The position numbers and the translations under genes were made by a program. 64,000 nt of DNA from an uncultured Bacteroidales bacterium (lineage in GTDB: Bacteria > Bacteroidota > Bacteroidia > Bacteroidales > P3): the NCBI GenBank assembly GCA_900314925.1, contig OMXC01000006.1, positions 186,001 to 250,000 of the forward strand, written 5' to 3'. Under the pieces are notes generated by a model, which made no database searches, was not told the DNA's origin, and saw only the letters and a program-made list of their open reading frames with translations. Shown here one piece after another: positions 1 through 64,000 of this stretch. Numbering within the stretch: the stretch's first letter is position 1; each line of letters opens with the position of its first letter.

Positions 1-1061
1 TGTGTGGGGTCGTTCTCGTCAATAAAGATAGTGCCGCAGTGGCGACCGTCGCCGCTGACAACGGCCTTGTCGTTGATTGCCGACATGGAGTACACACGCA
101 CCGTGCTGGTGGTGATGGGCTGCCAGGTCTGCAGGTCGCGGGTGAGGTAGACGACATCCATCATGCCGATGCTGTTGATAGTCATGACGTAGATGTAAGT
201 GGGATCAGAGGGGGCAACAGCGATTTTCAGGGCCGTGTTGGGCGTCGAGAAAGCGTTGTTGGTGCTCGACACATTGTCGGCTCTCATGTTGTAAGCCTTC
301 AGGTTGCCGATCTTGTACAGCTGGTTGCCGACGCTGAAGAGGGCCATCTTGAGCGAGCGGACGAGGACGAACTGGTCGATGGAGCCACCGAGATCGGCGC
401 AGTCCACGACGCGGTCGTCGACAGTCACCTCGATGTCTGACCAGCTCTGGTTGTTGGCTTTATGGATGCGGTAAAGACCGCCCTTGGTGACGGCGAACAG
501 ATAAATGCCGTCGTTGCCTTCGATCAGGTCGATTTTGCGCACCGAGGCGAAGTCGTCATTAATACTGGCGGGCACGGTGCCGCGGATGACACTGAACTGA
601 CTTGTTGCCGGGTTGTAGCAGAAGATGCCGCTGCCCATGGACGACATGGGGGAGTAGGTGCTGCCCACGCTGAACTCGTCGCTGCCGGTGCCGATGAAGA
701 TGGTGTTGTCGCTGCACTGCGTCAGGCAGCTTATCGGCATGGCCACATCCTTGCCGTCGACACGCCAAGGCACCCAGTGCCAGATTTCATGGTTGTTGGC
801 GAACGTGGTGCTCATGCCGCGATAGGTGTAGAGGCTCTCAAGCGTCGCCTGGTTGTCCGACCTGACGAAGAGACCGCCGGTAGCGGAACCGGCATAGATG
901 GTTGTGCCGTCCTGACGGTCGGCGAGAAGACTGGTGACATGTCCGCCGACGTTGATGGGGCCAATCTCAACGAAATTGGTGTCCTGCTGGGCACGCGCAG
1001 TGCCCCCCATCAAAGCCAAAACGCCTGCAAACAAGCCGAGAAGTACTTTGTTCCTTTTCAT
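1..1061 (-). CDS. Secreted BNR/propeller-like repeat protein, 5' part only
   Basis: Reading the minus strand from the ATG at 1061 gives an open frame that runs off the left edge with no stop, about 353 codons. It starts with a signal peptide (MKRNKVLLGLFAGVLALMGG, cleavage probably after ARA). The mature start contains GPINVGGHVTSLLAD and, soon after, TIYAGSATGGLF. This pattern of a GG(R/H)V motif followed by an 'IYAG...GGL(F/W)' turn is typical of sortilin/BNR-type beta-propeller proteins of Bacteroidetes, which are often exported by the type IX system. The rest is a series of beta-rich segments, including a later 'GGLYRIHKA' blade. The C-terminus, where a sorting tail would be, lies outside the window. 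A promoter TATCTTTG lies about 55 bases upstream. Exact function is unknown. Confidence 0.75.
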   Translation of the reverse strand, partial: MKRNKVLLGLFAGVLALMGGTARAQQDTNFVEIGPINVGGHVTSLLADRQDGTTIYAGSATGGLFVRSDNQATLESLYTYRGMSTTFANNHEIWHWVPWRVDGKDVAMPISCLTQCSDNTIFIGTGSDEFSVGSTYSPMSSMGSGIFCYNPATSQFSVIRGTVPASINDDFASVRKIDLIEGNDGIYLFAVTKGGLYRIHKANNQSWSDIEVTVDDRVVDCADLGGSIDQFVLVRSLKMALFSVGNQLYKIGNLKAYNMRADNVSSTNNAFSTPNTALKIAVAPSDPTYIYVMTINSIGMMDVVYLTRDLQTWQPITTSTVRVYSMSAINDKAVVSGDGRHCGTIFIDENDPT

Positions 1062-1114
1062 AAGATATTATTAATTAGTTAATTATTCTACTTTATGTCA
1101 AAAGTTTCAATGCA

Positions 1115-1122
1115 CAAAGATA
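1115..1122 (-). promoter_or_regulatory. Bacteroidetes -7 promoter element
   Basis: On the minus strand this reads TATCTTTG, matching the Bacteroidetes -7 consensus TAnnTTTG, with T/A-rich sequence upstream. It would start the secreted BNR-like gene with a leader of about 45-50 bases. Confidence 0.6.
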
Positions 1123-1271
1123 CACATTTTTTTTTATATATAACAACCTATTCTCTTTTTTTTGCATTTTTTCTACATTTCCGGCCGCCGTCCCACTGCC
1201 CTCCCCCACCCGCCCCGTCCCGCCACGAGGCGCCGCCGCACCGCCAACCGCCCCCTTCAGCCACCGTCCCC

Positions 1272-1392
1272 CTACGGAGCCCCTTCGGAGTCCCTTCGGC
1301 CGTTCTTCAGTAGTTCTTCAGTGCGGCACTGAAGAACTACTGAAGAACTACTGAAGAACGGCCGTACCGGGTCCGTAGAGGGTGCGAAGAGG
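1272..1392. repeat. 11-base-periodic inverted array 1
   Basis: Eleven consecutive 11-base units sit in one register over 121 bases. The left five begin CTWCRG (for example CTACGGAGCCC, then CTTCAGTAGTT). The right units read as the complement (TACTGAAGAAC twice, then GGCCGTACCGG and GTCCGTAGAGG). The centre near 1325 makes a near-perfect long hairpin bounded by CGGCCG at 1297 and 1359, and the outer CTACGGA/TCCGTAG pair extends it. It lies between two divergent genes. The inner units are the same as those of array 2 at 22.5 kb. Function unknown. Confidence 0.85.
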
Positions 1393-1508
1393 GGGTATGG
1401 CGGGAGAATATCAAAAAGAATGTTAAAAATACAATAAAAAATAAAAAGCGGAGTTAAAAGGAAGTCTGAGAAAGGACAAAAGGAGAGAAACTATAAAAGA
1501 AACACGAT

Positions 1509-2513
<1,005 letters not shown>

Positions 2514-2516
2514 TTC

Positions 2517-2551
2517 AGTTATGAGTTAAGAGTTAGTAGTCAGTAGTTATG
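2517..2551 (+). repeat. Heptamer repeat at the moxR-DUF58 junction
   Basis: Five successive 7-base units (AGTTATG, AGTTAAG, AGTTAGT, AGTCAGT, AGTTATG) fill the gap. The ATG in the last unit is the start codon of the DUF58 gene, so the repeat forms the whole translation initiation region. Confidence 0.8.
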
Positions 2552-3412
2552 GACGAATCCATAATCAAGAAAGTACGCAAGATAGAGATCAAGGCGAGGG
2601 GGCTGAGCCAGCAGATGTTCAGCGGCGAATACCACTCGGCCTTCAAGGGGCGCGGCATGGCGTTCAGCGAGGTGCGCGAGTACCAGTACGGCGACGACGT
2701 GCGCAACATAGACTGGAACGTCACCGCACGCCTGGCGCACCCCTACGTGAAGATTTTCGAGGAGGAGCGCGAGCTGACGGTGATGCTGCTGGTGGACGTG
2801 AGCGGTTCGGGGCGCTTCGGCACCCAGAGCCAGTTCAAGGAAGAGCTGGCCGCAGAGGTAGCCGCCACGCTGGCTTTCAGCGCTATAGCCAACAACGACA
2901 AGGTGGGCGTGATACTCTTCAGCGACCGCATAGAGAAGTTCATACCGCCTAAGAAGGGCCGGCAGCACATACTGCGCATCATACGCGAGCTCATCACGTT
3001 CCGCCCCGAGAGCAACGGCACCGACATAGCGCAGGCTCTGGCTTACTTCAACAACATCATCAAGCGGCGCTGCACGGCGTTCCTGCTGAGCGACTTCTTC
3101 GACCGCGGCTACGACGACGCGCTGAAGATAGCCGCCGGCAAACACGACCTCGTGGCGCTGCGCCTCGTAGACCGCCGCGAGGAGCACCTGGAGAACCTCG
3201 GGCTCGTGAAGTTCTACGACCCTGAGAGCACGGAGACGCTGTGGGTGGACACCGGCAGCGCGGCGGTGCGCCGCGTGGTCGACGCCCGCGCCAGACAGCA
3301 GGCCGAGCAGACGGAGCGCAGCATGCGCCGCTACGGCATAGACATGGCCACGCTGTACACGGGCGAGGACTTCGTGAAGCCGTTGCGCACACTCTTAAGC
3401 AGAAGAAGTTAA
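2549..3412 (+). CDS. DUF58 domain protein of the Bat operon
   Basis: 287 residues. The DUF58 signature region (GDDVRNIDWNVTARL, residues about 48-62) is followed by a von Willebrand A-like fold whose metal site reads DVSGSG at residues 83-88. DUF58 proteins are regular partners of MoxR ATPases, and this gene lies directly after one. There is no signal peptide or membrane segment, so it is probably cytoplasmic or peripheral. Its stop overlaps the next start (TAATG), which indicates translational coupling. The biochemical activity of the family is not settled. Confidence 0.88.
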   Translation: MDESIIKKVRKIEIKARGLSQQMFSGEYHSAFKGRGMAFSEVREYQYGDDVRNIDWNVTARLAHPYVKIFEEERELTVMLLVDVSGSGRFGTQSQFKEELAAEVAATLAFSAIANNDKVGVILFSDRIEKFIPPKKGRQHILRIIRELITFRPESNGTDIAQALAYFNNIIKRRCTAFLLSDFFDRGYDDALKIAAGKHDLVALRLVDRREEHLENLGLVKFYDPESTETLWVDTGSAAVRRVVDARARQQAEQTERSMRRYGIDMATLYTGEDFVKPLRTLLSRRS

Positions 3413-4287
3413 TGAAGAAGACAATAGCAATAATAGTAATGGGGCTTATGAGCCTGGCAGGCGTGGCTCACGGCCAGGCTGTGGCGACCTTGGAGGCCGA
3501 CACAATAGCCCTCGGCGACCAGACGACGCTCACCATACGCAACGCCCTGAACTACCCGTCGGCGGACATGCTGAGCCAGAACGGCGTAGTGGCTCTGCGG
3601 CAGGCGTTCGACAGCACGGCGCGCACGCAGACCACCGTCATCACAAGCTTCGAGCCAGGCGAACACTACATACGCCTCGGCGACGACGATTCGCTGCTGC
3701 TGGTGGTCAACGACGTGGAGATAGACAGCGCCACCGCCGAGCTGCGCGACATAGCGCCGATAGAGCGCGTGCCGTACACTTTCTGGGAGGTGTTCCGCTG
3801 GGTGCTGCTGGGCCTGGGCATGGCGGCGCTGGCTTTCGGCCTGTGGTGGCTGCTGACGCACCGCAAGGAGGTGCAGCAGGCGCTGACCAAGAGCGAGCCC
3901 GCAGACACGCGCACTCCCGAGGAACGCGCCCTGCAGACGCTGGAGGCGCTGCGGCAGGAGCGGCTCTGGCAGAGCGGCCGCATGAAGGAATACCACACAC
4001 GCCTCACCGACGCTGTGCGCCAGTTCATAGAGGAAAGCACGGGCATCCGCGCGACAGAGATGACCAGCGAAGAGACCGTCGCGGAGGTGGAGAATGGCGG
4101 GTGGAAGGCAGAGAGCGGGTTGCTGCGCGACATGTTCACCACGGCCGACCTGGTGAAGTTCGCCAAGAGCGAGCCCATGGCCCACGAGCACGAGCGCTCG
4201 ATGGACGAGGCTGTGGCGTTCGTCAGACAGCTGTGGGCGGCTGTGAAGCCCGCAGAGAAAGAACAAGAGGAGGTGCAGCATGGGTAA
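3412..4287 (+). CDS. Signal-peptide membrane protein between DUF58 and BatA
   Basis: 291 residues from the ATG in the TAATG junction. A signal peptide covers residues 1-22 (ending VAHGQA). A periplasmic beta-rich part follows, then one transmembrane helix at about 125-147 (VLLGLGMAALAFGLWWLL), then a cytoplasmic tail of about 140 residues with helical, charged sequence (LTDAVRQFIEESTGIRATEM) like that of DUF4381-type proteins. Genes of this layout normally sit between DUF58 and BatA in Bacteroidetes. It overlaps batA by 8 bases. It is probably an inner-membrane member of the Bat complex; the exact function is unknown. Confidence 0.8.
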   Translation: MKKTIAIIVMGLMSLAGVAHGQAVATLEADTIALGDQTTLTIRNALNYPSADMLSQNGVVALRQAFDSTARTQTTVITSFEPGEHYIRLGDDDSLLLVVNDVEIDSATAELRDIAPIERVPYTFWEVFRWVLLGLGMAALAFGLWWLLTHRKEVQQALTKSEPADTRTPEERALQTLEALRQERLWQSGRMKEYHTRLTDAVRQFIEESTGIRATEMTSEETVAEVENGGWKAESGLLRDMFTTADLVKFAKSEPMAHEHERSMDEAVAFVRQLWAAVKPAEKEQEEVQHG

Positions 4288-5272
4288 CATCACTTTTGCA
4301 CAGCCGTGGATGCTGCTGGGCCTGGCGCTGGTGCCGCTGCTGGCGGCATACTACATCTGGCGCTACCGCAAGCAGAACGCCGCGGTGCAGCACTCCGACA
4401 TCGCCGTCTTCGCCGGTGTGGAGAAGACGTTGCGCGTACGCCTGCGCTGGCTGCCCTTTGCGCTGCAGACCCTGGCCATAGGCGCCATGGTGGTGGCTTT
4501 GGCGCGTCCGCAGAGCCAGCTGAGCCGGCAGGAGATGAAGGTGGAGGGCATAGACATCGTGATGGCCATGGACATCTCGGGCAGTATGCTGGCCGAGGAC
4601 TTCAGGCCCAACCGTCTGGAAGCCGCCAAGAAGGTGGCGGCGGACTTCATCGAGGGTCGCAAGAGCGACCGCATGGGATTGGTGGTGTTTGCCGGCGAGG
4701 CTTTCACACAGGTGCCGCTGACGGTGGACCACCATGTGCTGCTCAAGCAGCTGGGGGCCGTGAAGAGCGGCATCATACGCGACGGCACGGCGCTTGGCGA
4801 CGGTCTGGCGACAGCCATCAACCGCATCAAGGACAGCGAGGCCAAGAGCAAGGTCATCATACTGCTCACCGACGGCGTCAACAACCAGGGAAGCGTGGAC
4901 CCGCAGAGCGCCGCCGAGATTGCCGCCATGTACGGCATACGCCTCTACACCATCGGCGTGGGCTCGCTTGGCAAAGCGCCCTACCCTTTCCGCGACCAGT
5001 TCGGACGGGTGCACTACCAGAACATTGACGTGGAGATCGACGAACCGCTGATGCAGCAGATGGCGGCATCGACAAACGACGGCCGCTATTTCCGCGCCAC
5101 CAACAAGAAGGCTCTGGAGGAGATCTTCAGCCAGATCGACGACATGGAAAAGAGCAAGATAGACGTGACGCAATATGCACAGACCAAAGACGAACAGGGG
5201 CTATGGCTTTGGATGGCCTTCTGCGCGATGCTGCTGGCTGTGCTGTTGCGTTGGGGCTGGATGAGGATGTGA
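4280..5272 (+). CDS. batA: BatA, von Willebrand A membrane protein
   Basis: 330 residues. Two membrane segments lie near the N-terminus (about 9-28 and 58-76), a VWA domain with the metal-binding motif DISGS starts at residue 98, and a third helix ends the protein (LWLWMAFCAMLLAVLLRW). The conserved 'RPQSQ' and 'VVFAGEAFTQVPLT' stretches are typical of BatA/BatB. In Bacteroides the bat genes were linked to aerotolerance; the molecular role is thought to be an inner-membrane assembly built with the MoxR ATPase. It follows the previous gene with an 8-base overlap and is separated from batB by a heptamer repeat. Confidence 0.9.
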   Translation: MGNITFAQPWMLLGLALVPLLAAYYIWRYRKQNAAVQHSDIAVFAGVEKTLRVRLRWLPFALQTLAIGAMVVALARPQSQLSRQEMKVEGIDIVMAMDISGSMLAEDFRPNRLEAAKKVAADFIEGRKSDRMGLVVFAGEAFTQVPLTVDHHVLLKQLGAVKSGIIRDGTALGDGLATAINRIKDSEAKSKVIILLTDGVNNQGSVDPQSAAEIAAMYGIRLYTIGVGSLGKAPYPFRDQFGRVHYQNIDVEIDEPLMQQMAASTNDGRYFRATNKKALEEIFSQIDDMEKSKIDVTQYAQTKDEQGLWLWMAFCAMLLAVLLRWGWMRM

Positions 5273-5299
5273 GAGTAAAGAGTTAATAGTTAGGAGTTA
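5272..5299 (+). repeat. Heptamer repeat before batB
   Basis: Four 7-base units (AGAGTAA, AGAGTTA, ATAGTTA, GGAGTTA) fill the 29-base junction between batA and the batB-batC start. They are of the same type as the repeats at 2517, 24913 and 25811. Confidence 0.75.
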
Positions 5300-5301
5300 A
5301 G

Positions 5302-7122
5302 ATGATTCATTTTGAACATATAGAGTTTCTGTGGCTGCTGCTGGTTGTGGCGGCGTGCGGCTTGATATGGGGCTACGCCGAGTGGCGCAACCGTCGCAAG
5401 CTGGAGTCTTGGGCCGACAGGCAGATGTTCGGCCGTCTGATACCCGACCGCTCGGGCTGGCGCCCTGCGGTGAAGATGGCGCTGACACTGACGGGCTTCG
5501 CCCTGCTGGTGGTGGCTTTGGCCAACCCACAGATGGGCACCAAGATAGAGAAAGGCAAACGGGCCGGCAGCGACGTGGCCATCTGCCTCGACGTGTCGAA
5601 CAGCATGATGGCCGAGGACATACAGCCCAACCGCCTGGAGCGCAGCAAACGCGTGGTGACCAACATAATGAACACCCTGGCGGGCGACCGCATCAGTCTG
5701 GTGGTCTTTGCCGGCGCCAGCTACATACAGATGCCGCTGACCAACGACTACGGTGCCGCCAAACTCTTCCTCGACCAGGTGAGCTGCGACATGATAGCTT
5801 CGCAAGGCACCGCCATCGGCGACGCCATAGAGAAGGCAATGCAGACCTTCGGCTACGGCGATGCCGACCAGGAATGGGTGAAGAACAAAGGACGCGCGAT
5901 AATAGTAATTAGCGACGGCGAAAACCACGAGGACGACGCCGTGGACGCCGCGCGAAGAGCAGCCCGCGAAGGGGTGCGCATATGCACGATAGGCATGGGC
6001 CTGCCCGACGGTGCCCCGATACCCGAATACGACCCCCGCGGCCGTAAGAACAGCTACAAAAGGGAACGCGGCGGGTCGATAATAATGACCAAGCTCAACG
6101 AAGACATGATGCGCCAGATTGCGTCAGCCGGCAACGGCGTGTATGTGCATGCCGGCAATGCCGGCAGCGGCCTCAGCGAGATAGGCAAAGTGATAGAAGG
6201 CCTCGAAAAAGAAGACTACGGGGAAGCTGTCTTCAGCGCCTACGAGAGCCGCTACCAATACCCTCTGGCGGCAGCAATACTATGCCTGCTGGCCGAAGTG
6301 ATGATCTTCGAGCGCCGCAACCGCAAGTGGTCACTCACAAGCCTCACAGGGACAGCGGCATTACTGCTCTGCATCATGCCCACCGACGCTTCGGCTCAGG
6401 CCAACCGCAAGCTGCTGCGCGAAGGCAACAGAAACTACAAGACAGAGAAATACGACCAGGCGGAGCTGAACTACCGTCGCGCCCTGGAGGCCGACACCAC
6501 CGACTTCCGCGGGCAGTACAACCTTGCGGCAAGCCTATACCGGCAGGAGAAATACGACGAGGCGGCGATGCACTACGCGCAGGCTCTCGCCGCACCGGAC
6601 ATCGACGACAGCCGTCGCGCCAAAGCGCTGCATAATGTCGGCAACAGCATGGTCAAGGCCGGCTTGCAGAACGAGCAGCAGGGCATGCAATACTTCCAGC
6701 AGGCTGTCAAAGCCTACCAGGACGCGCTGAAGCTGGACCCCAAGAACGACGACACGCGCTACAACCTGGCATACGCCCGCCGGCTGTTGCAGCAAGCCCA
6801 GCAGCAACAACAACAGCAAGGCGGCGGCAGCGACCAGCAGAACCAAGACCAGCAGCAAAACCAACAGCAGCAACAAGGGAACAACCAGAACAAAGACCAG
6901 CAGCAACAGCAGAACCAGCAGCAACAAGGCAACCAGCAAGACCAGCAGCAACAGCAGGGCAAGGAACAGCAACAGAAGAAGCAAGCCAAGCCTCAAGAGC
7001 AGCGCAAGCAGGACGCCGAGCGTATGCTGGAAGCCGTAAAGAACAACGAGCGCCAGACGCTGAAAGAGCAGTCACGCAAGGAGCAGGTGAGCACCGCCCG
7101 CCATACGGACAAAGACTGGTAA
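5302..7122 (+). CDS. BatB-BatC fusion: VWA domain plus TPR and Gln-rich tail
   Basis: 606 residues. Residues 1-330 are BatB-like: two N-terminal helices, a VWA domain with DVSNS at 97-101, the 'VVFAGASYIQMPLT' stretch, and a helix near 315-330. A further hydrophobic segment near 345-365 (TGTAALLLCIMPTDASAQA) looks like an embedded BatC signal peptide. It leads into TPR helices (about 370-490: NRKLLREGNRNYKTEKYDQA and following). From about 495 to 570 the sequence is mostly glutamine with Asn, Gly and Asp, and it ends in a Lys/Glu-rich tail. BatB and BatC are separate genes in Bacteroides, so this is a fusion with no stop between the parts. The TPR half would face the periplasm. Confidence 0.85.
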   Translation: MIHFEHIEFLWLLLVVAACGLIWGYAEWRNRRKLESWADRQMFGRLIPDRSGWRPAVKMALTLTGFALLVVALANPQMGTKIEKGKRAGSDVAICLDVSNSMMAEDIQPNRLERSKRVVTNIMNTLAGDRISLVVFAGASYIQMPLTNDYGAAKLFLDQVSCDMIASQGTAIGDAIEKAMQTFGYGDADQEWVKNKGRAIIVISDGENHEDDAVDAARRAAREGVRICTIGMGLPDGAPIPEYDPRGRKNSYKRERGGSIIMTKLNEDMMRQIASAGNGVYVHAGNAGSGLSEIGKVIEGLEKEDYGEAVFSAYESRYQYPLAAAILCLLAEVMIFERRNRKWSLTSLTGTAALLLCIMPTDASAQANRKLLREGNRNYKTEKYDQAELNYRRALEADTTDFRGQYNLAASLYRQEKYDEAAMHYAQALAAPDIDDSRRAKALHNVGNSMVKAGLQNEQQGMQYFQQAVKAYQDALKLDPKNDDTRYNLAYARRLLQQAQQQQQQQGGGSDQQNQDQQQNQQQQQGNNQNKDQQQQQNQQQQGNQQDQQQQQGKEQQQKKQAKPQEQRKQDAERMLEAVKNNERQTLKEQSRKEQVSTARHTDKDW

Positions 7123-7139
7123 TAAAACAGAACACCACT

Positions 7140-8960
7140 ATGAAACGAATAACGACAATAATCATCAGCCTGTTACTGACAACAGCGGCTTTTGCACAGA
7201 GCCTGACGATACAGGCCCCTGACCAAGTCTACGTGGGCGACAACTTCACGGTACGCTTCTCCGTCAACGAGCAGGCCAAGGACTTCCGCGGCCCCTCGTT
7301 CAAGGGATTCAGCCTCATATCCGGCCCCAGCACATCGTCGCAGACAAGCATGAGCTTCGTCAACGGGCAGATGTCACGCTCGGTGAGCACCTCGTTCTCC
7401 TACAACCTTGTGGCAGACCTTGAAGGCACCTTCACCATAGAAGCAGCCAGCTGCGTCGTCGACGGCAAGAAGATCAGCTCGCCGCGCAAAGAAGTAAGAG
7501 TAGTGAAGATGAGTGCCGCCCAGCAGCAGCAACGCCAAAAGCAGCAGGCCCAGCAGCGCCAAGCCTACGACCCATGGGCGCAACAGCCACAACCGGCCGC
7601 CACAATTGACGAAAAGACACTGTTCGCCAGAGCGTCGATAAGCAAGAGCAACCCTTATCGCGGTGAGCAAATAATAGTAACATACAAGATATATACACAG
7701 GTACCTATCAGCCAGTTTGCCATCGACAAGCTGCCCGGCAACCGTGGCTTCTGGGCCGAAGACCTCAGCGTAGGCCAACAGATACGCCAGTATGAGGAGA
7801 CCGTCGGCGACCGCCACTATCAGGTGGCCGAAATACGCCGCGGTGCGCTCTTTGCGCAGGAGAACGGCAAACTGACCATAGAGCCTCTTGACCTCAACGT
7901 GCTGGCCATGGTGCAGCAGCAGCGACGCCGCACCAACAGCATCTGGGACCTCTTCGACGACCCGTTCTTCAACACCCGTCAAGCCGTAGAGCGCCCACTG
8001 AGCACCAACCGCATCAACGTCAACGTGCGCCCTCTGCCCAACGCACCTGAAGGTTTCAGCGGAGCTGTAGGAAGCTTCGACGCCAAAGGCGGCACCAACA
8101 CCGACAAGGTGAAGGCCAACGAGGCGGTGACATACAGAATCACTGTCAGCGGCAGGGGCAACCTCATGCTCATCGATGCTCCACAACCCGACTTCCCGGC
8201 GGTCTTCGAGGTATATGACCCTCAGATAGAAGACAATATCAACAAGGGTGCCGACGGCATAAGCGGCAGCCGAACATACGAGTGGGTCCTCATACCTCGC
8301 AGCAAAGGAGAATACACAATACCAGCCTTCAACTTCATCTACTTCAACCCTGAGTCAGGGGAATACATCACCAAACGCATACCTGCACAGGTTGTACACG
8401 TAGAGAAAGGCGATGCTCGCGGCATGTCCTCAGCGTCGGGCAAAGACGACGTGAAGCTGCTGAACCGCGACATAAACTATATACACCCGCTGACAAAGCT
8501 CAGCACCGCCAAAGAGAATGATAATGCAGGCGCAGCCTTCTACATCCTCGCCCTGCTGATCATAGCCGCCGTGGCAGGATATATCGTCTTTGCCAACAAG
8601 CGCAAAGCCTCCGAGCAGGACATCGCCGGCATGCGCATGAAACGCGCCACACGCATGGCGCAGAAGCGCCTGAAGAAGGCGGCGGCATTCCTCGGCAGCG
8701 GCGACACCAACCGCTTCTACGAGGAGATATACCGCGCCATCTGGGGCTGCCTGGCCGACAAATACAGCATACCTCTGGCCAACCTCAACCGCGACACAGT
8801 GAGCGCCTGCCTCAACGACAAGCAAGTGCCCGAAGCCCAGCAGCAGCGCATCATGCAGGTGCTGCAGGATGTCGACATGGCACGCTTCGCGCCCATCAAC
8901 CCCGAAGCACAGAAACAGAACATTTACACCGAAGCCCTTATAATGATTGCCGAACTATGA
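7140..8960 (+). CDS. batD: BatD, oxygen-tolerance membrane protein
   Basis: 606 residues with a signal peptide (MKRITTIIISLLLTTAAFAQ). The periplasmic part has beta-sandwich repeats, including 'VYVGDNFTVRFSVN' near the start and 'PNPYRGEQIIVTYKIYTQ'-like segments later. A Gln-rich linker lies near residues 122-150. One helix near 460-485 (AAFYILALLIIAAVAGYIVFA) anchors it, and a helical cytoplasmic tail of about 115 residues follows. This matches BatD in length and order. It overlaps batE by 4 bases (ATGA), which indicates coupling. Confidence 0.88.
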   Translation: MKRITTIIISLLLTTAAFAQSLTIQAPDQVYVGDNFTVRFSVNEQAKDFRGPSFKGFSLISGPSTSSQTSMSFVNGQMSRSVSTSFSYNLVADLEGTFTIEAASCVVDGKKISSPRKEVRVVKMSAAQQQQRQKQQAQQRQAYDPWAQQPQPAATIDEKTLFARASISKSNPYRGEQIIVTYKIYTQVPISQFAIDKLPGNRGFWAEDLSVGQQIRQYEETVGDRHYQVAEIRRGALFAQENGKLTIEPLDLNVLAMVQQQRRRTNSIWDLFDDPFFNTRQAVERPLSTNRINVNVRPLPNAPEGFSGAVGSFDAKGGTNTDKVKANEAVTYRITVSGRGNLMLIDAPQPDFPAVFEVYDPQIEDNINKGADGISGSRTYEWVLIPRSKGEYTIPAFNFIYFNPESGEYITKRIPAQVVHVEKGDARGMSSASGKDDVKLLNRDINYIHPLTKLSTAKENDNAGAAFYILALLIIAAVAGYIVFANKRKASEQDIAGMRMKRATRMAQKRLKKAAAFLGSGDTNRFYEEIYRAIWGCLADKYSIPLANLNRDTVSACLNDKQVPEAQQQRIMQVLQDVDMARFAPINPEAQKQNIYTEALIMIAEL

Positions 8961-9703
8961 AACACCTGACCTTAACCATAGCGCTGCTCATTGCCGCCAC
9001 AGCCATATCGTCACAGGAATCAGCTCCTTCGGCCGACGACCTTTACCGCATGGACGACTATCAGGGAGCCATAGCTGCCTACGAGGACATCCTCGCCGAA
9101 GGCAAAAGCTCCGCTGATCTGTACTACAACCTCGGCAACGCCTACTACCGCGACGGCCAGCTCGGCAAAGCCATCCTCAACTATGAGCGCGCCCTGCGGC
9201 TGAAACCCGGCATGAGTGACGCCAAGGAGAACCTGGAGCTGGCCAACGCGCGCACCACCGACCGTATCACCACCCTGCCCCAGCTGTTTATCGTCCGCTG
9301 GTGGAACGCCCTCACCACCGCCATCACCCCCCACGGCTGGCGCATCGTATGGCTCGTGCTGCTGGCCATTGCAGGCATCGGCGTGGCAATGCTCCGCACC
9401 GGACGCAGCAGTGCCATCCGCCGCGGCGGTCTCGCCACGACCGTCGTCTCGCTGCTGTTCCTGCTGTTGGCCACAGCCCTGCTCATCAGCTCCACACGCG
9501 CCTACAACGCCCACCCCTACGCCATCATCACCGACCAGGCTGTCACTCTCAAAGCCTCGCCAGACAACAAGAGCATCGACAAGATGATACTCCACGAGGG
9601 CACCAAGGTGAAAGTCCTCGACAACCTTACAGGATGGTACAAGATAGCCATTGCCGACGGCACCAACGGCTGGTGCCCGCAAAACACCATGGAACGTATA
9701 TGA
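8957..9703 (+). CDS. batE: BatE, TPR and SH3 domain membrane protein
   Basis: 248 residues. A signal peptide comes first, then TPR motifs at about 25-95 (ADLYYNLGNAYYRDGQLGKA), two membrane helices at about 125-185, and a bacterial SH3 domain at the end (VTLKASPDNKSIDKMILHEG, then GWYKIAIADGTNGWCP). This architecture is characteristic of BatE and closes the bat genes. Its stop overlaps the start of the WG-repeat gene (ATGA at 9700), so the operon may continue. Confidence 0.87.
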   Translation: MKHLTLTIALLIAATAISSQESAPSADDLYRMDDYQGAIAAYEDILAEGKSSADLYYNLGNAYYRDGQLGKAILNYERALRLKPGMSDAKENLELANARTTDRITTLPQLFIVRWWNALTTAITPHGWRIVWLVLLAIAGIGVAMLRTGRSSAIRRGGLATTVVSLLFLLLATALLISSTRAYNAHPYAIITDQAVTLKASPDNKSIDKMILHEGTKVKVLDNLTGWYKIAIADGTNGWCPQNTMERI

Positions 9704-10980
9704 AACACCTTACGACAATATTCATGGCGCTCTGCATCTGCGCACTGACGCTCACCGCTCAGCAGATAGAGTATGTCGACGACGAGGAATGCGGCTGCGA
9801 GCTCGTCTATGTCGACGGCATACAGACGACCACCGACGGCGAGCTCTACGGCTTCCGTCTGGCCGACGGCACGGTCATAGCGCCCAACATATACCGCTTC
9901 GTGGACAACTTCCATGGCGACTACTGCAAGGTCTACCGCGACTACGGCCAGTGCGGCCTCATAGACCGCGGCGGCAACGAGGTGGTGCCCTGCATCTACG
10001 AAGATGTGAGCTACCCGGCCGAAGGCCGTATCAAGATACAGAAAAACAAGCTCTACGGCTACCTCGACATGCAGGCCAACATGGTCATAGAGCCACAGTA
10101 TATCTCCGCCGGCGACTTCACGGAAGCGACAGCCCCCGTCATGTTCGTCGTCGACAGCTTCTTCACTTCGTGCACCTTCATCGACACCCTCGGGCGGCAG
10201 CTCTTCCCCGCCGTCTACGAGAGCCTGCGCCCCTTCAACGAGGGCTACGCCTTGGTGATGCGCTACGGCCGCTGGGGCATGATAGACCATACGGGCCGCG
10301 AGGTGCTGCCCACACGCTATGAGCAGATCACCGACAACCAGGACGGCCTCTTCTTCGCCGGCGACCAGGACGGATGGGCTCTCTTCGACTATTCCTTCAA
10401 GCCCCTCACCCCCTTTGTATACACATGGACTTCGGGGCTCCACGACGGACGTATCGGCGTGATGCGCGACGGCCACTACGGCTTCCTCGACCGCGAGGGC
10501 AACGAGGTCATCGACTGCTCCTACGACGAGACCGGCATCTTCCGCCTCGGGCGCACCATGGCCGTGCGCGACGGCCACTACGGCATCATAGACACCACGG
10601 GCGACATCATTCTGCCACTGGAGTATGACAACCAGACGACGCACGGCCGCAAGTACATGTACTACGACAGCCTCGCCCTCGTAGAGCGCGACGGTCGCCT
10701 CGGATATGTCGACCTCGACGGCAACCTCGTCATCCCCTTCTATTTCGAGAAGGCTTTCCAGTTCTCGCAAGGGCTGGCGAGCACCTGCTTCCAGGGCCGC
10801 TGGGGCTACATCGACACCCACGGCGACATATACATCCCCCACGTCTTCGACATCGCCTCACCCTTCGAGTGGGGCCGCGCCGAAGTGGTATACAACGGCA
10901 ACGTCAGCAAGATAGACATCACCGGCAAATGCGTCAAGAACTGTAAAGGCATCATAGCATGGAGAAGTCCCAAACAATAG
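9700..10980 (+). CDS. WG-repeat protein, exported
   Basis: 426 residues from the ATG that overlaps the batE stop. A signal peptide (MKHLTTIFMALCICALTLTA) precedes a chain of WG (KWG) beta repeats, recognisable as '(G)xxGLIDRGGNEVVPCIYE', 'WGMIDHTGREVLPTRYE' and 'YGFLDREGNEVIDCSYDE', about ten copies. The family has a propeller-like or solenoid fold of unknown role and is common in Bacteroidetes. The first mature residues contain Cys in 'DDEECGCEL'. It overlaps the following RseC-like gene by 22 bases. Its placement behind batE may be incidental. Confidence 0.82.
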   Translation: MKHLTTIFMALCICALTLTAQQIEYVDDEECGCELVYVDGIQTTTDGELYGFRLADGTVIAPNIYRFVDNFHGDYCKVYRDYGQCGLIDRGGNEVVPCIYEDVSYPAEGRIKIQKNKLYGYLDMQANMVIEPQYISAGDFTEATAPVMFVVDSFFTSCTFIDTLGRQLFPAVYESLRPFNEGYALVMRYGRWGMIDHTGREVLPTRYEQITDNQDGLFFAGDQDGWALFDYSFKPLTPFVYTWTSGLHDGRIGVMRDGHYGFLDREGNEVIDCSYDETGIFRLGRTMAVRDGHYGIIDTTGDIILPLEYDNQTTHGRKYMYYDSLALVERDGRLGYVDLDGNLVIPFYFEKAFQFSQGLASTCFQGRWGYIDTHGDIYIPHVFDIASPFEWGRAEVVYNGNVSKIDITGKCVKNCKGIIAWRSPKQ

Positions 10981-11387
10981 TCAAGCACCCCGGTGTCGTC
11001 ACCGCCGTCGGCGCCAAGGGCGTCACCGTCACCATCAACAGCGTCAGCGCCTGCGCCTCGTGCGCGGCACACGCTAAGTGCGGCTTCGCCGAGTCGAAGG
11101 ACAAGACACTGGAGATACCCACCAGCCACAGCGGCGACTACCAAGTAGGCCAGCGGGTGACGGTCAACATCGACCACTCGCGCGGCCTCCTCGCCGTGTG
11201 GTTCGCCTACCTGCTGCCCGCCATACTGCTCATCGCCGTCATCGCTGTCCTTACAATAGCGCACGTCCCCGAAGGGCTGGTGGCCCTCGCGGCCCTCGCC
11301 AGCCTCGGCCTCTACATCCTCGTGCTCTACATCGCCCGCCGCCGCATAGACTCACACTTCACCCTCACCATAACTCCTAACTCCTAA
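10959..11387 (+). CDS. RseC/MucC-like membrane protein
   Basis: 142 residues. An N-terminal soluble domain with the Cys cluster CASCAAHAKC (Cys 32, 35 and 41) is followed by two transmembrane helices (about 79-99 and 101-123). This is the layout of the RseC/MucC family (SoxR-reducing system). In many Bacteroidetes the gene stands directly before the rnf electron-transport genes. Here it is followed by ruvC instead and no rnf gene is present in the window. The last codons run into the heptamer repeat at 11371. The Cys cluster suggests a redox or Fe-S role, inferred from the family. Confidence 0.8.
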   Translation: MEKSQTIVKHPGVVTAVGAKGVTVTINSVSACASCAAHAKCGFAESKDKTLEIPTSHSGDYQVGQRVTVNIDHSRGLLAVWFAYLLPAILLIAVIAVLTIAHVPEGLVALAALASLGLYILVLYIARRRIDSHFTLTITPNS

Positions 11388-11405
11388 CTCATAACTCCTA
11401 ACTGA
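11371..11405 (+). repeat. Heptamer repeat before ruvC
   Basis: Five units (TAACTCC twice, TAACTCA, TAACTCC, TAACTGA) cover the last codons of the RseC-like gene and the gap before ruvC. They are the complement of the GAGTTA type used at the other junctions, so the repeat occurs in both orientations. Confidence 0.8.
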
Positions 11406-11406
11406 A

Positions 11407-11985
11407 ATGCTCATCCTCGGCATAGACCCCGGCACCCGCATCCTTGGCTACAGCCTCCTCGACACCGACACGCCGACGCCGCGCATCGTGGCCATGGACG
11501 TATTGTACCTGCGTCTGATGCCCGACTTCAAGGAACGCATCAAGCACATACACAGCTCCACGCTCCGCATCATAGACTCCTTCCACCCCGACCAGCTCGC
11601 CATCGAGGCCCCCTTCTTCGGCAAGAACGTGCAGTCCATGCTCAAGCTCGGCCGGGCCCAGGGGGTGGCCATCGCCGCCGCCCTCGCGCGCGACATACCC
11701 TACGAGGAGTATGAGCCTTCGGTCATCAAGCAGACCGTCACCGGCAACGGCAACGCCTCGAAGGAGCAGGTGGGCGACATCCTGCGCTCGATACTCCACT
11801 TCGAGGAGCACCCACACTACCTCGACGCCACCGACGCCCTCGCCGTGGCCTACACCTGCCACATGCAGCTCACCAACCCGCTCGGCGACCTCCGCGCGCA
11901 GCTCTCGCCACACAAGAAGCAACGCAAGTCGGCCAAGAAGCAGTGGGCCGACTTCGTCAACCAAAACCCCGACATCGTACAATGA
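11407..11985 (+). CDS. ruvC: Holliday junction resolvase RuvC
   Basis: 192 residues, full length for the family (about 160-190). It begins MLILGIDPGTRILGYSLLD with the catalytic Asp at residue 7. LAIEAPFFGKNVQSMLKLG holds the second acidic residue, and the late DATDALAVAYTC motif gives the remaining acidic ligands. The enzyme cuts four-way DNA junctions during recombination. Its stop overlaps the start of the next lipoprotein (ATGA at 11982). The basic tail (SPHKKQRKSAKKQW) is usual. Confidence 0.95.
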   Translation: MLILGIDPGTRILGYSLLDTDTPTPRIVAMDVLYLRLMPDFKERIKHIHSSTLRIIDSFHPDQLAIEAPFFGKNVQSMLKLGRAQGVAIAAALARDIPYEEYEPSVIKQTVTGNGNASKEQVGDILRSILHFEEHPHYLDATDALAVAYTCHMQLTNPLGDLRAQLSPHKKQRKSAKKQWADFVNQNPDIVQ

Positions 11986-13217
11986 AACACCGCACACTAC
12001 GCCTTGTCTTCCTCGCCGCCGTCATGCTGCTGGCAGGCTGCCACAGCAAGAACGCCGGCAACAAGCTCTACAACCCCTCGCAGGTGGCCTTCTCAGCACG
12101 CTGCAACCCCATCCTCGACAACCAGCTATACCCCTCGCTCATCCTCGCCGTCAGCGGGCAGCAGGGCAGCGACACCAAAAGCCTGCCGGCCGACTGCTCG
12201 ACGCTGCAGGTCTCGGTGACAGCCCCCACCGACAACTGCGTGCTCCGCGTCGTGCTCGACTCGTCGGTCATCAACTACGTCACCATCTCGCAGGAAATAC
12301 TCCCCCATCGCGGCGAGAGCTACACCTTCGACATCAAGCCCAAATGGAAATACAACATACTGCGCAAGATACGGCAGCCCGCCCAAGTGGACCTCACGCT
12401 GACATGCTACATCAACGACGAGGAGGTCGACATCAAAAACCTCAACATCTCCTGCCGCTCGGTCAACGAGTGCCCCCTGTCGCTCAAGAACACCGACTTC
12501 CGCTTCCTCTTCGCGGCCTACGTCAACGAAGACCACCCGCAGATAGAACACATCCTCACCGAAATACTGGACCAGGGCATCGTCACACGGCTCTCCGGCT
12601 ACCAGGCCCCCGAACGCGAGGTGCGCAACCAGGTCTTCGCCGTCTGGTACTACGCCCTCAGCCGCGGCATCTCCTACTCCTCCATCTCCTGCACCTCCAA
12701 CCCCTCGCCCACAGCCAACGTGCAGCACATACGCTTCTTTGACGAGGTGTGGAACACGCGGCAGGCCAACTGCATAGACGCCTGCGTCTTCCTCGCCTCC
12801 ATACTGCGCAAGACAGGCCTCAAGCCCGTCATCTTCGTCGAGCCCTGTCACGCCTACCTCGGTTACTACACAGACCGCAACCGCCGGCACCTCAACTTGT
12901 TGGAGACCACCATCACCTCGTGGGTCAACTTCCCCGACCTCGAACGCTCGCTCCTCGACGACGGCACACTACCCCCGGAGAAGTTCAATAAGATATCCAA
13001 ATACCTCTCGGCCAAGGACATCGAGCGATACAACAACCACCAACTCAGCTTCGAGCAACTCAAGCTCGCCGTGGCCAAGAGTCTCTTCGACAAGGCGTCG
13101 GAATACAACCGCGAGAACTACGAAGCCAACCGGCAGCACTTCGCCGACACCACCTCCATCTCCTACCAGCAGCTCGACATCGAACAGCTCCGCAAAATCG
13201 TCAAGCCGATACAGTAA
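11982..13217 (+). CDS. Lipoprotein with transglutaminase-like domain
   Basis: 411 residues from the ATG overlapping the ruvC stop. A lipoprotein signal ends LLAGCHSKN, with Cys near residue 19. The N-terminal half is beta-rich. In the second half, NCIDACVFLASILRKTGL followed by FVEPCHAYLGYY resembles the Cys and His regions of transglutaminase-like cysteine peptidases. It is probably exported and membrane anchored; the substrate is unknown. It is followed by array 4 and then a convergent gene. Confidence 0.7.
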   Translation: MKHRTLRLVFLAAVMLLAGCHSKNAGNKLYNPSQVAFSARCNPILDNQLYPSLILAVSGQQGSDTKSLPADCSTLQVSVTAPTDNCVLRVVLDSSVINYVTISQEILPHRGESYTFDIKPKWKYNILRKIRQPAQVDLTLTCYINDEEVDIKNLNISCRSVNECPLSLKNTDFRFLFAAYVNEDHPQIEHILTEILDQGIVTRLSGYQAPEREVRNQVFAVWYYALSRGISYSSISCTSNPSPTANVQHIRFFDEVWNTRQANCIDACVFLASILRKTGLKPVIFVEPCHAYLGYYTDRNRRHLNLLETTITSWVNFPDLERSLLDDGTLPPEKFNKISKYLSAKDIERYNNHQLSFEQLKLAVAKSLFDKASEYNRENYEANRQHFADTTSISYQQLDIEQLRKIVKPIQ

Positions 13218-13265
13218 AAAAGGCTTTTTGTAACCTGCTGATTTTCAGCACACGAAACAGAGCCC

Positions 13266-13408
13266 CTTCGGACCCTCTTCGGACCCTCCTCGGCCCCCCT
13301 TCGGCCGCGATACAGGTTTTCAGCGAGTTATGGCCATTGAAAATTCGTAGAATGGCCGTACATCGGCCGAGGAAAGTCCGATGAAAGTCCGATGAAAGTC
13401 CGAGGGGA
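13266..13408. repeat. 11-base-periodic inverted array 4
   Basis: Thirteen 11-base units in one register over 143 bases, the longest array here. The left side begins with CTTCGGACCCT twice, then CCTCGG- and CTTCGG-type units. The right side ends with GTCCGATGAAA twice and GTCCGAGGGGA. The two arms pair imperfectly through the shared CGGAC/GTCCG cores, and the middle units (13310-13342) are degenerate. It lies between convergent genes, so it could also act in termination. Confidence 0.8.
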
Positions 13409-13418
13409 TTAAAATGAA

Positions 13419-13507
13419 AATGAAAAATGAGGAATGAGAAAGGAGAAATGAGGATTATGTTTTTTGAGCACTTCTCATTTCTCCTTTCTCATTTTTAATT
13501 TCTCATT
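13419..13507. repeat. Heptamer repeats as an inverted pair
   Basis: On the left are 7-base units of the AAATGAG type; on the right are units of the TTTCTCA type (13470-13507). The two blocks are roughly complementary and could form a hairpin behind both convergent genes. The right block reaches the stop codon of the caspase-fold gene. The same TTTCTCA unit is found inside that gene at 14034-14075. Confidence 0.75.
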
Positions 13508-13508
13508 T

Positions 13509-15305
13509 CTACCTGATGTGCAGGAGTTGCCATGACTCGGCGTATTTGCCGTCGACATAGCCGGAGATTTCCTGCCAGCGGTTCTGGAGGGCGGATTCCT
13601 TGTTGAGTTTGCGCTCTACGGCTTCGTAGATGTCCTGGTAGGTGTAGGTGTCGAAGTTGGAGGTGGAGGCGAGACTCTTGATTTCCTTGAGGAGGAAGTA
13701 GGTGAGGAAACCGTGGTGCTGCGCGTCGAAAGCGAAGGCTGTCTTGTCGGGAGCAGCGGCGAGGAGGACGATGGCGTCCGATGTCTTGCTGGCCTTGCGC
13801 TTGGTTTTCTTGGCTTTGGCGTCTTTGGCCACGGGGCGGTTGGCGCGGAGCATGGAAGCGCCGTTGCGCTGGTGGCCGTCGAAGGAGGCGTCGACGATGA
13901 CGGTGAGGCGGCTGACGGGGTAGACTTCGCGTTTGCCGCGTCCTTTGAGCATGGAGCAGAGGGAGTCGAGGGAGAGGCACTGCGCGGCGAAGCGGGCGTC
14001 GTCCTTGCGCGAGAGGGCTATGTCGTAGTCGGGTTTCTCATTTCTGATTTCTGATTTCTCCTTTCTCTTTTTCTTGCAGCAGGAGCGTTTGCCGCCGAGG
14101 GCTTTGATGCCGTCGATGTTGAGGTGGTTGGGGATGAGGTAGGTGTTGCCGGCGAAGTCTGTGTAGCCGTGACCGGCGTAGTAGACGAAGAGGTCGGCCT
14201 GGGGCTGCGTCTCCTCGCCCTGGTGCTTGGCGACGGCCTGCGAGAGGTCGGTGAGCCAGTGGATGCCGTCCTGCAGGATTTCGGCGCGCGAGGCGTTGTT
14301 GAGCACTTTGACCTGGCGCTCAGGGACGCCGAGAGCGCGCACGAAGTATTGGCGCAGTATCTCGCCGTCGTTGGAGGCGAAGGGCACGTCGGGGAGGAAG
14401 GTGTGGTCGTAGTCTTCGTTGGCTATGATGAGGACGTAGGCGTTGTCGTAGGGTGTGGTGCTCTGGGGTATGTTGAAGTCGACGTAATCGTCCTGGATTT
14501 TGTCGGCAATCATGAGGTCGATGGTTTCGCGGAAGGCGTCGTGGACGGTGAGCTCGATGGAAGAGCGGCGGTAGTAGGCGCCGGTGTCTGTGTAGGAGCG
14601 GGTGACGTAGGAGTAGTCGTTGACGGTGCGTGCGAGGTTGCGCACGTTGTTCTGGAGGAAGTGGCGCACGGACTGGGCGCGGATGTAGGCGAGCTGGCAG
14701 TTGTTGGTGATGCCGTTGGTGTCGACGGAGACGCGGAGCTGTTCGTTGTTGAAGGTGACGGGCATGTAGCGGAAGTTGCCGTAGGAGCCGTCGTAGGGGA
14801 TGGTGCGGGAGAGCTCTACGCCGTCGGTGGTGGAGAATATCTTGACGGAGACGCGCTTGGTGGGGCGGAAGATGTCGTCGAGGATGTCTTCGACGAAGGT
14901 CTTGGTGAGGTTGCAGATGGCGCGTACGGAGTTGGAGGAGTCGTAGTTGAAGACGCCGAGGGGGTAGTCGTCGGTGTAGCCTTCGAGGTGGCGGCAGTTG
15001 TAGGAGATGTCGAAGACGTAGTTGAGCTCGGGGGTGCCGTCCTGGGAAGTGCCGTCGACGAGGGCTGTGCGGATGGAGATGTAGGTCTCGTCATAGAGTT
15101 TCTGCTGGTTGGGGAGTGCTATGAGCATCTGCTCGGCGCGCCGCTGCATGGTGCGCTGGCGGTTGGCGATGTCCTTCTGGAGGTATTCGCGTATGGCGTC
15201 GCGATACTGGTTGTTGAGTTGCTGTTCGCCGGTCTGCGCGAAGGCGGATGACAACTGTAGGTTGAGGATTGAAACGAGTGCAGCAATGAATAGATACTTT
15301 TTCAT
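13509..15305 (-). CDS. Caspase-fold (C14) protein with Cys replaced by Ser
   Basis: 598 residues with a signal peptide ending SSAFAQ. The N-terminal half is helical and beta-rich with no domain I recognise. From about residue 290 the sequence is a C14 caspase-like domain: YVLIIANEDYDH, then FVYYAGHGYTDF with the catalytic His at about 379. The Cys position reads IVDASFDGH, so Ser (TCC codon at 13884-13886, residue 474) stands where the family has Cys in DAC. A translated heptamer repeat (residues about 411-424, Lys/Glu/Arg-rich) lies between the two sites. It is probably an inactive or altered protease homologue. It follows moxR2 by 7 bases in an apparent operon. Confidence 0.8.
   Translation of the reverse strand: MKKYLFIAALVSILNLQLSSAFAQTGEQQLNNQYRDAIREYLQKDIANRQRTMQRRAEQMLIALPNQQKLYDETYISIRTALVDGTSQDGTPELNYVFDISYNCRHLEGYTDDYPLGVFNYDSSNSVRAICNLTKTFVEDILDDIFRPTKRVSVKIFSTTDGVELSRTIPYDGSYGNFRYMPVTFNNEQLRVSVDTNGITNNCQLAYIRAQSVRHFLQNNVRNLARTVNDYSYVTRSYTDTGAYYRRSSIELTVHDAFRETIDLMIADKIQDDYVDFNIPQSTTPYDNAYVLIIANEDYDHTFLPDVPFASNDGEILRQYFVRALGVPERQVKVLNNASRAEILQDGIHWLTDLSQAVAKHQGEETQPQADLFVYYAGHGYTDFAGNTYLIPNHLNIDGIKALGGKRSCCKKKRKEKSEIRNEKPDYDIALSRKDDARFAAQCLSLDSLCSMLKGRGKREVYPVSRLTVIVDASFDGHQRNGASMLRANRPVAKDAKAKKTKRKASKTSDAIVLLAAAPDKTAFAFDAQHHGFLTYFLLKEIKSLASTSNFDTYTYQDIYEAVERKLNKESALQNRWQEISGYVDGKYAESWQLLHIR
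14034..14075. repeat. Heptamer repeat inside the caspase-fold gene
   Basis: Six 7-base units of the TTTCTCA/TTTCTGA/TTTCTCC type sit inside the coding sequence and keep the frame (42 bases, 14 codons). The encoded residues are Lys, Glu, Arg, Ser, Ile and Asn, unlike the flanking domain sequence. Confidence 0.75.
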
Positions 15306-15312
15306 GAGGCTG

Positions 15313-16290
15313 TCAATTTTGGGCGTTTATAATGTTTTTTATGATGTCGTCGGTGGTGAGGTTCTCGGCCTGCGCGAAGTAGCTGAGCACGATGCGGTGG
15401 CGGAGGATGGCGAGGGCCACGGCGTCGACGTCGTCGTTGTCCGGTGAGTATTTGCCGTGGATGGCGGCGTGGCTTTTGGCGCCGAGTATGAGGTACTGCG
15501 AAGCGCGGGGGCCGGCGCCGTAGGATATGTATTTGCCGGTGTCGAGTTTCGGGTTCTGTGTGTTCTGCGCCGAGCCGGGACGTGTGGCGGCGACAAGGCT
15601 TACGGCGTGGCGCACGACGTTGTCGGCGACGGGCATGCGGCGTATGGCCTGCTGGGTGTCGAGAATCTGCTGCGCGTCGAGAACTTGCTGTACCTGCGGT
15701 GTGGCATGCGCGGTGGTCTGCTTGACGATCTGAACCTCTTCGTCGAAGGAGGGGTAGTCGAGGCGGACGTTGAACATGAAGCGGTCGAGCTGTGCTTCGG
15801 GGAGGGGGTAGGTACCTTCCTGCTCGATGGGGTTCTGTGTGGCGAGGACGAAGAATGGCGCCGGAAGCTGGTAAGTGGTGCCGGAGACGGTGACGGAGTG
15901 CTCCTGCATGGCTTCGAGGAGTGCAGCCTGCGTCTTCGGCGGAGTGCGGTTGATCTCGTCGGCGAGGACGATGCCTGCGAAGAGAGGGCCGCGGAGGAAC
16001 TGCAGCTGGCGGTTCTGGTCGAGGATCTCGCTACCTGTGATGTCGGACGGCATGAGGTCCGGGGTGAACTGTATGCGGTTGAAGGTAAGGCCGAGGGTGC
16101 GTGCGAGGGTGCTTACCATAAGTGTTTTGGCCAGGCCCGGCACACCGAGGAGCAGACAGTGGCCACCGGAGAAGAGTGTGAGGAGGAGGCTGTCGACGGC
16201 GTCGGTCTGGCCGACGATGACTTTGGCTATCTCGGCACGGAGGTCGGCGTAGCGCTGTACGAGGAGGTCGAGTTGTTCTTTGTCTGACAT
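15313..16290 (-). CDS. Second MoxR-family AAA+ ATPase
   Basis: 325 residues. The P-loop GVPGLAKT lies near residues 55-62, Walker B is LADEINRTPPKTQ, and TQNPIEQEGTYPLPEAQ is present. It is clearly of the same family as the ATPase at 1.5 kb but diverged. Usual DUF58 or VWA partners are absent: its neighbours are a SurA-like chaperone upstream and the caspase-fold protein downstream. The natural client may therefore be one of these; that is inference only. Confidence 0.88.
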   Translation of the reverse strand: MSDKEQLDLLVQRYADLRAEIAKVIVGQTDAVDSLLLTLFSGGHCLLLGVPGLAKTLMVSTLARTLGLTFNRIQFTPDLMPSDITGSEILDQNRQLQFLRGPLFAGIVLADEINRTPPKTQAALLEAMQEHSVTVSGTTYQLPAPFFVLATQNPIEQEGTYPLPEAQLDRFMFNVRLDYPSFDEEVQIVKQTTAHATPQVQQVLDAQQILDTQQAIRRMPVADNVVRHAVSLVAATRPGSAQNTQNPKLDTGKYISYGAGPRASQYLILGAKSHAAIHGKYSPDNDDVDAVALAILRHRIVLSYFAQAENLTTDDIIKNIINAQN

Positions 16291-16330
16291 TGCGGTTTTC
16301 GGTGTTCAGAATTCGGTATTACGGTGGTTA
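16290..16330. repeat. Heptamer-type repeat between surA-like gene and moxR2
   Basis: Short units of the TTCGGTG/TTCGGTA type are spaced by 7 bases between the stop of the SurA-like gene and the moxR2 start. They resemble the other heptamer junctions but are more degenerate. Confidence 0.5.
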
Positions 16331-17674
16331 TTGGAGGTTGCGGAATACGCAGTCTTTGTACTGGTCGGAGAGGCGGACGTAAATTGTCTGCATGTAGCGC
16401 TTGGCCCACCGCTGCAGCTTTTTCTGCTTGGCGTCGGCGAGGGCGGCGTTCTGTATGTTGTCGTAGTCGTCGGCGAGATTGGCGGTATGGGCCGGGTATT
16501 TCTTGTTGACACGCACGATGCGGTAGGCGTCGCGGCTCTTGTCGGTCTTGAAGGCTGTGGCGTTGCTGACGGAGCCCTCATCCATACCCTGGATGCCGAC
16601 GTTGTAGTAGCTCTGGTCTATGGCGGCCTTGTCGAAGCGCGAGGTGCCGTCGGCGGGGTTGACGGCTACTCCGCCGGCATTGGCGTTGGAGGCGGTGCTG
16701 TAGGTGCGGGCGGCACTCTCGAAGGTGATGTGGCCGGCGCGGATCTCGGTGGCTATGCTGTCGAGCCGTATGCGTGCTGCCAGGAGGTCTTCGGGCGACA
16801 CCTGCGGCACAAGGAGTATGTGGCGTGCGTTGATGGTGTTGCCGCGGCGCTCGATGAGCTGTATGATGTGGAAGCCATACTGTGTCTCGACGATGGGCGA
16901 CACTTCGCCGGGTTTGAGGGCGAAGGCTGCGGACTCGAAGTCGCCGACCATGTCGCCACGCGAGAAGAAGCCAAGCTCGCCGCCTTTCTTTGCCGAACCC
17001 GGGTCTTGCGAGTAGAGGGTGGCCAGCATGGAGAACTTCTCGCCTTTGATGATGCGTTCGCGGAGCTCGGCGAGCTGCGTGCGGACACGGTCGCGCTCAG
17101 CTTCCGAAATCTTCGGCTCAATGACTATCTCGGAGAGTTCATAGCGTTCTGATATCGTAGGGAGGCTGTCGGCAGGGAGGGTGTTGAAGAAGTCGGCGAC
17201 CTGACGCGGAGTGACGGTGACGTCGTCGGTGAGCTGATACTCGACGCGACGTGCGAGGAGGTTGTTGCGTATCATGCGCTGGTACTGCTCCTTGAGCTCT
17301 TCATAGCTGAAGCCTGTGGCCTCACGGAGGGCCTCACGGGTGCCATAGTTGCGCATGTCGTTCTTGAGGTAGTAGTCTACGTATTGGTTAATCTCGTCGT
17401 CGGTCACCTCGACGCTGTCCACCTCGCCCTTGTGCACCAGGAGCTGGCTGAGGATGAGGTTCTCGAGGACGGCGCAACGGTTGTTGAAAGCGTCGGCGGC
17501 CCCTTGTCTGAGGCGTATCTGGGCGTAGGAACGCTCAACGTCGGAGTACTTGATGATGTTGCGTCCAACAACGGCGGCGACGCCGTCTACGATGTCGTCC
17601 TGTGCAGCGGCCGTGGCAGGCAGATGGCAGACGGCAAAGAGCGAGACGGCGGCTATGATGAGTGTTTTTTTCAT
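16328..17674 (-). CDS. SurA-like periplasmic peptidyl-prolyl isomerase
   Basis: 448 residues from the ATG at 17674, chosen because it begins a signal peptide (MKKTLIIAAVSLFAVCHLPA, then TAAAQ). A SurA-type N-terminal chaperone region (DGVAAVVGRNIIKYSDVERS) is followed by a parvulin (PpiC) domain (SAKKGGELGFFSRGDMVGDF, then PIVETQYGFHIIQLIERRG) and a second, weaker one. The likely role is folding outer-membrane and secreted proteins in the periplasm. It is the third of three consecutive parvulin-type genes. Confidence 0.85.
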   Translation of the reverse strand: MKKTLIIAAVSLFAVCHLPATAAAQDDIVDGVAAVVGRNIIKYSDVERSYAQIRLRQGAADAFNNRCAVLENLILSQLLVHKGEVDSVEVTDDEINQYVDYYLKNDMRNYGTREALREATGFSYEELKEQYQRMIRNNLLARRVEYQLTDDVTVTPRQVADFFNTLPADSLPTISERYELSEIVIEPKISEAERDRVRTQLAELRERIIKGEKFSMLATLYSQDPGSAKKGGELGFFSRGDMVGDFESAAFALKPGEVSPIVETQYGFHIIQLIERRGNTINARHILLVPQVSPEDLLAARIRLDSIATEIRAGHITFESAARTYSTASNANAGGVAVNPADGTSRFDKAAIDQSYYNVGIQGMDEGSVSNATAFKTDKSRDAYRIVRVNKKYPAHTANLADDYDNIQNAALADAKQKKLQRWAKRYMQTIYVRLSDQYKDCVFRNLQ

Positions 17675-17699
17675 GATGTCTGTTATTCGGTGTGTAGTG

Positions 17700-18557
17700 T
17701 TATTGGTTTTTTGTGCGTTCCACGTGCCCCCCTCTCTCTGCCTCGCCCACAAGGTCGGCCTGCAGCTTGCCGAGTATCTCAAGCTTGCGGTGGTTGAGGA
17801 TGATGGCTCGTATGTTGTCGCGTTGCAGCTCAAAGGGTGACACTTCGTCGGTGACCTTGTAGTCGAGTATTCTCACATACCAGCGCAAAGAGTCGTCGGC
17901 GAGGACTATGGAGCGGTTCTGCTTCAAGAAGAGTCTTTCGTTGTAGGTGGTCACGGGCACCACGCTCTGCAGGCTGTAGAAAGGCATCCAGGTGTCGCCG
18001 TCATAGCTGCCCTGCCCGTTGACCTTCGAGGCCAAGGCCTGCATCTCGACGATGTCCTCTTCAAGGAACGAACGCTTGCTGACAAGTGCCTTAAGCTTGC
18101 CGTCGACCTTGTTGTTCTTGGGCGCCGACACGTAGACGGCCTTCACGATGCTGTTCTTCAGCAGGAACTGGTTCCCGTGGCTCTCGTAGTATTCTTCCAT
18201 CTGGGCGTCGGTGACGACGGTATCAAGCAGCTGGTCCACTATCTGCCGCTCGTAGGCGTAGATGAGCAGGCTGTTGCGGTACTCGTTCATCTGGCGGCTG
18301 AAGTCCTCCTTGACGTTCTTCTCGGCCTTTGCAAGCATCACCGTCTGACGCACCCACTGGTCGACGTAGTTGTCAACAATAGCGATGCTGTCCTCCTCGC
18401 TAACCCCCTCACCCACAAGACCGGCAAGGTCGTCCATGTGCAATTCATACCCATAGACCTTGGCCACCAGCGGCGACGCACTCTCGTCGTTCTTGCATCC
18501 CGCGAGGGAGAGCAGCAGGACAAGCAGAATGCTAATAGCTGATCTGTTTGACGACAT
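17700..18557 (-). CDS. Parvulin-related lipoprotein
   Basis: 285 residues with a lipoprotein signal (LLVLLLSLAGCKNDE, Cys near residue 21). The body is helical like the SurA N-terminal chaperone region (VAKVYGYELHMDDLAGLVGE; VDNYVDQWVRQTVMLAKAEK). The parvulin core is not obvious, so it may be a chaperone-only member. It overlaps the upstream PPIase gene by 26 bases, which supports co-transcription and coupling. The anchored, periplasmic placement is inferred from the lipobox. Confidence 0.75.
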   Translation of the reverse strand: MSSNRSAISILLVLLLSLAGCKNDESASPLVAKVYGYELHMDDLAGLVGEGVSEEDSIAIVDNYVDQWVRQTVMLAKAEKNVKEDFSRQMNEYRNSLLIYAYERQIVDQLLDTVVTDAQMEEYYESHGNQFLLKNSIVKAVYVSAPKNNKVDGKLKALVSKRSFLEEDIVEMQALASKVNGQGSYDGDTWMPFYSLQSVVPVTTYNERLFLKQNRSIVLADDSLRWYVRILDYKVTDEVSPFELQRDNIRAIILNHRKLEILGKLQADLVGEAERGGHVERTKNQ

Positions 18558-20622
18558 CGTAGTTTATCTTCACGTTGTATTTCTTGTTCAGCATGTCGTT
18601 GTGCTTGCGCTCAACCTCGTTCTGGAAGCCGTTCATGTAGTAGCCACGGGCCTCCATCTGGCCTTTGAGCATCGGCGGCATCACCTCCTCTACGACAACG
18701 GCCCTGTAGCCCTTGGTCTTGGGCGACAGGTACACGCCCTTCTGCCACTGGCCGGCCGAGAGCAGGTTCTGATGGCCCATCTCCACAAGGTCGGGGGCCA
18801 CGCTCACGGGACGCGGGGCTGTGCATTTCTTGCCGACGGCCTCGGTGAGCATATCCTTCATCTCGAGGCTGCCCTTGTTCTTCTTGAGGGCTTTCTTGAG
18901 TATCTTTGCTGCCTTCGCGGGAGCTATGCAGGCGCTGTCGACCACGTTGACGGTCACCACCCTGGCGCGTGTCTTCCAGAAGTAGACGGAGTCGTCGGGG
19001 TTGTCCATACGCTTGGTGCTGCTCTCGCGGGCGTAGAAGTCGGCGAACCCGGCGGTGTCGTGCAGGGCTTTACGCCACACCATGGCGTTGTTGTAGTTGA
19101 ATATCATCAGTCCGTGGCGGTATTCTTCGATCACGGCGGCCAGCTCGGGGTTGTCCTTCTCAAGCCTGCTGTCCACATACACCATCACCACGCTGTCGAT
19201 GAAGTCGCTGTACTTCATGTTGACAAAATACTCCGACTTCAGCGGACGCTCGCCGCGCTGGTGCGTGGAGATATAGCGTGCCAGGTCGAGCGTCGTGTAG
19301 CTCTTGCCGGGCATGGTGAGGATGGGGTGTATGTCGGTCACCATGCTGTCGTTGTAATCCCAGCGGTTGCGGGTGGCCTCCACGGGCACTATGTCGTAGA
19401 GCTGCTGCAGCGAGGCCTGCATCTTCACGGGCTCTTTCTTCTTGCGTTTCTTGCCTTTGGGCTGCGGCACGGGCGTCTGGGTGAGGTCCTGTATGCCATA
19501 GCGCTTCATGCTGCTGAGGGTGAAAGCCTTGCGGCTCTCCTCGCCACGCTGGTCGCGGGTCATCTTCTGCTTGTAGTAGGGCACCATGCTCTCGTAGGGG
19601 GGCAGCGTGTCGCGGCGCACCATCTTGACGATGTGCCAGCCATACTGGGTGAAGAAAGGCTTGGAGAACTCGCCCTCCTTGAGGTGCTGGGCCACGTCCA
19701 CATACTCCGGCGGTATGTTGTTCAGGGTGGCGTTGGGCATCAGGCCGCCGTTGCCGTTGGTGGTGCGGTCGTCGCTCTGGCGGGCCACGATGGCGAAGTC
19801 CTGCCCATCGACCAGGCGGTTGTAGCAGTCGTTGATCTCATACTTGCGCATCGTGCTGTCCTGCCCCATCAGCCAGATGTGGGCCAAGTCGCACTTGCCG
19901 AACAACTCCACCTTGTCGAGCAGTTTGATGATGTGGTATCCGAAGCGGGTGCGCACAGGCATGCTCACCTCGCCCACCTTCAGCGCATAGGCGGCGTTCT
20001 CGAAGGGGTATACCATGTCAAAGGCCGTGAAGTAGCCCAGGTCGCCCTCGTTGGGGCGTGTGGGTGCTTCGGGCTGCTGGCGGTGCACCTCCTCCGACGA
20101 CACGGCGAAGAAATCCTCGCCGCCCATGATCCTGTCGCGCAGGCCCATGATGCGCTTGTAGGCCTTCAGCGTGTCCTCGGGCGAGGCGTCGGGCGACACC
20201 ATGATGAGGATGTGTGCGGCGCGCAGCGAGTAGTGGTTGCGGTCGTAGGCCTCGTGGAGTATGCGCTCCAGGGTGGCGCTGTCAATCAGGTAGGGGGCCG
20301 CCAGCTCGTCGCGGTAGGTCTTCAGCTCCTCTATCAGGTTGGGCATCGTGTCGAATCCCAGCGCGTAGGCATCCTTGAGCTTGGCGCGGAAAGTGGCATA
20401 CAGCTCCACATACTCGTCCAGCGCCTGGCGTTTCTCCGCCTCGGTGACGCCGGGCTTGGCGGCAAGCCTTTCGCCCACGCTGCTCATAAAGTCCTTCATG
20501 AACTCGTCCTTGGCAATCTTCTGTCCGCCCACCTCCATCACAACAGGGTTGTGGGGCCAGGTCTGCGCGCCGGCGCCGGCCAGCAGCAGCACGGCGGCCA
20601 TCGTCATCAAAACTTTCTTCAT
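18532..20622 (-). CDS. Large periplasmic parvulin-type PPIase
   Basis: 696 residues with a signal peptide (MKKVLMTMAAVLLLAGAGAQ). It contains two PpiC-like domains. The first begins near residue 135 (LRAAHILIMVSPDASPED, ending PVRTRFGYHIIKLLDKVE). The second begins near 240 (DLAHIWLMGQD) and ends with KPFFTQYGWHIVKMVRRDT. A long C-terminal region with a SurA/PrsA-like helical part follows. The length is typical of Bacteroidales PPIases next to guaB-like housekeeping genes. It lies 34 bases after guaB. Confidence 0.85.
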   Translation of the reverse strand: MKKVLMTMAAVLLLAGAGAQTWPHNPVVMEVGGQKIAKDEFMKDFMSSVGERLAAKPGVTEAEKRQALDEYVELYATFRAKLKDAYALGFDTMPNLIEELKTYRDELAAPYLIDSATLERILHEAYDRNHYSLRAAHILIMVSPDASPEDTLKAYKRIMGLRDRIMGGEDFFAVSSEEVHRQQPEAPTRPNEGDLGYFTAFDMVYPFENAAYALKVGEVSMPVRTRFGYHIIKLLDKVELFGKCDLAHIWLMGQDSTMRKYEINDCYNRLVDGQDFAIVARQSDDRTTNGNGGLMPNATLNNIPPEYVDVAQHLKEGEFSKPFFTQYGWHIVKMVRRDTLPPYESMVPYYKQKMTRDQRGEESRKAFTLSSMKRYGIQDLTQTPVPQPKGKKRKKKEPVKMQASLQQLYDIVPVEATRNRWDYNDSMVTDIHPILTMPGKSYTTLDLARYISTHQRGERPLKSEYFVNMKYSDFIDSVVMVYVDSRLEKDNPELAAVIEEYRHGLMIFNYNNAMVWRKALHDTAGFADFYARESSTKRMDNPDDSVYFWKTRARVVTVNVVDSACIAPAKAAKILKKALKKNKGSLEMKDMLTEAVGKKCTAPRPVSVAPDLVEMGHQNLLSAGQWQKGVYLSPKTKGYRAVVVEEVMPPMLKGQMEARGYYMNGFQNEVERKHNDMLNKKYNVKINYDVVKQISY

Positions 20623-20656
20623 CTCTGCTTTATCTTTTTGCTCCTTCTTCGCTCTG

Positions 20657-22129
20657 CTATCTCGAATAGTTGGGGGCCTCGCGGGTGATGGCTATGTCGT
20701 GCGGATGGCTCTCCGTGCGGCCTGCGGCGGTGATGCGTATGAACTTGGCCTTCTGCAGGTCCTCGATGGTGGCGCTGCCCGTGTAGCCCATGCCGGCCTT
20801 CAGGCCGCCGACCATCTGGTAGAGCACCTCGCTGAGGGTCCCCTTGTAGGGCACGCGGCCCACGACGCCCTCCGGCACCAGCTTCTTGGCGTCGGTCTCC
20901 TTGTCCTGGAAGTAGCGGTCCTTGGAGCCGCTCTGCATGGCCTCCAGCGAGCCCATGCCGCGGTAGCTCTTGAACTTGCGGCCCTCGAAGATGATGGTCT
21001 CGCCCGGAGCCTCGTCGACGCCGGCCACCAGGCTGCCCACCATGATGCTGCTGGCGCCTGCGGCGAGGGCTTTCACTATGTCGCCGCTGTAGCGGATGCC
21101 GCCGTCGGCGATGACGGGCACGTCGTAGCCGTTCTGCTTCAGGGCGCCGCACACCTCGCAGACTGCCGTCAGCTGCGGCACGCCGATGCCGGCCACTATG
21201 CGCGTGGAGCAGATGCTTCCGGGGCCTATGCCCACCTTGATGGCGTCGGCGCCGGCCTCGGCGAGCATCAGGGCTGCCTCGCCGGTGGCTATGTTGCCCA
21301 CCACCACGTCGATGTCCTTGTATTTGCTCTTCACCTGCTTGAGGGCGTCGACCACGCGGATGCTGTGGCCGTGGGCGGTGTCGATGACGATGGCGTCGGC
21401 GCCGGCCTTCACCAGGGCGTCAACGCGGTCCATCATGTCGGGCGTGATGCCCACGCCGGCGGCAACGCGCAGGCGGCCGTTGGCGTCCTTGCAGGCGTTG
21501 GGGCGCTCCTTGGTCTTCATGATGTCGCGATAGGTGATCAGGCCCATGAACTGCCCCTCCTCGTTGACCACGGGCAGCTTCTCGATCTTGTGCTGCTGCA
21601 GTATGTCGGTAGCCTCGGCGAAGGTGGTGCCCACATGGGTGGTGATGAGCTTGGTGATCATGATCTCGCTCAGCGGCCGCTCCATGTCGCGCTCGAAGCG
21701 CAGGTCGCGGTTGGTCACCATGCCTATGAGCATCTTGTTCTCGTCGACGATGGGGATGCCGCCGATGCCGTATTCCTCCATCAGCTTCAGGGCGTCCTTC
21801 ACCTTGGCTTCCTTGTTCAGCGTCACGGGGTCAATGATCATGCCGTTCTCGGCGCGCTTCACCTTGCGCACCTCGTTGGCCTGGCGCTCTATGCTCATGT
21901 TCTTGTGCAGCACGCCGATGCCGCCCTCCTGGGCCATGCCGATGGCCATGGCGGCCTCGGTCACCGTGTCCATGGCGGCGCTCACCAGTGGGGTGTTCAA
22001 CGTGATGCGCTTCGAGAAACGCGACGCCACGCTGACCTCGCGCGGCAACACAGAAGAGTAGGCCGGGACCAACAGAACGTCGTCATAGGTCAGTCCTTCG
22101 CCGATGAATTTTGAAGTGTCAGTATACAT
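20657..22129 (-). CDS. guaB: Inosine-5'-monophosphate dehydrogenase
   Basis: 490 residues, the usual length. The catalytic loop [18 protein letters not shown] contains the active Cys, and DTAHGHS and the glycine-rich phosphate-binding [17 protein letters not shown] are present. Two CBS domains (about residues 95-200) interrupt the barrel, as in normal IMPDH. It converts IMP to XMP with NAD in guanine nucleotide synthesis. It is the first gene of the leftward run with three PPIases; a TATTTTTG promoter lies about 50 bases upstream. Confidence 0.96.
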
Positions 22130-22176
22130 AGCTTATATTTTTATTTTCGTCAAACTTAGCGATGACAATTAATTTG

Positions 22177-22184
22177 CAAAAATA
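22177..22184 (-). promoter_or_regulatory. Promoter -7 element of guaB
   Basis: On the minus strand it reads TATTTTTG (TAnnTTTG), followed by C. The leader to the guaB start is about 45 bases. Confidence 0.6.
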
Positions 22185-22400
22185 CGACTTTTTTTTAATG
22201 TATAACAAAAAATATTGCAGCCGCATTCCGCCGGCACTCCCCTACTCCCTATTTCACAATCGTTTGGCACGGCAAAAAAAATCGTCCCGCGCCCCTCCTG
22301 CCGCCCTCCGTTCGGCGTCCCCGGCCCGTCCTCGACCCGTCCTGAACCGCACGTACACCCCCGCCGTACCCAACGCCGCCCCCCTCCAAAGCCCACCCCC

Positions 22401-22455
22401 AAACCCCAACTCAAAACTAAAAACTCAAAACTAAAACCTCAAAACCAAAACCTCA
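22401..22455. repeat. Heptamer repeat, AACTCAA/AACTAAA type
   Basis: Seven-base units alternate (AACTCAA, AACTAAA, ACCTCAA, AACCAAA) over about 50 bases just before array 2. This is the longest intergenic block of heptamers and the only one directly next to an 11-base array without a gene between. Confidence 0.75.
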
Positions 22456-22470
22456 CACCCCCCCTCCTCC

Positions 22471-22580
22471 CTACGGCCCCGGTACGGAGTCCCTACGGCC
22501 GTTCTTCAGTAGTTCTTCAGTAGTTCTTCAGTGCGGCACTGAAGAACTACTGAAGAACTACTGAAGAAATGCCGTACGCC
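22471..22580. repeat. 11-base-periodic inverted array 2
   Basis: Ten 11-base units in one register. The left six start CTACGG, GTACGG, CTACGG, then CTTCAG three times (CTTCAGTAGTT twice, CTTCAGTGCGG). The right four are the complement (CACTGAAGAAC, TACTGAAGAAC, TACTGAAGAAA, TGCCGTACGCC). The core is the same as that of array 1, but with three CTTCAG units on the left instead of two. This is direct evidence of unit-number change between copies. Confidence 0.85.
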
Positions 22581-22635
22581 GAAGGGGATGCGTCCGGGAA
22601 AAGCACTTTTTTTATTCTATTCCTAAAAAAAAGCG

Positions 22636-22643
22636 TACTTTTG
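22636..22643 (+). promoter_or_regulatory. Promoter -7 element of the thioredoxin-like gene
   Basis: TACTTTTG (TAnnTTTG) followed by CAC, 25 bases before the start codon, with T-rich sequence about 20-25 bases further upstream. Confidence 0.65.
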
Positions 22644-22668
22644 CACCGCGAAACAAACAACAACAACA

Positions 22669-23772
22669 ATGAAAAAGATACAGCAAATCCTTTATGCTGC
22701 CGCTGTTGCGGCGATTCTGACTGGCTGTGGCGACGGCTCTAAATTCAATGTGTCAGGCACCGTTTCCGACCCCAGTTTCGAGGGGGCGCAGGTCTTCTTG
22801 GTGCGCGACGGAGAGGCTGTCGACAGCACCGTCGTCGCTGACGGCACGTTCGCCTTCAGCGGCGACGCCGCGGAGCCGTGGATGGCCTCCGTGGTGGCCC
22901 TCGGCCTCGAGGGGCGCGCCATGCTCGACTTCGTGGCCGAGCCGGGCAGCATCAGCCTCGACATCATCACCGACGCCCTGGGCGGCACGCCGCTCAACGA
23001 CAGCCTGACGGCCCACCGCCAGCGCAGCGCCGACCCCGCCCTCGAGGGCGAGCTGAAGGCGTGGCTTGAGCGCTACTACACCTCAGACGACGCCGCGAGC
23101 CGCGCCGTGGCCGAGCGGGGCTACGACTCGGTGGCCGACATAGCCATGCACCGCGACTTAGAGAGCGCCATGGCCCTCTACAACGCCAACCGCGACAACG
23201 TGCTGGGCGCCTACGCCATGGGCCAGGCCTGCGGCACCGACCTGCTGACCTACAGCCAGCTCGAGGAGCTGCTGGCCGACGCCCCGGAGAGCGTCAAGGG
23301 CTACAAGCCCGTGGCCGACAAGCGCCAGCAGCTGAAGGCTATGGACGCCACCGCCGTGGGCAAGCGCTACACGGACATACAGGGCGTCGACGGCAAGCTG
23401 AGCGACCTCATCGACGGCCGCGTGGCCCTGGTGGACTTCTACGCCAGCTGGTGCGGCCCCTGCCGCGCCGAGATACGCGACAACCTGGTGCCGCTGTGGA
23501 AGAAATACCAGAAGAAAGGCCTCGTCGTCGTGGGTCTCAACGTGTGGGAGCGCGGCGACGCCGCTGCCCGCAAGGCGGCCCACGAGAAGGTGATGGCCGA
23601 CCTCGGCATCGACTACCCGCAGCTCGTCGACAGCACGCGCACGGCCACCGACACCTACGGTGTGATGGGCATACCGCAGATTATGCTTATCGGCTCCGAC
23701 GGCACCATCCTGGCCCGCGACCTGCGCGGCAACGCCATCGAGGAGGCCGTGGCCAAAGCCTTAGGGAAATGA
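22669..23772 (+). CDS. Thioredoxin-like (TlpA/ResA type) lipoprotein
   Basis: 367 residues with a lipoprotein signal (AILTGCGDGS). The N-terminal part is a DUF4369-like beta domain (FNVSGTVSDPSFEGAQVFLV). The C-terminal 130 residues are a thioredoxin fold with the active site WCGPCR (VDFYASWCGPCRAEI). MGIPQIMLI supplies the cis-Pro loop. It probably acts in periplasmic thiol reduction, anchored by lipid. It overlaps the next gene by 4 bases (ATGA at 23769). Confidence 0.88.
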   Translation: MKKIQQILYAAAVAAILTGCGDGSKFNVSGTVSDPSFEGAQVFLVRDGEAVDSTVVADGTFAFSGDAAEPWMASVVALGLEGRAMLDFVAEPGSISLDIITDALGGTPLNDSLTAHRQRSADPALEGELKAWLERYYTSDDAASRAVAERGYDSVADIAMHRDLESAMALYNANRDNVLGAYAMGQACGTDLLTYSQLEELLADAPESVKGYKPVADKRQQLKAMDATAVGKRYTDIQGVDGKLSDLIDGRVALVDFYASWCGPCRAEIRDNLVPLWKKYQKKGLVVVGLNVWERGDAAARKAAHEKVMADLGIDYPQLVDSTRTATDTYGVMGIPQIMLIGSDGTILARDLRGNAIEEAVAKALGK

Positions 23773-24929
23773 GGAAGTTATTGGGTTTAATGGGGCTATT
23801 GGGTATAATGGGGTTTCTGCCCAACATACCCGTATTGCCCATCAATCCCGTAATGGCCCAGGACAGCGCCCGTCTGGCGCTGAGGGTCGACGCCAACCAG
23901 TTCTTCCAGGACAACGAGTTCTTCGGCCTGCACGCCGAGGGCTACACCCTGCCGGGTTTCGTGCTGAGGCCCGTGGCGGAATGGCATGTGGCGCCTCATG
24001 TGACCCTCGAGGCCGGCGCCCACTGGCTGCACTTCTGGGGCGCACGCAACTACCCGTCGGCGCAAAGCCTCGACGTGTGGCCGCGCGAGAGCGACACCGC
24101 GACGGCGGCGCATGTGCTGCCGTGGGTGAGGGCCGAGCTAGAGTGGAAGAGAGAGCGTGCCGCATGGCGCGTGGTGATGGGCAACCTGCGCCCGCACAAG
24201 CTTCCGCTGCCCCTCTACAACCCCGAACGCCTTTACGCCGCCGACCCCGAAGCCGGCGTGCAGGTGATGATGGACACACGGCACTTCGGCCTCGACGTGT
24301 GGGCCGACTGGCGCGAGTATATATGGCAGCGCAGCAGCCGCCAGGAGCGCTTCACGGCGGGCCTGGGCGGCGTGTGGCACCTGGAGAGCGGCAAGTGGGG
24401 GGTGATGGTGCCGCTGCACGTCATAGGGCAGCATGTCGGCGGGCAGGGCCTCGCCGAACACAAGCCCGTGCAGAACCACTTCAACGGAGCCATAGGCCTG
24501 CTGGGACAGCTGAGGTCGGCGGGCCACGAGCTGACAGGCGGATGCTACGCCATGGGATATACGCAGAAGAACGCGCCCGGCATACCGTTCAAGCGCGGAT
24601 GGGGTTTCTACCCCGTAATGAGCTATGAGCTGGGGCTCAAGAGCAACGTGGCGAGGCTCGACGCCGGCTACTGGCACGGCCACGGCTTCGTGCCGCTGCT
24701 GGGAAGCGTGCTGTTCAGCAACGTGGCCTATGTGGACGGCACCACCTACTTCAGGTTCAACCGCATGCTGACCATCGGCGCAAGCTACAAATGGAAGGTA
24801 GAGTGCGGCGAGCTGCGCGTGGAAGGACGCTGGTACCGCTACTTCGAGAAGAAAGACCCCTCGCAGTATTCCGTAGGGGTATTCATAGACCTGGCTCCGA
24901 GGCTGACTGTTTTGAGTTATAAGTTATGA
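23769..24929 (+). CDS. Exported protein, probable outer-membrane barrel
   Basis: 386 residues from the ATG overlapping the previous stop. The signal peptide contains a direct repeat of six residues (LLGLMG, LLGIMG). The mature part alternates hydrophobic and polar residues with many aromatic residues (FVLRPVAEWHVAPHVTLEAG; YVDGTTYFRFNRMLTIGASY) and ends with SVGVFIDLAPRLTVLSYKL, as in outer-membrane beta-barrels. No named family recognised. It overlaps ribF by 4 bases. Confidence 0.7.
   Translation: MRKLLGLMGLLGIMGFLPNIPVLPINPVMAQDSARLALRVDANQFFQDNEFFGLHAEGYTLPGFVLRPVAEWHVAPHVTLEAGAHWLHFWGARNYPSAQSLDVWPRESDTATAAHVLPWVRAELEWKRERAAWRVVMGNLRPHKLPLPLYNPERLYAADPEAGVQVMMDTRHFGLDVWADWREYIWQRSSRQERFTAGLGGVWHLESGKWGVMVPLHVIGQHVGGQGLAEHKPVQNHFNGAIGLLGQLRSAGHELTGGCYAMGYTQKNAPGIPFKRGWGFYPVMSYELGLKSNVARLDAGYWHGHGFVPLLGSVLFSNVAYVDGTTYFRFNRMLTIGASYKWKVECGELRVEGRWYRYFEKKDPSQYSVGVFIDLAPRLTVLSYKL
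24913..24926 (+). repeat. Heptamer repeat at the barrel-ribF junction
   Basis: Two units (TGAGTTA, TAAGTTA) cover the last codons of the barrel gene and run into the ribF start ATG. Short member of the GAGTTA type. Confidence 0.6.
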
Positions 24930-25834
24930 TGTTTGAGATATATAGCAGAGCGGGAAGGGTGGAACACATACCCGAAGAGACCTCCGTGACGGTGGGGGTC
25001 TTCGACGGCGTACACCTCGGGCACCAGCAGCTGCTGTCGCAGATGGACGGTGCCAGGCTGGTGGTCACGCTGACGGCGCACCCCTCCTTTGTGCTCGGCC
25101 GCCGCCAGAGCGAATACTGGCTCGACGACCCCGAGGAGCACCTGAGGCTGCTCTTCGAGGCTGGCGCCAAGTATGTGGCCGTGCTGCCCTTCACACAGGA
25201 GGTGGCGCAGATGACCGCCTGCGAGACGGCACGCCTGCTCTACGGCCGGCTGAATATGCGCAAGCTGCTGCTTGGCTACGACAGCCGCTTCGGCAGCAAG
25301 GACCACGACGACTTCGACAGCCTGCCGCAGCTGGCCGCCGGGCTGGGCTTCACGCTGCAGCGCGGCACGCCGTTCACCGTGGACGGCGAACCCATAAGCT
25401 CCAGCCGCATCAGGCAGACGCTGCTGGAGGGGCGCGTGGAGGACACCGCAGCGCTGCTGGGCCGCAACTACAGCCTTGACGGCACGGTGCAGCACGGACG
25501 CGGTGTGGGGCACACGCTGGGCTTCCCCACGGCCAACATATGCCTTTCAGGGACTCGCAAGATGCTGCCGGCACACGGGGTGTACGCCGTGTGCGTGTCG
25601 GGCGACGGCCTGCAGGCCAGAGGCATAGCCAACATGGGGGCGGCGCCGACATTCGGCATCGACAAGCCGCTGCTGGAGGTGCACCTGATAGACTTCGACG
25701 GCGACCTGTACGGGAGGCACACGACGGTGGAGTTCCTGCACAAGCTGCGCGACATCAGGCGCTTCGACAGCAGCGAGGAGCTGCAGAGGCAGATACAAAA
25801 AGACCTGGATGAGTTCAGGAGTTATGAGTTATGA
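24926..25834 (+). CDS. ribF: Riboflavin kinase / FAD synthetase
   Basis: 302 residues. The N-terminal adenylyltransferase domain has GVFDGVHLGHQQLL (the HxGH-type nucleotide site) and ISSSRIRQTLLEGR. The C-terminal kinase domain has GRGVGHTLGFPTANI and ARGIANMGAAPTFG. It makes FMN and then FAD from riboflavin. The C-terminal codons overlap a heptamer repeat (DEFRSYEL end). Confidence 0.95.
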   Translation: MMFEIYSRAGRVEHIPEETSVTVGVFDGVHLGHQQLLSQMDGARLVVTLTAHPSFVLGRRQSEYWLDDPEEHLRLLFEAGAKYVAVLPFTQEVAQMTACETARLLYGRLNMRKLLLGYDSRFGSKDHDDFDSLPQLAAGLGFTLQRGTPFTVDGEPISSSRIRQTLLEGRVEDTAALLGRNYSLDGTVQHGRGVGHTLGFPTANICLSGTRKMLPAHGVYAVCVSGDGLQARGIANMGAAPTFGIDKPLLEVHLIDFDGDLYGRHTTVEFLHKLRDIRRFDSSEELQRQIQKDLDEFRSYEL

Positions 25835-25845
25835 GTTTTGAGTTG
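25811..25845 (+). repeat. Heptamer repeat at the ribF-amidase junction
   Basis: Five units (GAGTTCA, GGAGTTA, TGAGTTA, TGAGTTT, TGAGTTG) cover the last codons of ribF and the 15-base gap to the next start. Confidence 0.8.
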
Positions 25846-25849
25846 ATGT

Positions 25850-26608
25850 ATGGTTGAGAAACTGAACATTACGATATACCAGCAAGATATACGCTGGCAC
25901 GAGCCCGAGGAGAACCGGCGGCGCGCCGAGGCGGCGCTGGCCAAGGCACCGGCAAGCGACATCTTCGTGGTGCCTGAGACCTTCACCACCGGCTTCGGCG
26001 ACGGCATGGCCGACCTGGCCGAAGAGCCCGACGGGCCTACGCTGCAGTGGGCGAGCCGCATGGCCGCTGAGCACGACCTGATGGTGGTGGGCTCATGGAT
26101 AGTGCGCGAAGGCGGGCGCTGCTACAACCGTATGCATTGGGTGCGTCCCGACGGCAGCTACGGCACCTACGACAAGGCCCACACCTTCCGCCCAAGCGGC
26201 GAGCACGAGGTGATAGCCTGCGGCACACAGAAGGAGGTCTTCGAGTGGCGCGGATGGCGCATCAAGCCCGCCGTGTGCTACGACCTGCGCTTCCCGAAAT
26301 GGCTGCGCAACGACAACATGGGGTATGACCTGCTGCTGGTGTGCGCCAACTGGCCCGGCAGCCGCCACGAGGCCTGGACGACGCTGCTCAAGGCCCGCGC
26401 CATAGAGAACCTGTGCTACACCGTAGGCTGCAACCGCTGCGGCGTGGACGGCGTGGGCGGAGAATACAGCGGCAACAGCGCCGCGATAGACTACAAAGGC
26501 TTCGCCATGGCAGAGTGCAGCGGCGAAGAGACGATGACCATAGCCCTCGACAAAGAGAAGCTTGCGACATTCCGCCAGCGATGGCCCCTATACCTTGACT
26601 TCGACTGA
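25850..26608 (+). CDS. Nitrilase-family omega-amidase (YafV-like)
   Basis: 252 residues. The three catalytic residues of the nitrilase superfamily are visible: Glu in VPETFTTGFG, Lys in YDKAHTFRPSGEHE and Cys in PAVCYDLRFPKW. The closest well-known relatives hydrolyse alpha-ketoglutaramate or ketosuccinamate. The protein is cytoplasmic. It stands between ribF and mutS2 in the same direction and may be in one transcript with them. Confidence 0.85.
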   Translation: MVEKLNITIYQQDIRWHEPEENRRRAEAALAKAPASDIFVVPETFTTGFGDGMADLAEEPDGPTLQWASRMAAEHDLMVVGSWIVREGGRCYNRMHWVRPDGSYGTYDKAHTFRPSGEHEVIACGTQKEVFEWRGWRIKPAVCYDLRFPKWLRNDNMGYDLLLVCANWPGSRHEAWTTLLKARAIENLCYTVGCNRCGVDGVGGEYSGNSAAIDYKGFAMAECSGEETMTIALDKEKLATFRQRWPLYLDFD

Positions 26609-26637
26609 CACATTTATCTTAACTCCTTCACCACTCA

Positions 26638-29058
26638 ATGGATATTGAACAGAAACTGGGCTTCGTCCGCATAAGGCAGATGGTGGCAGAGCAATGCACC
26701 AACGCCCTCGCCGTCCGCATGGCTGGCGAGATGCACTATATGACCGACTACGAGACGCTGGGCCACGAGCTTAAGCTCACGGAGGAGATGAGGCAGATAG
26801 TGCTTATGGAGAGCGAGTTCCCCCAGCAGGACTTCATAGACCTCACCCCGATACTAACACACCTGCGCGTGGGCAACACGGTGATACCGCTGGAGAGCCT
26901 CTTTGACCTTAAACTCTCGCTGCGCACCATACGCGAATGCTACCACTTCCTCACCGCCGAAGAACACATGCAGTATGAGGCGTTGCGCAACGAGGCCGTC
27001 GAGGTGGAGCTTGGCTATGGCGGCAAGAGCTCGCAGCTCAACGTCATCAACTCGCTGCTGGGCAAGCTCATCGACGACCACGGCGAGCTCTACGACAACG
27101 CCTCCCCCGCCCTCGCCGAGATACGGCGCACCAAAGCACGCAAGGCCGCGGAGGTGGACGCGCAGGTCAACAGCACCTTGGCGCGTGCCAAACGCGAAGG
27201 CTGGGCACCGTCGGACGCCGAGGTGACGATCCGCGACGGGCGGCCCGTGATACCGCTGCTCACCACCCACCGCCGCAAGATACGCGGCCTGATACAGGAC
27301 GAGAGCGCCACACGCCAGACGGCCTTCGTGGAACCCAGCGAGGTGGTGGAGCTCGGCAACGACCTGCGTGAGCTGGAATTCGACGAGCGCCACGAGGTGC
27401 AGCGCATACTGCTGACTTTCAGCGACCGCCTGCGTCCACTGCTGCCGCAGCTCGACGAGGCTTACCGCTTCCTGGCAAAGATAGACTTCCTGAGGGCCAA
27501 AGCTCGTGTGGCCGTGGAGCTCAACGCCAGCGTGCCGATACTGCACGCCGGGCCCCGCATAGAATGGATGGATGCGCGCCACCCTATACTATACCTGCAG
27601 AAAAAGGACGCCGTTGTGCCTTTCAGCCTCTCTCTGGGCGAAGGACAGCGGGTACTGATAATCTCCGGCCCCAACGCCGGCGGCAAATCGGTGTGTCTGA
27701 AAGCCGTGGGCCTGATACAGTACATGCTGCAATGCGGCATGCCCGTGCCGCTACGCCCCACATCGGAGTGCGGCCTCTTCGGCAGCATATTCATAGACAT
27801 AGGCGACCAACAGAGCATCGACAACGACCTCTCCACATACACGTCGCACCTGCAGAACATGAAGACGCTGCTTGCCGAGGCCAGGGAAGACACCCTCTTC
27901 CTGCTCGACGAGCTGGGCGGCGGCACGGAACCCCGCAGCGGCTGCGCCATAGCGGAGGCGGTACTTGAGGAGCTCTACGACAAAGGGAGCTTCGGGGTGG
28001 TGACGACCCACTTCGCCGACCTGAAGCTGCTGGCCGACCGCATGCCAGGGATTGTCAATGGAGCCATGCTCTTCGACACCGTAGCCATGCGGCCCCTCTA
28101 CCGGCTGGCCGTGGGACACCCCGGCAGCAGCTTCGCCTTCGAGATTGCCGAGAGCATAGGCTTCCCCAAGGAGGTGCTCGACAAAGCAGGCGAGAAGGTG
28201 GGCCGCGAGCAGCTGAACTTCGAGCACCAGCTGCAGCAGCTGGAGATAGACAAGCGCGAGATAGCACGGCAGAAAGAGGAGCTGCGCGTGGCCGACGAGT
28301 TCTTGGGCGAGGTGACACAGAAATACCAGCGGCTGAACGACAGCCTGCAGGCCCGCCGGCACGAGATCATAGGCAGCGCCCGCCGCGAGGCGCAGCAGAT
28401 ACTGACCGACGCCAACCGCACCGTGGAACGCACCATCAGCGACATCAAGAGCGCCAAGGCCGAGAAGGAGGCCACACAGGCGGCAAGAGCCAAGCTGACC
28501 GAGGCCGCAGAGCAGGTGGAGAAAGAGATCAGGAAGGCCGATGAGAAACAGCGCCAGCACAAGCCAAAGGAGAGCACGGCCGAGCAGTCGATACCCGTCA
28601 CCGTTGGCTCAATAGTGCGCATCGACGGCGAGGAGACCTACGGCCAGGTGGTGGAGATAAAAGGGAAGAAGGCCGTCGTGGAGAGCAACAGCATCCGCAT
28701 GACCATACCACTCGGCCGCTTGCAGGGCACCGCCAAGCAGAAAATACCAACACAGAAAGCCACCGTCAGCGTGAGCCATTCCATATACGACGACATGAAC
28801 GACAAGCGCAAGAGCTTCAACCCCACCCTCGACCTGCGCGGCCACCGTGCCGAAGAGGCCATAGATATGCTGCACCGCTTCCTCGACGACGCCCTGCTGC
28901 TGAGCGAGAAGGAGGTGCGCATTCTGCACGGCAAGGGCTACGGCATACTGATGCAGGTAATACGCCAGGAGCTGCAGGCCTCGCGCGACGTGCGCACCTT
29001 CCACCCGGAGAAGCTTGAGCTCGGCGGCGAAGGCATCACGGTGGTGAACCTAAGATAG
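26638..29058 (+). CDS. mutS2: MutS2 ATPase/nuclease
   Basis: 806 residues, full length. The P-loop is GPNAGGKSVCLKAVGL; LDELGGGTEPRSGCA is the Walker B region. A long coiled coil (about 505-640, FEHQLQQLEIDKREIARQKE) is followed by a KOW-like segment and a C-terminal Smr nuclease domain (TLDLRGHRAEEA, then VRILHGKGYGIL). MutS2 proteins act on recombination intermediates and, in some bacteria, on collided ribosomes. 29-base gap after the amidase. Confidence 0.95.
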   Translation: MDIEQKLGFVRIRQMVAEQCTNALAVRMAGEMHYMTDYETLGHELKLTEEMRQIVLMESEFPQQDFIDLTPILTHLRVGNTVIPLESLFDLKLSLRTIRECYHFLTAEEHMQYEALRNEAVEVELGYGGKSSQLNVINSLLGKLIDDHGELYDNASPALAEIRRTKARKAAEVDAQVNSTLARAKREGWAPSDAEVTIRDGRPVIPLLTTHRRKIRGLIQDESATRQTAFVEPSEVVELGNDLRELEFDERHEVQRILLTFSDRLRPLLPQLDEAYRFLAKIDFLRAKARVAVELNASVPILHAGPRIEWMDARHPILYLQKKDAVVPFSLSLGEGQRVLIISGPNAGGKSVCLKAVGLIQYMLQCGMPVPLRPTSECGLFGSIFIDIGDQQSIDNDLSTYTSHLQNMKTLLAEAREDTLFLLDELGGGTEPRSGCAIAEAVLEELYDKGSFGVVTTHFADLKLLADRMPGIVNGAMLFDTVAMRPLYRLAVGHPGSSFAFEIAESIGFPKEVLDKAGEKVGREQLNFEHQLQQLEIDKREIARQKEELRVADEFLGEVTQKYQRLNDSLQARRHEIIGSARREAQQILTDANRTVERTISDIKSAKAEKEATQAARAKLTEAAEQVEKEIRKADEKQRQHKPKESTAEQSIPVTVGSIVRIDGEETYGQVVEIKGKKAVVESNSIRMTIPLGRLQGTAKQKIPTQKATVSVSHSIYDDMNDKRKSFNPTLDLRGHRAEEAIDMLHRFLDDALLLSEKEVRILHGKGYGILMQVIRQELQASRDVRTFHPEKLELGGEGITVVNLR

Positions 29059-29070
29059 ATTATAACAGTA

Positions 29071-30219
29071 ATGAAAGGCAACGAACTAAAACCAAGAATA
29101 GGCCTCTTCGGCCGGCGCAACGTTGGCAAGAGCACCATGGTGAACTTCCTCACCGGGCAGCAGACGGCCATCGTCAGCGACACGGCAGGCACCACCACCG
29201 ACCCCGTGCGCAAGAGCATGGAGATCGGCGGCATAGGGCCCGTGGTGCTCATAGACACCGCCGGCATCGACGACGAGGGCGAGCTGGGCAAGATGCGCGT
29301 GGAGAAAAGCATGGCGGCGCTGGCGGAAGTGGACCTGGCGCTGCTGCTATACACCGAAGGCTGCTACGGCGAGCCGGAGACGATGGTGGAGCGCTGGTGC
29401 ACGGAGCACGGCACACCGCTGCTCAAGGTGCTGACAAAGAAAGCCCCCATCGACAAAACGGCGCTGATAGCGCAGATAAAAGAAGCCCTGCCGGAGAGCG
29501 CCTACCGCGGACGCTCGCTGCTGGGCGACATCATAGGCCATGGCGACACCGTGGTGCTGGTGACGCCCATAGACAGCTCGGCCCCCGAAGGGAGGATGAT
29601 ACTGCCGCAGGTGCAGGTGCTGCGCGACCTGATGGACCTGCACGCGCAGGCCCTCTTCTGCCAGCCGCAGGAGCTGCCGGCAACGCTGGCGGCGCTCAAG
29701 GAGCCACCGTCACTGGTGGTCACCGACAGCCAGGCCTTCAAGCAAGTGGCCGCCATAGTGCCCGCCGACGTGCCGCTGACCAGCTTCAGCGTAGTGCTGG
29801 CCAGGCAGAAAGGGCTGTTTGCTGAGTACCTTGAGGGCACAAAGAGCATCGGCAGCCTGCAGGACGGCGACCGCGTGCTGCTGCTCGAAAGCTGCACGCA
29901 CAACGTCACCTGCGAGGACATAGGCCGCGTGAAGCTGCCCGCCGCCCTGCGCAAGACAACGGGCAAGGACCTGCAGTTCGAGATTATTGGCGGAGCCATG
30001 ACAGCCACCCACTACCCACTATCCACTACCCACTACAAACTGGTCATACAATGCGGCGGCTGCGTCATCACCGCGCAGCAGGTGCGGGCGCGCCTCCTGC
30101 CGGCTCTCGAGGCGGGCGTGCCCGTGAGCAACTACGGCCTTGCCCTGGCCTGGTGCAACGGCATCTTCGACAGGGCGACAAAAATATTCCAACAGACAAA
30201 CAAAACAACACAGCCATGA
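29071..30219 (+). CDS. hydF: [FeFe]-hydrogenase maturation GTPase HydF
   Basis: 382 residues. The G-domain has GRRNVGKSTMVNFLTGQ (G1), DTAGTTTDP (G2 region) and IDTAGIDDEGELG (G3). The C-terminal cluster-binding part has CTH followed later by CGGC, as in HydF. It is the scaffold for the H-cluster and normally works with HydE and HydG, which are not in this window. A heptamer repeat of CCACTAC type (30008-30035) is translated just before the CGGC motif. Stop overlaps the next start (ATGA). It implies an [FeFe] hydrogenase elsewhere in the genome. Confidence 0.93.
   Translation: MKGNELKPRIGLFGRRNVGKSTMVNFLTGQQTAIVSDTAGTTTDPVRKSMEIGGIGPVVLIDTAGIDDEGELGKMRVEKSMAALAEVDLALLLYTEGCYGEPETMVERWCTEHGTPLLKVLTKKAPIDKTALIAQIKEALPESAYRGRSLLGDIIGHGDTVVLVTPIDSSAPEGRMILPQVQVLRDLMDLHAQALFCQPQELPATLAALKEPPSLVVTDSQAFKQVAAIVPADVPLTSFSVVLARQKGLFAEYLEGTKSIGSLQDGDRVLLLESCTHNVTCEDIGRVKLPAALRKTTGKDLQFEIIGGAMTATHYPLSTTHYKLVIQCGGCVITAQQVRARLLPALEAGVPVSNYGLALAWCNGIFDRATKIFQQTNKTTQP
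30008..30035 (+). repeat. Heptamer repeat inside hydF
   Basis: Four 7-base units (CCCACTA twice, TCCACTA, CCCACTA) lie in the coding sequence and encode a His/Tyr/Ser/Thr-rich stretch at residues about 313-322. The same unit, in the opposite orientation, is in the GT9 gene at 56388. Confidence 0.7.
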
Positions 30220-30842
30220 ACGACAATAAATTCATCATCCTCGTGAACCGCGAGGCAGGCTCAGGCGGCAAGGAAATAGCCGAGAAGCTGGGCGAAATGC
30301 TCAACGTCAACGTTTACAGCAAAGCGGCCATCAAAGGTCTGGTGCAACACTTCGGCCTCAGCGAGAACGAGATTGAGCACATACGCTCGCACAAGCAGAA
30401 CTGGTGGGACGAAGTGTGCCAGTTCCACAAGCAGTTCGCCGCGGCCAGCGACCCACTGACCATAGACCGCGAAGTCACCCCCATGCAGCTCTACCATGCC
30501 GAAGCCAAGCTGCTCAAGGCGCTCGCCGCCGAAGAGTCGTGCATCATCGTGGGCCGTGCCGGCTTCCACATCTTCAAAGACAACCCTGACGCTATAAGGA
30601 TATTCATCGTCGCCGACCGCGAAGACCGCATAGCCCGCATCGCCGGCAAGCTGAACGTCTCCGACAAGGAGGCCGCGAAGATCATCGACGAAGTTGACAA
30701 ACAGCGCGAGAACTTCACCAAGACCTTCGCCGGCGTGTCGCGCTACGACGTGCGCAACTACGACCTCATGTACAACGCCTCACACATAAAGCCCGACACC
30801 ATAGCCCGCTCGCTGGCATTCACCATCAAAGACAAACAATGA
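30216..30842 (+). CDS. Cytidylate-kinase-like protein
   Basis: 208 residues from the ATG overlapping the hydF stop. ILVNREAGSGGKEIAEKLGE is a P-loop-like start of the cytidylate-kinase-like family, in which the last P-loop residues differ from canonical GKS. IIVGRAGFHIFKDNPDAIRI and AKIIDEVDKQRENFTKTF follow, as in the family. The substrate is not established for these proteins. It overlaps folA by 4 bases. Confidence 0.82.
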   Translation: MNDNKFIILVNREAGSGGKEIAEKLGEMLNVNVYSKAAIKGLVQHFGLSENEIEHIRSHKQNWWDEVCQFHKQFAAASDPLTIDREVTPMQLYHAEAKLLKALAAEESCIIVGRAGFHIFKDNPDAIRIFIVADREDRIARIAGKLNVSDKEAAKIIDEVDKQRENFTKTFAGVSRYDVRNYDLMYNASHIKPDTIARSLAFTIKDKQ

Positions 30843-31369
30843 CCGCCATGGTTGACACACACAAGAAACCGAACCTCAGCATAATAGTGGCCATAGCGCA
30901 GAACGGGGCCATCGGCAAGGACAACGACCTGCTGTGGCACCTCAGCGGCGACCTCAAGCGCTTCAAGCAGCTCACCACCGGCCACCCAGTCGTCATGGGC
31001 CGCAAGACGTGGGACAGCCTGCCCAAGCGCCCGCTGCCCAAGCGGCAGAACATCGTCATGACCAACAACCCCGACTTCGCAGCCGACGGCGCCACGGTGG
31101 TGCACAGCGTCAACGACCTCTTCAACGTGCTGAAAGACTGCGACGACGAGGTCTTCGTCATGGGCGGCGCCGCCATCTACAAAGCCCTTCTGCCCTTCTG
31201 CCAGCGGCTCTACATCACGCGCGTCTACCGCGACTACGAGGCCGACGTCTACTTCCCCACCATCGACATGTCGGAGTTCACCCTCGTGAGCCTCGGCGAG
31301 CCCATGCAGGACGAAGAGAGCGGCCTGGACTTCGCCTACGAAGAATACGAGAGGAAATACAGACTATGA
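30839..31369 (+). CDS. folA: Dihydrofolate reductase
   Basis: 176 residues. LSIIVAIAQNGAIGKDNDLL and WHLSGDLKRFKQLT form the N-terminal substrate and cofactor site, followed by HPVVMGRKTWDSLPKRPLP. It reduces dihydrofolate with NADPH. The start used overlaps the previous stop (ATGA); a downstream Met at residue 4 is an alternative. It overlaps cinA by 4 bases. folD lies separately at 37.6 kb. Confidence 0.95.
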   Translation: MTAMVDTHKKPNLSIIVAIAQNGAIGKDNDLLWHLSGDLKRFKQLTTGHPVVMGRKTWDSLPKRPLPKRQNIVMTNNPDFAADGATVVHSVNDLFNVLKDCDDEVFVMGGAAIYKALLPFCQRLYITRVYRDYEADVYFPTIDMSEFTLVSLGEPMQDEESGLDFAYEEYERKYRL

Positions 31370-32616
31370 ACACAGTAAAAATCATCAACATAGGCGACGA
31401 GCTGCTGCTGGGGCAGGTCGTCAACACCAACGCCTCGACCATGGGCCGCATGCTCACCGAGGCGGGCTTCGAGGTGGCCTGCGTCGAAGTGGTGGGCGAC
31501 CGGCGCGACGACATCATGCGGGCCCTCGGCGACCACGAGCGCTACGACATCGTGCTCATCACCGGCGGCCTCGGCCCCACCAAGGACGACATCACCAAGA
31601 AGCTGCTCTGCGAATACTTCGGCAGCGAGCTGGTGGAGAGCGCGGTGGCGCTGGAAAACGTGAAGAGAATCTTCGCCGTGCGCGGCTTCGAGCTGACGCC
31701 CGTCAACCGCGCCCAGGCCCTGGTGCCCAAGTGCTGCGAGGTGCTCAACAACGATGTGGGCACGGCGCCCTGCATGTGGTTCGGCGGCAAGACCGTCGTG
31801 GTGTCGATGCCCGGCGTGCCGCACGAGATGGAGTGGCTCATGCAGAACCGCGTCGTCCCCAAGCTGCAGGAGACATTCCTGACGGAGACCATCATCAACA
31901 AGAACATCCTCACGCAGGGCATCGGCGAGAGCTTCCTGAGCGACCTCATCGAGCCGTGGGAGCTGGCGCTTCCCGAGAGCATACGGCTGGCCTACCTGCC
32001 CGTGGCGGGCATGACCAAGCTGCGCCTGACGGCACGCGGCCCCCGCCAGGATGCCGACAGGCTGCACAAGGCCATCGGCGACGCCCTGGACGGGCTCTAC
32101 CGCATTGCCGGCCAGTATATCGTAGGCGAAGACTGCGAGACCCTCGCCGAGCTGGTGCACAAGACCCTCACCGCGCGCGGCCTGACGCTGGCCACCGCCG
32201 AGAGCTGCACCGGCGGCACCATAGCCAGCCTGCTGACGGCGCAGGCCGGAGCCTCGGCCTACTTCCGCGGCGGCGTGGTGGCCTACAGCAACGCGGTGAA
32301 GGAGAGCGCCCTCGGCGTGCAGCACAGCACGCTGGAAGCCCACGGCGCCGTGAGCGAGGAGACGGCGCGCGAGATGGCCGAAGGGGTGCGCCGGCGCCTC
32401 GGTGCCGACCTGGCAATAGCCACCACAGGCATCGCCGGCCCCGACGGCGGCACCAAGGAGAAGCCCGTGGGCACGGTGTGGATCGCCGTGGCCGACGCCA
32501 CACACACTGAGGCCCAGCTCCTCTCGTTCCCCGGCCGCAGACGCCAGCAGAACATCGACCGCACCGTCAACCAAGCCTTCTCAATGCTAATACACACGAT
32601 ATGCCAAAAGCACTGA
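31366..32616 (+). CDS. cinA: CinA, NMN deamidase / competence-damage protein
   Basis: 416 residues. The N-terminal MoaB/MogA-like domain begins NTVKIINIGDELLLGQVVNT and has ITGGLGPTKDDITK. The C-terminal amidase domain has TAESCTGGTIASLLT and ATTGIAGPDGGTKEKPVGTV. The family deamidates nicotinamide mononucleotide in pyridine nucleotide recycling. Stop overlaps the next gene by 16 bases. Confidence 0.93.
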   Translation: MNTVKIINIGDELLLGQVVNTNASTMGRMLTEAGFEVACVEVVGDRRDDIMRALGDHERYDIVLITGGLGPTKDDITKKLLCEYFGSELVESAVALENVKRIFAVRGFELTPVNRAQALVPKCCEVLNNDVGTAPCMWFGGKTVVVSMPGVPHEMEWLMQNRVVPKLQETFLTETIINKNILTQGIGESFLSDLIEPWELALPESIRLAYLPVAGMTKLRLTARGPRQDADRLHKAIGDALDGLYRIAGQYIVGEDCETLAELVHKTLTARGLTLATAESCTGGTIASLLTAQAGASAYFRGGVVAYSNAVKESALGVQHSTLEAHGAVSEETAREMAEGVRRRLGADLAIATTGIAGPDGGTKEKPVGTVWIAVADATHTEAQLLSFPGRRRQQNIDRTVNQAFSMLIHTICQKH

Positions 32617-32978
32617 TAACCATACTGCTGCTCATCGTCAGCAACATCTTCATGACCTTCGCCTGGTATGGCAACCTCAAGCTCACCGAACTGAAGATCA
32701 ACACCAGCTGGCCGCTGATACTCATCATCCTCACCTCGTGGGGCGTGGCCTTCTTCGAGTACTCGTTCATGATACCCGCCAACCGCATAGGCAGCCAGAT
32801 CAACGGCGGCCCCTTCTCGCTGATGCAGCTCAAGATACTGGCCGAGTGCATCTCGCTCACCGTCTTCACCGTCATCGTGGCCACCGTCTTCAAGAGCGAG
32901 CCCATCCGCTGGAACCACCTCGTCAGCTTCGTCTTCATCCTGCTGGCCGTGGTCTTCGCCTTCTGGAAAACGAAATAG
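32601..32978 (+). CDS. DUF486-family membrane protein
   Basis: 125 residues with four predicted transmembrane helices (about 4-22, 38-57, 72-95 and 103-121). The conserved FMTFAWYGNLK start and FFEYSFMIPANRIG match the DUF486 (DMT-like) family. Inner-membrane protein of unknown function. It overlaps the 3' end of cinA by 16 bases and is the last gene before array 6. Confidence 0.85.
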   Translation: MPKALITILLLIVSNIFMTFAWYGNLKLTELKINTSWPLILIILTSWGVAFFEYSFMIPANRIGSQINGGPFSLMQLKILAECISLTVFTVIVATVFKSEPIRWNHLVSFVFILLAVVFAFWKTK

Positions 32979-33072
32979 ACTGCGCAGGTAACACACTGAG
33001 CTACAGACCGTAGAGTCACCATCCGACCGACAGCACAAGCAGATAGTCACCTATCTGCTTATTTTTGTGCAT

Positions 33073-33171
33073 TTTCCACGTCATTTCAACGATACTTCAA
33101 CGATACTTCAACGATATTTCAACGATAGACATCGTTGATGTATCGTTATACTTTCGTTGATGTATCGTTGT
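33073..33171. repeat. 11-base-periodic inverted array 6 (A/T-rich type)
   Basis: Nine 11-base units. The left side holds TTTCAACGATA, CTTCAACGATA twice and TTTCAACGATA again; the right side holds units of the (T)ATCGTTGATG and TATCGTTATAC type. The centre is near 33128. The grammar is the same CTTCRRnnnnn as in the GC-rich arrays, but the bases are different. It lies between two genes in the same direction. Confidence 0.8.
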
Positions 33172-33249
33172 TCGATGGGTTTGCCGGGGGGCCGGCATGC
33201 GGGCAATAAAAAGCTGCGGACGGCGTTATTATATGAAAATACATTCTAT

Positions 33250-35349
33250 ATGAAAAAGAGATGGCTTGTCTTTATCCTGCCGCTGCTGCTGGCGGCCTGC
33301 ACGCAGAAGGCTGAACGCATGGAGCTGAGCGACTGGCAGTTTGAATACAACGGGCAGCGTTACCCCGCCACCGTGCCGGGATTCATCCACACAGACCTTA
33401 TGGCCAACGGACTCATCCCCGACCCATACTACGGCACCAACGAGGACTCGGTGCAGTGGGTGAGTGGGCGTGCGTGGGTGTACACGACACGCGTGCTGAA
33501 GAAAGACCTGCCGAAAGACAGGACACAATACCTTGTGTTCGAGGGCGTGGCAGGCACGGCCGAACTGACAATCAACAACGAACTGGTTGGTTATATAGAC
33601 AACATGTTTGCACGCTACGAGGTACCGTTTGTGCACGACTTTCCCGGCGACACAATGAATATACGGCTGACCGTCTGGCCACTGCCCGCGGCTACAGGCG
33701 ACACCAGCGCCATCATGATGGACGGGGTGCCGATGTCTGACTCGCTGCTCGAGGCCCGGTATGGCATTCCCATCCCCGACCGGCGCGCTTTCTGGCGAAT
33801 AGCGCCATACCAGATGGGTTGGGACTGGGGCCCCGAGCTGCCCACATGCGGCATCTGGAAGCCGGTGTACATCACCAGCAAATCTCAATCAGAACTAAAC
33901 AATTCTTTTTGTTCTTTTAGTTCTGATTGGAATAAAATAGAACTCCGGCAGGAGCAGGACTCCATCGGCCGGAGCTTCACCTTCTACCGTGACGGCAAGC
34001 CCATCTTCATCAAGGGCGCCAACTGGATACCCGTCCACAGCTTCCCCGTTCTGGACGAAGCGCAGAAAGCCCGCTACCGCCACCTCCTCTGCTCCGCCAA
34101 GGAGGCGGGGTTCAACATGGTACGCATCTGGGGCGGCGGCATCTACGAGCACGACTACTTCTACGACCTCTGCGACTCGCTGGGCCTCATGGTCTGGCAG
34201 GACTTCGTCTTCGCCGGCACACCCTATCCCGACAACGAGGAGATGCTGGAGAGCATCCGCGAGGAGGCCCGCCAGCAGGTGGCCCGCCTCTCCAAGCACC
34301 CCTGCATCGTCCTGTGGTGCGGCAACAACGAGGTGAAAAACGGCTGGGAAGACTGGGGTTGGCAGAGCCAATTCAACTGGACGCCCGAGCAGCGCGCCCG
34401 CCTGGAGAAGGCCATGGACACCATCTTCGGCTACTCAAGCACGACGAGCAACACCAGCTCCACCAGCATCCTGGCGAAGGCCGTCCGCGACTGCGACCCG
34501 CTGCAGCGCCCCTACATCACCACCTCGCCGCTCTACGGCTGGGGCCACCCCGAGTGCACCACCCACGGCGACAGCCACTACTGGGGCGTCTGGTGGGGCG
34601 AGCTGCCCTTCGAGGTGTACAAGGAGAAGACAGGCCGCTTCATGAGCGAATACGGATTCCAGAGCTACCCGATGATGAGCTCCATCCGCCAGTTCTGCCC
34701 GGAAGACCAGCTCAACATCGACTCCCCCACCCTGCGCAACCACCAGAAGCACAGCCGCGGCCGCGAAATCATCGACAAGGCCATGCGCCAGTACTACGGC
34801 TTCGACAGCCGCACCCTCGGCCTCGAGGACTACGCCTACGTCAGCCAGCTGCTACAAGCCTGGGGCGTGGGCTACGGCATACTCTGCCACCTCAGCGACC
34901 CGCGCTGCAGCGGCACCCTCTACTGGCAGCTCAACGACTGCTGGCCGGTGGCATCGTGGTCATCCATCGACTATTACGGCAACTGGAAAGCCCTCCAATA
35001 CCGCGCACAGGCACTCTACGACGACAACGTCGACCTGAAGAAATGGGGACAATACTACAGCGTCTACCCCAAGGACCGCACCTACGCCGAGCCGAAATAC
35101 AACATCAGCCAGGCCTGGCAGAGCGACGGCAGCCTCGTGGTGACCATCAAAGCCGGGAGCGACCTCTACGACGTATACATAGAGACCGTGCCGCACATCG
35201 ACGGGCATTTCACACGCAACTTCGTCGACCTCCGCGCCGGCGAGAAGCTGACAGCAAAACTAATCCCCGCCGACCCGGAAGCCGATGTCAGCGGAGTGAA
35301 GATTGCAATAAAGACACTAAATGATATATACCGTCACAACGGCAGGTAG
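33250..35349 (+). CDS. Beta-mannosidase-like GH2 lipoprotein lacking one domain
   Basis: 699 residues from the ATG at 33250, chosen for the lipoprotein signal (LVFILPLLLAACTQKAE). The N-terminal jelly-roll domain (WQFEYNGQRYPATVPGFIHT to GIWKPVYITS) joins directly to the catalytic barrel (RDGKPIFIKGANWIP). The acid/base is in LWCGNNEV and the nucleophile in FMSEYGFQS, so the active site is intact. The Ig-like domain of about 90-100 residues that GH2 mannosidases normally carry between them is missing, and the junction is an A/T-rich hairpin sequence (33886-33929). The predicted product is exported and anchored. It overlaps rsmG by 16 bases, tail to tail. Confidence 0.8.
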   Translation: MKKRWLVFILPLLLAACTQKAERMELSDWQFEYNGQRYPATVPGFIHTDLMANGLIPDPYYGTNEDSVQWVSGRAWVYTTRVLKKDLPKDRTQYLVFEGVAGTAELTINNELVGYIDNMFARYEVPFVHDFPGDTMNIRLTVWPLPAATGDTSAIMMDGVPMSDSLLEARYGIPIPDRRAFWRIAPYQMGWDWGPELPTCGIWKPVYITSKSQSELNNSFCSFSSDWNKIELRQEQDSIGRSFTFYRDGKPIFIKGANWIPVHSFPVLDEAQKARYRHLLCSAKEAGFNMVRIWGGGIYEHDYFYDLCDSLGLMVWQDFVFAGTPYPDNEEMLESIREEARQQVARLSKHPCIVLWCGNNEVKNGWEDWGWQSQFNWTPEQRARLEKAMDTIFGYSSTTSNTSSTSILAKAVRDCDPLQRPYITTSPLYGWGHPECTTHGDSHYWGVWWGELPFEVYKEKTGRFMSEYGFQSYPMMSSIRQFCPEDQLNIDSPTLRNHQKHSRGREIIDKAMRQYYGFDSRTLGLEDYAYVSQLLQAWGVGYGILCHLSDPRCSGTLYWQLNDCWPVASWSSIDYYGNWKALQYRAQALYDDNVDLKKWGQYYSVYPKDRTYAEPKYNISQAWQSDGSLVVTIKAGSDLYDVYIETVPHIDGHFTRNFVDLRAGEKLTAKLIPADPEADVSGVKIAIKTLNDIYRHNGR
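33886..33929. repeat. Perfect inverted repeat inside the mannosidase gene
   Basis: Two 14-base arms (33886-33899 and 33916-33929; CAATCAGAACTAAA and its complement) with a 16-base loop lie inside the coding sequence, A/T-rich against a GC-rich gene. It keeps the reading frame and marks the place of the missing domain. Confidence 0.8.
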
Positions 35350-35954
35350 ATGACCTTCTTGGTCTCGAACCACTCGCCGTCGAACCACTCACCGATGTCC
35401 CAGGTCTTCACCTTGTGACGGAAGGCGAAGAGCTCGTTGGTGAGGTCGCCGCCTTTCAGATAGAGGATGCCGTTGCGCAGGGTGTTGTACTGCGTCTTGG
35501 ACACCTTCTTCTTCACCCAAGGCACAAACTCGCCCAGCGTGGTGACGGCCCTCGACACCACGAAGTCGTACTCGCCGTCCAGCTGCTCGGCCCTCGTCTG
35601 CATGGCCTTGGTGTTCTTCAAGCCAAGCCTCTCGACAACGTCATTCACCACCTTTATCTTCTTGCCGATGGAGTCAACCAGCGTGAAGCGTGCCTCCGGG
35701 AACATAACCGCCAGCGGCACACCGGGGAAGCCTCCTCCTGTGCCCACGTCGAGCACCTCGGTCATCGGGGCGAAACGTATGGCTTTGGCTATGGCGAGTG
35801 AGTGCAGCACATGGTGCTCGTAGAAGTTCTCCATGTCCTTGCGCGAGATAACGTTGATCTGCGCGTTCCACTCCTCGTACAAAGGCAACAGAGCGGCAAA
35901 CTGCTCGCGCTGCCGCTCCGTAAGTTCCGGGAAGTATTTCAGAATAAAATCCAC
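35334..35954 (-). CDS. rsmG: 16S rRNA (guanine-N7) methyltransferase RsmG
   Basis: 206 residues. The S-adenosylmethionine site is VLDVGTGGGFPGVPLAVMFP with LVDSIGKKIKVV. The N-terminal YEEWNAQINVISRKDMENFY and FYEHHVLHSLAIA are typical of RsmG/GidB. It methylates G527 of 16S rRNA. It is 13 bases downstream of rpoD and probably co-transcribed with it. Confidence 0.95.
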   Translation of the reverse strand: MDFILKYFPELTERQREQFAALLPLYEEWNAQINVISRKDMENFYEHHVLHSLAIAKAIRFAPMTEVLDVGTGGGFPGVPLAVMFPEARFTLVDSIGKKIKVVNDVVERLGLKNTKAMQTRAEQLDGEYDFVVSRAVTTLGEFVPWVKKKVSKTQYNTLRNGILYLKGGDLTNELFAFRHKVKTWDIGEWFDGEWFETKKVIYLPL

Positions 35955-35967
35955 CCTTCGACAAGCA

Positions 35968-36828
35968 TTACAGATACGCCTTCAGGTGCTTGCTCTTCGA
36001 GCTGTTCTTCAGGCGCTTGATACCCTTCTCCTTTATCTGGCGCACGCGCTCGCGGGTGAGGTTGAACTTCATGGCGATCTCGTCAAGGCTCAGTGGGTGC
36101 GGCTGGCCTATGCCGAAGTACATCCTGATGACCTCGCGTTCTATCTCTGTCAGCGTCGACAGACAGCGCTCTATCTCCTGCGAGAGGCTCTCCTGCATCA
36201 GCTTGTCGTCCGTCGGCGGAGTGTCCTCGTTGGGCAGCACGTCGACAAAGTTGACATCCTCGTCGCTCGCCAGGGGTGCGTCGATGCTCACATGACGGCC
36301 GCTGATGTTCAGTATGGCTTTGATCTTGTCTTCGGGTATGTCGAGCAGCTCGGCCAGTTCCTCCTCTGATGGCGGACGCTCCAGCTGCTGCTCCAGCTTG
36401 CTTATCTCCTTTTTCAGCTTGTTGAGGGCGCCAAGCTGGTTGCTCGGCAGTCGCACGATGCGGCTGTTCTCGGCGATGGCCTGCAGTATGCTCTGGCGTA
36501 TCCACCACACGGCATAGCTGATGAACTTGAAGCCGCGCGTCTCGTCGAAGCGCTTTGCGGCCTTTATCAATCCCACATTGCCCTCGTTGATGAGGTCTGG
36601 CAGGCTGAGGCCCTGGTTCTGGTACTGCTTGGCCACAGACACCACGAACCTCAGGTTGGCCTTGGTCAGGCGCTCTAGCGCCGCCTGGTCGCCCTGCTTG
36701 ATGCGCTGCGCCAGCTGCACCTCCTGCTCCGGCGTCAGCAGTTCCTCGCTGCAGATGTCCTGCAAGTATTTGTCCAGCGACTTGATGTCGCGGTTGGTTA
36801 TCGAATGGGTAATCTTCAGTTGTCTCAT
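35968..36828 (-). CDS. rpoD: Primary sigma factor of Bacteroidetes type
   Basis: 286 residues, the short form found in Bacteroidetes (no long region 1.1). Region 2 is [20 protein letters not shown] and [20 protein letters not shown]; region 4 is [20 protein letters not shown]. The very short N-terminus and the sequence [20 protein letters not shown] are a signature of the phylum. This protein recognises the -33 TTTG and -7 TAnnTTTG promoters seen throughout the window. I could not find such a promoter in front of it. Confidence 0.96.
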
Positions 36829-36968
36829 AGGCCTTTCACTTAAAACATACAGCTTACTGCTTGTTTTTTATCGCTATAACGCAGTTTTCGCGTTTTTGTT
36901 TCATGTCTTATAACGTTTATTGTGGAAAAATATTTTGCCCTATCGGAAAATTATTGCAAAAGATGTCG

Positions 36969-36976
36969 TATTTTTG
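36969..36976 (+). promoter_or_regulatory. Promoter -7 element of the lipoprotein gene
   Basis: TATTTTTG (TAnnTTTG) followed by CAG, about 63 bases before the start codon at 37039. Confidence 0.6.
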
Positions 36977-37038
36977 CAGCCGGAAACAATAAACAAGCCT
37001 CCAAGGCGTTAATAGCAACAAACAAAAAAAAACATACA

Positions 37039-37512
37039 ATGAAAAAGAACACCTTAAGACTTACCGTCATTGCCCTTGTGGCTGCCGTCTGCGCGCCCAT
37101 GTTCCTCACGTCGTGCAGCAAGGATGTCAACACCCGCGTGGCCACCTTCACCATCACCAACGACATGTGGGAGCAGCGAGATGACATGAACTACTACTGC
37201 GATTTCGCATGGAATGCACTCGACAACGACGCACTCTCCGTGGGCACCGTCAACGCCTATTACCTCCTCACCTCCGGCGGCAGCGAATACCAGCAGCCCC
37301 TGCCCTACATCTATTATCCCGACGCCCCGTTCCAAGATGTCGACTCCGTCATTGCCGGCACATGGGTGCCGCAGAGCGTCAACATCCGCTATGATGTCTC
37401 ACAGGGCCGCATCACCTTCATGTTCTGCGACCTCGGCTACTACCAGACCTACCGCAACGACCTGCCCACCATGCGTTTCCGCGCCGTAGTGACATACCCC
37501 GTGGAGTATTGA
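37039..37512 (+). CDS. Small lipoprotein of unknown function
   Basis: 157 residues from the ATG at 37039, chosen for the lipoprotein signal (VAAVCAPMFLTSCSKDV, Cys near 27). The mature part is beta-rich with Tyr-rich stretches (DDMNYYCDFAWNALD; VNIRYDVSQGRITFMFCDLG). I do not recognise the family. Similar short lipoproteins are common in Bacteroidales. It is a single gene with its own promoter and a strong terminator. Confidence 0.75.
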   Translation: MKKNTLRLTVIALVAAVCAPMFLTSCSKDVNTRVATFTITNDMWEQRDDMNYYCDFAWNALDNDALSVGTVNAYYLLTSGGSEYQQPLPYIYYPDAPFQDVDSVIAGTWVPQSVNIRYDVSQGRITFMFCDLGYYQTYRNDLPTMRFRAVVTYPVEY

Positions 37513-37532
37513 CACAACTCCCATAGAAACAG

Positions 37533-37569
37533 AGAGGCCGCAACTCACGAGTTGCGGCCTCTTCTTTTA
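37533..37569. terminator. Strong bidirectional terminator
   Basis: A 12-base-pair stem AGAGGCCGCAAC with its complement at 37551-37562, followed by a T-rich tail (ttcttttat). It ends the lipoprotein gene and, from the other side, folD. Confidence 0.85.
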
Positions 37570-37581
37570 TCCCACGCTTGA

Positions 37582-38451
37582 TTATCTGCGTTTGTATGCC
37601 TTCAACGTGTTCTCCAGCAGGCTCACTATCGTCAGCGGGCCTACGCCGCCGGGCACCGGGGTCGTCCAGCTGCACTTGGCGTCAACCTCGCTGTGTTTCA
37701 CGTCGCCGATGACACGGTAGCCGTTCTTCTTCGTGGCATCGGGCACACGGTGTATGCCAACGTCCACCAGCACAGCGCCTTCCTTAACCATGTCGGCAGT
37801 GACGAACTCGGGCTTGCCGATGGCCACAACCAGTATGTCGGCCTGACGCGTCAGTTCCGCGAGGTTCTGCGTCTTGCTGTGGCACATGGTCACCGTGCAG
37901 TCGAAGCCCTTGCGGCTCAGCAGGTTGGCGGCGGGTGTACCCACGATGTTGGAGCGCCCGAGCACCACACAGTGCTTGCCGGCGGTCTCTATGCCGTAGC
38001 GCTTCAGCAGGGTGCAGATGCCCATGGGCGTGGCGGGCACGAAGCACTCCTCGCCGAGCACCATGCGGCCTATGTTGATGGGCGTGAAGCCGTCAACGTC
38101 CTTTTCGGGCGAGATGGCATTGATGACACGCTGCTCGTTGATGTGCTTGGGCAGCGGCAGCTGCACGATGAAGCCGTCGATGTCGGGGTCGTTGTTGAGG
38201 AACTCTATCGTCTCCAGCAGCTGCTCCTCGGTGGTCTTCTCGCTCATGCGGTACACGCTCGAGGTGAACCCCACCTCCTTGCTCGACTTCTCCTTGTTGG
38301 CCACGTAGGTCATGCTGGCACCGTCCTCGCCTACAATAACTGCTGCCAGGTGCGGTGCACGGTGGCCCTGCTGGGTCAGCTGGCGCACCTCGCCGGCTAT
38401 CTCTTCCTTGATCTGCAAAGCCATCGCTTTGCCGTCCAACAAATTAGTCAT
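37582..38451 (-). CDS. folD: Methylenetetrahydrofolate dehydrogenase/cyclohydrolase FolD
   Basis: 289 residues. The active-site Lys is in [14 protein letters not shown] (the family YxxxK), the substrate loop is [14 protein letters not shown], and the NADP site is [14 protein letters not shown]. It interconverts one-carbon folate states. It starts 109 bases from the stop of ffh, with heptamer repeats in that gap. Confidence 0.96.
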
Positions 38452-38463
38452 ATTATATGGTTT

Positions 38464-38545
38464 GAAGTTTAAGGTTTAAGGTTTAAAGTTCAAGGTTTAA
38501 GGTTCAAACACACAGCCCGCAGCTTACAGCTCGCGGCTCAAAACA
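38464..38545. repeat. Heptamer repeats before folD
   Basis: One block of TTTAAGG units (about six, some with TTCAAGG) is followed by CAGCTTA/CAGCTCG-type units. It lies between ffh and folD. The two blocks are different heptamers in one junction. Confidence 0.75.
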
Positions 38546-38560
38546 CACTAATCACAGAGG

Positions 38561-39877
38561 TCACCTTCTTCTCATCGGCATCCTGCCGCCGTTCTTGCTG
38601 ACCATCTTCATCATCTTGCGCGTGTCCTCAAACTGTTTGAGGAAGCGGTTGAGTTCCTGTATCGTGCGGCCGCTGCCGGCGGCGATGCGCTGCTTGCGGC
38701 TACCGTTGAGGCAGCCCGGATGCTGCCGTTCGTAGGGCGTCATGCTGCCTATCATGGCCTCGATGGGCTTGAAGGCATCGTCGCTGATCTCCACGTTCTT
38801 GGTGAGCTTGTCCATGCCGGGGATCATGCCTATAAGGTCTTTCATCGACCCCATCTTCTTGATCTGCGCCACCTGGCTCAGGAAGTCCTCGAAGTTGTAC
38901 TCGTTCTGCATCAACTTCTTGGAGAGCTTGCGCGCCTCCTGCTCGTCATACTGGGCTTCGGCCCTCTCCACGAGGCTCACCACGTCGCCCATGCCGAGGA
39001 TGCGGTTGGCCATGCGGTCGGGGTGGAACACATCGAGGGCGTCCATCTTCTCGCCGACGCCGACGAACTTGATGGGCTTCTGCACCGTGTAGCGTATCGT
39101 CAGCGCCGCACCGCCGCGGGTGTCGCCGTCGAGCTTGGTGAGCACCACGCCGTCGAAGTCTATCCTGTCGTTGAAGGCCTTGGCCGTGTTCACGGCATCC
39201 TGGCCCGTCATGGCGTCAACCACGAAGAGGGTCTCCTGCGGCTGCAGCTCGCGCTTCAGGGCCGCAATCTCGTCCATCATCTCCTCGTCCACCGCCAGTC
39301 GGCCGGCGGTATCGACGATGACCACGTTCACCCCCTTGCCCTTGGCCTCGGCGATGGCGTGCTTGGCAATCTCCACGGGGTTCTTCGACCCCTCCTCGGT
39401 GTACACCGGCACACCGACTTGCTCACCGAGCGTCTGCAGCTGGCTGATGGCCGCCGGACGGTACACGTCGCCAGCCACCAGCATCACCTGGCGCCCGCGC
39501 TTGGTCTTCAGCAGGTTGGCCAGCTTGGCGCTGAAGGTCGTCTTACCGGAACCCTGCAAGCCGGCGATGAGCACCACCGCGGGCTGGCCCTTGACGTTGA
39601 TGTCCACGCTCTCGGAGCCCATCAGTCTGGTAAGCTCCTCGTGCACAATCTTCACCATCAGCTGTCCCGGCTCGATGCTCGTGATGACGTTGCGGCCCAG
39701 GGCTTCGGCCTTCACCTTGTCAGTGAATTCCTTGGCTATCGGATAGCTCACATCGGCGTCGAGCAACGCCTTGCGCACCTCCTTGACGGTCTCCGCAACG
39801 TTAATATCGGTGATGCTCCCCTTGCCGCGAAGGGTATGCAACGCTTTCTCTATCTTGCTACTAAGGTTCTCAAACAT
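38561..39877 (-). CDS. ffh: Signal recognition particle protein Ffh
   Basis: 438 residues. The G-domain has GLQGSGKTTFSAKLANLL, DTAGRLAVDEEMMDE and LTKLDGDTRGGAALT. The Met-rich M domain ends the protein (QFEDTRKMMKMVSKNGGRMP). It binds signal peptides and SRP RNA. A TATATTTG promoter lies about 28 bases upstream of its start. Confidence 0.96.
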   Translation of the reverse strand: MFENLSSKIEKALHTLRGKGSITDINVAETVKEVRKALLDADVSYPIAKEFTDKVKAEALGRNVITSIEPGQLMVKIVHEELTRLMGSESVDINVKGQPAVVLIAGLQGSGKTTFSAKLANLLKTKRGRQVMLVAGDVYRPAAISQLQTLGEQVGVPVYTEEGSKNPVEIAKHAIAEAKGKGVNVVIVDTAGRLAVDEEMMDEIAALKRELQPQETLFVVDAMTGQDAVNTAKAFNDRIDFDGVVLTKLDGDTRGGAALTIRYTVQKPIKFVGVGEKMDALDVFHPDRMANRILGMGDVVSLVERAEAQYDEQEARKLSKKLMQNEYNFEDFLSQVAQIKKMGSMKDLIGMIPGMDKLTKNVEISDDAFKPIEAMIGSMTPYERQHPGCLNGSRKQRIAAGSGRTIQELNRFLKQFEDTRKMMKMVSKNGGRMPMRRR

Positions 39878-39904
39878 ACTCCACGATGCTATTTAATCAA
39901 ACTG

Positions 39905-39912
39905 CAAATATA
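39905..39912 (-). promoter_or_regulatory. Promoter -7 element of ffh
   Basis: On the minus strand it reads TATATTTG (TAnnTTTG) followed by CAG, 27 bases before the start codon. Confidence 0.6.
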
Positions 39913-39993
39913 CGAAATAATTTTCAATAATAAACTAAAAAATAATAAATACCCCCTGCCCGCCCGTACTGCCGGAAAAAGACACCGAAATCG

Positions 39994-40092
39994 CTACGGA
40001 GTCTCCTCGGCCCCCCTACGGGGTTTCTACGGCGTTCCACTGAAGAACGGCCGAAGGGACTCCGTAGGGGGGCCGAAGGGGCTCCGTAGAGA
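39994..40092. repeat. 11-base-periodic inverted array 3
   Basis: Nine 11-base units (a tenth may extend to 40103). The left side is CTACGGAGTCT, CCTCGGCCCCC, CTACGGGGTTT and CTACGGCGTTC. The right side starts with CACTGAAGAAC, identical to a unit of arrays 1 and 2, then alternates GGCCGAAGGGn and CTCCGTAGnnn. Left unit 1 pairs with the last right unit. It lies between two genes on the minus strand. Confidence 0.85.
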
Positions 40093-40112
40093 AGCCGCTG
40101 AAAGGCTGACAG

Positions 40113-41258
40113 TCAGTGCTTTGCAGAGAAGAGCAAAATGCCGGCGCGCAGCATCAGCATGATAATCAGCGGGATAATGGCAACCGAGAGGCCGCACCAC
40201 ACCACCCATACGGCGGCGGCGAGGAACATGGCTTCCTGCAGCCAGAGGGCCCAGCGGGGGCTGCGCTCGAGGCGTATGGCTATCAGGATGAGCAACGGCG
40301 AGAGCCACAAGATGTTGAGGTTCCACTGGGTGCACCAGTGGTCGGTGCCGAACCACATGAAGCAGAGGAAGAGGCCGCAAAGCCCCGCGACGACGAACAG
40401 CAGGCGGTCGACGATGCGGAAGACGAGAGGCGGTATGCCGAAGCGTCTGCCGCAGGCTGTCAGCACGGCCACCACGGCCAGCAGCAAGGCGAAGGCCACC
40501 ACTGGCGGGAAGCTGGCTTTCAGCGGGGTGCGCCCCTTGGTGAGCACGGGGTGCGAAGGGCCGACGATGGCAGGGGCCGACCATTCGCCCGAGGTGGTGC
40601 ACTGCGCCAGCTCGGCCTCCATCTCGGCGGGGAGGAACATGCGCTCCGGGGCCGTGCAGCGGTGGTCGGTGGGCAGGCCGAAGAGCAGGTCGATGCCGAG
40701 GCGCCACCATTCCATGCTGTCCTTCAGGCAGGTGGCCAGCAACTGGCGGTAGCTCCTGGGCTCGGCCGAGCGCTGCAGGACGGTGTCCTGAGCCCAGGCG
40801 CTGTAGACGATGTCTCGCACCCGCGTGGCGCAGTTGTCGCGCAGGAAGTCGTAGCGGTAGTAGCGGTACTCGGGCTGGTAGTTGGTCTCCAGCAGCAGGA
40901 AGAGGTTACGCACCTGCCCGGCCTCGAAGGTTAGCGGCTGCTCGCTGACGGGGCGCCCGTACCAGGTGTACTCGTCGATGAATTCGGCGTATGTGGTGCG
41001 GCTGAGCTGGTAGTCGAGCTGGCCGCGCATAAACTTCCAGTAGAAGTGCGGCGTGCTGAAGTCGAAGGTGCCGTAGTTGTATACCAGGTCGAGCCCACTG
41101 GCGGGGTCGACGATGCGTATGGCGCTGTGGCCGAAGGAGGTGTAGAAGTCATTGCCCGGGCCGCAGGTGAGCACACTGGCCTTGGCGCTGTCGCTCAGCA
41201 CCTGCGCGCCGGCGGCGACAGGCAGCAGCAGCGCCAGCAACAATAATATACGTTTCAT
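40113..41258 (-). CDS. DUF4105 (Lnb N-terminal-like) membrane protein
   Basis: 381 residues from the ATG at 41258, chosen for the signal peptide (LLLLALLLPVAAGAQ). The N-terminal half has TCGPGNDFYTSFGHSAIRI and FLRDNCATRVRDIV, giving the conserved His, Asp, Asn and Cys of DUF4105. The C-terminal third has several helices (VVAFALLLAVVAVLTACG; LLFVVAGLCGLFLCFMW), so it is an inner-membrane protein with a periplasmic DUF4105 domain. The family is proposed to be a papain-like hydrolase; the activity here is unknown. Confidence 0.82.
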   Translation of the reverse strand: MKRILLLLALLLPVAAGAQVLSDSAKASVLTCGPGNDFYTSFGHSAIRIVDPASGLDLVYNYGTFDFSTPHFYWKFMRGQLDYQLSRTTYAEFIDEYTWYGRPVSEQPLTFEAGQVRNLFLLLETNYQPEYRYYRYDFLRDNCATRVRDIVYSAWAQDTVLQRSAEPRSYRQLLATCLKDSMEWWRLGIDLLFGLPTDHRCTAPERMFLPAEMEAELAQCTTSGEWSAPAIVGPSHPVLTKGRTPLKASFPPVVAFALLLAVVAVLTACGRRFGIPPLVFRIVDRLLFVVAGLCGLFLCFMWFGTDHWCTQWNLNILWLSPLLILIAIRLERSPRWALWLQEAMFLAAAVWVVWCGLSVAIIPLIIMLMLRAGILLFSAKH

Positions 41259-41308
41259 GGTGTTCTTTTTTATCATCGGGTCGACATAGACCATCGTGTC
41301 TTATGGCG

Positions 41309-42394
41309 TCAGGCGCCGGTGCCCATGGCTTCGCCAGCCACGACGTCGGGACGCTTGACCCCCTCGCGGGGCTCCATGTGTATGGGGGCGCTCTCGGTGG
41401 CGTTGTGCACGGTGACCTGCGGGAAGGGTATCTCGACGCCGGCATTGTTGAAGGCTATGTAGATGTCCTCGCGGATGTGCTCCCAGACGGTCCAGTAGTC
41501 CTCCACCTTGGTCCAGAGCCAGAGGGTGATGTCCACAGAGCTGTCGCCGAGATTGCTCACGGCCACCGAAGGTTTCTTGGGGTCCCAGCTGATCAGGGGC
41601 TCGGCCTTGATGACGTCCCAGAGCACCTCTTTGGCCTTGCGCAGGTCGGTGCCGTAGGCCACGGAGGCCACCACGTCGAGGCGTATCTTAGGCTCTTTGG
41701 TGTGGTTGATGAGGCTCTTGGTGGCCAGCTCGCTGTTGGGGATGATGATGGTGCGGCCGTTGAAGGGGCGCATGATGGTGTGGAAGATGCGTATCTCCTT
41801 GATGTATCCCTTGTAGGAGCCGCATTCTATGTAGTCGTCAACCTTGAAGGGTTTCATGAGCAGGATGATGACGCCGCCGGCGAAGTTCTGCAGGGTGCCC
41901 TGGAGGGCCATGCCCACGGCCAGGCCCATGGCGCCGAGGAGGGCTATGAAGGAGGTGGCCTTGATGCCGATGACGTCCATGGCCATGATGATGATCATCG
42001 CCTTGAGCAGCACGTCGGTCAGCGAGCCGAGGAAGCTCTTGAGACTGGGCTCGGCGTTGCGGCGGTCGAGGCCGCGCATGATGACGCGTTTGAGCATCTT
42101 GACGAGCTTGAAGCCTATCCAGAGGATGAGGATGGCCACGAGGAGCTTGGGGACGAACTGTACGGTGAGCTGCGTGAGTTCGCGGAGGCCGTCGCGGAGG
42201 ATGGTGTTCTCGCCGGTGACCACAGCCTTGAGGTCGGAGACGTCCATGTTGCGGAGGCTATCCTTGATGGCGTTTGAGATGCTGTCCTGAGTGTGCACCA
42301 TCTGGCCGAATTCGTCCTTGGGCACTATGGTGTCAGGCTTCTGTGCCGCAGCGGCGGCGATGAGTGTGGGTGTGTTGTCGTCTAATAGTATCAT
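41309..42394 (-). CDS. Small-conductance mechanosensitive channel (MscS type)
   Basis: 361 residues. Helices near 80-105, 125-145 and 150-180 are followed by the pore and beta-domain signature GMALQGTLQNFAGGVII and IKEIRIFHTIMRPFNGRTII. The gating segment before it is AFIALLGAMGLAVG-like. It releases solutes at low osmolarity. The N-terminus lacks a clear signal. It stands 7 bases after the SDR gene. Confidence 0.9.
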   Translation of the reverse strand: MILLDDNTPTLIAAAAAQKPDTIVPKDEFGQMVHTQDSISNAIKDSLRNMDVSDLKAVVTGENTILRDGLRELTQLTVQFVPKLLVAILILWIGFKLVKMLKRVIMRGLDRRNAEPSLKSFLGSLTDVLLKAMIIIMAMDVIGIKATSFIALLGAMGLAVGMALQGTLQNFAGGVIILLMKPFKVDDYIECGSYKGYIKEIRIFHTIMRPFNGRTIIIPNSELATKSLINHTKEPKIRLDVVASVAYGTDLRKAKEVLWDVIKAEPLISWDPKKPSVAVSNLGDSSVDITLWLWTKVEDYWTVWEHIREDIYIAFNNAGVEIPFPQVTVHNATESAPIHMEPREGVKRPDVVAGEAMGTGA

Positions 42395-42401
42395 TATTGT
42401 A

Positions 42402-43241
42402 TCACTTTTTTACTTTCACAGACATAAGTCCGCAAACCAAGGCGTCCCACCAGCGGGCGGGAAGAAGGGGATGCAGCACGCTGACGCTGAAGGCGAACCG
42501 CCCGAGGCGGTAGCGTGTGCGCGGACAGCGCGAGGTGGCGGCGCGCACTATGGCGCGGGCTATGATGGAGGGCGAGGACATGTAGGGTCCCGTGTAGCCC
42601 CAGCGCATGGCTTCGGCCTCGCGGTGGGCGGCGGCTTCGTAGGCCGTGCCGCGCGAACACTCGTCGAGGTGGTCGGCGGCGATGATGCCCCAGTCGGTCT
42701 TGATGCAGCCCGGCTCGATGATGGCCACCTTGATGCCGAAGGGCTTGAGCTCCATGCGGAGGGCGTCGCTGAGGGCCTCGACGCTGTACTTGCTGACGTT
42801 GTACCACCCACCGAAGGGGAACACCGCGCGGCCGGCGATGGAGGCTATGTTGACGATGCGGCCGCTGCGTTGGCTGCGCATGGCGGGGAGCACGAGGCGC
42901 GTCATCTCGGCCAGGCCGAAGACGTTGACCTCCAGCTGGCGGCGCGCGTCGTCGAGGGGCACGCACTCCACGGCGCCGAAGTAGCCGTAGCCGGCGTTGT
43001 TGACCAGCACGTCGATGCGGCCTTCAGCCTTGAGTATGGCGTCCACGCACTGACGGCGCGAGGCGTCGTCGGTGACGTCGAGGGCCAGCGGCGTGACGCC
43101 GTCGGCCACGAGGGGCTCCATGAGGGCCGTGCGCCGCGCGGCGGCGTAGACCTTGTGGCCCATGCGGGCAAGGCGCTGCGCGGCCTCGTAGCCGATGCCG
43201 CTGCTACCGCCGGTAACGAGTATCACTTTCGTATTGATCAT
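42402..43241 (-). CDS. Short-chain dehydrogenase/reductase
   Basis: 279 residues. The cofactor motif is VTGGSSGIGYEAA, followed by NNAGYG, the catalytic Ser in NIASIAGRA and Tyr/Lys in WYNVSKYSVEAL. The substrate is not predictable. It is 7 bases upstream of the mscS-type gene and in the same direction. Confidence 0.88.
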   Translation of the reverse strand: MINTKVILVTGGSSGIGYEAAQRLARMGHKVYAAARRTALMEPLVADGVTPLALDVTDDASRRQCVDAILKAEGRIDVLVNNAGYGYFGAVECVPLDDARRQLEVNVFGLAEMTRLVLPAMRSQRSGRIVNIASIAGRAVFPFGGWYNVSKYSVEALSDALRMELKPFGIKVAIIEPGCIKTDWGIIAADHLDECSRGTAYEAAAHREAEAMRWGYTGPYMSSPSIIARAIVRAATSRCPRTRYRLGRFAFSVSVLHPLLPARWWDALVCGLMSVKVKK

Positions 43242-43321
43242 AATGTTTAATTAACGCAGGGGGTGTATTTAAATTATACCGGCAGCAAGTTTTTTTTTTA
43301 CGACAATTGAACTTTTTTTGT

Positions 43322-43329
43322 TATCTTTG
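43322..43329 (+). promoter_or_regulatory. Promoter -7 element ending four bases before the start codon
   Basis: TATCTTTG followed by CAAC and then the ATG at 43334. With the usual spacing of a few bases to the start site, transcription would begin at or next to the ATG, giving a leaderless or nearly leaderless message. Confidence 0.55.
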
Positions 43330-43333
43330 CAAC

Positions 43334-43999
43334 ATGAAAAAGACGAGAATAACCTCATGCCCAGAACTGATGGAGGCCATTGACGAGATAGGCCTCGTGC
43401 CGCTGCTGGACAGCGGAATACGCGGCTTCTCGGCCGATGAGCTGGTGGCGCCGGAGTGCCGCTATGTGGTGACCGACGAGGGCTGGGACTGGCCGCTATG
43501 GGACTGGAAAGGGCCAATGGTCACCGAAGGGCATTATGCTTACGGCAAGTTCTTCGGCGGCAAGGCGGGCTTCGTCACCATGGAGTGGTGGCCCGACCTC
43601 TGCAACTACCGGCGCGCCAAATACCCGGAACCCGATGAGGAGAGCATCGAAGGCGCCATCCTGGAGGTGCTGCGCGTCAACGGCAGCATGATTACAAGGG
43701 AGCTGCGCACGGCCTGCGGCTTCGACGGCCCCAAGATGCGCAGCCGCTTCGACGGCTATGTCACACGCCTGCAGATGGCCTGCCGCGTGGTGACCGAGGA
43801 CTTCGTATACCCTACAGATAAACACGGCAACCGCTACGGCTGGGGCTGGGCGTTGCTGAACACGCCCGAGCGCCTCTTCGGACACGACTCATGCCTGTGC
43901 GACCGCTCGCCGGAAGAGAGCCTCGCACGCCTGACGGCGCACCTGAAAGAGCTCCTCCCCAAAGCCACCGACAAGCAGCTGGCCAAGCTCCTGGGCTAA
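43334..43999 (+). CDS. AlkZ-related protein
   Basis: 221 residues from the ATG at 43334. An upstream in-frame Met would place the start inside the promoter. The sequence TDEGWDWPLWDWKGPMVTEG with many Trp residues, and the later winged-helix-like SIEGAILEVLRVNGSMITRE, resemble proteins annotated as AlkZ-related (DNA glycosylase-like winged-helix family). That assignment is tentative. No signal or membrane segment. Tail to tail with the phosphoesterase gene (4-base overlap). Confidence 0.6.
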   Translation: MKKTRITSCPELMEAIDEIGLVPLLDSGIRGFSADELVAPECRYVVTDEGWDWPLWDWKGPMVTEGHYAYGKFFGGKAGFVTMEWWPDLCNYRRAKYPEPDEESIEGAILEVLRVNGSMITRELRTACGFDGPKMRSRFDGYVTRLQMACRVVTEDFVYPTDKHGNRYGWGWALLNTPERLFGHDSCLCDRSPEESLARLTAHLKELLPKATDKQLAKLLG

Positions 44000-45078
44000 G
44001 GCACAAGGTTGATTACAAGATACTCCGACTGTGTCCCTATGCGGTATTTGGCGCCCCAGATGCCGAGGCCGGAGGTGACGCAGACGGTGGTCTCCCCTTT
44101 CTGCAACGTGCCCCACGAGCACTCGTACATTGCGTCGGTGATCCACGACAACGGCCACACCTGCCCGCGGTGGGTGTGACCGCTCACCTGCAGCCCTATG
44201 CCCGCGCGCTCGGCCTTCTCCAGGTGGTAGGGCTGGTGGTCGAGGAGGATGGTGAATGCGCCGGTGTGGAAATGCGCCAAGGCATTGACGCTCCTGCGGT
44301 GGCGGTTGGTGCGGTCGTCGCGGCCGATGACGGCGATGTTGCCGACTTTGGCCACCGAGTCGCGCAGCAGGGTGATGTCGGCGTCGCGGTAGAAGCGTTC
44401 CGCCTCGCCGGGAGTGTAATGGTCGGCGTAGTATTCGTGGTTGCCCAAACAGGCATAGACGGGCATCTGCAGCTTTCGCAGCCCATCGGCCATCTCCTCA
44501 TGCAGCAACGGCCGCAGCGAGCGGTCCACGAGGTCACCGGCCATGAGCAGCATGTCGCCGCCCTCGCGGTTGAGCATCGCCACCCAGCGGTCGAGGTCGG
44601 CGCGGCGGTTGTGGTAGCCCAGATGCAGGTCGCTCACGGCCAGCACCTTCACGGGGTGGTCCACCTTGCCTTGGGTGTCGACGGTCAGCTCCACACGCCG
44701 CTTGTGCTCATAGTTTAGGGAGCCATAGATGAACAGCGCCGCCATCGCCACCAGCAGCACGCCGCAGGTCCACCAGTTGTCGCGCAGCCAGGCCGTTGGC
44801 AGCACATGCACCAGCCGCAGCAGGTCGGCCAGCAGGAACGCCATGAAGAGGTACAGGAGTATTATCAAGCCTTTGTTGCCGACATTATAGACAGCCACCG
44901 AGAGCCCGTAAGGCAGACGGTCGAGGTAGCGCGTCAGCGACAGCACAGCCATAGCCACGCAGGCGGCCTCAACGCCCACCAGCGTCCACCGCAGCCACAG
45001 CACCGGAGGCAGCATCCACAGATGCCACCCCACATAGCCCGACAAGGCAATGATAACGAACAGAATAGCAAACATCAT
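43996..45078 (-). CDS. Membrane-anchored metallophosphoesterase
   Basis: 360 residues. Three to four helices occupy the first 130 residues. The phosphoesterase domain then shows the metal ligands in VSDLHLGYHN, AGDLVDRS, GNHEYYADH and VSGHTHRGQVWPLS. This is the YkuE/YaeI-like layout, in which some members act on UDP-diacylglucosamine. The substrate here is not known. It overlaps the DUF454 gene by 4 bases. Confidence 0.88.
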   Translation of the reverse strand: MMFAILFVIIALSGYVGWHLWMLPPVLWLRWTLVGVEAACVAMAVLSLTRYLDRLPYGLSVAVYNVGNKGLIILLYLFMAFLLADLLRLVHVLPTAWLRDNWWTCGVLLVAMAALFIYGSLNYEHKRRVELTVDTQGKVDHPVKVLAVSDLHLGYHNRRADLDRWVAMLNREGGDMLLMAGDLVDRSLRPLLHEEMADGLRKLQMPVYACLGNHEYYADHYTPGEAERFYRDADITLLRDSVAKVGNIAVIGRDDRTNRHRRSVNALAHFHTGAFTILLDHQPYHLEKAERAGIGLQVSGHTHRGQVWPLSWITDAMYECSWGTLQKGETTVCVTSGLGIWGAKYRIGTQSEYLVINLVP

Positions 45079-45359
45079 ATATCGTCGTTTTTAGCGTTAG
45101 GAACAAAGAACACCACCGTCAGCGCACCCACGGCGCCGGCTTTCTGCGTGGCCGTCATGCCGCCGCGACGCTGGTAGCCACGTATATACTTGCCCAGCCA
45201 CGACTGCAGCAGCCATTGCTGCAGCCTCGGCGACGAGCGGTAGAACAGCCATGACGCCAGCAGCAGGAACGGCGTCGTCGGCAACCCCGGCACCACCACT
45301 CCCAGCGCCCCCAGCCCCACGGCCAGCAGACCTAATACTATATATATGTATCGTTTCAT
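45075..45359 (-). CDS. DUF454 (YbaN-like) membrane protein
   Basis: 94 residues from the ATG at 45359. The family signature GALGVVVPGLPTTPFLLLAS is followed by FYRSSPRLQQWLLQ and W-G-IRGYQRRGGMT. Two helices are predicted. Unknown function. A TATCTTTG promoter lies 29 bases upstream, and the gene overlaps the phosphoesterase start (ATGA). Confidence 0.85.
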   Translation of the reverse strand: MKRYIYIVLGLLAVGLGALGVVVPGLPTTPFLLLASWLFYRSSPRLQQWLLQSWLGKYIRGYQRRGGMTATQKAGAVGALTVVFFVPNAKNDDI

Positions 45360-45387
45360 CCTCACAACGTCTGTCCCAAAGGCGCTG

Positions 45388-45395
45388 CAAAGATA
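45388..45395 (-). promoter_or_regulatory. Promoter -7 element of the DUF454 gene
   Basis: On the minus strand TATCTTTG followed by CAG. It lies back to back with the promoter of leader RNA A. Confidence 0.6.
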
Positions 45396-45426
45396 CACCT
45401 TTTCCCGGACATGCGGGAATATTTTT

Positions 45427-45457
45427 TTTGCCGTATGAAATATTCTTCGTACTTTTG
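45427..45457 (+). promoter_or_regulatory. Promoter of leader RNA A
   Basis: The -33 element TTTG (45427-45430) and the -7 element TACTTTTG (45450-45457) are separated by 19 bases, a full Bacteroidetes promoter. The structured RNA starts a few bases downstream. Confidence 0.7.
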
Positions 45458-45460
45458 CAC

Positions 45461-45695
45461 TTGCTTTCGAGAGCGAAAGCTGTAAGCAAGAAAAGCATTG
45501 CAATATTGTCCTTACGTTAAATATCGCCAATTTTTAGAAGGAGGACGGAGCAATTGTGCTTTCGCTTGAGTGTGTATGCTATAACCATAGCATATCGTCA
45601 GGCGTGAAGTTTGTTCCATATCCCGTTCCTTCAAGGTGTTTGGCGATACCTAACGTAGACGGACATGAGTACATAACCTCATGCCTTTTCTTTTT
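45461..45695 (+). ncRNA. Structured leader RNA A (same family as B)
   Basis: About 235 nt. A 5' hairpin (45460-45490) is followed by a long outer helix in which GTCC (45508), TACGTTA (45513) and TATCGCCAA (45522) pair with TTGGCGATA (45640), TAACGTA (45651) and GGAC (45661). Inside it GAAGGA (45537) pairs with TCCTTC (45627), GGAGCAA (45547) with TTGTTCC (45611), CGCTTGA (45563) with TCAGGCG (45598), and TATGCTAT (45575) with ATAGCATA (45587). It ends in a terminator hairpin CATGAG/CTCATG with a T-rich tail (45664-45695). The downstream lipoprotein start is about 55 bases further. It could be a regulatory leader or a separate small RNA. Confidence 0.7.
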
Positions 45696-45747
45696 GTTAT
45701 ATATCAACGTTCCGTTGGAGGGTCGGAGAACAAAAACTTATTGCAAC

Positions 45748-46206
45748 ATGAAGAAAAACGTATTATTTGGCGCCGCTGTCGCATTACTGTTTGCTTTCGG
45801 CGCATGCACCAAAGACGCCCCCGCCCCCGACAACGGCGGCACCACCTCTGGCGGCGGCACAGATCCCCAACCCCAACAAAAACACAACGTGGAATTGGTG
45901 TATGGTACAGACGCGGATACAGAATGGCAAAATATTTCATTGGATACAATTCGTAAATATTACGCCGACCGATATGTTGATACAATATTTATGGTTCCAG
46001 AAATGTATAATCAATACTCAACGTCTTCAACAAATCAATTAAAATATATAATTCCCAAATTACGCGAACGTCATAACATAAATCCAGATAAAATTTTTGG
46101 CAAAGGCGAATTACAATTATGGAATCAATCTGTATTAAACAATCCCGAAATAGTTCGTTTCTTTGCAGACACATTGAAATACAACGTCACATATGATGTA
46201 TATTAA
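45748..46206 (+). CDS. Small lipoprotein behind leader RNA A
   Basis: 152 residues from the ATG at 45748, chosen for the lipoprotein signal (AALLFAFGAC-like, reading GAAVALLFAFGACTKDA); the open frame extends upstream but through the RNA. A Gly/Thr/Pro-rich linker follows the Cys, then a soluble domain (LDTIRKYYADRYVDTIFMVP; IPKLRERHNINPDKIFGKGE) that I do not recognise. The gene is more A/T-rich than its neighbours, which hints at transfer. Exported by prediction. Confidence 0.7.
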   Translation: MKKNVLFGAAVALLFAFGACTKDAPAPDNGGTTSGGGTDPQPQQKHNVELVYGTDADTEWQNISLDTIRKYYADRYVDTIFMVPEMYNQYSTSSTNQLKYIIPKLRERHNINPDKIFGKGELQLWNQSVLNNPEIVRFFADTLKYNVTYDVY

Positions 46207-46296
46207 AAATCCAAATAAAATATACAAGGCTTACGCAAGTGTTTGACTGAACCATAAACACCCAATCAGGCCTGTCAGCCCACTCAAAACCCCATA

Positions 46297-46395
46297 TTTC
46301 GACGACAGTATTACGATACTTCGACGATACTTCAACGATGTACATCGTCGAAATATCGTTGAAGTATCGTTGAAGTATCGTTGAAATGCCGATTA
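46297..46395. repeat. 11-base-periodic inverted array 7 (A/T-rich type)
   Basis: Nine 11-base units in one register. The left side is TTTCGACGACA, GTATTACGATA, CTTCGACGATA and CTTCAACGATG. The right side is TACATCGTCGA, AATATCGTTGA and AGTATCGTTGA twice. The last unit (46385-46395) is degenerate. It uses the same unit types as array 6 and lies between lipoprotein A and leader RNA B. Confidence 0.8.
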
Positions 46396-46495
46396 AAGGG
46401 CTTGTTGACTGTGGGTTGTGAGGATGCCGTTTTGCATGGATGGGTGAGCTAAGCCCATAGGTACATAAACGACTATCATACAAGCAATAAAACAA

Positions 46496-46527
46496 AGCAG
46501 GCCGCCACGTTACCATAGCGGCCTGCT
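46496..46527. terminator. GC-rich hairpin related to the one at 50875
   Basis: AGCAGGCCGC (46496-46505) pairs with GCGGCCTGCT (46518-46527). The hairpin and the following bases resemble the hairpin downstream of the DUF1015 gene at 50875. Sequence after it (46542-46585) resembles an internal part of that gene, so this looks like a copied and shrunken 3' end. Confidence 0.6.
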
Positions 46528-46541
46528 GCTTATGTACTTAT

Positions 46542-46585
46542 CTATTTCATGCTTGCGGGATAGAAGTCGAAGGCGACCTTCTACC
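46542..46585 (-). pseudogene. Fragment similar to the 3' part of the DUF1015 gene
   Basis: By hand alignment about 34 of 43 positions match 51044-51086 in the DUF1015 gene. Together with the related hairpin at 46496 it suggests an old duplicate from which most of the intervening sequence was lost. Too short to encode anything. Confidence 0.4.
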
Positions 46586-46639
46586 CCTCTCTTTTTTCAG
46601 CATTGGCGAAAAATATTTTTCCGTATGAAATAAAAATCG

Positions 46640-46647
46640 TATCTTTG
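46640..46647 (+). promoter_or_regulatory. Promoter -7 element of leader RNA B
   Basis: TATCTTTG (TAnnTTTG) followed by CAC. The -33 position is T-rich without a perfect TTTG. Sequence is similar to the promoter of RNA A over the CCGTATGAAAT segment. Confidence 0.65.
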
Positions 46648-46650
46648 CAC

Positions 46651-46890
46651 TTGCTTTCGAGAGCGAAAGCTGTAAGCAAGAAAAGCATTGCGATACTGTC
46701 CTGTTATTGAAATACGCCAAGTTTCGTGAAGGAGGACGGAGCATTTATGCTTTCGCTTGATTGTGTATGCTATATCTTTTTAGCATATCTTCAGGCGTGA
46801 GATATGTTCCTTAGACCCCGTTCCTTCAAAGGTGATTGGCGTTACCTCAATAACAACGGACATGAGCACATAACCTCATGCCTTTTTTTT
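46651..46890 (+). ncRNA. Structured leader RNA B (paralogue of RNA A)
   Basis: About 240 nt with the same helices as RNA A. The first 45 nt are nearly identical. The outer helix keeps GTCC/GGAC (46698 and 46858), but the middle helix is TGTTATTGA/TCAATAACA (46702 and 46847) in place of the different pair in A, which is a compensatory change on both sides. GGAGCAT (46738) pairs with ATGTTCC (46804), also compensated relative to A. The inner hairpin TATGCTA/TAGCATA has a different loop. It ends in CATGAG/CTCATG with an eight-T tail (46861-46890), about 73 bases before the surface protein start. Confidence 0.72.
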
Positions 46891-46963
46891 GAACTTAATC
46901 ATCTCTTCCGCCGGAGGTGGCGAGAAACAGCAGTTGCGCCCGACACACACAAGGGTCTGTATT

Positions 46964-49768
46964 ATGAAAAGAATTGTCCTGCTCTCAATCATCTTGATGC
47001 ACACGGCAGTGTCTTTTGGACAGTTGACTGCGCCTTCGCTCAACAGTCCCAACGACAATATCACCGGAGCCTACACGCGGCAATACATGTCGTGGGGCCG
47101 CATCTCCGCCGCCACCGGCTATACCCTGCAGGTTGACACCGCCGCCACCTTCGACTCGCCGCTGCTATACTCGGTGGAGCACACCAACACCTCGTCGAGC
47201 ACGCAAGGTCGTCATGTCAACGACTTGCGCTACGGCACACAGTATTACTGGCGTGTGCGGGCATACAATGCCACCGACACATCTGCATGGTCGGTGGTGC
47301 GGACCTTGACTACAACCGGCAAGGTGTTCCTGAACTACTCCAACACTCCGGCCGACAGCCTCACGGGAGCCTATACACGGCAGTTCTTCTGTTGGAACAA
47401 CTCGCGTGGCTCGATAGGCTACATACTGGAGCTCGACACGGTGGCCGACTTCTCGTCGCCGCACAAGCGCACCTTCAACAAGACCACAGCAGCCGACAAT
47501 ACAGACAACTACTTTTACTATGCCGTCAACGATATGCGCTACGGCACACGTTATTACTGGCGTGTTTGCGCACACAACAATGCTGATACTTCGGATTGGT
47601 CGGATACCCGTACTCTGCTGACTACCGACAAGGTGTTTTTCACAAACCTTTCGCCATCCGACAGCCTCACGGGTGCCTATACAAGGCAGTACTTCTACTG
47701 GAGCAACTCACGAGGCTCGATAGGCTACATACTGGAGCTCGACACTGTGGCCGATTTCTCGTCGCCCCACAAGCGCACATTTAATAAGACCACTGCAGCC
47801 GACAATACGGACGATGCCCACTACTATGCCGTCAACGATATGCGCTACGGCACGCGCTACTACTGGCGTGTTCGTGCTCGCAACGGCGTGGATACCTCGG
47901 GCTGGTCGGACACGCGTACGCTGCTGACTACCGACAAGGCGTTTTTCACAAATCTTTCGCCGTCAGACAGCCTCACGGGAGCCTATACAAGGCAGTACTT
48001 CTACTGGCGCAACTCACGCGGCTCAATAGGCTACATCCTGGAGCTTGATACGGTAGCCGACTTCTCGTCGCCCCACAAGCGCACCTTCAACAAGACCACT
48101 GCTGCCGACAACACGAACGATGCCTTCTCCTATGCCGTCGACGATATGCGCTACGGCACACGCTACTACTGGCGCGTCCGTGCCCGCAACAGCGTGGATA
48201 CATCCGGCTTGTCTGACACGCGCACGCTGACAACCACCTACAGTGCATCTCTCAACTCGCCTGCCGACAACTCCATAGGCCGGGCTGTCAGTGACCTGTA
48301 TCTGTACTGGAACAATTCACGTGGATCAACGAAATACATAATACAGATTGACACTTCGGCCACTTTCAGCTCATCGCTGTTGCAGACCCTGAGCAAGACT
48401 ACCGCTGCCGACAATACAGACAGCTACTTCTACAAGATAGTCGACGGGCTCCGCTACGGTACCACATACTGCTGGCGTGTATGTGCAATCAACAATGCCG
48501 ACACCTCGGAGTGGTCTGCCGTATGGCGTTTCACCACTACCTATAATATCACCACTGGTCCGGCGTTGACGATGCCGGTAAACGACTCGACCGGACTGAC
48601 TTATAACAATATAACACTCGTGTGGCAACCCATGGACAACGTGCAAGGCTATCGCTACGAGGTGAGTACCAGCAGTACTTTCGAAACGCTCGTAGCCGCG
48701 GGCAACACCTCGCTGACCTTCTCGGTGGTGACCACGGCATTGCCGTCGACCTCCTATTACTGGCGGGTGCAGGGCTATAACGCCCAAGGTAACACAGCAT
48801 GGTCGCCGGTGTGGCACTTCACCACCGACGACGTGACGCTGACAGCTCCAGAGCTCGCCACACCTGCCAACGGAAGCAGTCAGCCTGTGAATGTGGATTT
48901 GGCCTGGCACCCAGTCTTTGGCGCACTGACATACGATTTGCAGTTGTCGTTCGACAACAACTTCACCGGTGCCCTGAGCAGTTTCAACACTGCTGATACG
49001 CACTACACTGTCAACGGATTGCCTCAGAATATGACTTTCTATTGGCGAGCACGCAGTAACAACGGCAATACACAGAGCGAATGGTCGGAGGTCCGCAGTT
49101 TCGTTACTAACGGTTGCCAACCGGTGAGCGACACCTTGTACCATGAGATGTGTGAGGGGCAAGGCTATGATTTCTTTGGAACATCCTATACGGCTACAGG
49201 TAACTATAGCCATATGTTGACAACAGCTGCAGGATGCGACAGCACGGTGGTGCTGGCATTGACGGTATATCCAAGAGGTATGGACGGCTCGGTAACAGAC
49301 ACTGCCTGCGATAGCTACACGTGGAACGAACTCACTTTCACCCAAAGCGGCAACTATCCATTCTACACCACCACGGTGCACGGTTGCGACAGCATGACTA
49401 TATTATATCTTACAATATATAATTCTGTTACGGAAAACATCTATGACATAGCCACTGGAGTTTATGAATGGAATGGAGACCATTATTCAGCCTCCGGCGA
49501 CTACACTCAACACTTTTCTACCGTACATGGCTGCGACTCAACAGTGGTATTGCACTTAACCGTCACCGTCGGCTTAACCGATGTTGCGGCCGACAACATC
49601 CATATCTTCGTTCACGGTAACAACATCATAACCGAAGGCATCAAAGAGGAGTCGGTGAGAGTATTTGATATGGTGGGCCGCCCCGTAAGCAATCACAACC
49701 TGCCCAACGGAGTCTACATGGTTAAGGTTGGCACGCTGCCCGCCCGCAAGGTGGTGGTGATAAGGTAA
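46964..49768 (+). CDS. Fibronectin-III repeat surface protein with T9SS-like tail
   Basis: 934 residues from the ATG at 46964, chosen for its signal peptide (IVLLSIILMHTAVSFGQLTA). Seven to eight fibronectin type III-like repeats follow, marked by YGTRYYWRVRA motifs. Three consecutive units of 102 residues (about 47.32-48.23 kb) are nearly identical and look recently duplicated. Then come two or three 'GCDS' modules (TTAAGCDSTVVLALTV) and a C-terminal domain of about 60 residues (SVRVFDMVGRPVSNHNLPNG, VYMVKVG) like the type A sorting tail of the type IX secretion system. Likely a cell-surface adhesin or binding protein. It stands behind leader RNA B. Confidence 0.85.
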   Translation: MKRIVLLSIILMHTAVSFGQLTAPSLNSPNDNITGAYTRQYMSWGRISAATGYTLQVDTAATFDSPLLYSVEHTNTSSSTQGRHVNDLRYGTQYYWRVRAYNATDTSAWSVVRTLTTTGKVFLNYSNTPADSLTGAYTRQFFCWNNSRGSIGYILELDTVADFSSPHKRTFNKTTAADNTDNYFYYAVNDMRYGTRYYWRVCAHNNADTSDWSDTRTLLTTDKVFFTNLSPSDSLTGAYTRQYFYWSNSRGSIGYILELDTVADFSSPHKRTFNKTTAADNTDDAHYYAVNDMRYGTRYYWRVRARNGVDTSGWSDTRTLLTTDKAFFTNLSPSDSLTGAYTRQYFYWRNSRGSIGYILELDTVADFSSPHKRTFNKTTAADNTNDAFSYAVDDMRYGTRYYWRVRARNSVDTSGLSDTRTLTTTYSASLNSPADNSIGRAVSDLYLYWNNSRGSTKYIIQIDTSATFSSSLLQTLSKTTAADNTDSYFYKIVDGLRYGTTYCWRVCAINNADTSEWSAVWRFTTTYNITTGPALTMPVNDSTGLTYNNITLVWQPMDNVQGYRYEVSTSSTFETLVAAGNTSLTFSVVTTALPSTSYYWRVQGYNAQGNTAWSPVWHFTTDDVTLTAPELATPANGSSQPVNVDLAWHPVFGALTYDLQLSFDNNFTGALSSFNTADTHYTVNGLPQNMTFYWRARSNNGNTQSEWSEVRSFVTNGCQPVSDTLYHEMCEGQGYDFFGTSYTATGNYSHMLTTAAGCDSTVVLALTVYPRGMDGSVTDTACDSYTWNELTFTQSGNYPFYTTTVHGCDSMTILYLTIYNSVTENIYDIATGVYEWNGDHYSASGDYTQHFSTVHGCDSTVVLHLTVTVGLTDVAADNIHIFVHGNNIITEGIKEESVRVFDMVGRPVSNHNLPNGVYMVKVGTLPARKVVVIR

Positions 49769-49795
49769 CACCTATACCCTCTACCATATGATAAG

Positions 49796-49820
49796 CCATG
49801 CACACATGTGCATGGTTTTT
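49796..49820 (+). terminator. Terminator of the surface protein gene
   Basis: CCATGCACA (49796) pairs with TGTGCATGG (49807), followed by five T. It lies 28 bases after the stop codon. Confidence 0.8.
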
Positions 49821-49826
49821 CATTGG

Positions 49827-49881
49827 TATGGGTACATTATAGGAACACTATCGGAACCATAGCGTTACCATATACCGAGGC
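49827..49881. repeat. Degenerate 11-base-periodic array 8
   Basis: Five units in one register: TATGGGTACAT, TATAGGAACAC, TATCGGAACCA, TAGCGTTACCA and TATACCGAGGC. The period is the same as in the other arrays, and the CGGAAC/GTTACC core is nearly complementary, but the CTTC start is lost. Weaker case than arrays 1-7. Confidence 0.5.
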
Positions 49882-49919
49882 AAAAGGGGAGCAATAGATG
49901 TACAAAAGGGGAGCAAAAC

Positions 49920-50135
49920 CTATAGAGCATTTTTTAGCTCTTTCTCAAGACTGTCGTAAAGATAAGCTGGACTTTGAAAATAGAGGCCGGTCTTCGTATT
50001 GTTCAGCGCAGCGTAAGTCTTGGATTTGTATACAATATCCATGGCCTCACGCATCGTCATTGAACGCTCTTCCATTAGACGAGCTATCATTTCGCGCGTC
50101 AACGTCTCTATCATGAATGTTTCTTTCCCGCTCAT
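49920..50135 (-). CDS. Small helical protein, third gene of the DUF3791/DUF3990 module
   Basis: 71 residues, mostly helical (LTREMIARLMEERSMTMREA, then MDIVYKSKTYAALNN). It resembles the short proteins that accompany DUF3990 genes. No signal peptide. A second Met at residue 8 is a possible start. It overlaps the DUF3990 gene by 4 bases. Its role, for example as an antitoxin or partner, is inferred from position only. Confidence 0.65.
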   Translation of the reverse strand: MSGKETFMIETLTREMIARLMEERSMTMREAMDIVYKSKTYAALNNTKTGLYFQSPAYLYDSLEKELKNAL

Positions 50136-50602
50136 GATCTTTGCAATGATTGAATAGCCATATCCGTAGCAAACATATACTGGATGGTCACGGTATGGTA
50201 TTTGATTTCTTCAAGGAACTGCTCTTCTGTTATGATCCCCTCTTCTACTCGGCGTATCTGGTAGCCAATCACATCGTCGGCAATTGGTCCAATTACAATA
50301 TCGTAGTTGTGAACCTGTGTTCGTGTGCGGTTCTTGCGGTTCATCAACACAAAACGAGCCCACTCCATAGTATAACTGTCAAACTGGAGTACCTTCAATG
50401 CTTGTAGTGCATTGTCGTCAATGGTGTATTCATACACACGGGCTTCGCCGACGCCATATTGTTCAAACTTGCGTTCGGCCTGTCGTTGTGCCACCTGTTT
50501 GTCGGGAGTAAGATAAAATCCGATACCAAAGTCTTTGTCGACTCGACTTTCTTTGAGGTCTATTCGCAGTATTTCTGCATTGGTTCCATGATAGAGTTTC
50601 AT
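50132..50602 (-). CDS. DUF3990 family protein, possible ADP-ribosyltransferase fold
   Basis: 156 residues. KLYHGTNAEILRIDLKESR and DKDFGIGFYLTPDKQVAQRQ at the N-terminus, and NYDIVIGPIADDVIGYQI later, are the hallmarks of DUF3990. The family is, to my knowledge, placed with ADP-ribosyltransferase-like folds: the HGT and FGxGFYL segments resemble the first motifs of such enzymes. It is flanked on both sides by small genes with 4-base overlaps, the usual layout of a toxin-partner module. Toxicity is not shown for this protein. Confidence 0.8.
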   Translation of the reverse strand: MKLYHGTNAEILRIDLKESRVDKDFGIGFYLTPDKQVAQRQAERKFEQYGVGEARVYEYTIDDNALQALKVLQFDSYTMEWARFVLMNRKNRTRTQVHNYDIVIGPIADDVIGYQIRRVEEGIITEEQFLEEIKYHTVTIQYMFATDMAIQSLQRS

Positions 50603-50823
50603 GCAAGAGTCCCTCCCATTCGTTTGCAGTAAGCCGTTAGGTCCTCAACTGTGTTGTCAAAAGAGAATGTGTGTTCTACATCATAAAATCTATCCACGAA
50701 GTCAAGGCCTTTGTATCGCTGTAAATACTCGTATGCCTGCGACGTAGATATTTGGTGCGCCGTGGCAAACTCTGTTATAAGAGCCACAAAGTAGTTGATT
50801 TTATCAATTGTATTCTTACTCAT
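50599..50823 (-). CDS. DUF3791 family protein
   Basis: 74 residues. INYFVALITEFATAHQISTS and AYEYLQRYKGLDFVDRFYDV then FDNTVEDLTAYC match the small helical DUF3791 family, which regularly precedes DUF3990. First gene of the three-gene module, overlapping the next by 4 bases. I do not see a clear TAnnTTTG promoter upstream. Confidence 0.78.
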   Translation of the reverse strand: MSKNTIDKINYFVALITEFATAHQISTSQAYEYLQRYKGLDFVDRFYDVEHTFSFDNTVEDLTAYCKRMGGTLA

Positions 50824-50874
50824 ATTTTCCTATATTAACGCGATATTACTTTTTTTATTGCGTAAAAAGCAAAA

Positions 50875-50908
50875 AGCAGGCCGCCATGTTTCACGGCGGC
50901 CTGCTACT
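50875..50908. terminator. GC-rich hairpin between the DUF1015 and DUF3791 genes
   Basis: AGCAGGCCGCC (50875-50885) pairs with GGCGGCCTGCT (50895-50905). On the minus strand it lies about 40 bases after the DUF1015 stop and is followed by TTTTTGC, so it fits as the terminator of that gene. Related copy at 46496. Confidence 0.7.
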
Positions 50909-50945
50909 TATCTACTTAAATACTGTCTACTTTACTACTGACAGC

Positions 50946-52211
50946 TTAGCAGAGCTCGTGGATCACGAGGCCGGAGCGCAGCTTGGGCTCAAACCAGGTG
51001 GTCTTCGGGGGCATGATGTTGCCGGTGTCGGCAATGTCGATGATCTGCTTCATGCTGACGGGATAGAGGGCGAAGGCCACCTTCATCTCGCCGTTGTCGA
51101 CGCGGCGCTTCATCTCGCCGAGGCCACGGATGCCGCCCACGAAGTCGATGCGCTTGTCGGTGCGGAGGTCCTTGATGCCGAGCACCTTGTCAAGCACGAG
51201 GTTGCTGAGGATGGTGACGTCGAGCACTCCGATGGGGTCGTTGTCGTTGTAGGTGCCGGGCTTGGCGGTCATCTTGTACCAGTGGCCGTCGAGGTACATG
51301 CTGTGCTCATGCAGCTTGGCGGGCTTGTAGATGTCGGTGCCCATGTCGGTGAGCTCGTAGCTCTCGCCGACGGCTTTGAGGAACTGCTCCTTGCTGAGGC
51401 CGTTGAGGTCCTTCACCACGCGGTTGTAGTCGATGACGTTCAGCTGGTTGTCCGGGAAGATGACGGTCATGAAGTAGTTGTACTCCTCCTTGCCGGTGTG
51501 GTGGGGGTTCTGCTCCTTCTTCTCCTGTCCCACGAGGGCGGCGGCGGCGCTGCGGTGGTGGCCGTCGGCGATGTACATGGCGGGCACCTTCTTGTCGAAG
51601 AGTTCGACGAGCTCATCGATGAGCTTGCGGTCGTCGATGACCCAGAAGCGGTGGCCGAAGCCGTCTTCTTTGGCGATGAAGTCATAGATGGGCTTCTTGG
51701 CGGTGACGGAGGCGACGATCTCGTCGATGCGGGCCACGGCGGGATAGGCGAAGAACACCGGCTCCACGTTGGCGTTGGTGATGCGCACGTGTTTCATGCG
51801 GTCCTCTTCCTTGTCCTTGCGGGTGAGCTCGTGTTTCTTGATGACCTTGTTGACATAGTCCTCGCTGTAGGCGCAGGCCACGATGCCGTACTGCCACTTG
51901 GCGTCCTTGTCCTTGGGGTTCATGCTCTGGGCGTAGATGTAGAGTTTCTCCTCCTCATCCTTCACCAGCCAGCCGAGGTCTTTGAACATGTTGTAGTTCT
52001 TCACCACCTGGAGGTACACCTCAGGCGAGTGCTCGTCGGTGCCTTTGGGAAGGTCGATCTCAGCCTTGGTGACGTGCAGCAAGCTGTAGGGGTTGCCCTC
52101 GCACTCCACGCGGGCCTCTTCGGAGTTCAGCACGTCGTAGGGACGCGAAGCCAGTTTCTCGACGATGTCCACCGGGGGGCGGAATCCTTTGAAAGGTTTG
52201 ATAACGCTCAT
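50946..52211 (-). CDS. DUF1015 family protein
   Basis: 421 residues. RPYDVLNSEEARVECEGNPY, SLLHVTKAEIDLP and MYIADGHHRSAAAALVGQEK are hallmarks of DUF1015, a cytoplasmic family often near serine biosynthesis genes. Here such genes are not adjacent. The function is unknown. A TATCTTTG promoter lies 45 bases upstream, back to back with RNA C. Confidence 0.9.
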   Translation of the reverse strand: MSVIKPFKGFRPPVDIVEKLASRPYDVLNSEEARVECEGNPYSLLHVTKAEIDLPKGTDEHSPEVYLQVVKNYNMFKDLGWLVKDEEEKLYIYAQSMNPKDKDAKWQYGIVACAYSEDYVNKVIKKHELTRKDKEEDRMKHVRITNANVEPVFFAYPAVARIDEIVASVTAKKPIYDFIAKEDGFGHRFWVIDDRKLIDELVELFDKKVPAMYIADGHHRSAAAALVGQEKKEQNPHHTGKEEYNYFMTVIFPDNQLNVIDYNRVVKDLNGLSKEQFLKAVGESYELTDMGTDIYKPAKLHEHSMYLDGHWYKMTAKPGTYNDNDPIGVLDVTILSNLVLDKVLGIKDLRTDKRIDFVGGIRGLGEMKRRVDNGEMKVAFALYPVSMKQIIDIADTGNIMPPKTTWFEPKLRSGLVIHELC

Positions 52212-52256
52212 ATTGTGTCTGTTTTATTTGTTGATTTTTAATATTATTTGAGACTG

Positions 52257-52264
52257 CAAAGATA
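52257..52264 (-). promoter_or_regulatory. Promoter -7 element of the DUF1015 gene
   Basis: On the minus strand TATCTTTG followed by CAG. Leader of about 40 bases. Confidence 0.6.
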
Positions 52265-52294
52265 CGCACATTTTCTCACATGGCGAAATCTTTT

Positions 52295-52325
52295 TTTGCC
52301 GTATGGAAAAAAATGCGTATCTTTG
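52295..52325 (+). promoter_or_regulatory. Promoter of leader RNA C
   Basis: The -33 TTTG (52295-52298) and the -7 TATCTTTG (52318-52325) are 19 bases apart. The TTTGCCGTATG start is shared with the promoter of RNA A. Confidence 0.68.
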
Positions 52326-52329
52326 CACT

Positions 52330-52525
52330 CGATTTCATAAGGAAATCAACGAAGCGTTATATCTTCGTCTTGCAATTGGAAACCTGAGAAATTTTCAAGT
52401 GACGCAAGTGAGTATGACGGTTTCGCGCGTATTAGCGTGGACTGTTCTCTATTTCTCCGTCACAAGGTAATTCTCAGGACCTCCAATTGAAGAAGTGGTA
52501 TACGGTGCCACGCTTCTTTTATTAT
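52330..52525 (+). ncRNA. Structured leader RNA C, divergent member
   Basis: About 195 nt. A 5' hairpin GATTTC/GAAATC (52331-52347) is followed by an outer helix of CAATTGGA (52373) and CCTGAGAA (52383) with TTCTCAGG (52471) and TCCAATTG (52482). GTGACG (52399) pairs with CGTCAC (52458), and ACGGTTT (52417) can pair with GGACTGT. A terminator-like hairpin GAAGTGG/CCACGCTTC with a T-rich tail closes it (52492-52525). The layout and the unpaired CAAGGT before the closing strand match RNAs A and B, though the primary sequence differs. It precedes a lipoprotein start by about 40 bases. Confidence 0.6.
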
Positions 52526-52566
52526 TGCTCAACGGGGCGCGGAAGAGCAGGACTAAAAATAATGAA

Positions 52567-53010
52567 ATGAAAAACAAATTGAAAGTCATGGGGCTGCTGC
52601 TGTGTTTTGCAACATCCGCAATGTTTGTTGGCTGCACAAAAGAAGAGCCGAACGCAGAAGGTAGCAATCCTTCCAATCCCTTGATTGGAACCAAATGGAA
52701 GAATCAGCATAACAATAGTAAGATTTTTGTGTTGGAATTTAATACCGATGATCAATGCCAACTATATGTTGCCTATAACAATATGACATATTACACGGGA
52801 AGATGCCAAGGAACTTATCATTTTTCCAACAATTCAATCACCTTTTCCAATTTGAAAATTGAATGGAAAGAACAAGGAGATCCTTCTTGGTTTCGAGTGA
52901 TTGAGTCAGGTTTGCTGGAGAATGGCTCAATAACAACAACTGGTTATGCTTGGAGTGAAGATAATCCGGAACAAACCTACTCTTGGAACAGATTATGGGA
53001 AAAAATATAA
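52567..53010 (+). CDS. Small lipoprotein behind leader RNA C
   Basis: 147 residues from the ATG at 52567 (an ATG five bases earlier meets a stop at once). Lipoprotein signal: FATSAMFVGCTKEEP, Cys near 22. The mature part is beta-rich (GTKWKNQHNNSKIFVLEFNT; LYVAYNNMTYYTGRCQGTYH) and lipocalin-like in appearance, but no named family is certain. A/T-rich compared with the surrounding core genes. Confidence 0.72.
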   Translation: MKNKLKVMGLLLCFATSAMFVGCTKEEPNAEGSNPSNPLIGTKWKNQHNNSKIFVLEFNTDDQCQLYVAYNNMTYYTGRCQGTYHFSNNSITFSNLKIEWKEQGDPSWFRVIESGLLENGSITTTGYAWSEDNPEQTYSWNRLWEKI

Positions 53011-53017
53011 AAAAAAT

Positions 53018-53392
53018 ATGGAAAAGATAACATTAAAGGCATTGAGAAATATGCCACCAAAAGAGTTTGCGAAGGCAAAACCCTATCATTTGAAGGATAG
53101 AAACGAGACGGAAGATTACCAAAGGCGAGGAATCCGATTTACGGATATGATGTTTGAAGACGGCGGTCGTCCAAGATACGTTATTGAGACCGTTATGGGC
53201 ATTACTGCGGAATGGATAACCATCCATGAAATAAACCACATGCTCGGAATCAACAAGACATACAAACCGCGCGAAGGTGTTACACAAGTACAGCATGACC
53301 GCGAATTGATGGAAAGACTGCGGGATTATATTGTGAAATACCCTGTCTTCTGTAAATATATCAAGAAGTATGATTCAAAATGGATTTTTTAA
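53018..53392 (+). CDS. Hypothetical cytoplasmic protein
   Basis: 124 residues from the ATG at 53018. It is 7 bases after the lipoprotein stop. No signal or membrane segment. Charged N-terminus (LKALRNMPPKEFAKAKPYHL), later ITAEWITIHEINHMLGINKT, with HEINH reminiscent of a HExxH metal motif but not matching it. I do not recognise it. Probably in one transcript with the neighbours. Confidence 0.6.
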   Translation: MEKITLKALRNMPPKEFAKAKPYHLKDRNETEDYQRRGIRFTDMMFEDGGRPRYVIETVMGITAEWITIHEINHMLGINKTYKPREGVTQVQHDRELMERLRDYIVKYPVFCKYIKKYDSKWIF

Positions 53393-53409
53393 TTTAAAAC
53401 AATAATGCT

Positions 53410-53922
53410 ATGTCCAAAAAGATTCTATTTGTGGCCTTAATCGCTTTTGTTTTCTCGGCCACTGCCAATGCCCAAAAATGGGAGCACTTCGTCACTGAGG
53501 CCGACGAACTCATAGGAGAAGCGGGGCACGAGTCTGACATGTACACCGACGAAATGGGAAACGTCTTTGTTATGTGGTCTGACGAAAGCGAGAATTTCCG
53601 TGTTATCAGCGGCACTTCCATTTTCAACTTCGTCGGGGACATCCGCTCTGTAATGGCAACCATCGGCTACTATGACATGAACAACAAGTTGATTGAGAAA
53701 AACGACATCCAACTTCTCGTTAGCGAGGGTCAAGCAAATCAGGCCGAGCCAAACATGGTGCCGATGATACGTCCGCTGCCAAACAAGAAAAGAGTAAAGA
53801 TGTTGCTGGATTACATACAAAAGAAAGATGGCTACGTCAGAATTCTTGTTCCTCTTTATGGTACCAACGGCAAGTTTGACATCAAAATACCTTGCATAAA
53901 CAATCCAAAGGCGGCTGAATAA
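53410..53922 (+). CDS. Exported hypothetical protein
   Basis: 170 residues with a signal peptide (ILFVALIAFVFSATANAQ). The mature part is beta-rich (WSDESENFRVISGTSIFNFV) with a repeated GYYDMNNK and charged segments. No family recognised. It lies 17 bases after the previous gene and is followed by a strong terminator, so it ends the accessory transcript that starts at RNA C. Confidence 0.65.
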   Translation: MSKKILFVALIAFVFSATANAQKWEHFVTEADELIGEAGHESDMYTDEMGNVFVMWSDESENFRVISGTSIFNFVGDIRSVMATIGYYDMNNKLIEKNDIQLLVSEGQANQAEPNMVPMIRPLPNKKRVKMLLDYIQKKDGYVRILVPLYGTNGKFDIKIPCINNPKAAE

Positions 53923-53948
53923 TATAGAGCGTTGCAAGCCCACGAAAG

Positions 53949-53984
53949 AAAAGGCTCGCACCATTTGGTGAGAGCCTTTTCCTT
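53949..53984. terminator. Bidirectional terminator
   Basis: AAAAGGCTC (53949) pairs with GAGCCTTTT (53972), extended inside by CACCA/TGGTG. T-rich on one side and A-rich on the other, so it can serve both convergent genes. Confidence 0.85.
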
Positions 53985-54001
53985 ATAAAACTTATGTGCT
54001 A

Positions 54002-54139
54002 TTATATCGAAGCCATTACGCGATGGAATACTTCTTCCTGGGGGATGGTTTGCACTTCTCCTTTTTCGTAAGCATCCATTCGTTGTTCCAATGTCTGGAG
54101 TTCTCGTTCGATAGATTCATCCACAAGAGTGGTGCACAT
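54002..54139 (-). CDS. Small ORF behind gcvT, antitoxin-like
   Basis: 45 residues from the ATG at 54139, 13 bases after the gcvT stop. The sequence (ERELQTLEQRMDAYEKGEVQ, then TIPQEEVFHRV) looks like the C-terminal half of addiction-module antitoxins that carry an 'IPxEEV' ending. No toxin follows. It is either an orphan antitoxin remnant or a chance ORF; the helical, non-random composition favours a real or once-real gene. Confidence 0.4.
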   Translation of the reverse strand: MCTTLVDESIERELQTLEQRMDAYEKGEVQTIPQEEVFHRVMASI

Positions 54140-54152
54140 AGCTTCAAATCGT

Positions 54153-55259
54153 TCAACCCTCGTAAAAGGGCATCTTGACGGTGACGGCCTTGAGGAGTTT
54201 CTCGCGGATCTTGATGTAGATCTCGGTGCCGGTCTTGGCGTATTCGGCCTTGATGAGGGCGGTGCCGATGTTCTTGCCGGTGCTGGGGCTGGGCGAGCCG
54301 CTGCGCACCTCACCGATTTTCTTGCCTTCGGCATTGCAGACCTCGTAGCCGTTGCGGGCGATGCCGCGGTCGACCATCTCGAAGCCGGCCACTTTGCGCT
54401 TGAAGCCGGCGGCTTTCTGGGCCAGGAGGAGCTCCTTGTTGATGAAGTTGTTGTTCTCGGCTTTCAGCTTGACGATGAAGGCCAGCGGAGCCTCGAGGGG
54501 GCTGATGGTGTCGTCCATCTCATGGCCGTAGAGGGCGAAGCCCTTCTCCAGACGCAGGGTGTCGCGGCAGCCCAGACCGGCGGGCATGATGCCGAACTCC
54601 TTGCCGGCCTCGAAGACCTTGTTCCACACCTCGATGGCTTTCTCCTTGGGGATGTAGATCTCGCATCCGCCGGCGCCGGTGTAGCCGGTGGTGGAGAGTA
54701 TGATGTTCGGGATGCCTGCGAAGGTGAGGATCTTGAAGGTGTAGTACTCCATATCGACGATGTTCTCGTCGGTGAGCTTCTGCATGGCCTTGAGGGCGTT
54801 GGGGCCCTGGACGGCGAGCTGAGCCCACTGTTCGCTCTCGTTGACGAAGTCCTTGCCGAGCTCCATGCCCATCTTGTCGGCAATCTGGCTCATCCAGTTC
54901 CAGTCCTTGTCGATGTTGGCGGCGTTGGGCACCATGAAGTATTCGTCGTCATGGACGCGATAGACGAGCATGTCGTCCACCACGCCACCCTGGCCGTTGG
55001 GGAGGCAGGTGTACTGCACCTTGCCGTCGAAGAGGTCCTCGATGTTGTTGGTAGTGACATACTGCATGAAGTGCTTGGCGATGGGGCCTTTGGCGCGGAA
55101 CTCGCCCATGTGGCTCACGTCGAACACACCCACGTTGTTGCGCACGTTGTTGTGCTCCTCGATGAGGGTGGTGTACTGGATGGGCATGTTGTAGCCTGCA
55201 AACTCTGCCATCTTGGCGCCGAGTTTGATGTGAAGGTCGGTGTACGGTGTTGTTTTCAT
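54153..55259 (-). CDS. gcvT: Glycine cleavage system T protein (aminomethyltransferase)
   Basis: 368 residues. NMPIQYTTLIEEHNNVRNNV and GVFDVSHMGEFRAKGP are the N-terminal folate-binding motifs, followed by TGYTGAGGCEIYIPKEKA and GLGCRDTLRLEKGF. It transfers the methylene group from the lipoyl H protein to tetrahydrofolate. Other gcv genes are not adjacent. Confidence 0.95.
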   Translation of the reverse strand: MKTTPYTDLHIKLGAKMAEFAGYNMPIQYTTLIEEHNNVRNNVGVFDVSHMGEFRAKGPIAKHFMQYVTTNNIEDLFDGKVQYTCLPNGQGGVVDDMLVYRVHDDEYFMVPNAANIDKDWNWMSQIADKMGMELGKDFVNESEQWAQLAVQGPNALKAMQKLTDENIVDMEYYTFKILTFAGIPNIILSTTGYTGAGGCEIYIPKEKAIEVWNKVFEAGKEFGIMPAGLGCRDTLRLEKGFALYGHEMDDTISPLEAPLAFIVKLKAENNNFINKELLLAQKAAGFKRKVAGFEMVDRGIARNGYEVCNAEGKKIGEVRSGSPSPSTGKNIGTALIKAEYAKTGTEIYIKIREKLLKAVTVKMPFYEG

Positions 55260-55283
55260 TATGTTATTGTTTTTGTTTGTTGA

Positions 55284-55625
55284 TTATATTCCAATCATTT
55301 CCACAAGGCTGCGCAACTCCTTGTCGGTTATATTTTCACTCTCCGACTTGTCGTAAATCTGAAGCAAAGTAACCTCTGATTCGTTTATGGCATATACTAT
55401 CGGATGAGTGATTACTCTTGCTCCTCCGCTCTTACCTTTCCCTTTAGACGATATAGACATACGCACCTTGCGCAGGCCGTATTTTATCGGAGTCCCCTTT
55501 ATTGGGTTTTCCTTAATCTCTTCAACAAGAGACAAAAAATCATCCTTCATGGAAGGGTATTTCTTTATCAGTCTCTTGAGACTCCTGTCGAAAGGCTCGA
55601 TGGTATAGACCTTACAACTCATCAA
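55284..55625 (-). CDS. RelE/ParE-family toxin
   Basis: 113 residues from the Met at 55625 (a second Met follows directly). IEPFDRSLKRLIKKYPSMKD and NPIKGTPIKYGLRKVRMSIS, then ARVITHPIVYAINESEVTLL, fit the RelE/ParE fold. It overlaps the upstream small gene by 14 bases, the usual antitoxin-toxin layout. Members cut mRNA on ribosomes or act on gyrase; which applies here is not clear. Confidence 0.8.
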   Translation of the reverse strand: MMSCKVYTIEPFDRSLKRLIKKYPSMKDDFLSLVEEIKENPIKGTPIKYGLRKVRMSISSKGKGKSGGARVITHPIVYAINESEVTLLQIYDKSESENITDKELRSLVEMIGI

Positions 55626-55839
55626 TCAATTCCTCCACAGGTCGGCCCTTGCGTCCGGCAGCACGTAGCGACTTGTACTCCACGACGGCTTCCTCAATGT
55701 CTTTCAGAACAGCCTTCTTTGCGTCATTTGTGACTGTTCTTTTTCCTTCGTCGTAAAATATTCCCAGCCCCTTGAACATCGTCACCACGGTGTCGTAGTA
55801 TGCATCGGGGATATTGGCTGTTATCTGGTGGGTAATCAT
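55612..55839 (-). CDS. Antitoxin of the RelE/ParE pair
   Basis: 75 residues. The N-terminal QITANIPDAYYDTVVTMFKG can form a dimerising or DNA-binding part, and the C-terminal half (AVLKDIEEAVVEYKSLRAAG, RPVEELIDEL) is an acidic helical tail typical of antitoxins that wrap the toxin. First gene of the pair. Confidence 0.72.
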   Translation of the reverse strand: MITHQITANIPDAYYDTVVTMFKGLGIFYDEGKRTVTNDAKKAVLKDIEEAVVEYKSLRAAGRKGRPVEELIDEL

Positions 55840-55878
55840 AACAATCTATTTTTCTTTCGTAACGCTACAACCTGCGGT

Positions 55879-56892
55879 TTATTGTGTGTTTACGATATTA
55901 TTTTTAAGCATCGCTTCTATTTTCCCCAACACCATCTCGGGGGTTATGGCCGCCATGCAGCGGCGGTCGCCGTAGCGGCAGGGCTTGCTGCCGTAGGCTG
56001 AGCAGGGCTGGCACGGCAGGTCGGCACAGAGGGCGTTGGCGCGGTCCTGGCCGAAGCCGTAGAAGCCGAAGTCGGGATGCGTGGCGCCCCAGATGCTGAC
56101 GACAGGGACGCCGACGGCGCTGGCGAAGTGCATGTTGGCGCTGTCCATAGAGACCATCAGCGACAGCCCCCTGATCACCTCCAGTTCCTCGGCGAAAGGC
56201 AGCCGCCCGGCCATGGAGTTCACACCGCGGTAGTGGCGAGCCCAGCGCTCGAGCACCGGTGCCTCGTCCTTGCTGCCGAAGAGCACCACCTCGTGGCCGC
56301 GCTCGCTGAGCATGCGCACCAGGGCCTCGGTGCGCTCCTCGGGCCATATCTTGCCCGCATGCTGCGCAAACGGAGCCACGCCGATTTTAGTGGGTAGTGG
56401 GGTGTGGGCAGTGGGTAGTGTTCTGTCCGTATCGTTGCCTAAAGCCAAGCCTCCACGCTTCAGCCCCGCGCGGCGGAAGACGTCGTCGTAGCGTTGCCAC
56501 TGCGGACGGCGTGGAGCGCGGCGCCAGTGGTGCAGGTAAAGCCAGCGCGACACCCTGCCCTTGCGCAAGGCGAAGATGCGGTAGTGCAGGTCGAGCAGAT
56601 GGCGCAGCCGCAGCAGCACGACGGCGAAGCCCACACGGTTCACCTTGTGCAGGTCGACCACCGTGTCGGCGCCCACGGCGTCCAGCGCCTTGTATATCCT
56701 GACGAAGCTCTGCTTCTTCTTCAGGCCGAGGAAATCCACGTTGGGCTCGCCGGCAAACAGCGGCTGCAGCATCGGCGGCCCGGCCACGGTGAAGCGCACC
56801 CCGGGGTTGGCGACGGCATAAGCCTTCACCACGGGCGCCATCAGCGCCACGTCGCCCAAGGCCGACAGCCGTATGACCAGCACATGCTTCAC
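55879..56892 (-). CDS. Glycosyltransferase family 9 (heptosyltransferase-like)
   Basis: 337 residues. VIRLSALGDVALMAPVVKAY is the N-terminal signature and PFAQHAGKIWPEERTEALVR, VSMDSANMHFASAVGVPVVS and IWGATHPDFGFYGFG the C-terminal ones. It likely adds a sugar to lipopolysaccharide core. A translated heptamer repeat of GTGGGTA type lies at residues about 157-168. Cys-rich end region (ADLPCQPCSAYGSKPCRYGD) is usual for this subfamily. DUF4254 follows, a common neighbour. Confidence 0.9.
   Translation of the reverse strand: MKHVLVIRLSALGDVALMAPVVKAYAVANPGVRFTVAGPPMLQPLFAGEPNVDFLGLKKKQSFVRIYKALDAVGADTVVDLHKVNRVGFAVVLLRLRHLLDLHYRIFALRKGRVSRWLYLHHWRRAPRRPQWQRYDDVFRRAGLKRGGLALGNDTDRTLPTAHTPLPTKIGVAPFAQHAGKIWPEERTEALVRMLSERGHEVVLFGSKDEAPVLERWARHYRGVNSMAGRLPFAEELEVIRGLSLMVSMDSANMHFASAVGVPVVSIWGATHPDFGFYGFGQDRANALCADLPCQPCSAYGSKPCRYGDRRCMAAITPEMVLGKIEAMLKNNIVNTQ
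56388..56422. repeat. Heptamer repeat inside the GT9 gene
   Basis: Five units (TAGTGGG twice, GTGTGGG, CAGTGGG, TAGTGTT). Encodes a Thr/Pro/Leu/His-rich stretch at a point between the two Rossmann-like domains. It is the reverse complement of the CCACTAC unit in hydF. Confidence 0.7.
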
Positions 56893-56898
56893 AATACC

Positions 56899-56985
56899 AA
56901 TCTTTAAGTTGTGAGCTTTAAGCTGTAAGTGGCTGCGCCAATCTCCCGCGTCAGCACACTTAAAACTTACAGCTCACAGTTTAAA
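56899..56985. repeat. Heptamer repeats as an inverted pair before the GT9 gene
   Basis: A left block of units such as TTTAAGT, TGTGAGC, TTTAAGC and TGTAAGT is followed, after a short GC-rich spacer, by a right block of ACTTAAA, ACTTACA, GCTCACA and GTTTAAA. The two are roughly complementary and can fold back on each other in the 88-base gap between DUF4254 and GT9 genes. Confidence 0.7.
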
Positions 56986-57601
56986 ACTTTTTATAGAGCA
57001 TCGGGTTCAGCGACGGGTCGTTGTACATCTTCATCTGGCGGTAGAGCTTCATCACGCGGCGCCCGGCGGCGAGGTCGTCGAGCAGCTGGTCGATGGCCGT
57101 GGTGAGGTCGGCGCGCTGCGTCAGCAGCGTGTCGAGCTTGGCCTGGCATTTGGCGCGGTGCTCAGCGTCACCCCTGCCGGCCTCGATGCCGAAGTGGTAC
57201 ACCTTGAGGGCGAGTATCGACAGGCGGTCCACCGCCCATGCCGGCGTCTCGGTGTTGAGCTTGGCGCCTGCCTGCGGGGCCACATCCTTGAACTGCATCA
57301 TGTAGTGGTCGTCGATGCGCTCCACGAGGTCGGTGCGGTGCTGGTTGGAGGCGTCGATGCGGCGCTTGAGCTGCAGGGCGTAGACGGGGTCCACGTCAGC
57401 GGGGCGCACCAGGTCTTCGAGGTGCCACTGCACGGTGTCCACCCACGACTTCTCCCACAGCAGGGCCTCGAACGTGCCGGCGCCGTAAGGGTTGTTCTGC
57501 CCGGCATCCACCGAGTCTGTCTTATGATATTCCGCGACTTGTCTCTCAAACAAGCCATACATTTCCATTGCTTTCATATTCAGTTTATGCAAATACTGCA
57601 C
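56981..57601 (-). CDS. DUF4254 family protein
   Basis: 206 residues, helical. DPVYALQLKRRIDASNQHRT and DLVERIDDHYM, with 'TPAWAVDRLSILALKVYHFG', match DUF4254, which is regularly found beside GT9 genes in Bacteroidetes. No signal peptide. It is upstream of GT9 in the same direction, so the two probably work in one envelope-sugar pathway. Confidence 0.85.
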   Translation of the reverse strand: MQYLHKLNMKAMEMYGLFERQVAEYHKTDSVDAGQNNPYGAGTFEALLWEKSWVDTVQWHLEDLVRPADVDPVYALQLKRRIDASNQHRTDLVERIDDHYMMQFKDVAPQAGAKLNTETPAWAVDRLSILALKVYHFGIEAGRGDAEHRAKCQAKLDTLLTQRADLTTAIDQLLDDLAAGRRVMKLYRQMKMYNDPSLNPMLYKKF

Positions 57602-57910
57602 TTATTTTGTAATTAGCTTTGCTTTCAATATACGGTCGACGACAACAACATCGCTCTCTATATGGAAGACATAGGCCCACTTCCTGTTGTGCGACACCAT
57701 TCTGCGGGCATGAGGGTGGCAACGGCGGACAGCCTCATAACGGCTTTCTTGATACAGGTCTGCAAACACCGACAGCGTGTATATCTCGCAGATCATGGCG
57801 TCTATATACCTGTCGCCGCCGGCACGCGACATATTGTCGCGTATCCAGTCGGTGAGCTCGTCGATATCAGCCCACGCCGAAGCATCCACCTCAACCCTGT
57901 AAGTCCTCAT
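57602..57910 (-). CDS. RelE/ParE-like toxin of the second pair
   Basis: 102 residues. YRVEVDASAWADIDELTDWI then RYIDAMICEIYTLSVFADLY and CHPHARRMVSHNRKWAYVFH, ending VVVVDRILKAKLITK. The arrangement and length match the RelE/ParE family. It overlaps the upstream small gene by 20 bases. Different in sequence from the toxin at 55.3 kb. Confidence 0.7.
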   Translation of the reverse strand: MRTYRVEVDASAWADIDELTDWIRDNMSRAGGDRYIDAMICEIYTLSVFADLYQESRYEAVRRCHPHARRMVSHNRKWAYVFHIESDVVVVDRILKAKLITK

Positions 57911-58097
57911 ATTTCTTGTGCAGAACGCTCCTCACTTCACCAAAAAACTCCTCCACCGTCATACGTCCGGGCTTGCTGACGGCCGCATTGCCGGCACGGA
58001 ACGAGGAAAGCGCCCCGACGGCCTGACCGTATGCCGCAACAGGCTCTTCTGCTGCAGGCATGGGCTCATCTTCTGTGCTATATGGTTTGTTCTTCAT
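57891..58097 (-). CDS. Probable antitoxin of the second pair
   Basis: 68 residues from the Met at 58097 (MKNKPYSTEDEPMPAAEEPV); an earlier Met at 58127 is possible. Pro/Glu/Ala-rich N-terminus and the ending MTVEEFFGEVRSVLHKKYED, a form seen in many antitoxins next to RelE-like toxins. It precedes the toxin with a 20-base overlap. Assignment rests on position and composition. Confidence 0.62.
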   Translation of the reverse strand: MKNKPYSTEDEPMPAAEEPVAAYGQAVGALSSFRAGNAAVSKPGRMTVEEFFGEVRSVLHKKYEDLQG

Positions 58098-58179
58098 CGA
58101 CTTGTTACCTTTCCAATTAAAATGCAAAAGTACACAATTTATTCAAACTGACAAAATCATTTTTTCCACACATGGCCGC

Positions 58180-58956
58180 CTACCGGCATAATTCGTAGAA
58201 GGCCACGGCGGCGGCAGCGGCCACGTTGAGGGAGTCGACGCCACGGTGCATGGGTATGCGCGCCACGTAGTCGCAGCCGTTCAACACACTGTCGCTCAGG
58301 CCGTCGCCTTCGGTGCCCATAATGATGGCCATGCGGTCGATGCCCTTGAGCGAGGGGTCGTCGACTGGCACGCTGCGGTCAGTCAGCGCCATGGCCACGG
58401 TGGTGAAGCCGCAGTCGGCAAGCTGGCGGTAGTGGTCGAGCCAGGTCCAGGGGAGCTGGAAGACGGTGCCCATGCTGACGCGGCAGGCGCGCCGGTTGAG
58501 GGGGTCGCAGCAGGTGCGCGTGAGCAGCACGGCGTCGAGGCCGAGGGCCGCGGCGGCGCGGAAGACGGCGCCGGTGTTCTCGCTGTTGACGACGGTGTCG
58601 AGGACCGCCACACGGCGCGCGCCGTCGAGCACCTCCCCCACCCCGCGCCCGGCGGGACGCCGCATGCAGCAGAGCACGCCGCGGCTGAGCTCGTAGCCGG
58701 TGAGGCCTTTGAGCACCTCGCGCCCGGCGGTGTAGACGGGCACGCCGCAGTCGGGCACGCTGCCAAGAAACTTCTCCTCGCAGAGGAACGAGACGGGCTC
58801 CACCCCCGCCGCCAGCGCCACGCGGATGACCTTAAGGCTCTCGCAGATGAAGAGCCCCTCGGAGGCATGCAGGCGGTTGCGCAGCTGCGCCTCGGTGAGG
58901 CGCGCGTATGGTTCAAGCTCCGGCGCCGCCAGAGTGTCTATCTTCACAACTTTCAT
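58180..58956 (-). CDS. SpoU-family RNA methyltransferase
   Basis: 258 residues from the ATG at 58956. NSENTGAVFRAAAALGLDAV, LTRTCCDPLNRRACRVSMGT and IIMGTEGDGLSDSVLNGCDY then SLNVAAAAAVAFYEL are the SpoU knot motifs. It methylates a 2'-OH in tRNA or rRNA; the exact target is unknown. TATCTTTG stands only five bases before the ATG, so the message may be leaderless. Confidence 0.9.
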   Translation of the reverse strand: MKVVKIDTLAAPELEPYARLTEAQLRNRLHASEGLFICESLKVIRVALAAGVEPVSFLCEEKFLGSVPDCGVPVYTAGREVLKGLTGYELSRGVLCCMRRPAGRGVGEVLDGARRVAVLDTVVNSENTGAVFRAAAALGLDAVLLTRTCCDPLNRRACRVSMGTVFQLPWTWLDHYRQLADCGFTTVAMALTDRSVPVDDPSLKGIDRMAIIMGTEGDGLSDSVLNGCDYVARIPMHRGVDSLNVAAAAAVAFYELCR

Positions 58957-58961
58957 GGCTG

Positions 58962-58969
58962 CAAAGATA
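58962..58969 (-). promoter_or_regulatory. Promoter -7 element five bases before the SpoU start
   Basis: On the minus strand TATCTTTG, then CAGCC, then ATG. Transcription would start at or beside the ATG. Confidence 0.55.
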
Positions 58970-59044
58970 GCGAAAAGAAACCAAACCGGCATCTCTGTCG
59001 CACACGACCATTTCCGCACCCCGCCCCATGACGGCACCCTGCCG

Positions 59045-59143
59045 CCTCGGAGCCGGAACGGCGTTAGTACGGTCATTCTACGGCACTTGTATCGCAGTTG
59101 GCCGAAGGAAGGCCGAGGAGGGTCCGAAGGGGGTCCGAAGGGG
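59045..59143. repeat. 11-base-periodic array 5
   Basis: Nine 11-base units in register. The left side is CCTCGGAGCCG, GAACGGCGTTA, GTACGGTCATT and CTACGGCACTT. One degenerate unit is in the centre, and the right side is GGCCGAAGGAA, GGCCGAGGAGG and GTCCGAAGGGG twice. The arms follow the same grammar, but pairing between them is weaker than in arrays 1-3. Between divergent genes. Confidence 0.75.
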
Positions 59144-59294
59144 CTATATGCAAAACCCACGTTGCCAGCCTGTTGGCAGAAAGCCCGACAGGAGGCTGTG
59201 CCGCATGGCTAAGAAGCAGAAAGACAAGCCATAACGGGAAAACGAACTTTTTTTGAGAAAAACAATCTTTTTTTGCCAGAATTGAAAAAAGTTG

Positions 59295-59302
59295 TATATT
59301 TG
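59295..59302 (+). promoter_or_regulatory. Promoter -7 element of gpx
   Basis: TATATTTG followed by CATC, with a -33 TTTG at 59273-59276 (18 bases apart). The leader to the gpx start would be about 160 bases, which is long for this genome. Confidence 0.6.
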
Positions 59303-59468
59303 CATCGTGTACGATATAAATCATAATTCGATTAAAACGAACAATTAATGCAATTTACAGCCAGAAGAGAGTCGGCAAAGACAGCTGCACCCTCTACGAA
59401 CACCGCGAAGAGGTGGAGCAGATGCTCGGCAACAAAGAATGAATATCAACCAACAAAAATACAACATC

Positions 59469-60011
59469 ATGGCAACAATTTATGATTACAAAGCCATTGC
59501 CAGCAACGGCAAAGAGATTGACTTCAAACAGTTTGAAGGCAAAGTGCTGCTCATCGTCAACACCGCCAGCAAGTGCGGCTTCACGCCCCAGTTCGACGGC
59601 CTCGAGGCCCTGAACGAGAAGTACCGCGACCGCGGCCTGGTGTGCATCGGCTTCCCCTGCAACCAGTTCGCCAACCAGGACCCCGGCTCGGACAGCGAGA
59701 TAGAGGGTTTCTGCCGCATGAACTACGGCGTCACCTTCCAGATAATGAAGAAGGTGGACGTCAACGGCAAAGACGAGAGCCCCATCTTCACCTACCTCAA
59801 GGAGCAGGCCCCCACGGAGGAGTACAAAGGGCTGAAGGCCAAAGCCACGCACACGATGCTCAAAGGCATCAGCAAGAGCGCGGAGAAAGACAGCGACATA
59901 TTGTGGAACTTCACGAAGTTCCTCATCTCGCGCGACGGCAAGCAGGTGAAGCGCTACGCCCCCACCACCGAACCCAAGGACTTCGAGAAAGACATTGAAG
60001 CGTTTTTGTAA
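59469..60011 (+). CDS. Glutathione peroxidase-family protein
   Basis: 180 residues from the ATG at 59469 (an earlier in-frame ATG at 59439 would add ten residues). The active site is NTASKCGFTPQFDGLEALNE, with Cys in place of selenocysteine, followed by GFPCNQFANQDPGSDSEIEG and, near the end, WNFTKFLISRDGKQVKRYAP. These enzymes usually use thioredoxin to reduce peroxides. The stop overlaps the next start (TAATG), linking it to an OhrR-like regulator. Confidence 0.92.
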   Translation: MATIYDYKAIASNGKEIDFKQFEGKVLLIVNTASKCGFTPQFDGLEALNEKYRDRGLVCIGFPCNQFANQDPGSDSEIEGFCRMNYGVTFQIMKKVDVNGKDESPIFTYLKEQAPTEEYKGLKAKATHTMLKGISKSAEKDSDILWNFTKFLISRDGKQVKRYAPTTEPKDFEKDIEAFL

Positions 60012-60466
60012 TGTATGAACAACTGAAGCTGGACAACCAGCTGTGTTTCCGCATCTACACCGCCTCGAGGCTCCTGACGCAGGCCTACAGGCCGCTGCTG
60101 GAGCCTCTGGGGCTCACCTATCCGCAGTATCTGGTGATGATGGTGCTGTGGGAGAAGGACAACCAGCTGGTGGGCGACATCTGCCAGCGCCTCAAACTCG
60201 ACACCAACACGCTGACACCCATGCTCCAGCGCATGGAAAAAGAGGGGCTGGTGATACGCACACGCGGCATCGCCGACGGCCGGCAGACGCTGGTGAGCCT
60301 CACGCGCAAGGGGCACCACCTGGAGGAACAGGCCAAGGAGGTGCCGACGTGTCTGACGCGCGGCATGCAGGACACCGGCATAAGTACGTGCGACATGCAA
60401 AGGCTGGCAGCCACGCTCGACACCCTGACGGGTATCATGGCTACAACAAAAGAAGGGCAACACTGA
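60011..60466 (+). CDS. MarR/OhrR-family regulator
   Basis: 151 residues. LDNQLCFRIYTASRLLTQAY has a Cys at the position of the OhrR redox sensor. The winged helix follows (GDICQRLKLDTNTLTPMLQR, IRTRGIADGRQTLVSLTRKG). It is coupled to gpx, so peroxide-responsive control of the pair is a reasonable inference. Its TGA stop is the loop of a 13-base-pair hairpin. Confidence 0.9.
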   Translation: MYEQLKLDNQLCFRIYTASRLLTQAYRPLLEPLGLTYPQYLVMMVLWEKDNQLVGDICQRLKLDTNTLTPMLQRMEKEGLVIRTRGIADGRQTLVSLTRKGHHLEEQAKEVPTCLTRGMQDTGISTCDMQRLAATLDTLTGIMATTKEGQH

Positions 60467-60487
60467 GTGTTGCCCTTCTCATTTCTG
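60451..60487. terminator. Perfect hairpin with the ohrR stop codon as its loop
   Basis: AGAAGGGCAACAC (60451-60463) pairs with its complement at 60467-60479; the three loop bases are the stop codon TGA of the OhrR-like gene. On the minus strand it is followed by TTTTGTTG, which suits termination of rplY; on the plus strand the tail is poorer (catttctg). Confidence 0.85.
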
Positions 60488-60498
60488 TGTCGTTGCTG

Positions 60499-61086
60499 TT
60501 ATTCGGCAGCGGCCTCGCCCTCGCCTTCGTCAGAGGTGGCGCTGGCACGGGTGCTGAGGACGTTGACGACCTCGGCGCTCTTGGGGTTGAGGATGGCGTA
60601 GTTCTCGCAGGCGATGTCCTGGACGCGGATGCGCTGGTTGACATCGAGGTTGGTGATGTCGAGGAGAATCTCGCTGGGCATGCAGGCAGGAACAGCCTTC
60701 ACGTTGAGGCGTTTCTGCTTGTAAGCCAGCTTGCCGCCCTTCATGACGCCCTTGCTGGTGCCGGTGGTGTGCACGGGGATGGACATGACAACGGGCTTGT
60801 CGTCGGTCAGCTCGTAGAAGTCAGCATGATAGACAATCTCGGTCACGGGGTGGAACTCGATGTCCTTCAGCATGGCCATGTGGTCGGCGCCGTTGATGGT
60901 GATCTTCACAAAGCAGGGCTCAGGGTTGAACAGAATGCGCTGGAAGGCAGTCTGGTCGACGCTGAACAGCATCTGCTCGCCCTTGCCGTACATGACGCAA
61001 GGAACCTTGGCGTCGCGACGCAGAGCCTTAGCATCCTTTTTCCCTACGTTCTCGCGGAGAGAACCGCTCATTGATACTACTCTCAT
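60499..61086 (-). CDS. rplY: 50S ribosomal protein L25 (Ctc form)
   Basis: 195 residues. MRVVSMSGSLRENVGKKDAK then LRRDAKVPCVMYGKGEQMLF begins the 5S-binding domain. The second domain (VHTTGTSKGVMKGGKLAYKQ) and a Glu/Ala-rich tail make it the longer Ctc type. It binds 5S rRNA. It follows prs by 67 bases in the same direction. Confidence 0.94.
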   Translation of the reverse strand: MRVVSMSGSLRENVGKKDAKALRRDAKVPCVMYGKGEQMLFSVDQTAFQRILFNPEPCFVKITINGADHMAMLKDIEFHPVTEIVYHADFYELTDDKPVVMSIPVHTTGTSKGVMKGGKLAYKQKRLNVKAVPACMPSEILLDITNLDVNQRIRVQDIACENYAILNPKSAEVVNVLSTRASATSDEGEGEAAAE

Positions 61087-61153
61087 TGTTGTTTGTTTTT
61101 TGTGGTTAATAAATATTGTTTCGTTATCACGCAGTGTTACGTTATAACTTTTT

Positions 61154-62140
61154 TCAGTCGTTCATGCGATAGATGACGCCCTTGCGGTGCAGGGTGGTCT
61201 CGTAGAGGTTGTCGAGACTCTCGTAGTTGACCACGCGGCGGATGGCCTCGGCCAGCAGCCAGTCGCAGCTGAGGACGTGGATTTTGCTGCTCTCGCGCTT
61301 CAGCGGGATGGTGTCGGTGGTGACGAGCTCCTCAAGCACAGAGTCTTCGACCTTCTCGATGGCCTGACCGCTGAGGACGGGATGGGTGATCATGGCGCGG
61401 ACGCTGAGGGCGCCGCTCTCCTTGATGATGCCGGCGGCCTTGCAGATGGTGGTGCCGGTGTCGATGATGTCGTCAAGCAGGATGACATGCTTGCCCTGCA
61501 CATCGCCGATGAGGCGCATCTCGCCGATCTCGTTGGGCTTGTTGCGGTGCTTGTAGCAGATGACAAAGCTGTTGTTGAGCGTCTTGGCATAGGTGGCGGC
61601 GCGCTTGCTGCCTCCCATGTCGGGGCTGGCGAACATGACGTCCTCGACGTTGAACTTCTCGCGGATGTAAGGCATGAAGAGCGAGGAGCCATAGAGGTGG
61701 TCAACGGGGATGTTGAAGAAGCCCTGTATCTGGTCGGCATGGAGGTCCATGGTGATGACGCGGTCGACACCGGCGGTCATAATCATGTCGGCGATGAGCT
61801 TGGAGGCTATCGGCACATGGGGCTTGTCCTTGCGGTCCTGACGGGCGAAGCCGTAATAAGGTATCACGGCGACAATCTTCTCGGCCGAGGCGCGCTTGGC
61901 GGCGTCGATCATCATAAGCAGCTCGAAGAGATTGTCGGTCGGCGGGATGGTCGACTGGATGATGAACACTATGCCGCCGCGGATGGTCTCCTCGTAGGAA
62001 GGCTGAAATTCGCCGTCGGCATACTGGAAAACGGTGGAATTGCCGAGCGGAATGCCATAGATTTCCGCCACGCGACGTGCCAGGTCTTTGGTGGCGCGGC
62101 CGGCAAAAATGAATACCTTGTCAGAACGCTTGTCGCTCAT
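61154..62140 (-). CDS. prs: Ribose-phosphate pyrophosphokinase
   Basis: 328 residues. FQYADGEFQPSYEETIRGGI and VIPYYGFARQDRKDKPHVPI are the ATP-binding segments, and VILLDDIIDTGTTICKAAGI is the phosphoribosyl loop. It makes PRPP for nucleotide and amino acid synthesis. A full promoter (TATCTTTG, with TTTG 19 bases upstream) lies about 65 bases before its start. Confidence 0.95.
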   Translation of the reverse strand: MSDKRSDKVFIFAGRATKDLARRVAEIYGIPLGNSTVFQYADGEFQPSYEETIRGGIVFIIQSTIPPTDNLFELLMMIDAAKRASAEKIVAVIPYYGFARQDRKDKPHVPIASKLIADMIMTAGVDRVITMDLHADQIQGFFNIPVDHLYGSSLFMPYIREKFNVEDVMFASPDMGGSKRAATYAKTLNNSFVICYKHRNKPNEIGEMRLIGDVQGKHVILLDDIIDTGTTICKAAGIIKESGALSVRAMITHPVLSGQAIEKVEDSVLEELVTTDTIPLKRESSKIHVLSCDWLLAEAIRRVVNYESLDNLYETTLHRKGVIYRMND

Positions 62141-62205
62141 TATTATACTGATTTAGGGTTCTTTATATTGATTTATCGGGTTTTATCGCTCTTCTTTTCG
62201 GTGTG

Positions 62206-62213
62206 CAAAGATA
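62206..62213 (-). promoter_or_regulatory. Promoter -7 element of prs
   Basis: On the minus strand TATCTTTG followed by CAC; a -33 TTTG lies 19 bases upstream. It is back to back with the tRNA promoter. Confidence 0.65.
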
Positions 62214-62265
62214 CACATTTTTAGGCTACTGACAAAAAAAATTTTACCATGTCGAAAAAAGTGTG

Positions 62266-62273
62266 TAATTTTG
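62266..62273 (+). promoter_or_regulatory. Promoter -7 element of tRNA-Leu
   Basis: TAATTTTG (TAnnTTTG) followed by CAC, 16 bases before the tRNA. Confidence 0.6.
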
Positions 62274-62289
62274 CACCCGATTTCGAGAG

Positions 62290-62372
62290 GCCCTGGTGGT
62301 GGAATGGTAGACACGGTAGACTCAAAATCTGCTGCTCGCAAGGGCGTGAGGGTTCAAGTCCCTCCCGGGGTA
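62290..62372 (+). tRNA. tRNA-Leu, anticodon CAA
   Basis: 83 nt. Acceptor GCCCTGG pairs with CCGGGGT (one G-T wobble at the end), the D-arm is GGAATGGTAGAC-like, the anticodon loop is CTCAAAA with anticodon CAA, a variable arm of class II size (CTGCTCGCAAGGGCGTG region) follows, and the T-arm is GAGGGTTCAAGTCCCTC. CCA is not encoded. Reads UUG leucine codons. Confidence 0.92.
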
Positions 62373-62375
62373 CAA

Positions 62376-62406
62376 AAGGCACCGAACAGTCGGTGCCTTA
62401 TTCTTT
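62376..62406 (+). terminator. Terminator after tRNA-Leu
   Basis: AAGGCACCGA pairs with TCGGTGCCTT, followed by attcttttat. Confidence 0.85.
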
Positions 62407-62412
62407 TATATA

Positions 62413-63171
62413 TTAGCCGAGGATGACGTCCATGGCCATCATGAGGACGAAGCCTACTGCGAAGCCTATGGTGGAGAGGTTGGTGTGACGCCCCTGGGCG
62501 GTCTCTGGGATGAGCTCTTCCACAACGACATACATCATGGCGCCTGCGGCGAAGGCCAGCAGGTAGGGCAACGCCAGCCCCAATGCCGACGCCAGCAGCA
62601 GGATGGCCACCGAGCCCACGGGCTCCACCACGCCGCTCAGCGAGCCGATGAGGAACGAGCGCCAGCGCGTGTTGCCCTCGGCGTGCATGGGCATCGAGAT
62701 GATGGCCCCTTCCGGTATGTTCTGTATGGCTATGCCTATGCTCACCGCCAGCGCGGCGCTGAGCGTGAGCCCCTGCTCTTCGCCGGCGAAGACGACGCCC
62801 ACGGCCATGCCCTCGGGCAGGTTGTGGATGGTCACCGCGAGCGCCAGCATCGCCGTGCGCGAAAGCCTTGACTTGGGGCCTTCGGCCTTGGCGGCGCCCA
62901 CGTGCAGGTGTGGCGTCAGCTCGTCGATGAGCAGCAGGAAGGCGATGCCCGCCATGAAGCCCACGGCGGCGGGCACTATGCTCGACTGCGCCATCTCGAT
63001 GCTCGGCAGCAGCAGCGACCACACGCTCGCCGCCACCATCACGCCGCTGGCGAAGCCCAGCAGGGTCTTCTGCAGCCGGTCGGGGATCTCCTTGCGCATG
63101 AAGAAGACGAAGGCCGACCCCAGCATAGTGCCGGCCAAAGGCAGTAGTATTCCGATAATTACAGCATTCAT
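62413..63171 (-). CDS. ZIP-family metal transporter
   Basis: 252 residues with about eight helices. The metal-binding motifs are in HNLPEGMAVGVVFAGEEQ (helix IV) and IQNIPEGAIISMPMHAEG (helix V). A His-containing loop (ELTPHLHVGAAKAEGP) lies between helices. Family members bring zinc or other divalent metals into the cell; the metal here is not known. TATCTTTG lies 20 bases upstream. Confidence 0.88.
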   Translation of the reverse strand: MNAVIIGILLPLAGTMLGSAFVFFMRKEIPDRLQKTLLGFASGVMVAASVWSLLLPSIEMAQSSIVPAAVGFMAGIAFLLLIDELTPHLHVGAAKAEGPKSRLSRTAMLALAVTIHNLPEGMAVGVVFAGEEQGLTLSAALAVSIGIAIQNIPEGAIISMPMHAEGNTRWRSFLIGSLSGVVEPVGSVAILLLASALGLALPYLLAFAAGAMMYVVVEELIPETAQGRHTNLSTIGFAVGFVLMMAMDVILG

Positions 63172-63191
63172 GACGTTGTCCTTTCAGGGTG

Positions 63192-63199
63192 CAAAGATA
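63192..63199 (-). promoter_or_regulatory. Promoter -7 element of the ZIP gene
   Basis: On the minus strand TATCTTTG followed by CAC. Leader of about 15-20 bases. Confidence 0.6.
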
Positions 63200-63241
63200 C
63201 AGATTTTATGCCACACAGCGCCTAACCAATAGTGGCTATTG

Positions 63242-64000
63242 TCACGCCTGCCTGTACTGCGACGGCGAGAGGCCCGTGCCGCGTTTAAAGTAACGGCAGA
63301 ACGACGCCTGGTCGGCGAAGCCCAGCAGGTCGGCCACAGCCTGCACCGAGAGGTCGTGCCTGATGTGCAGCAGCATCTTGGCCTCGACAACCACCTGGTG
63401 CTGAATCCAGTAGGAGGCAGTGTAACCCGTCTCCTGCTTGACGACGGTGCTGAAGTGCTTGGGCGAGAGGCATGCCCGCGCGGCATAGAAGCCCACGTCG
63501 CGATGCTCGCGGAAGTGCTGCACGAGGTCGTTGTGGAAGCGGGCGCTGACGCGTTTGTCGCTGCCCGTCTCGTTGAGCCGGCTCTTGCGGTAGTGGCTCA
63601 GCAGGCGCAGCAGGAACTCCAGCAGACGCGTCATCAGATTGAGCCGGTCGGGGAGGTCGAGGCGCTTGACCTCGCGCATGCCTTCCACCACATGCGTGAT
63701 GATCTTGTACTCCCGCTTGTCGAGCTTCACGTTGGGATGCGGCTCGTAGCGGTGGCGCATCTGACTGATGATCTGCAGCATAGGGTCGTCCACCAGCGAC
63801 GCGTCGACGATTATCAAGGTGGCCAGGTAGTCGTCGGTGACGCTCACCATGCGCAGCGTGTGGCTTGGGAAGATGACGCCTACGGTGTGCTGCTCGCTGT
63901 AGTCGGCGATGTCGTCATACATGAGGTCCATGCGGCCGCGATGGCCAATGGCTATGACATAGTCGGCCGAGGTGAAGGGCTCGTCGCCCGAAGGCAACCC
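63242..64000 (-). CDS. AraC-family regulator, 5' end outside the window
   Basis: 253 codons to the right edge, still open (the first in-window ATG lies inside the fold, so the start is outside). The N-terminal part is a beta-rich sensing domain (VGVIFPSHTLRMVSVTDDYL). The C-terminal double helix-turn-helix has YAARACLSPKHFSTVVKQET and SVQAVADLLGFADQASFCRY, FKRGTGLSPSQYR. The second half is complete. Ligand unknown; the ZIP gene is next to it in the same direction. Confidence 0.9.
   Translation of the reverse strand, partial: GLPSGDEPFTSADYVIAIGHRGRMDLMYDDIADYSEQHTVGVIFPSHTLRMVSVTDDYLATLIIVDASLVDDPMLQIISQMRHRYEPHPNVKLDKREYKIITHVVEGMREVKRLDLPDRLNLMTRLLEFLLRLLSHYRKSRLNETGSDKRVSARFHNDLVQHFREHRDVGFYAARACLSPKHFSTVVKQETGYTASYWIQHQVVVEAKMLLHIRHDLSVQAVADLLGFADQASFCRYFKRGTGLSPSQYRQA

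Follow-up and report, generated by a model that had tools for sequence, protein, structure and literature searches.

An intergenic array family that keeps an 11-base period while its word changes, in an uncultured Bacteroidales bacterium and its relatives

Introduction

Dispersed intergenic palindromes of the REP/BIME type occur in many copies, and some are bound by gyrase in E. coli; in these respects they are a natural point of comparison for the arrays described here. No fixed DNA sequence is known to mark the borders of supercoil domains in enteric bacteria. Diffusible supercoils have been described as moving in 10 kb domains in enteric bacteria (PMC3420936). The sequence preference of E. 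coli gyrase is a 130-bp symmetric, degenerate pattern with arms of 10.75-bp periodicity, marked by GC phasing, and no association of gyrase sites with E. coli contact domains is reported (PMC6379681).

The DNA analysed here is a 64-kb stretch, referred to below as the window, which lies in contig C13 of the 2.42-Mb draft genome of a Bacteroidales bacterium (G000, the source genome). It contains seven arrays of 11-base tandem units between genes. In this manuscript, we use the term word for the sequence of such a unit, regardless of the number of units in an array.

Results

The seven arrays of the window

The sequence-only reading had listed seven non-coding loci with 11-base tandem units, and such units are present at all seven. 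Array 1 (1255..1393) consists of GC-rich frame units and an inverted CTTCAGTAGTT core (RNA fold z -8.5, plus strand), and occupies a divergent gap, with a gene on the minus strand that ends at 1010 on one side and a gene with a MoxR match (Pfam) at 1509 on the other. Its core (1302..1348) is a perfect inverted repeat with 23-base arms and a 1-base spacer, and forms part of a hairpin sequence, common to arrays 1 and 3, with 32 copies in the genome (reversed control, 0). Array 3 (22471..22584) likewise has frame units and an inverted CTTCAGTAGTT core (fold z -11.7), and lies in a divergent gap between genes for IMP dehydrogenase and a thioredoxin-like protein (Pfam). Arrays 4 (33085..33170; co-directional gap, fold z -8.3) and 6 (46297..46389; fold z -8.6) both use a CTTCAACGATA-type word in inverted arrangement, with mismatches in array 4; array 6 is flanked by a minus-strand gene whose prediction is weak and by a gene on the plus strand. 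Array 2 (13266..13405; convergent gap, fold z -6.4) has CTTCGGACCCT-type units inverted about a long non-repeat centre, and array 5 (39994..40097; co-directional gap, fold z -9.4) has inverted CTACGG/CTTCGG-type units, which were detected by motif chains and TRF and missed by the lag-11 test. Array 7 (59045..59145; divergent gap, fold z -1.75) is degenerate, with mostly right-arm CCGAAGGGGGT units.

Other parts of the earlier description need revision. Eight to thirteen units per array had been claimed, but exact CTWCRR/YYGWAG units number 10, 4, 9, 2, 8, 4 and 4 in arrays 1 to 7, respectively, and any units beyond these are degenerate. Nor is one register kept through the centre, since in array 1 the last left motif starts at 1316 and the first right motif at 1329, a step of 13. 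The inverted layout holds for six arrays (fold z -6.4 to -11.7), while array 7 is weakly inverted. The CTWCRR grammar is valid within the source genome, but relatives use other words, and it is thus local to that genome.

With Rfam 15 at curated thresholds, the sole match in the window is a tRNA at 62290, with none at the arrays, and a blastn search with positions 1200-1420 (array 1 and its flanks) gave no plasmid or phage match. By MoxR protein, the nearest named relatives are Bacteroidales metagenome assemblies, several of them ruminant-derived. Among the five nearest (loci L058-L062), an 11-base array with another word precedes MoxR by approximately 0.5-0.7 kb in L060 and L061, and in L058 one was read by eye. 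Two further features of the window are a minus-strand gene for a caspase-domain (Peptidase_C14) protein adjoining array 2 (13509-15305), and three 306-base tandem repeats (47352-48229) within a gene with fibronectin-like domain matches.

Period and anatomy across the source genome

The family extends beyond the window and is genome-wide. Three units of the proposed grammar chained at 11 bases occur at 191+181 places, as compared to 0 for the reversed motif, and the motif-chain caller gives 66 arrays in five G000 contigs (955 kb), again with 0 in the reversed-motif control. In a period scan of contig C13 (276 kb; 33-base windows with at least 24 identities), lag 11 yields 22 clusters, while lags 8, 9, 10, 12 and 13 yield 3, 2, 0, 2 and 1. 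The spike at period 11 is present in all five G000 contigs, and also in G028 and G012.

In many G000 arrays, GC-rich units (CTWCGGN5) on the outside frame a run of one word on the inside, which is often inverted about a fixed centre. In the commonest cores of G000, G028 and G012 the word and its complement across the centre span 19 bases, a figure that for G012 is fixed by the search pattern itself; CTTCAACGATA-word arrays have, by eye, a longer centre.

The same scan of C13 gives 39 clusters at lag 7. These belong to a second, separate family of 7-base tandem arrays, which are mostly in short co-directional gaps (45 of 53 in G000) and are found in the window at 13411-13510, 22408-22455, 25809-25844 and other places. 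They are common in G000 and G012, with none in 507 kb of G028.

Position between genes and spacing

Genes were taken from our own dicodon caller (738 genes), not a standard program. In the 955 kb, arrays are borne by 38 of 76 divergent gaps, 25 of 469 co-directional gaps and 8 of 62 convergent gaps. Because arrays lengthen the gaps that hold them, a fairer comparison is that of gaps of at least 200 bp, for which the corresponding counts are 38/62, 24/76 and 8/18; thus, long gaps of every class bear arrays, divergent ones most often. Promoter-like TAnnTTTG (-7) boxes are found in 79 of 106 array-to-start flanks in G000 and in 41 of 71 in G028 (raw counts), at a median of 101 bp and 150 bp beyond the array, respectively.

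The arrays are evenly spaced, at approximately 10 kb, in the two most-sampled genomes, G000 and G028, each of which was sampled in part. For G000, 74 arrays give 69 intervals with a median of 11.0 kb and a coefficient of variation (CV) of 0.66. Only three intervals are shorter than 5 kb, compared to 17.8 expected under a null with contig and gap class retained; none of 2000 null draws was as low. Looser lag-11 thresholds give more arrays and a CV of 0.53, with 5 of 77 intervals below 5 kb (20.7 expected). G028, which has a different main word, shows a median of 9.0 kb and a CV of 0.41, with 1 of 45 intervals below 5 kb (11.0 expected). One array within a predicted gene of contig C22 was removed before the gap-matched counts; arrays within predicted genes were likewise left out of the looser spacing counts, the unlike-word and box analyses, and the junction comparison below.

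One explanation for dispersed copies of this kind is a REP- or MITE-like mobile repeat, which would spread a species-specific word, prefer gaps with divergent promoters and avoid its other copies. Near-identical copies are indeed many: the G028 core has 132+134 matches, close to 133 sites as the core is near-palindromic, and the G012 core has 42 sites. However, avoidance also holds between neighbors with unlike words, of which 4 of 33 in G000 (the closest at 0.2 kb) and 0 of 18 in G028 lie within 5 kb (raw counts), compared to 1 of 42 and 1 of 27 for like words. The unlike-word exclusion, although weaker in G000 than that between like words, speaks against homologous recombination as the means by which close pairs are lost, and against an immunity tied to the word. 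In addition, the terminal inversion expected of a MITE is not universal, as direct-only arrays exist, and the sole RAYT-type gene found has a palindrome of another type on its flanks. This Y1_Tnp transposase gene (L017, contig C24 of G000, ~14.9-15.3 kb) is accompanied by repeated ACCCCTACGGGGT palindromes and has no 11-mer arrays beside it, and is apparently a separate REP system; we therefore do not assign the arrays to a RAYT-driven REP family.

Period and word at conserved junctions

The sister species of G000 is G008 (93% median protein identity; 69% for G028). At six compared junctions where G000 has an array, 11-base units can be read by eye in G008 at all six; two of these were also scored in both species by the automatic caller. 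Also by eye, the number of units at the same junction differs between the two species by whole 11-mers, and at one junction the words are unrelated. Between G000 and G028, both conserved divergent junctions bear arrays in both species. Co-directional junctions show no sharing: of 43 conserved between G000 and G028, neither species has an array at 42 and G000 alone at one, and for G000 and G012 the counts are neither at 16 and G012 alone at one.

Two junctions, dNK|nadC and Sua5|M64 peptidase, were selected as being divergent with arrays in both G000 and G028, and were read in the best 30 of 55 and the best 30 of 58 matching genomes, with gene identities confirmed by Pfam. At dNK|nadC, the divergent pair is present in 19 of 30 loci; the other 11, where no nadC was found, were set aside. 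An 11-base array (lag-11 score at least 23), with many different words, is present in 17 of the 19 species, or 15 of 17 without the two genomes on which the choice was based. Scores of at least 23 at lags 8, 9, 10, 12 and 13 are reached by 0, 0, 1, 1 and 1 of the 19, and at lag 11 by 3 of the 11 set-aside loci (1 of 6 for Sua5|M64). One of the two species that lack an 11-base array, G035 (L243), has a 7-base array in its place (lag-7 score 29).

Sua5|M64 is more variable, with an array in 10 of 24 species (24 of 30 loci show the pair), or 7 of 21 without G000, G028 and G008, which had been seen beforehand. Of the 14 gaps without an array, 13 are 73-166 bp in length and one is 239 bp, and gaps with an array are 236-507 bp, which is the pattern of a block that is either present or absent and so favors the mobile repeat. 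The same is true of one G008 junction where, by eye, a newer array seems to lie next to one that has decayed. Against this are the unrelated words, and the arrays without inverted ends, that occupy the same junction in different species, and on balance we consider the mobile repeat unlikely, if well short of negligible. Compensation by an array at a neighboring junction is not supported, as only one of four genomes without the Sua5|M64 array has another within 5 kb, and in G002 and G023 none is present over 19.9 kb.

The whole-unit differences between G000 and G008 bear on another alternative, that the arrays are tolerated minisatellites, in which slippage by 11 bases would take up unused intergenic DNA and loss of SbcCD would let inverted arrays remain. 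SbcD is half of this hairpin nuclease. It is below the curated cut-off in 15 of 23 genus genomes searched (above it in eight), and those below include G000, G001, G002, G004, G008, G012 and G022, in all of which arrays are seen. Arrays also occupy long gaps (median 407 bp in G000 and 467 bp in G028), as such a filler would. On the other hand, G011 has SbcD together with inverted arrays and G016 has SbcD together with 11-base arrays, and some genomes are incomplete, so that the link between SbcD and arrays is loose. We know of no cause for a slippage step of exactly 11. The even spacing, the exclusion within 5 kb and the presence of arrays in nearly all species at dNK|nadC are likewise difficult to reconcile with tolerated filler, which we regard as decidedly unlikely. 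The earlier suggestion of a slippage-prone element thus survives for the change in unit number, but slippage alone leaves the even spacing unexplained.

Words at the two junctions include CTTCAGTAGTT, CTTCGATTGTT, ATTACGGTAGT, TAGTAGAACCC and TCAACGCCTGA, and some species have similar words. By many uncorrected tests, 30 such words are not random: TA steps are more frequent than expected (33 vs 23.7) and GC steps less so (5 vs 11.7), and a period of ~3.67 bases within the word is seen for GC and purine content (mid-ranks 0.32 and 0.34). Neither A nor T is phased at 11 beyond expectation. Some features of the words are those expected if each word were an operator, bound by its own sequence-specific polymerizing protein: a CTTCRRTNGTT-related word is common to G000, G001, G012, G016 and G028, and the 30 words are, by the same uncorrected tests, enriched in CTA/TAG, AAC/GTT and ACC/GGT and depleted in AAA (2 vs 13.5 expected). 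Several unrelated words coexist within one genome, however, and the close relatives G000 and G008 have unrelated words at the junction described above, which makes operators of this kind very improbable.

Further samples bear on the range of the family. In 40-kb samples of G009, G018 and G021, no lag-11 array is found at a stricter threshold; G009 nonetheless has an array at dNK|nadC. In 80 loci from across the Bacteroidota (521 kb) there is no spike at lag 11, and of four clusters two are in near relatives, one is a run of N, and one is in L124 (UBA3843, a more distant member of the Bacteroidales), where tandem units near CGCACTTATCG have a period of 11 (2544-2603). In G048, from another family of the order, CTTCGATAAGG-type 11-base repeats occur on several contigs (e.g., C253:8866-8937), with 12 matches compared to 7 in the reversed control; similar arrays may therefore exist outside the genus.

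Hairpins

A strong hairpin is common in the arrays, but is not required. Of 31 arrays read at the two junctions, four of which are from set-aside loci, 13 have one, and 18 fall under our cut-off (two of these score at least 10). Period and place therefore recur more than the inverted layout. In G000, arm mismatches show no strand bias (83 G.T vs 81 A.C), and in G028 they do (110 vs 50), mainly from two positions (27:0 and 23:4), a bias that shared ancestry of the copies could also yield.

These data also bear on the possibility that the working part is a nucleic-acid hairpin, acting as a terminator, as a cruciform or as a stem in a transcribed RNA. Six of the seven window arrays fold far better than shuffles, G028 cores have a 5-base centre in all matches listed, and G.U pairing favors one G028 strand at the two positions noted. 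Yet most junction arrays do not have a strong hairpin, G000 shows no bias, and many mismatches pair on neither strand (281 in G000 and 161 in G028); a wobble bias, as a sign of selection at the RNA level, is absent in G000 and in G028 rests mainly on two positions. Finally, 38 of 71 array-bearing gaps are divergent and contain no gene end, which is not the position of an intrinsic terminator with its hairpin and U-run at the 3' end of a gene. We consider a hairpin function improbable, and a long RNA hairpin, as proposed in the sequence-only reading, does not hold as a general rule.

Discussion

Any explanation has to account jointly for the exact 11-base period, the free word, the position in gaps between genes, the even spacing of ~10 kb, and the optional inversion. 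At one compared junction the period is kept in most related species while the word changes, and the arrays therefore likely act by spacing rather than by sequence. Of the meanings first proposed, a protein that reads every helical turn fits best, in that period and position recur across species as the word changes, although its mechanism is inferred. Our preferred reading, to which we give somewhat less than an even chance, is that the arrays are sequence-encoded boundaries of supercoil domains, at which a wrapping or polymerizing protein would meet the same surface at each turn, with gyrase as the candidate.

The proposed mechanism can be outlined as follows. A gap between divergently transcribed genes would be left with negative supercoils. 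There, the phasing of the array would set the path that a wrapped complex takes, and this complex would in turn stop supercoils from entering the next domain. A protein contacting one helix face per turn over ~100 bases could explain both the 11-base period and the freedom of the word, and a supercoil-domain boundary could account for the even spacing and for the bias towards divergent genes. The choice of gyrase as a candidate comes from the preference of the E. coli enzyme, which is 130 bp in length, symmetric, degenerate and helically periodic. The genome encodes a GyrA with six C-terminal blade matches. On this reading, the period would be read by a protein, with gyrase as the candidate for that role, and supercoil domains of ~10 kb would be separated as a result. 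Among the proteins sought (gyrase A, SbcD and RAYT), none is established as an array-binding protein that co-occurs with the arrays.

Several observations weigh against boundaries of this kind. The 30 words show less GC phasing at 11 than their permutations do (mid-rank 0.665, +3.1 sd), with the same sign whether ties are counted against phasing or by mid-rank, which counts against simple bending. Predicted curvature is modestly above that of shuffles (mean z 0.06 to 1.04 at 11 bp/turn, depending on model and window), and on this basis, together with the low phasing, we reject curvature as the selected property. On the same side of the balance are the lack of sharing at co-directional junctions, the 40-kb samples with no strong array, the lack of compensation at Sua5|M64, and the report that E. 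coli gyrase sites have no association with contact domains (PMC6379681).

A more general formulation of the boundary reading, which we consider possible but rather doubtful, is a word-free helical code, in which any 11-base word held in register for ~100 bases, every ~10 kb at the borders of transcription units, would mark a domain boundary. Such an array might serve as a track for a wrapping or polymerizing machine, and evolution would then keep pitch and place and let the letters vary. If domain boundaries are what these arrays are, they would provide visible, evenly spaced candidate borders, and the question of supercoil domains could be tested border by border. In addition, they would be of a rare sort of DNA element, which conserves its period and position rather than its letters and is missed by searches based on sequence similarity.

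Comparison with known systems

REP/BIME elements differ from the arrays in that, to our knowledge, they have no 11-base tandem unit. The E. coli gyrase sites are ~130 bp, symmetric and degenerate with periodic arms (10.75 bp), and have intergenic examples in BIME-2 (PMC6379681). Of a long symmetric site with periodic arms, the arrays show a period of 11 and frequent symmetry, but 18 of the 31 at the two junctions are without a strong inverted arm. GC phasing, which marks the arms of the gyrase motif (PMC6379681), is in our 30 words below that of permutations, by the margin given above. Gyrase sites are furthermore not exact tandem words, and are not known to be evenly spaced.

Within the Bacteroidales, the BrickBuilt MITE of Porphyromonas gingivalis (PMC4596501) is likewise a minisatellite in a dispersed, always intergenic element. 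It differs in its 23-base unit, its single word, its 19 copies, and a leader and tail that carry terminal inverted repeats; with their 11-base unit, the arrays are not members of this family. Bacterial A/T periodicity of ~11 bp (PMC4132750) is similar in its near-11 period, for which its authors invoke the pitch of negatively supercoiled DNA. It is a weak genome-wide bias of AT tracts, mainly in coding DNA, whereas the arrays are exact tandem intergenic words depleted in AAA and without excess A/T phasing at 11, and so are not a case of it. TAACTGA heptamers of the Beggiatoaceae (PMC4679880) resemble the arrays as short tandem intergenic words with many sets per genome, but have a period of 7 and are direct repeats; the heptamers of G000 itself are the separate family described above.

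In the open-licence literature, no description of such an array family was found among the titles and abstracts listed. A kept period, a changing word and even spacing are absent from the features of the families compared, and on this basis we consider the array family new.
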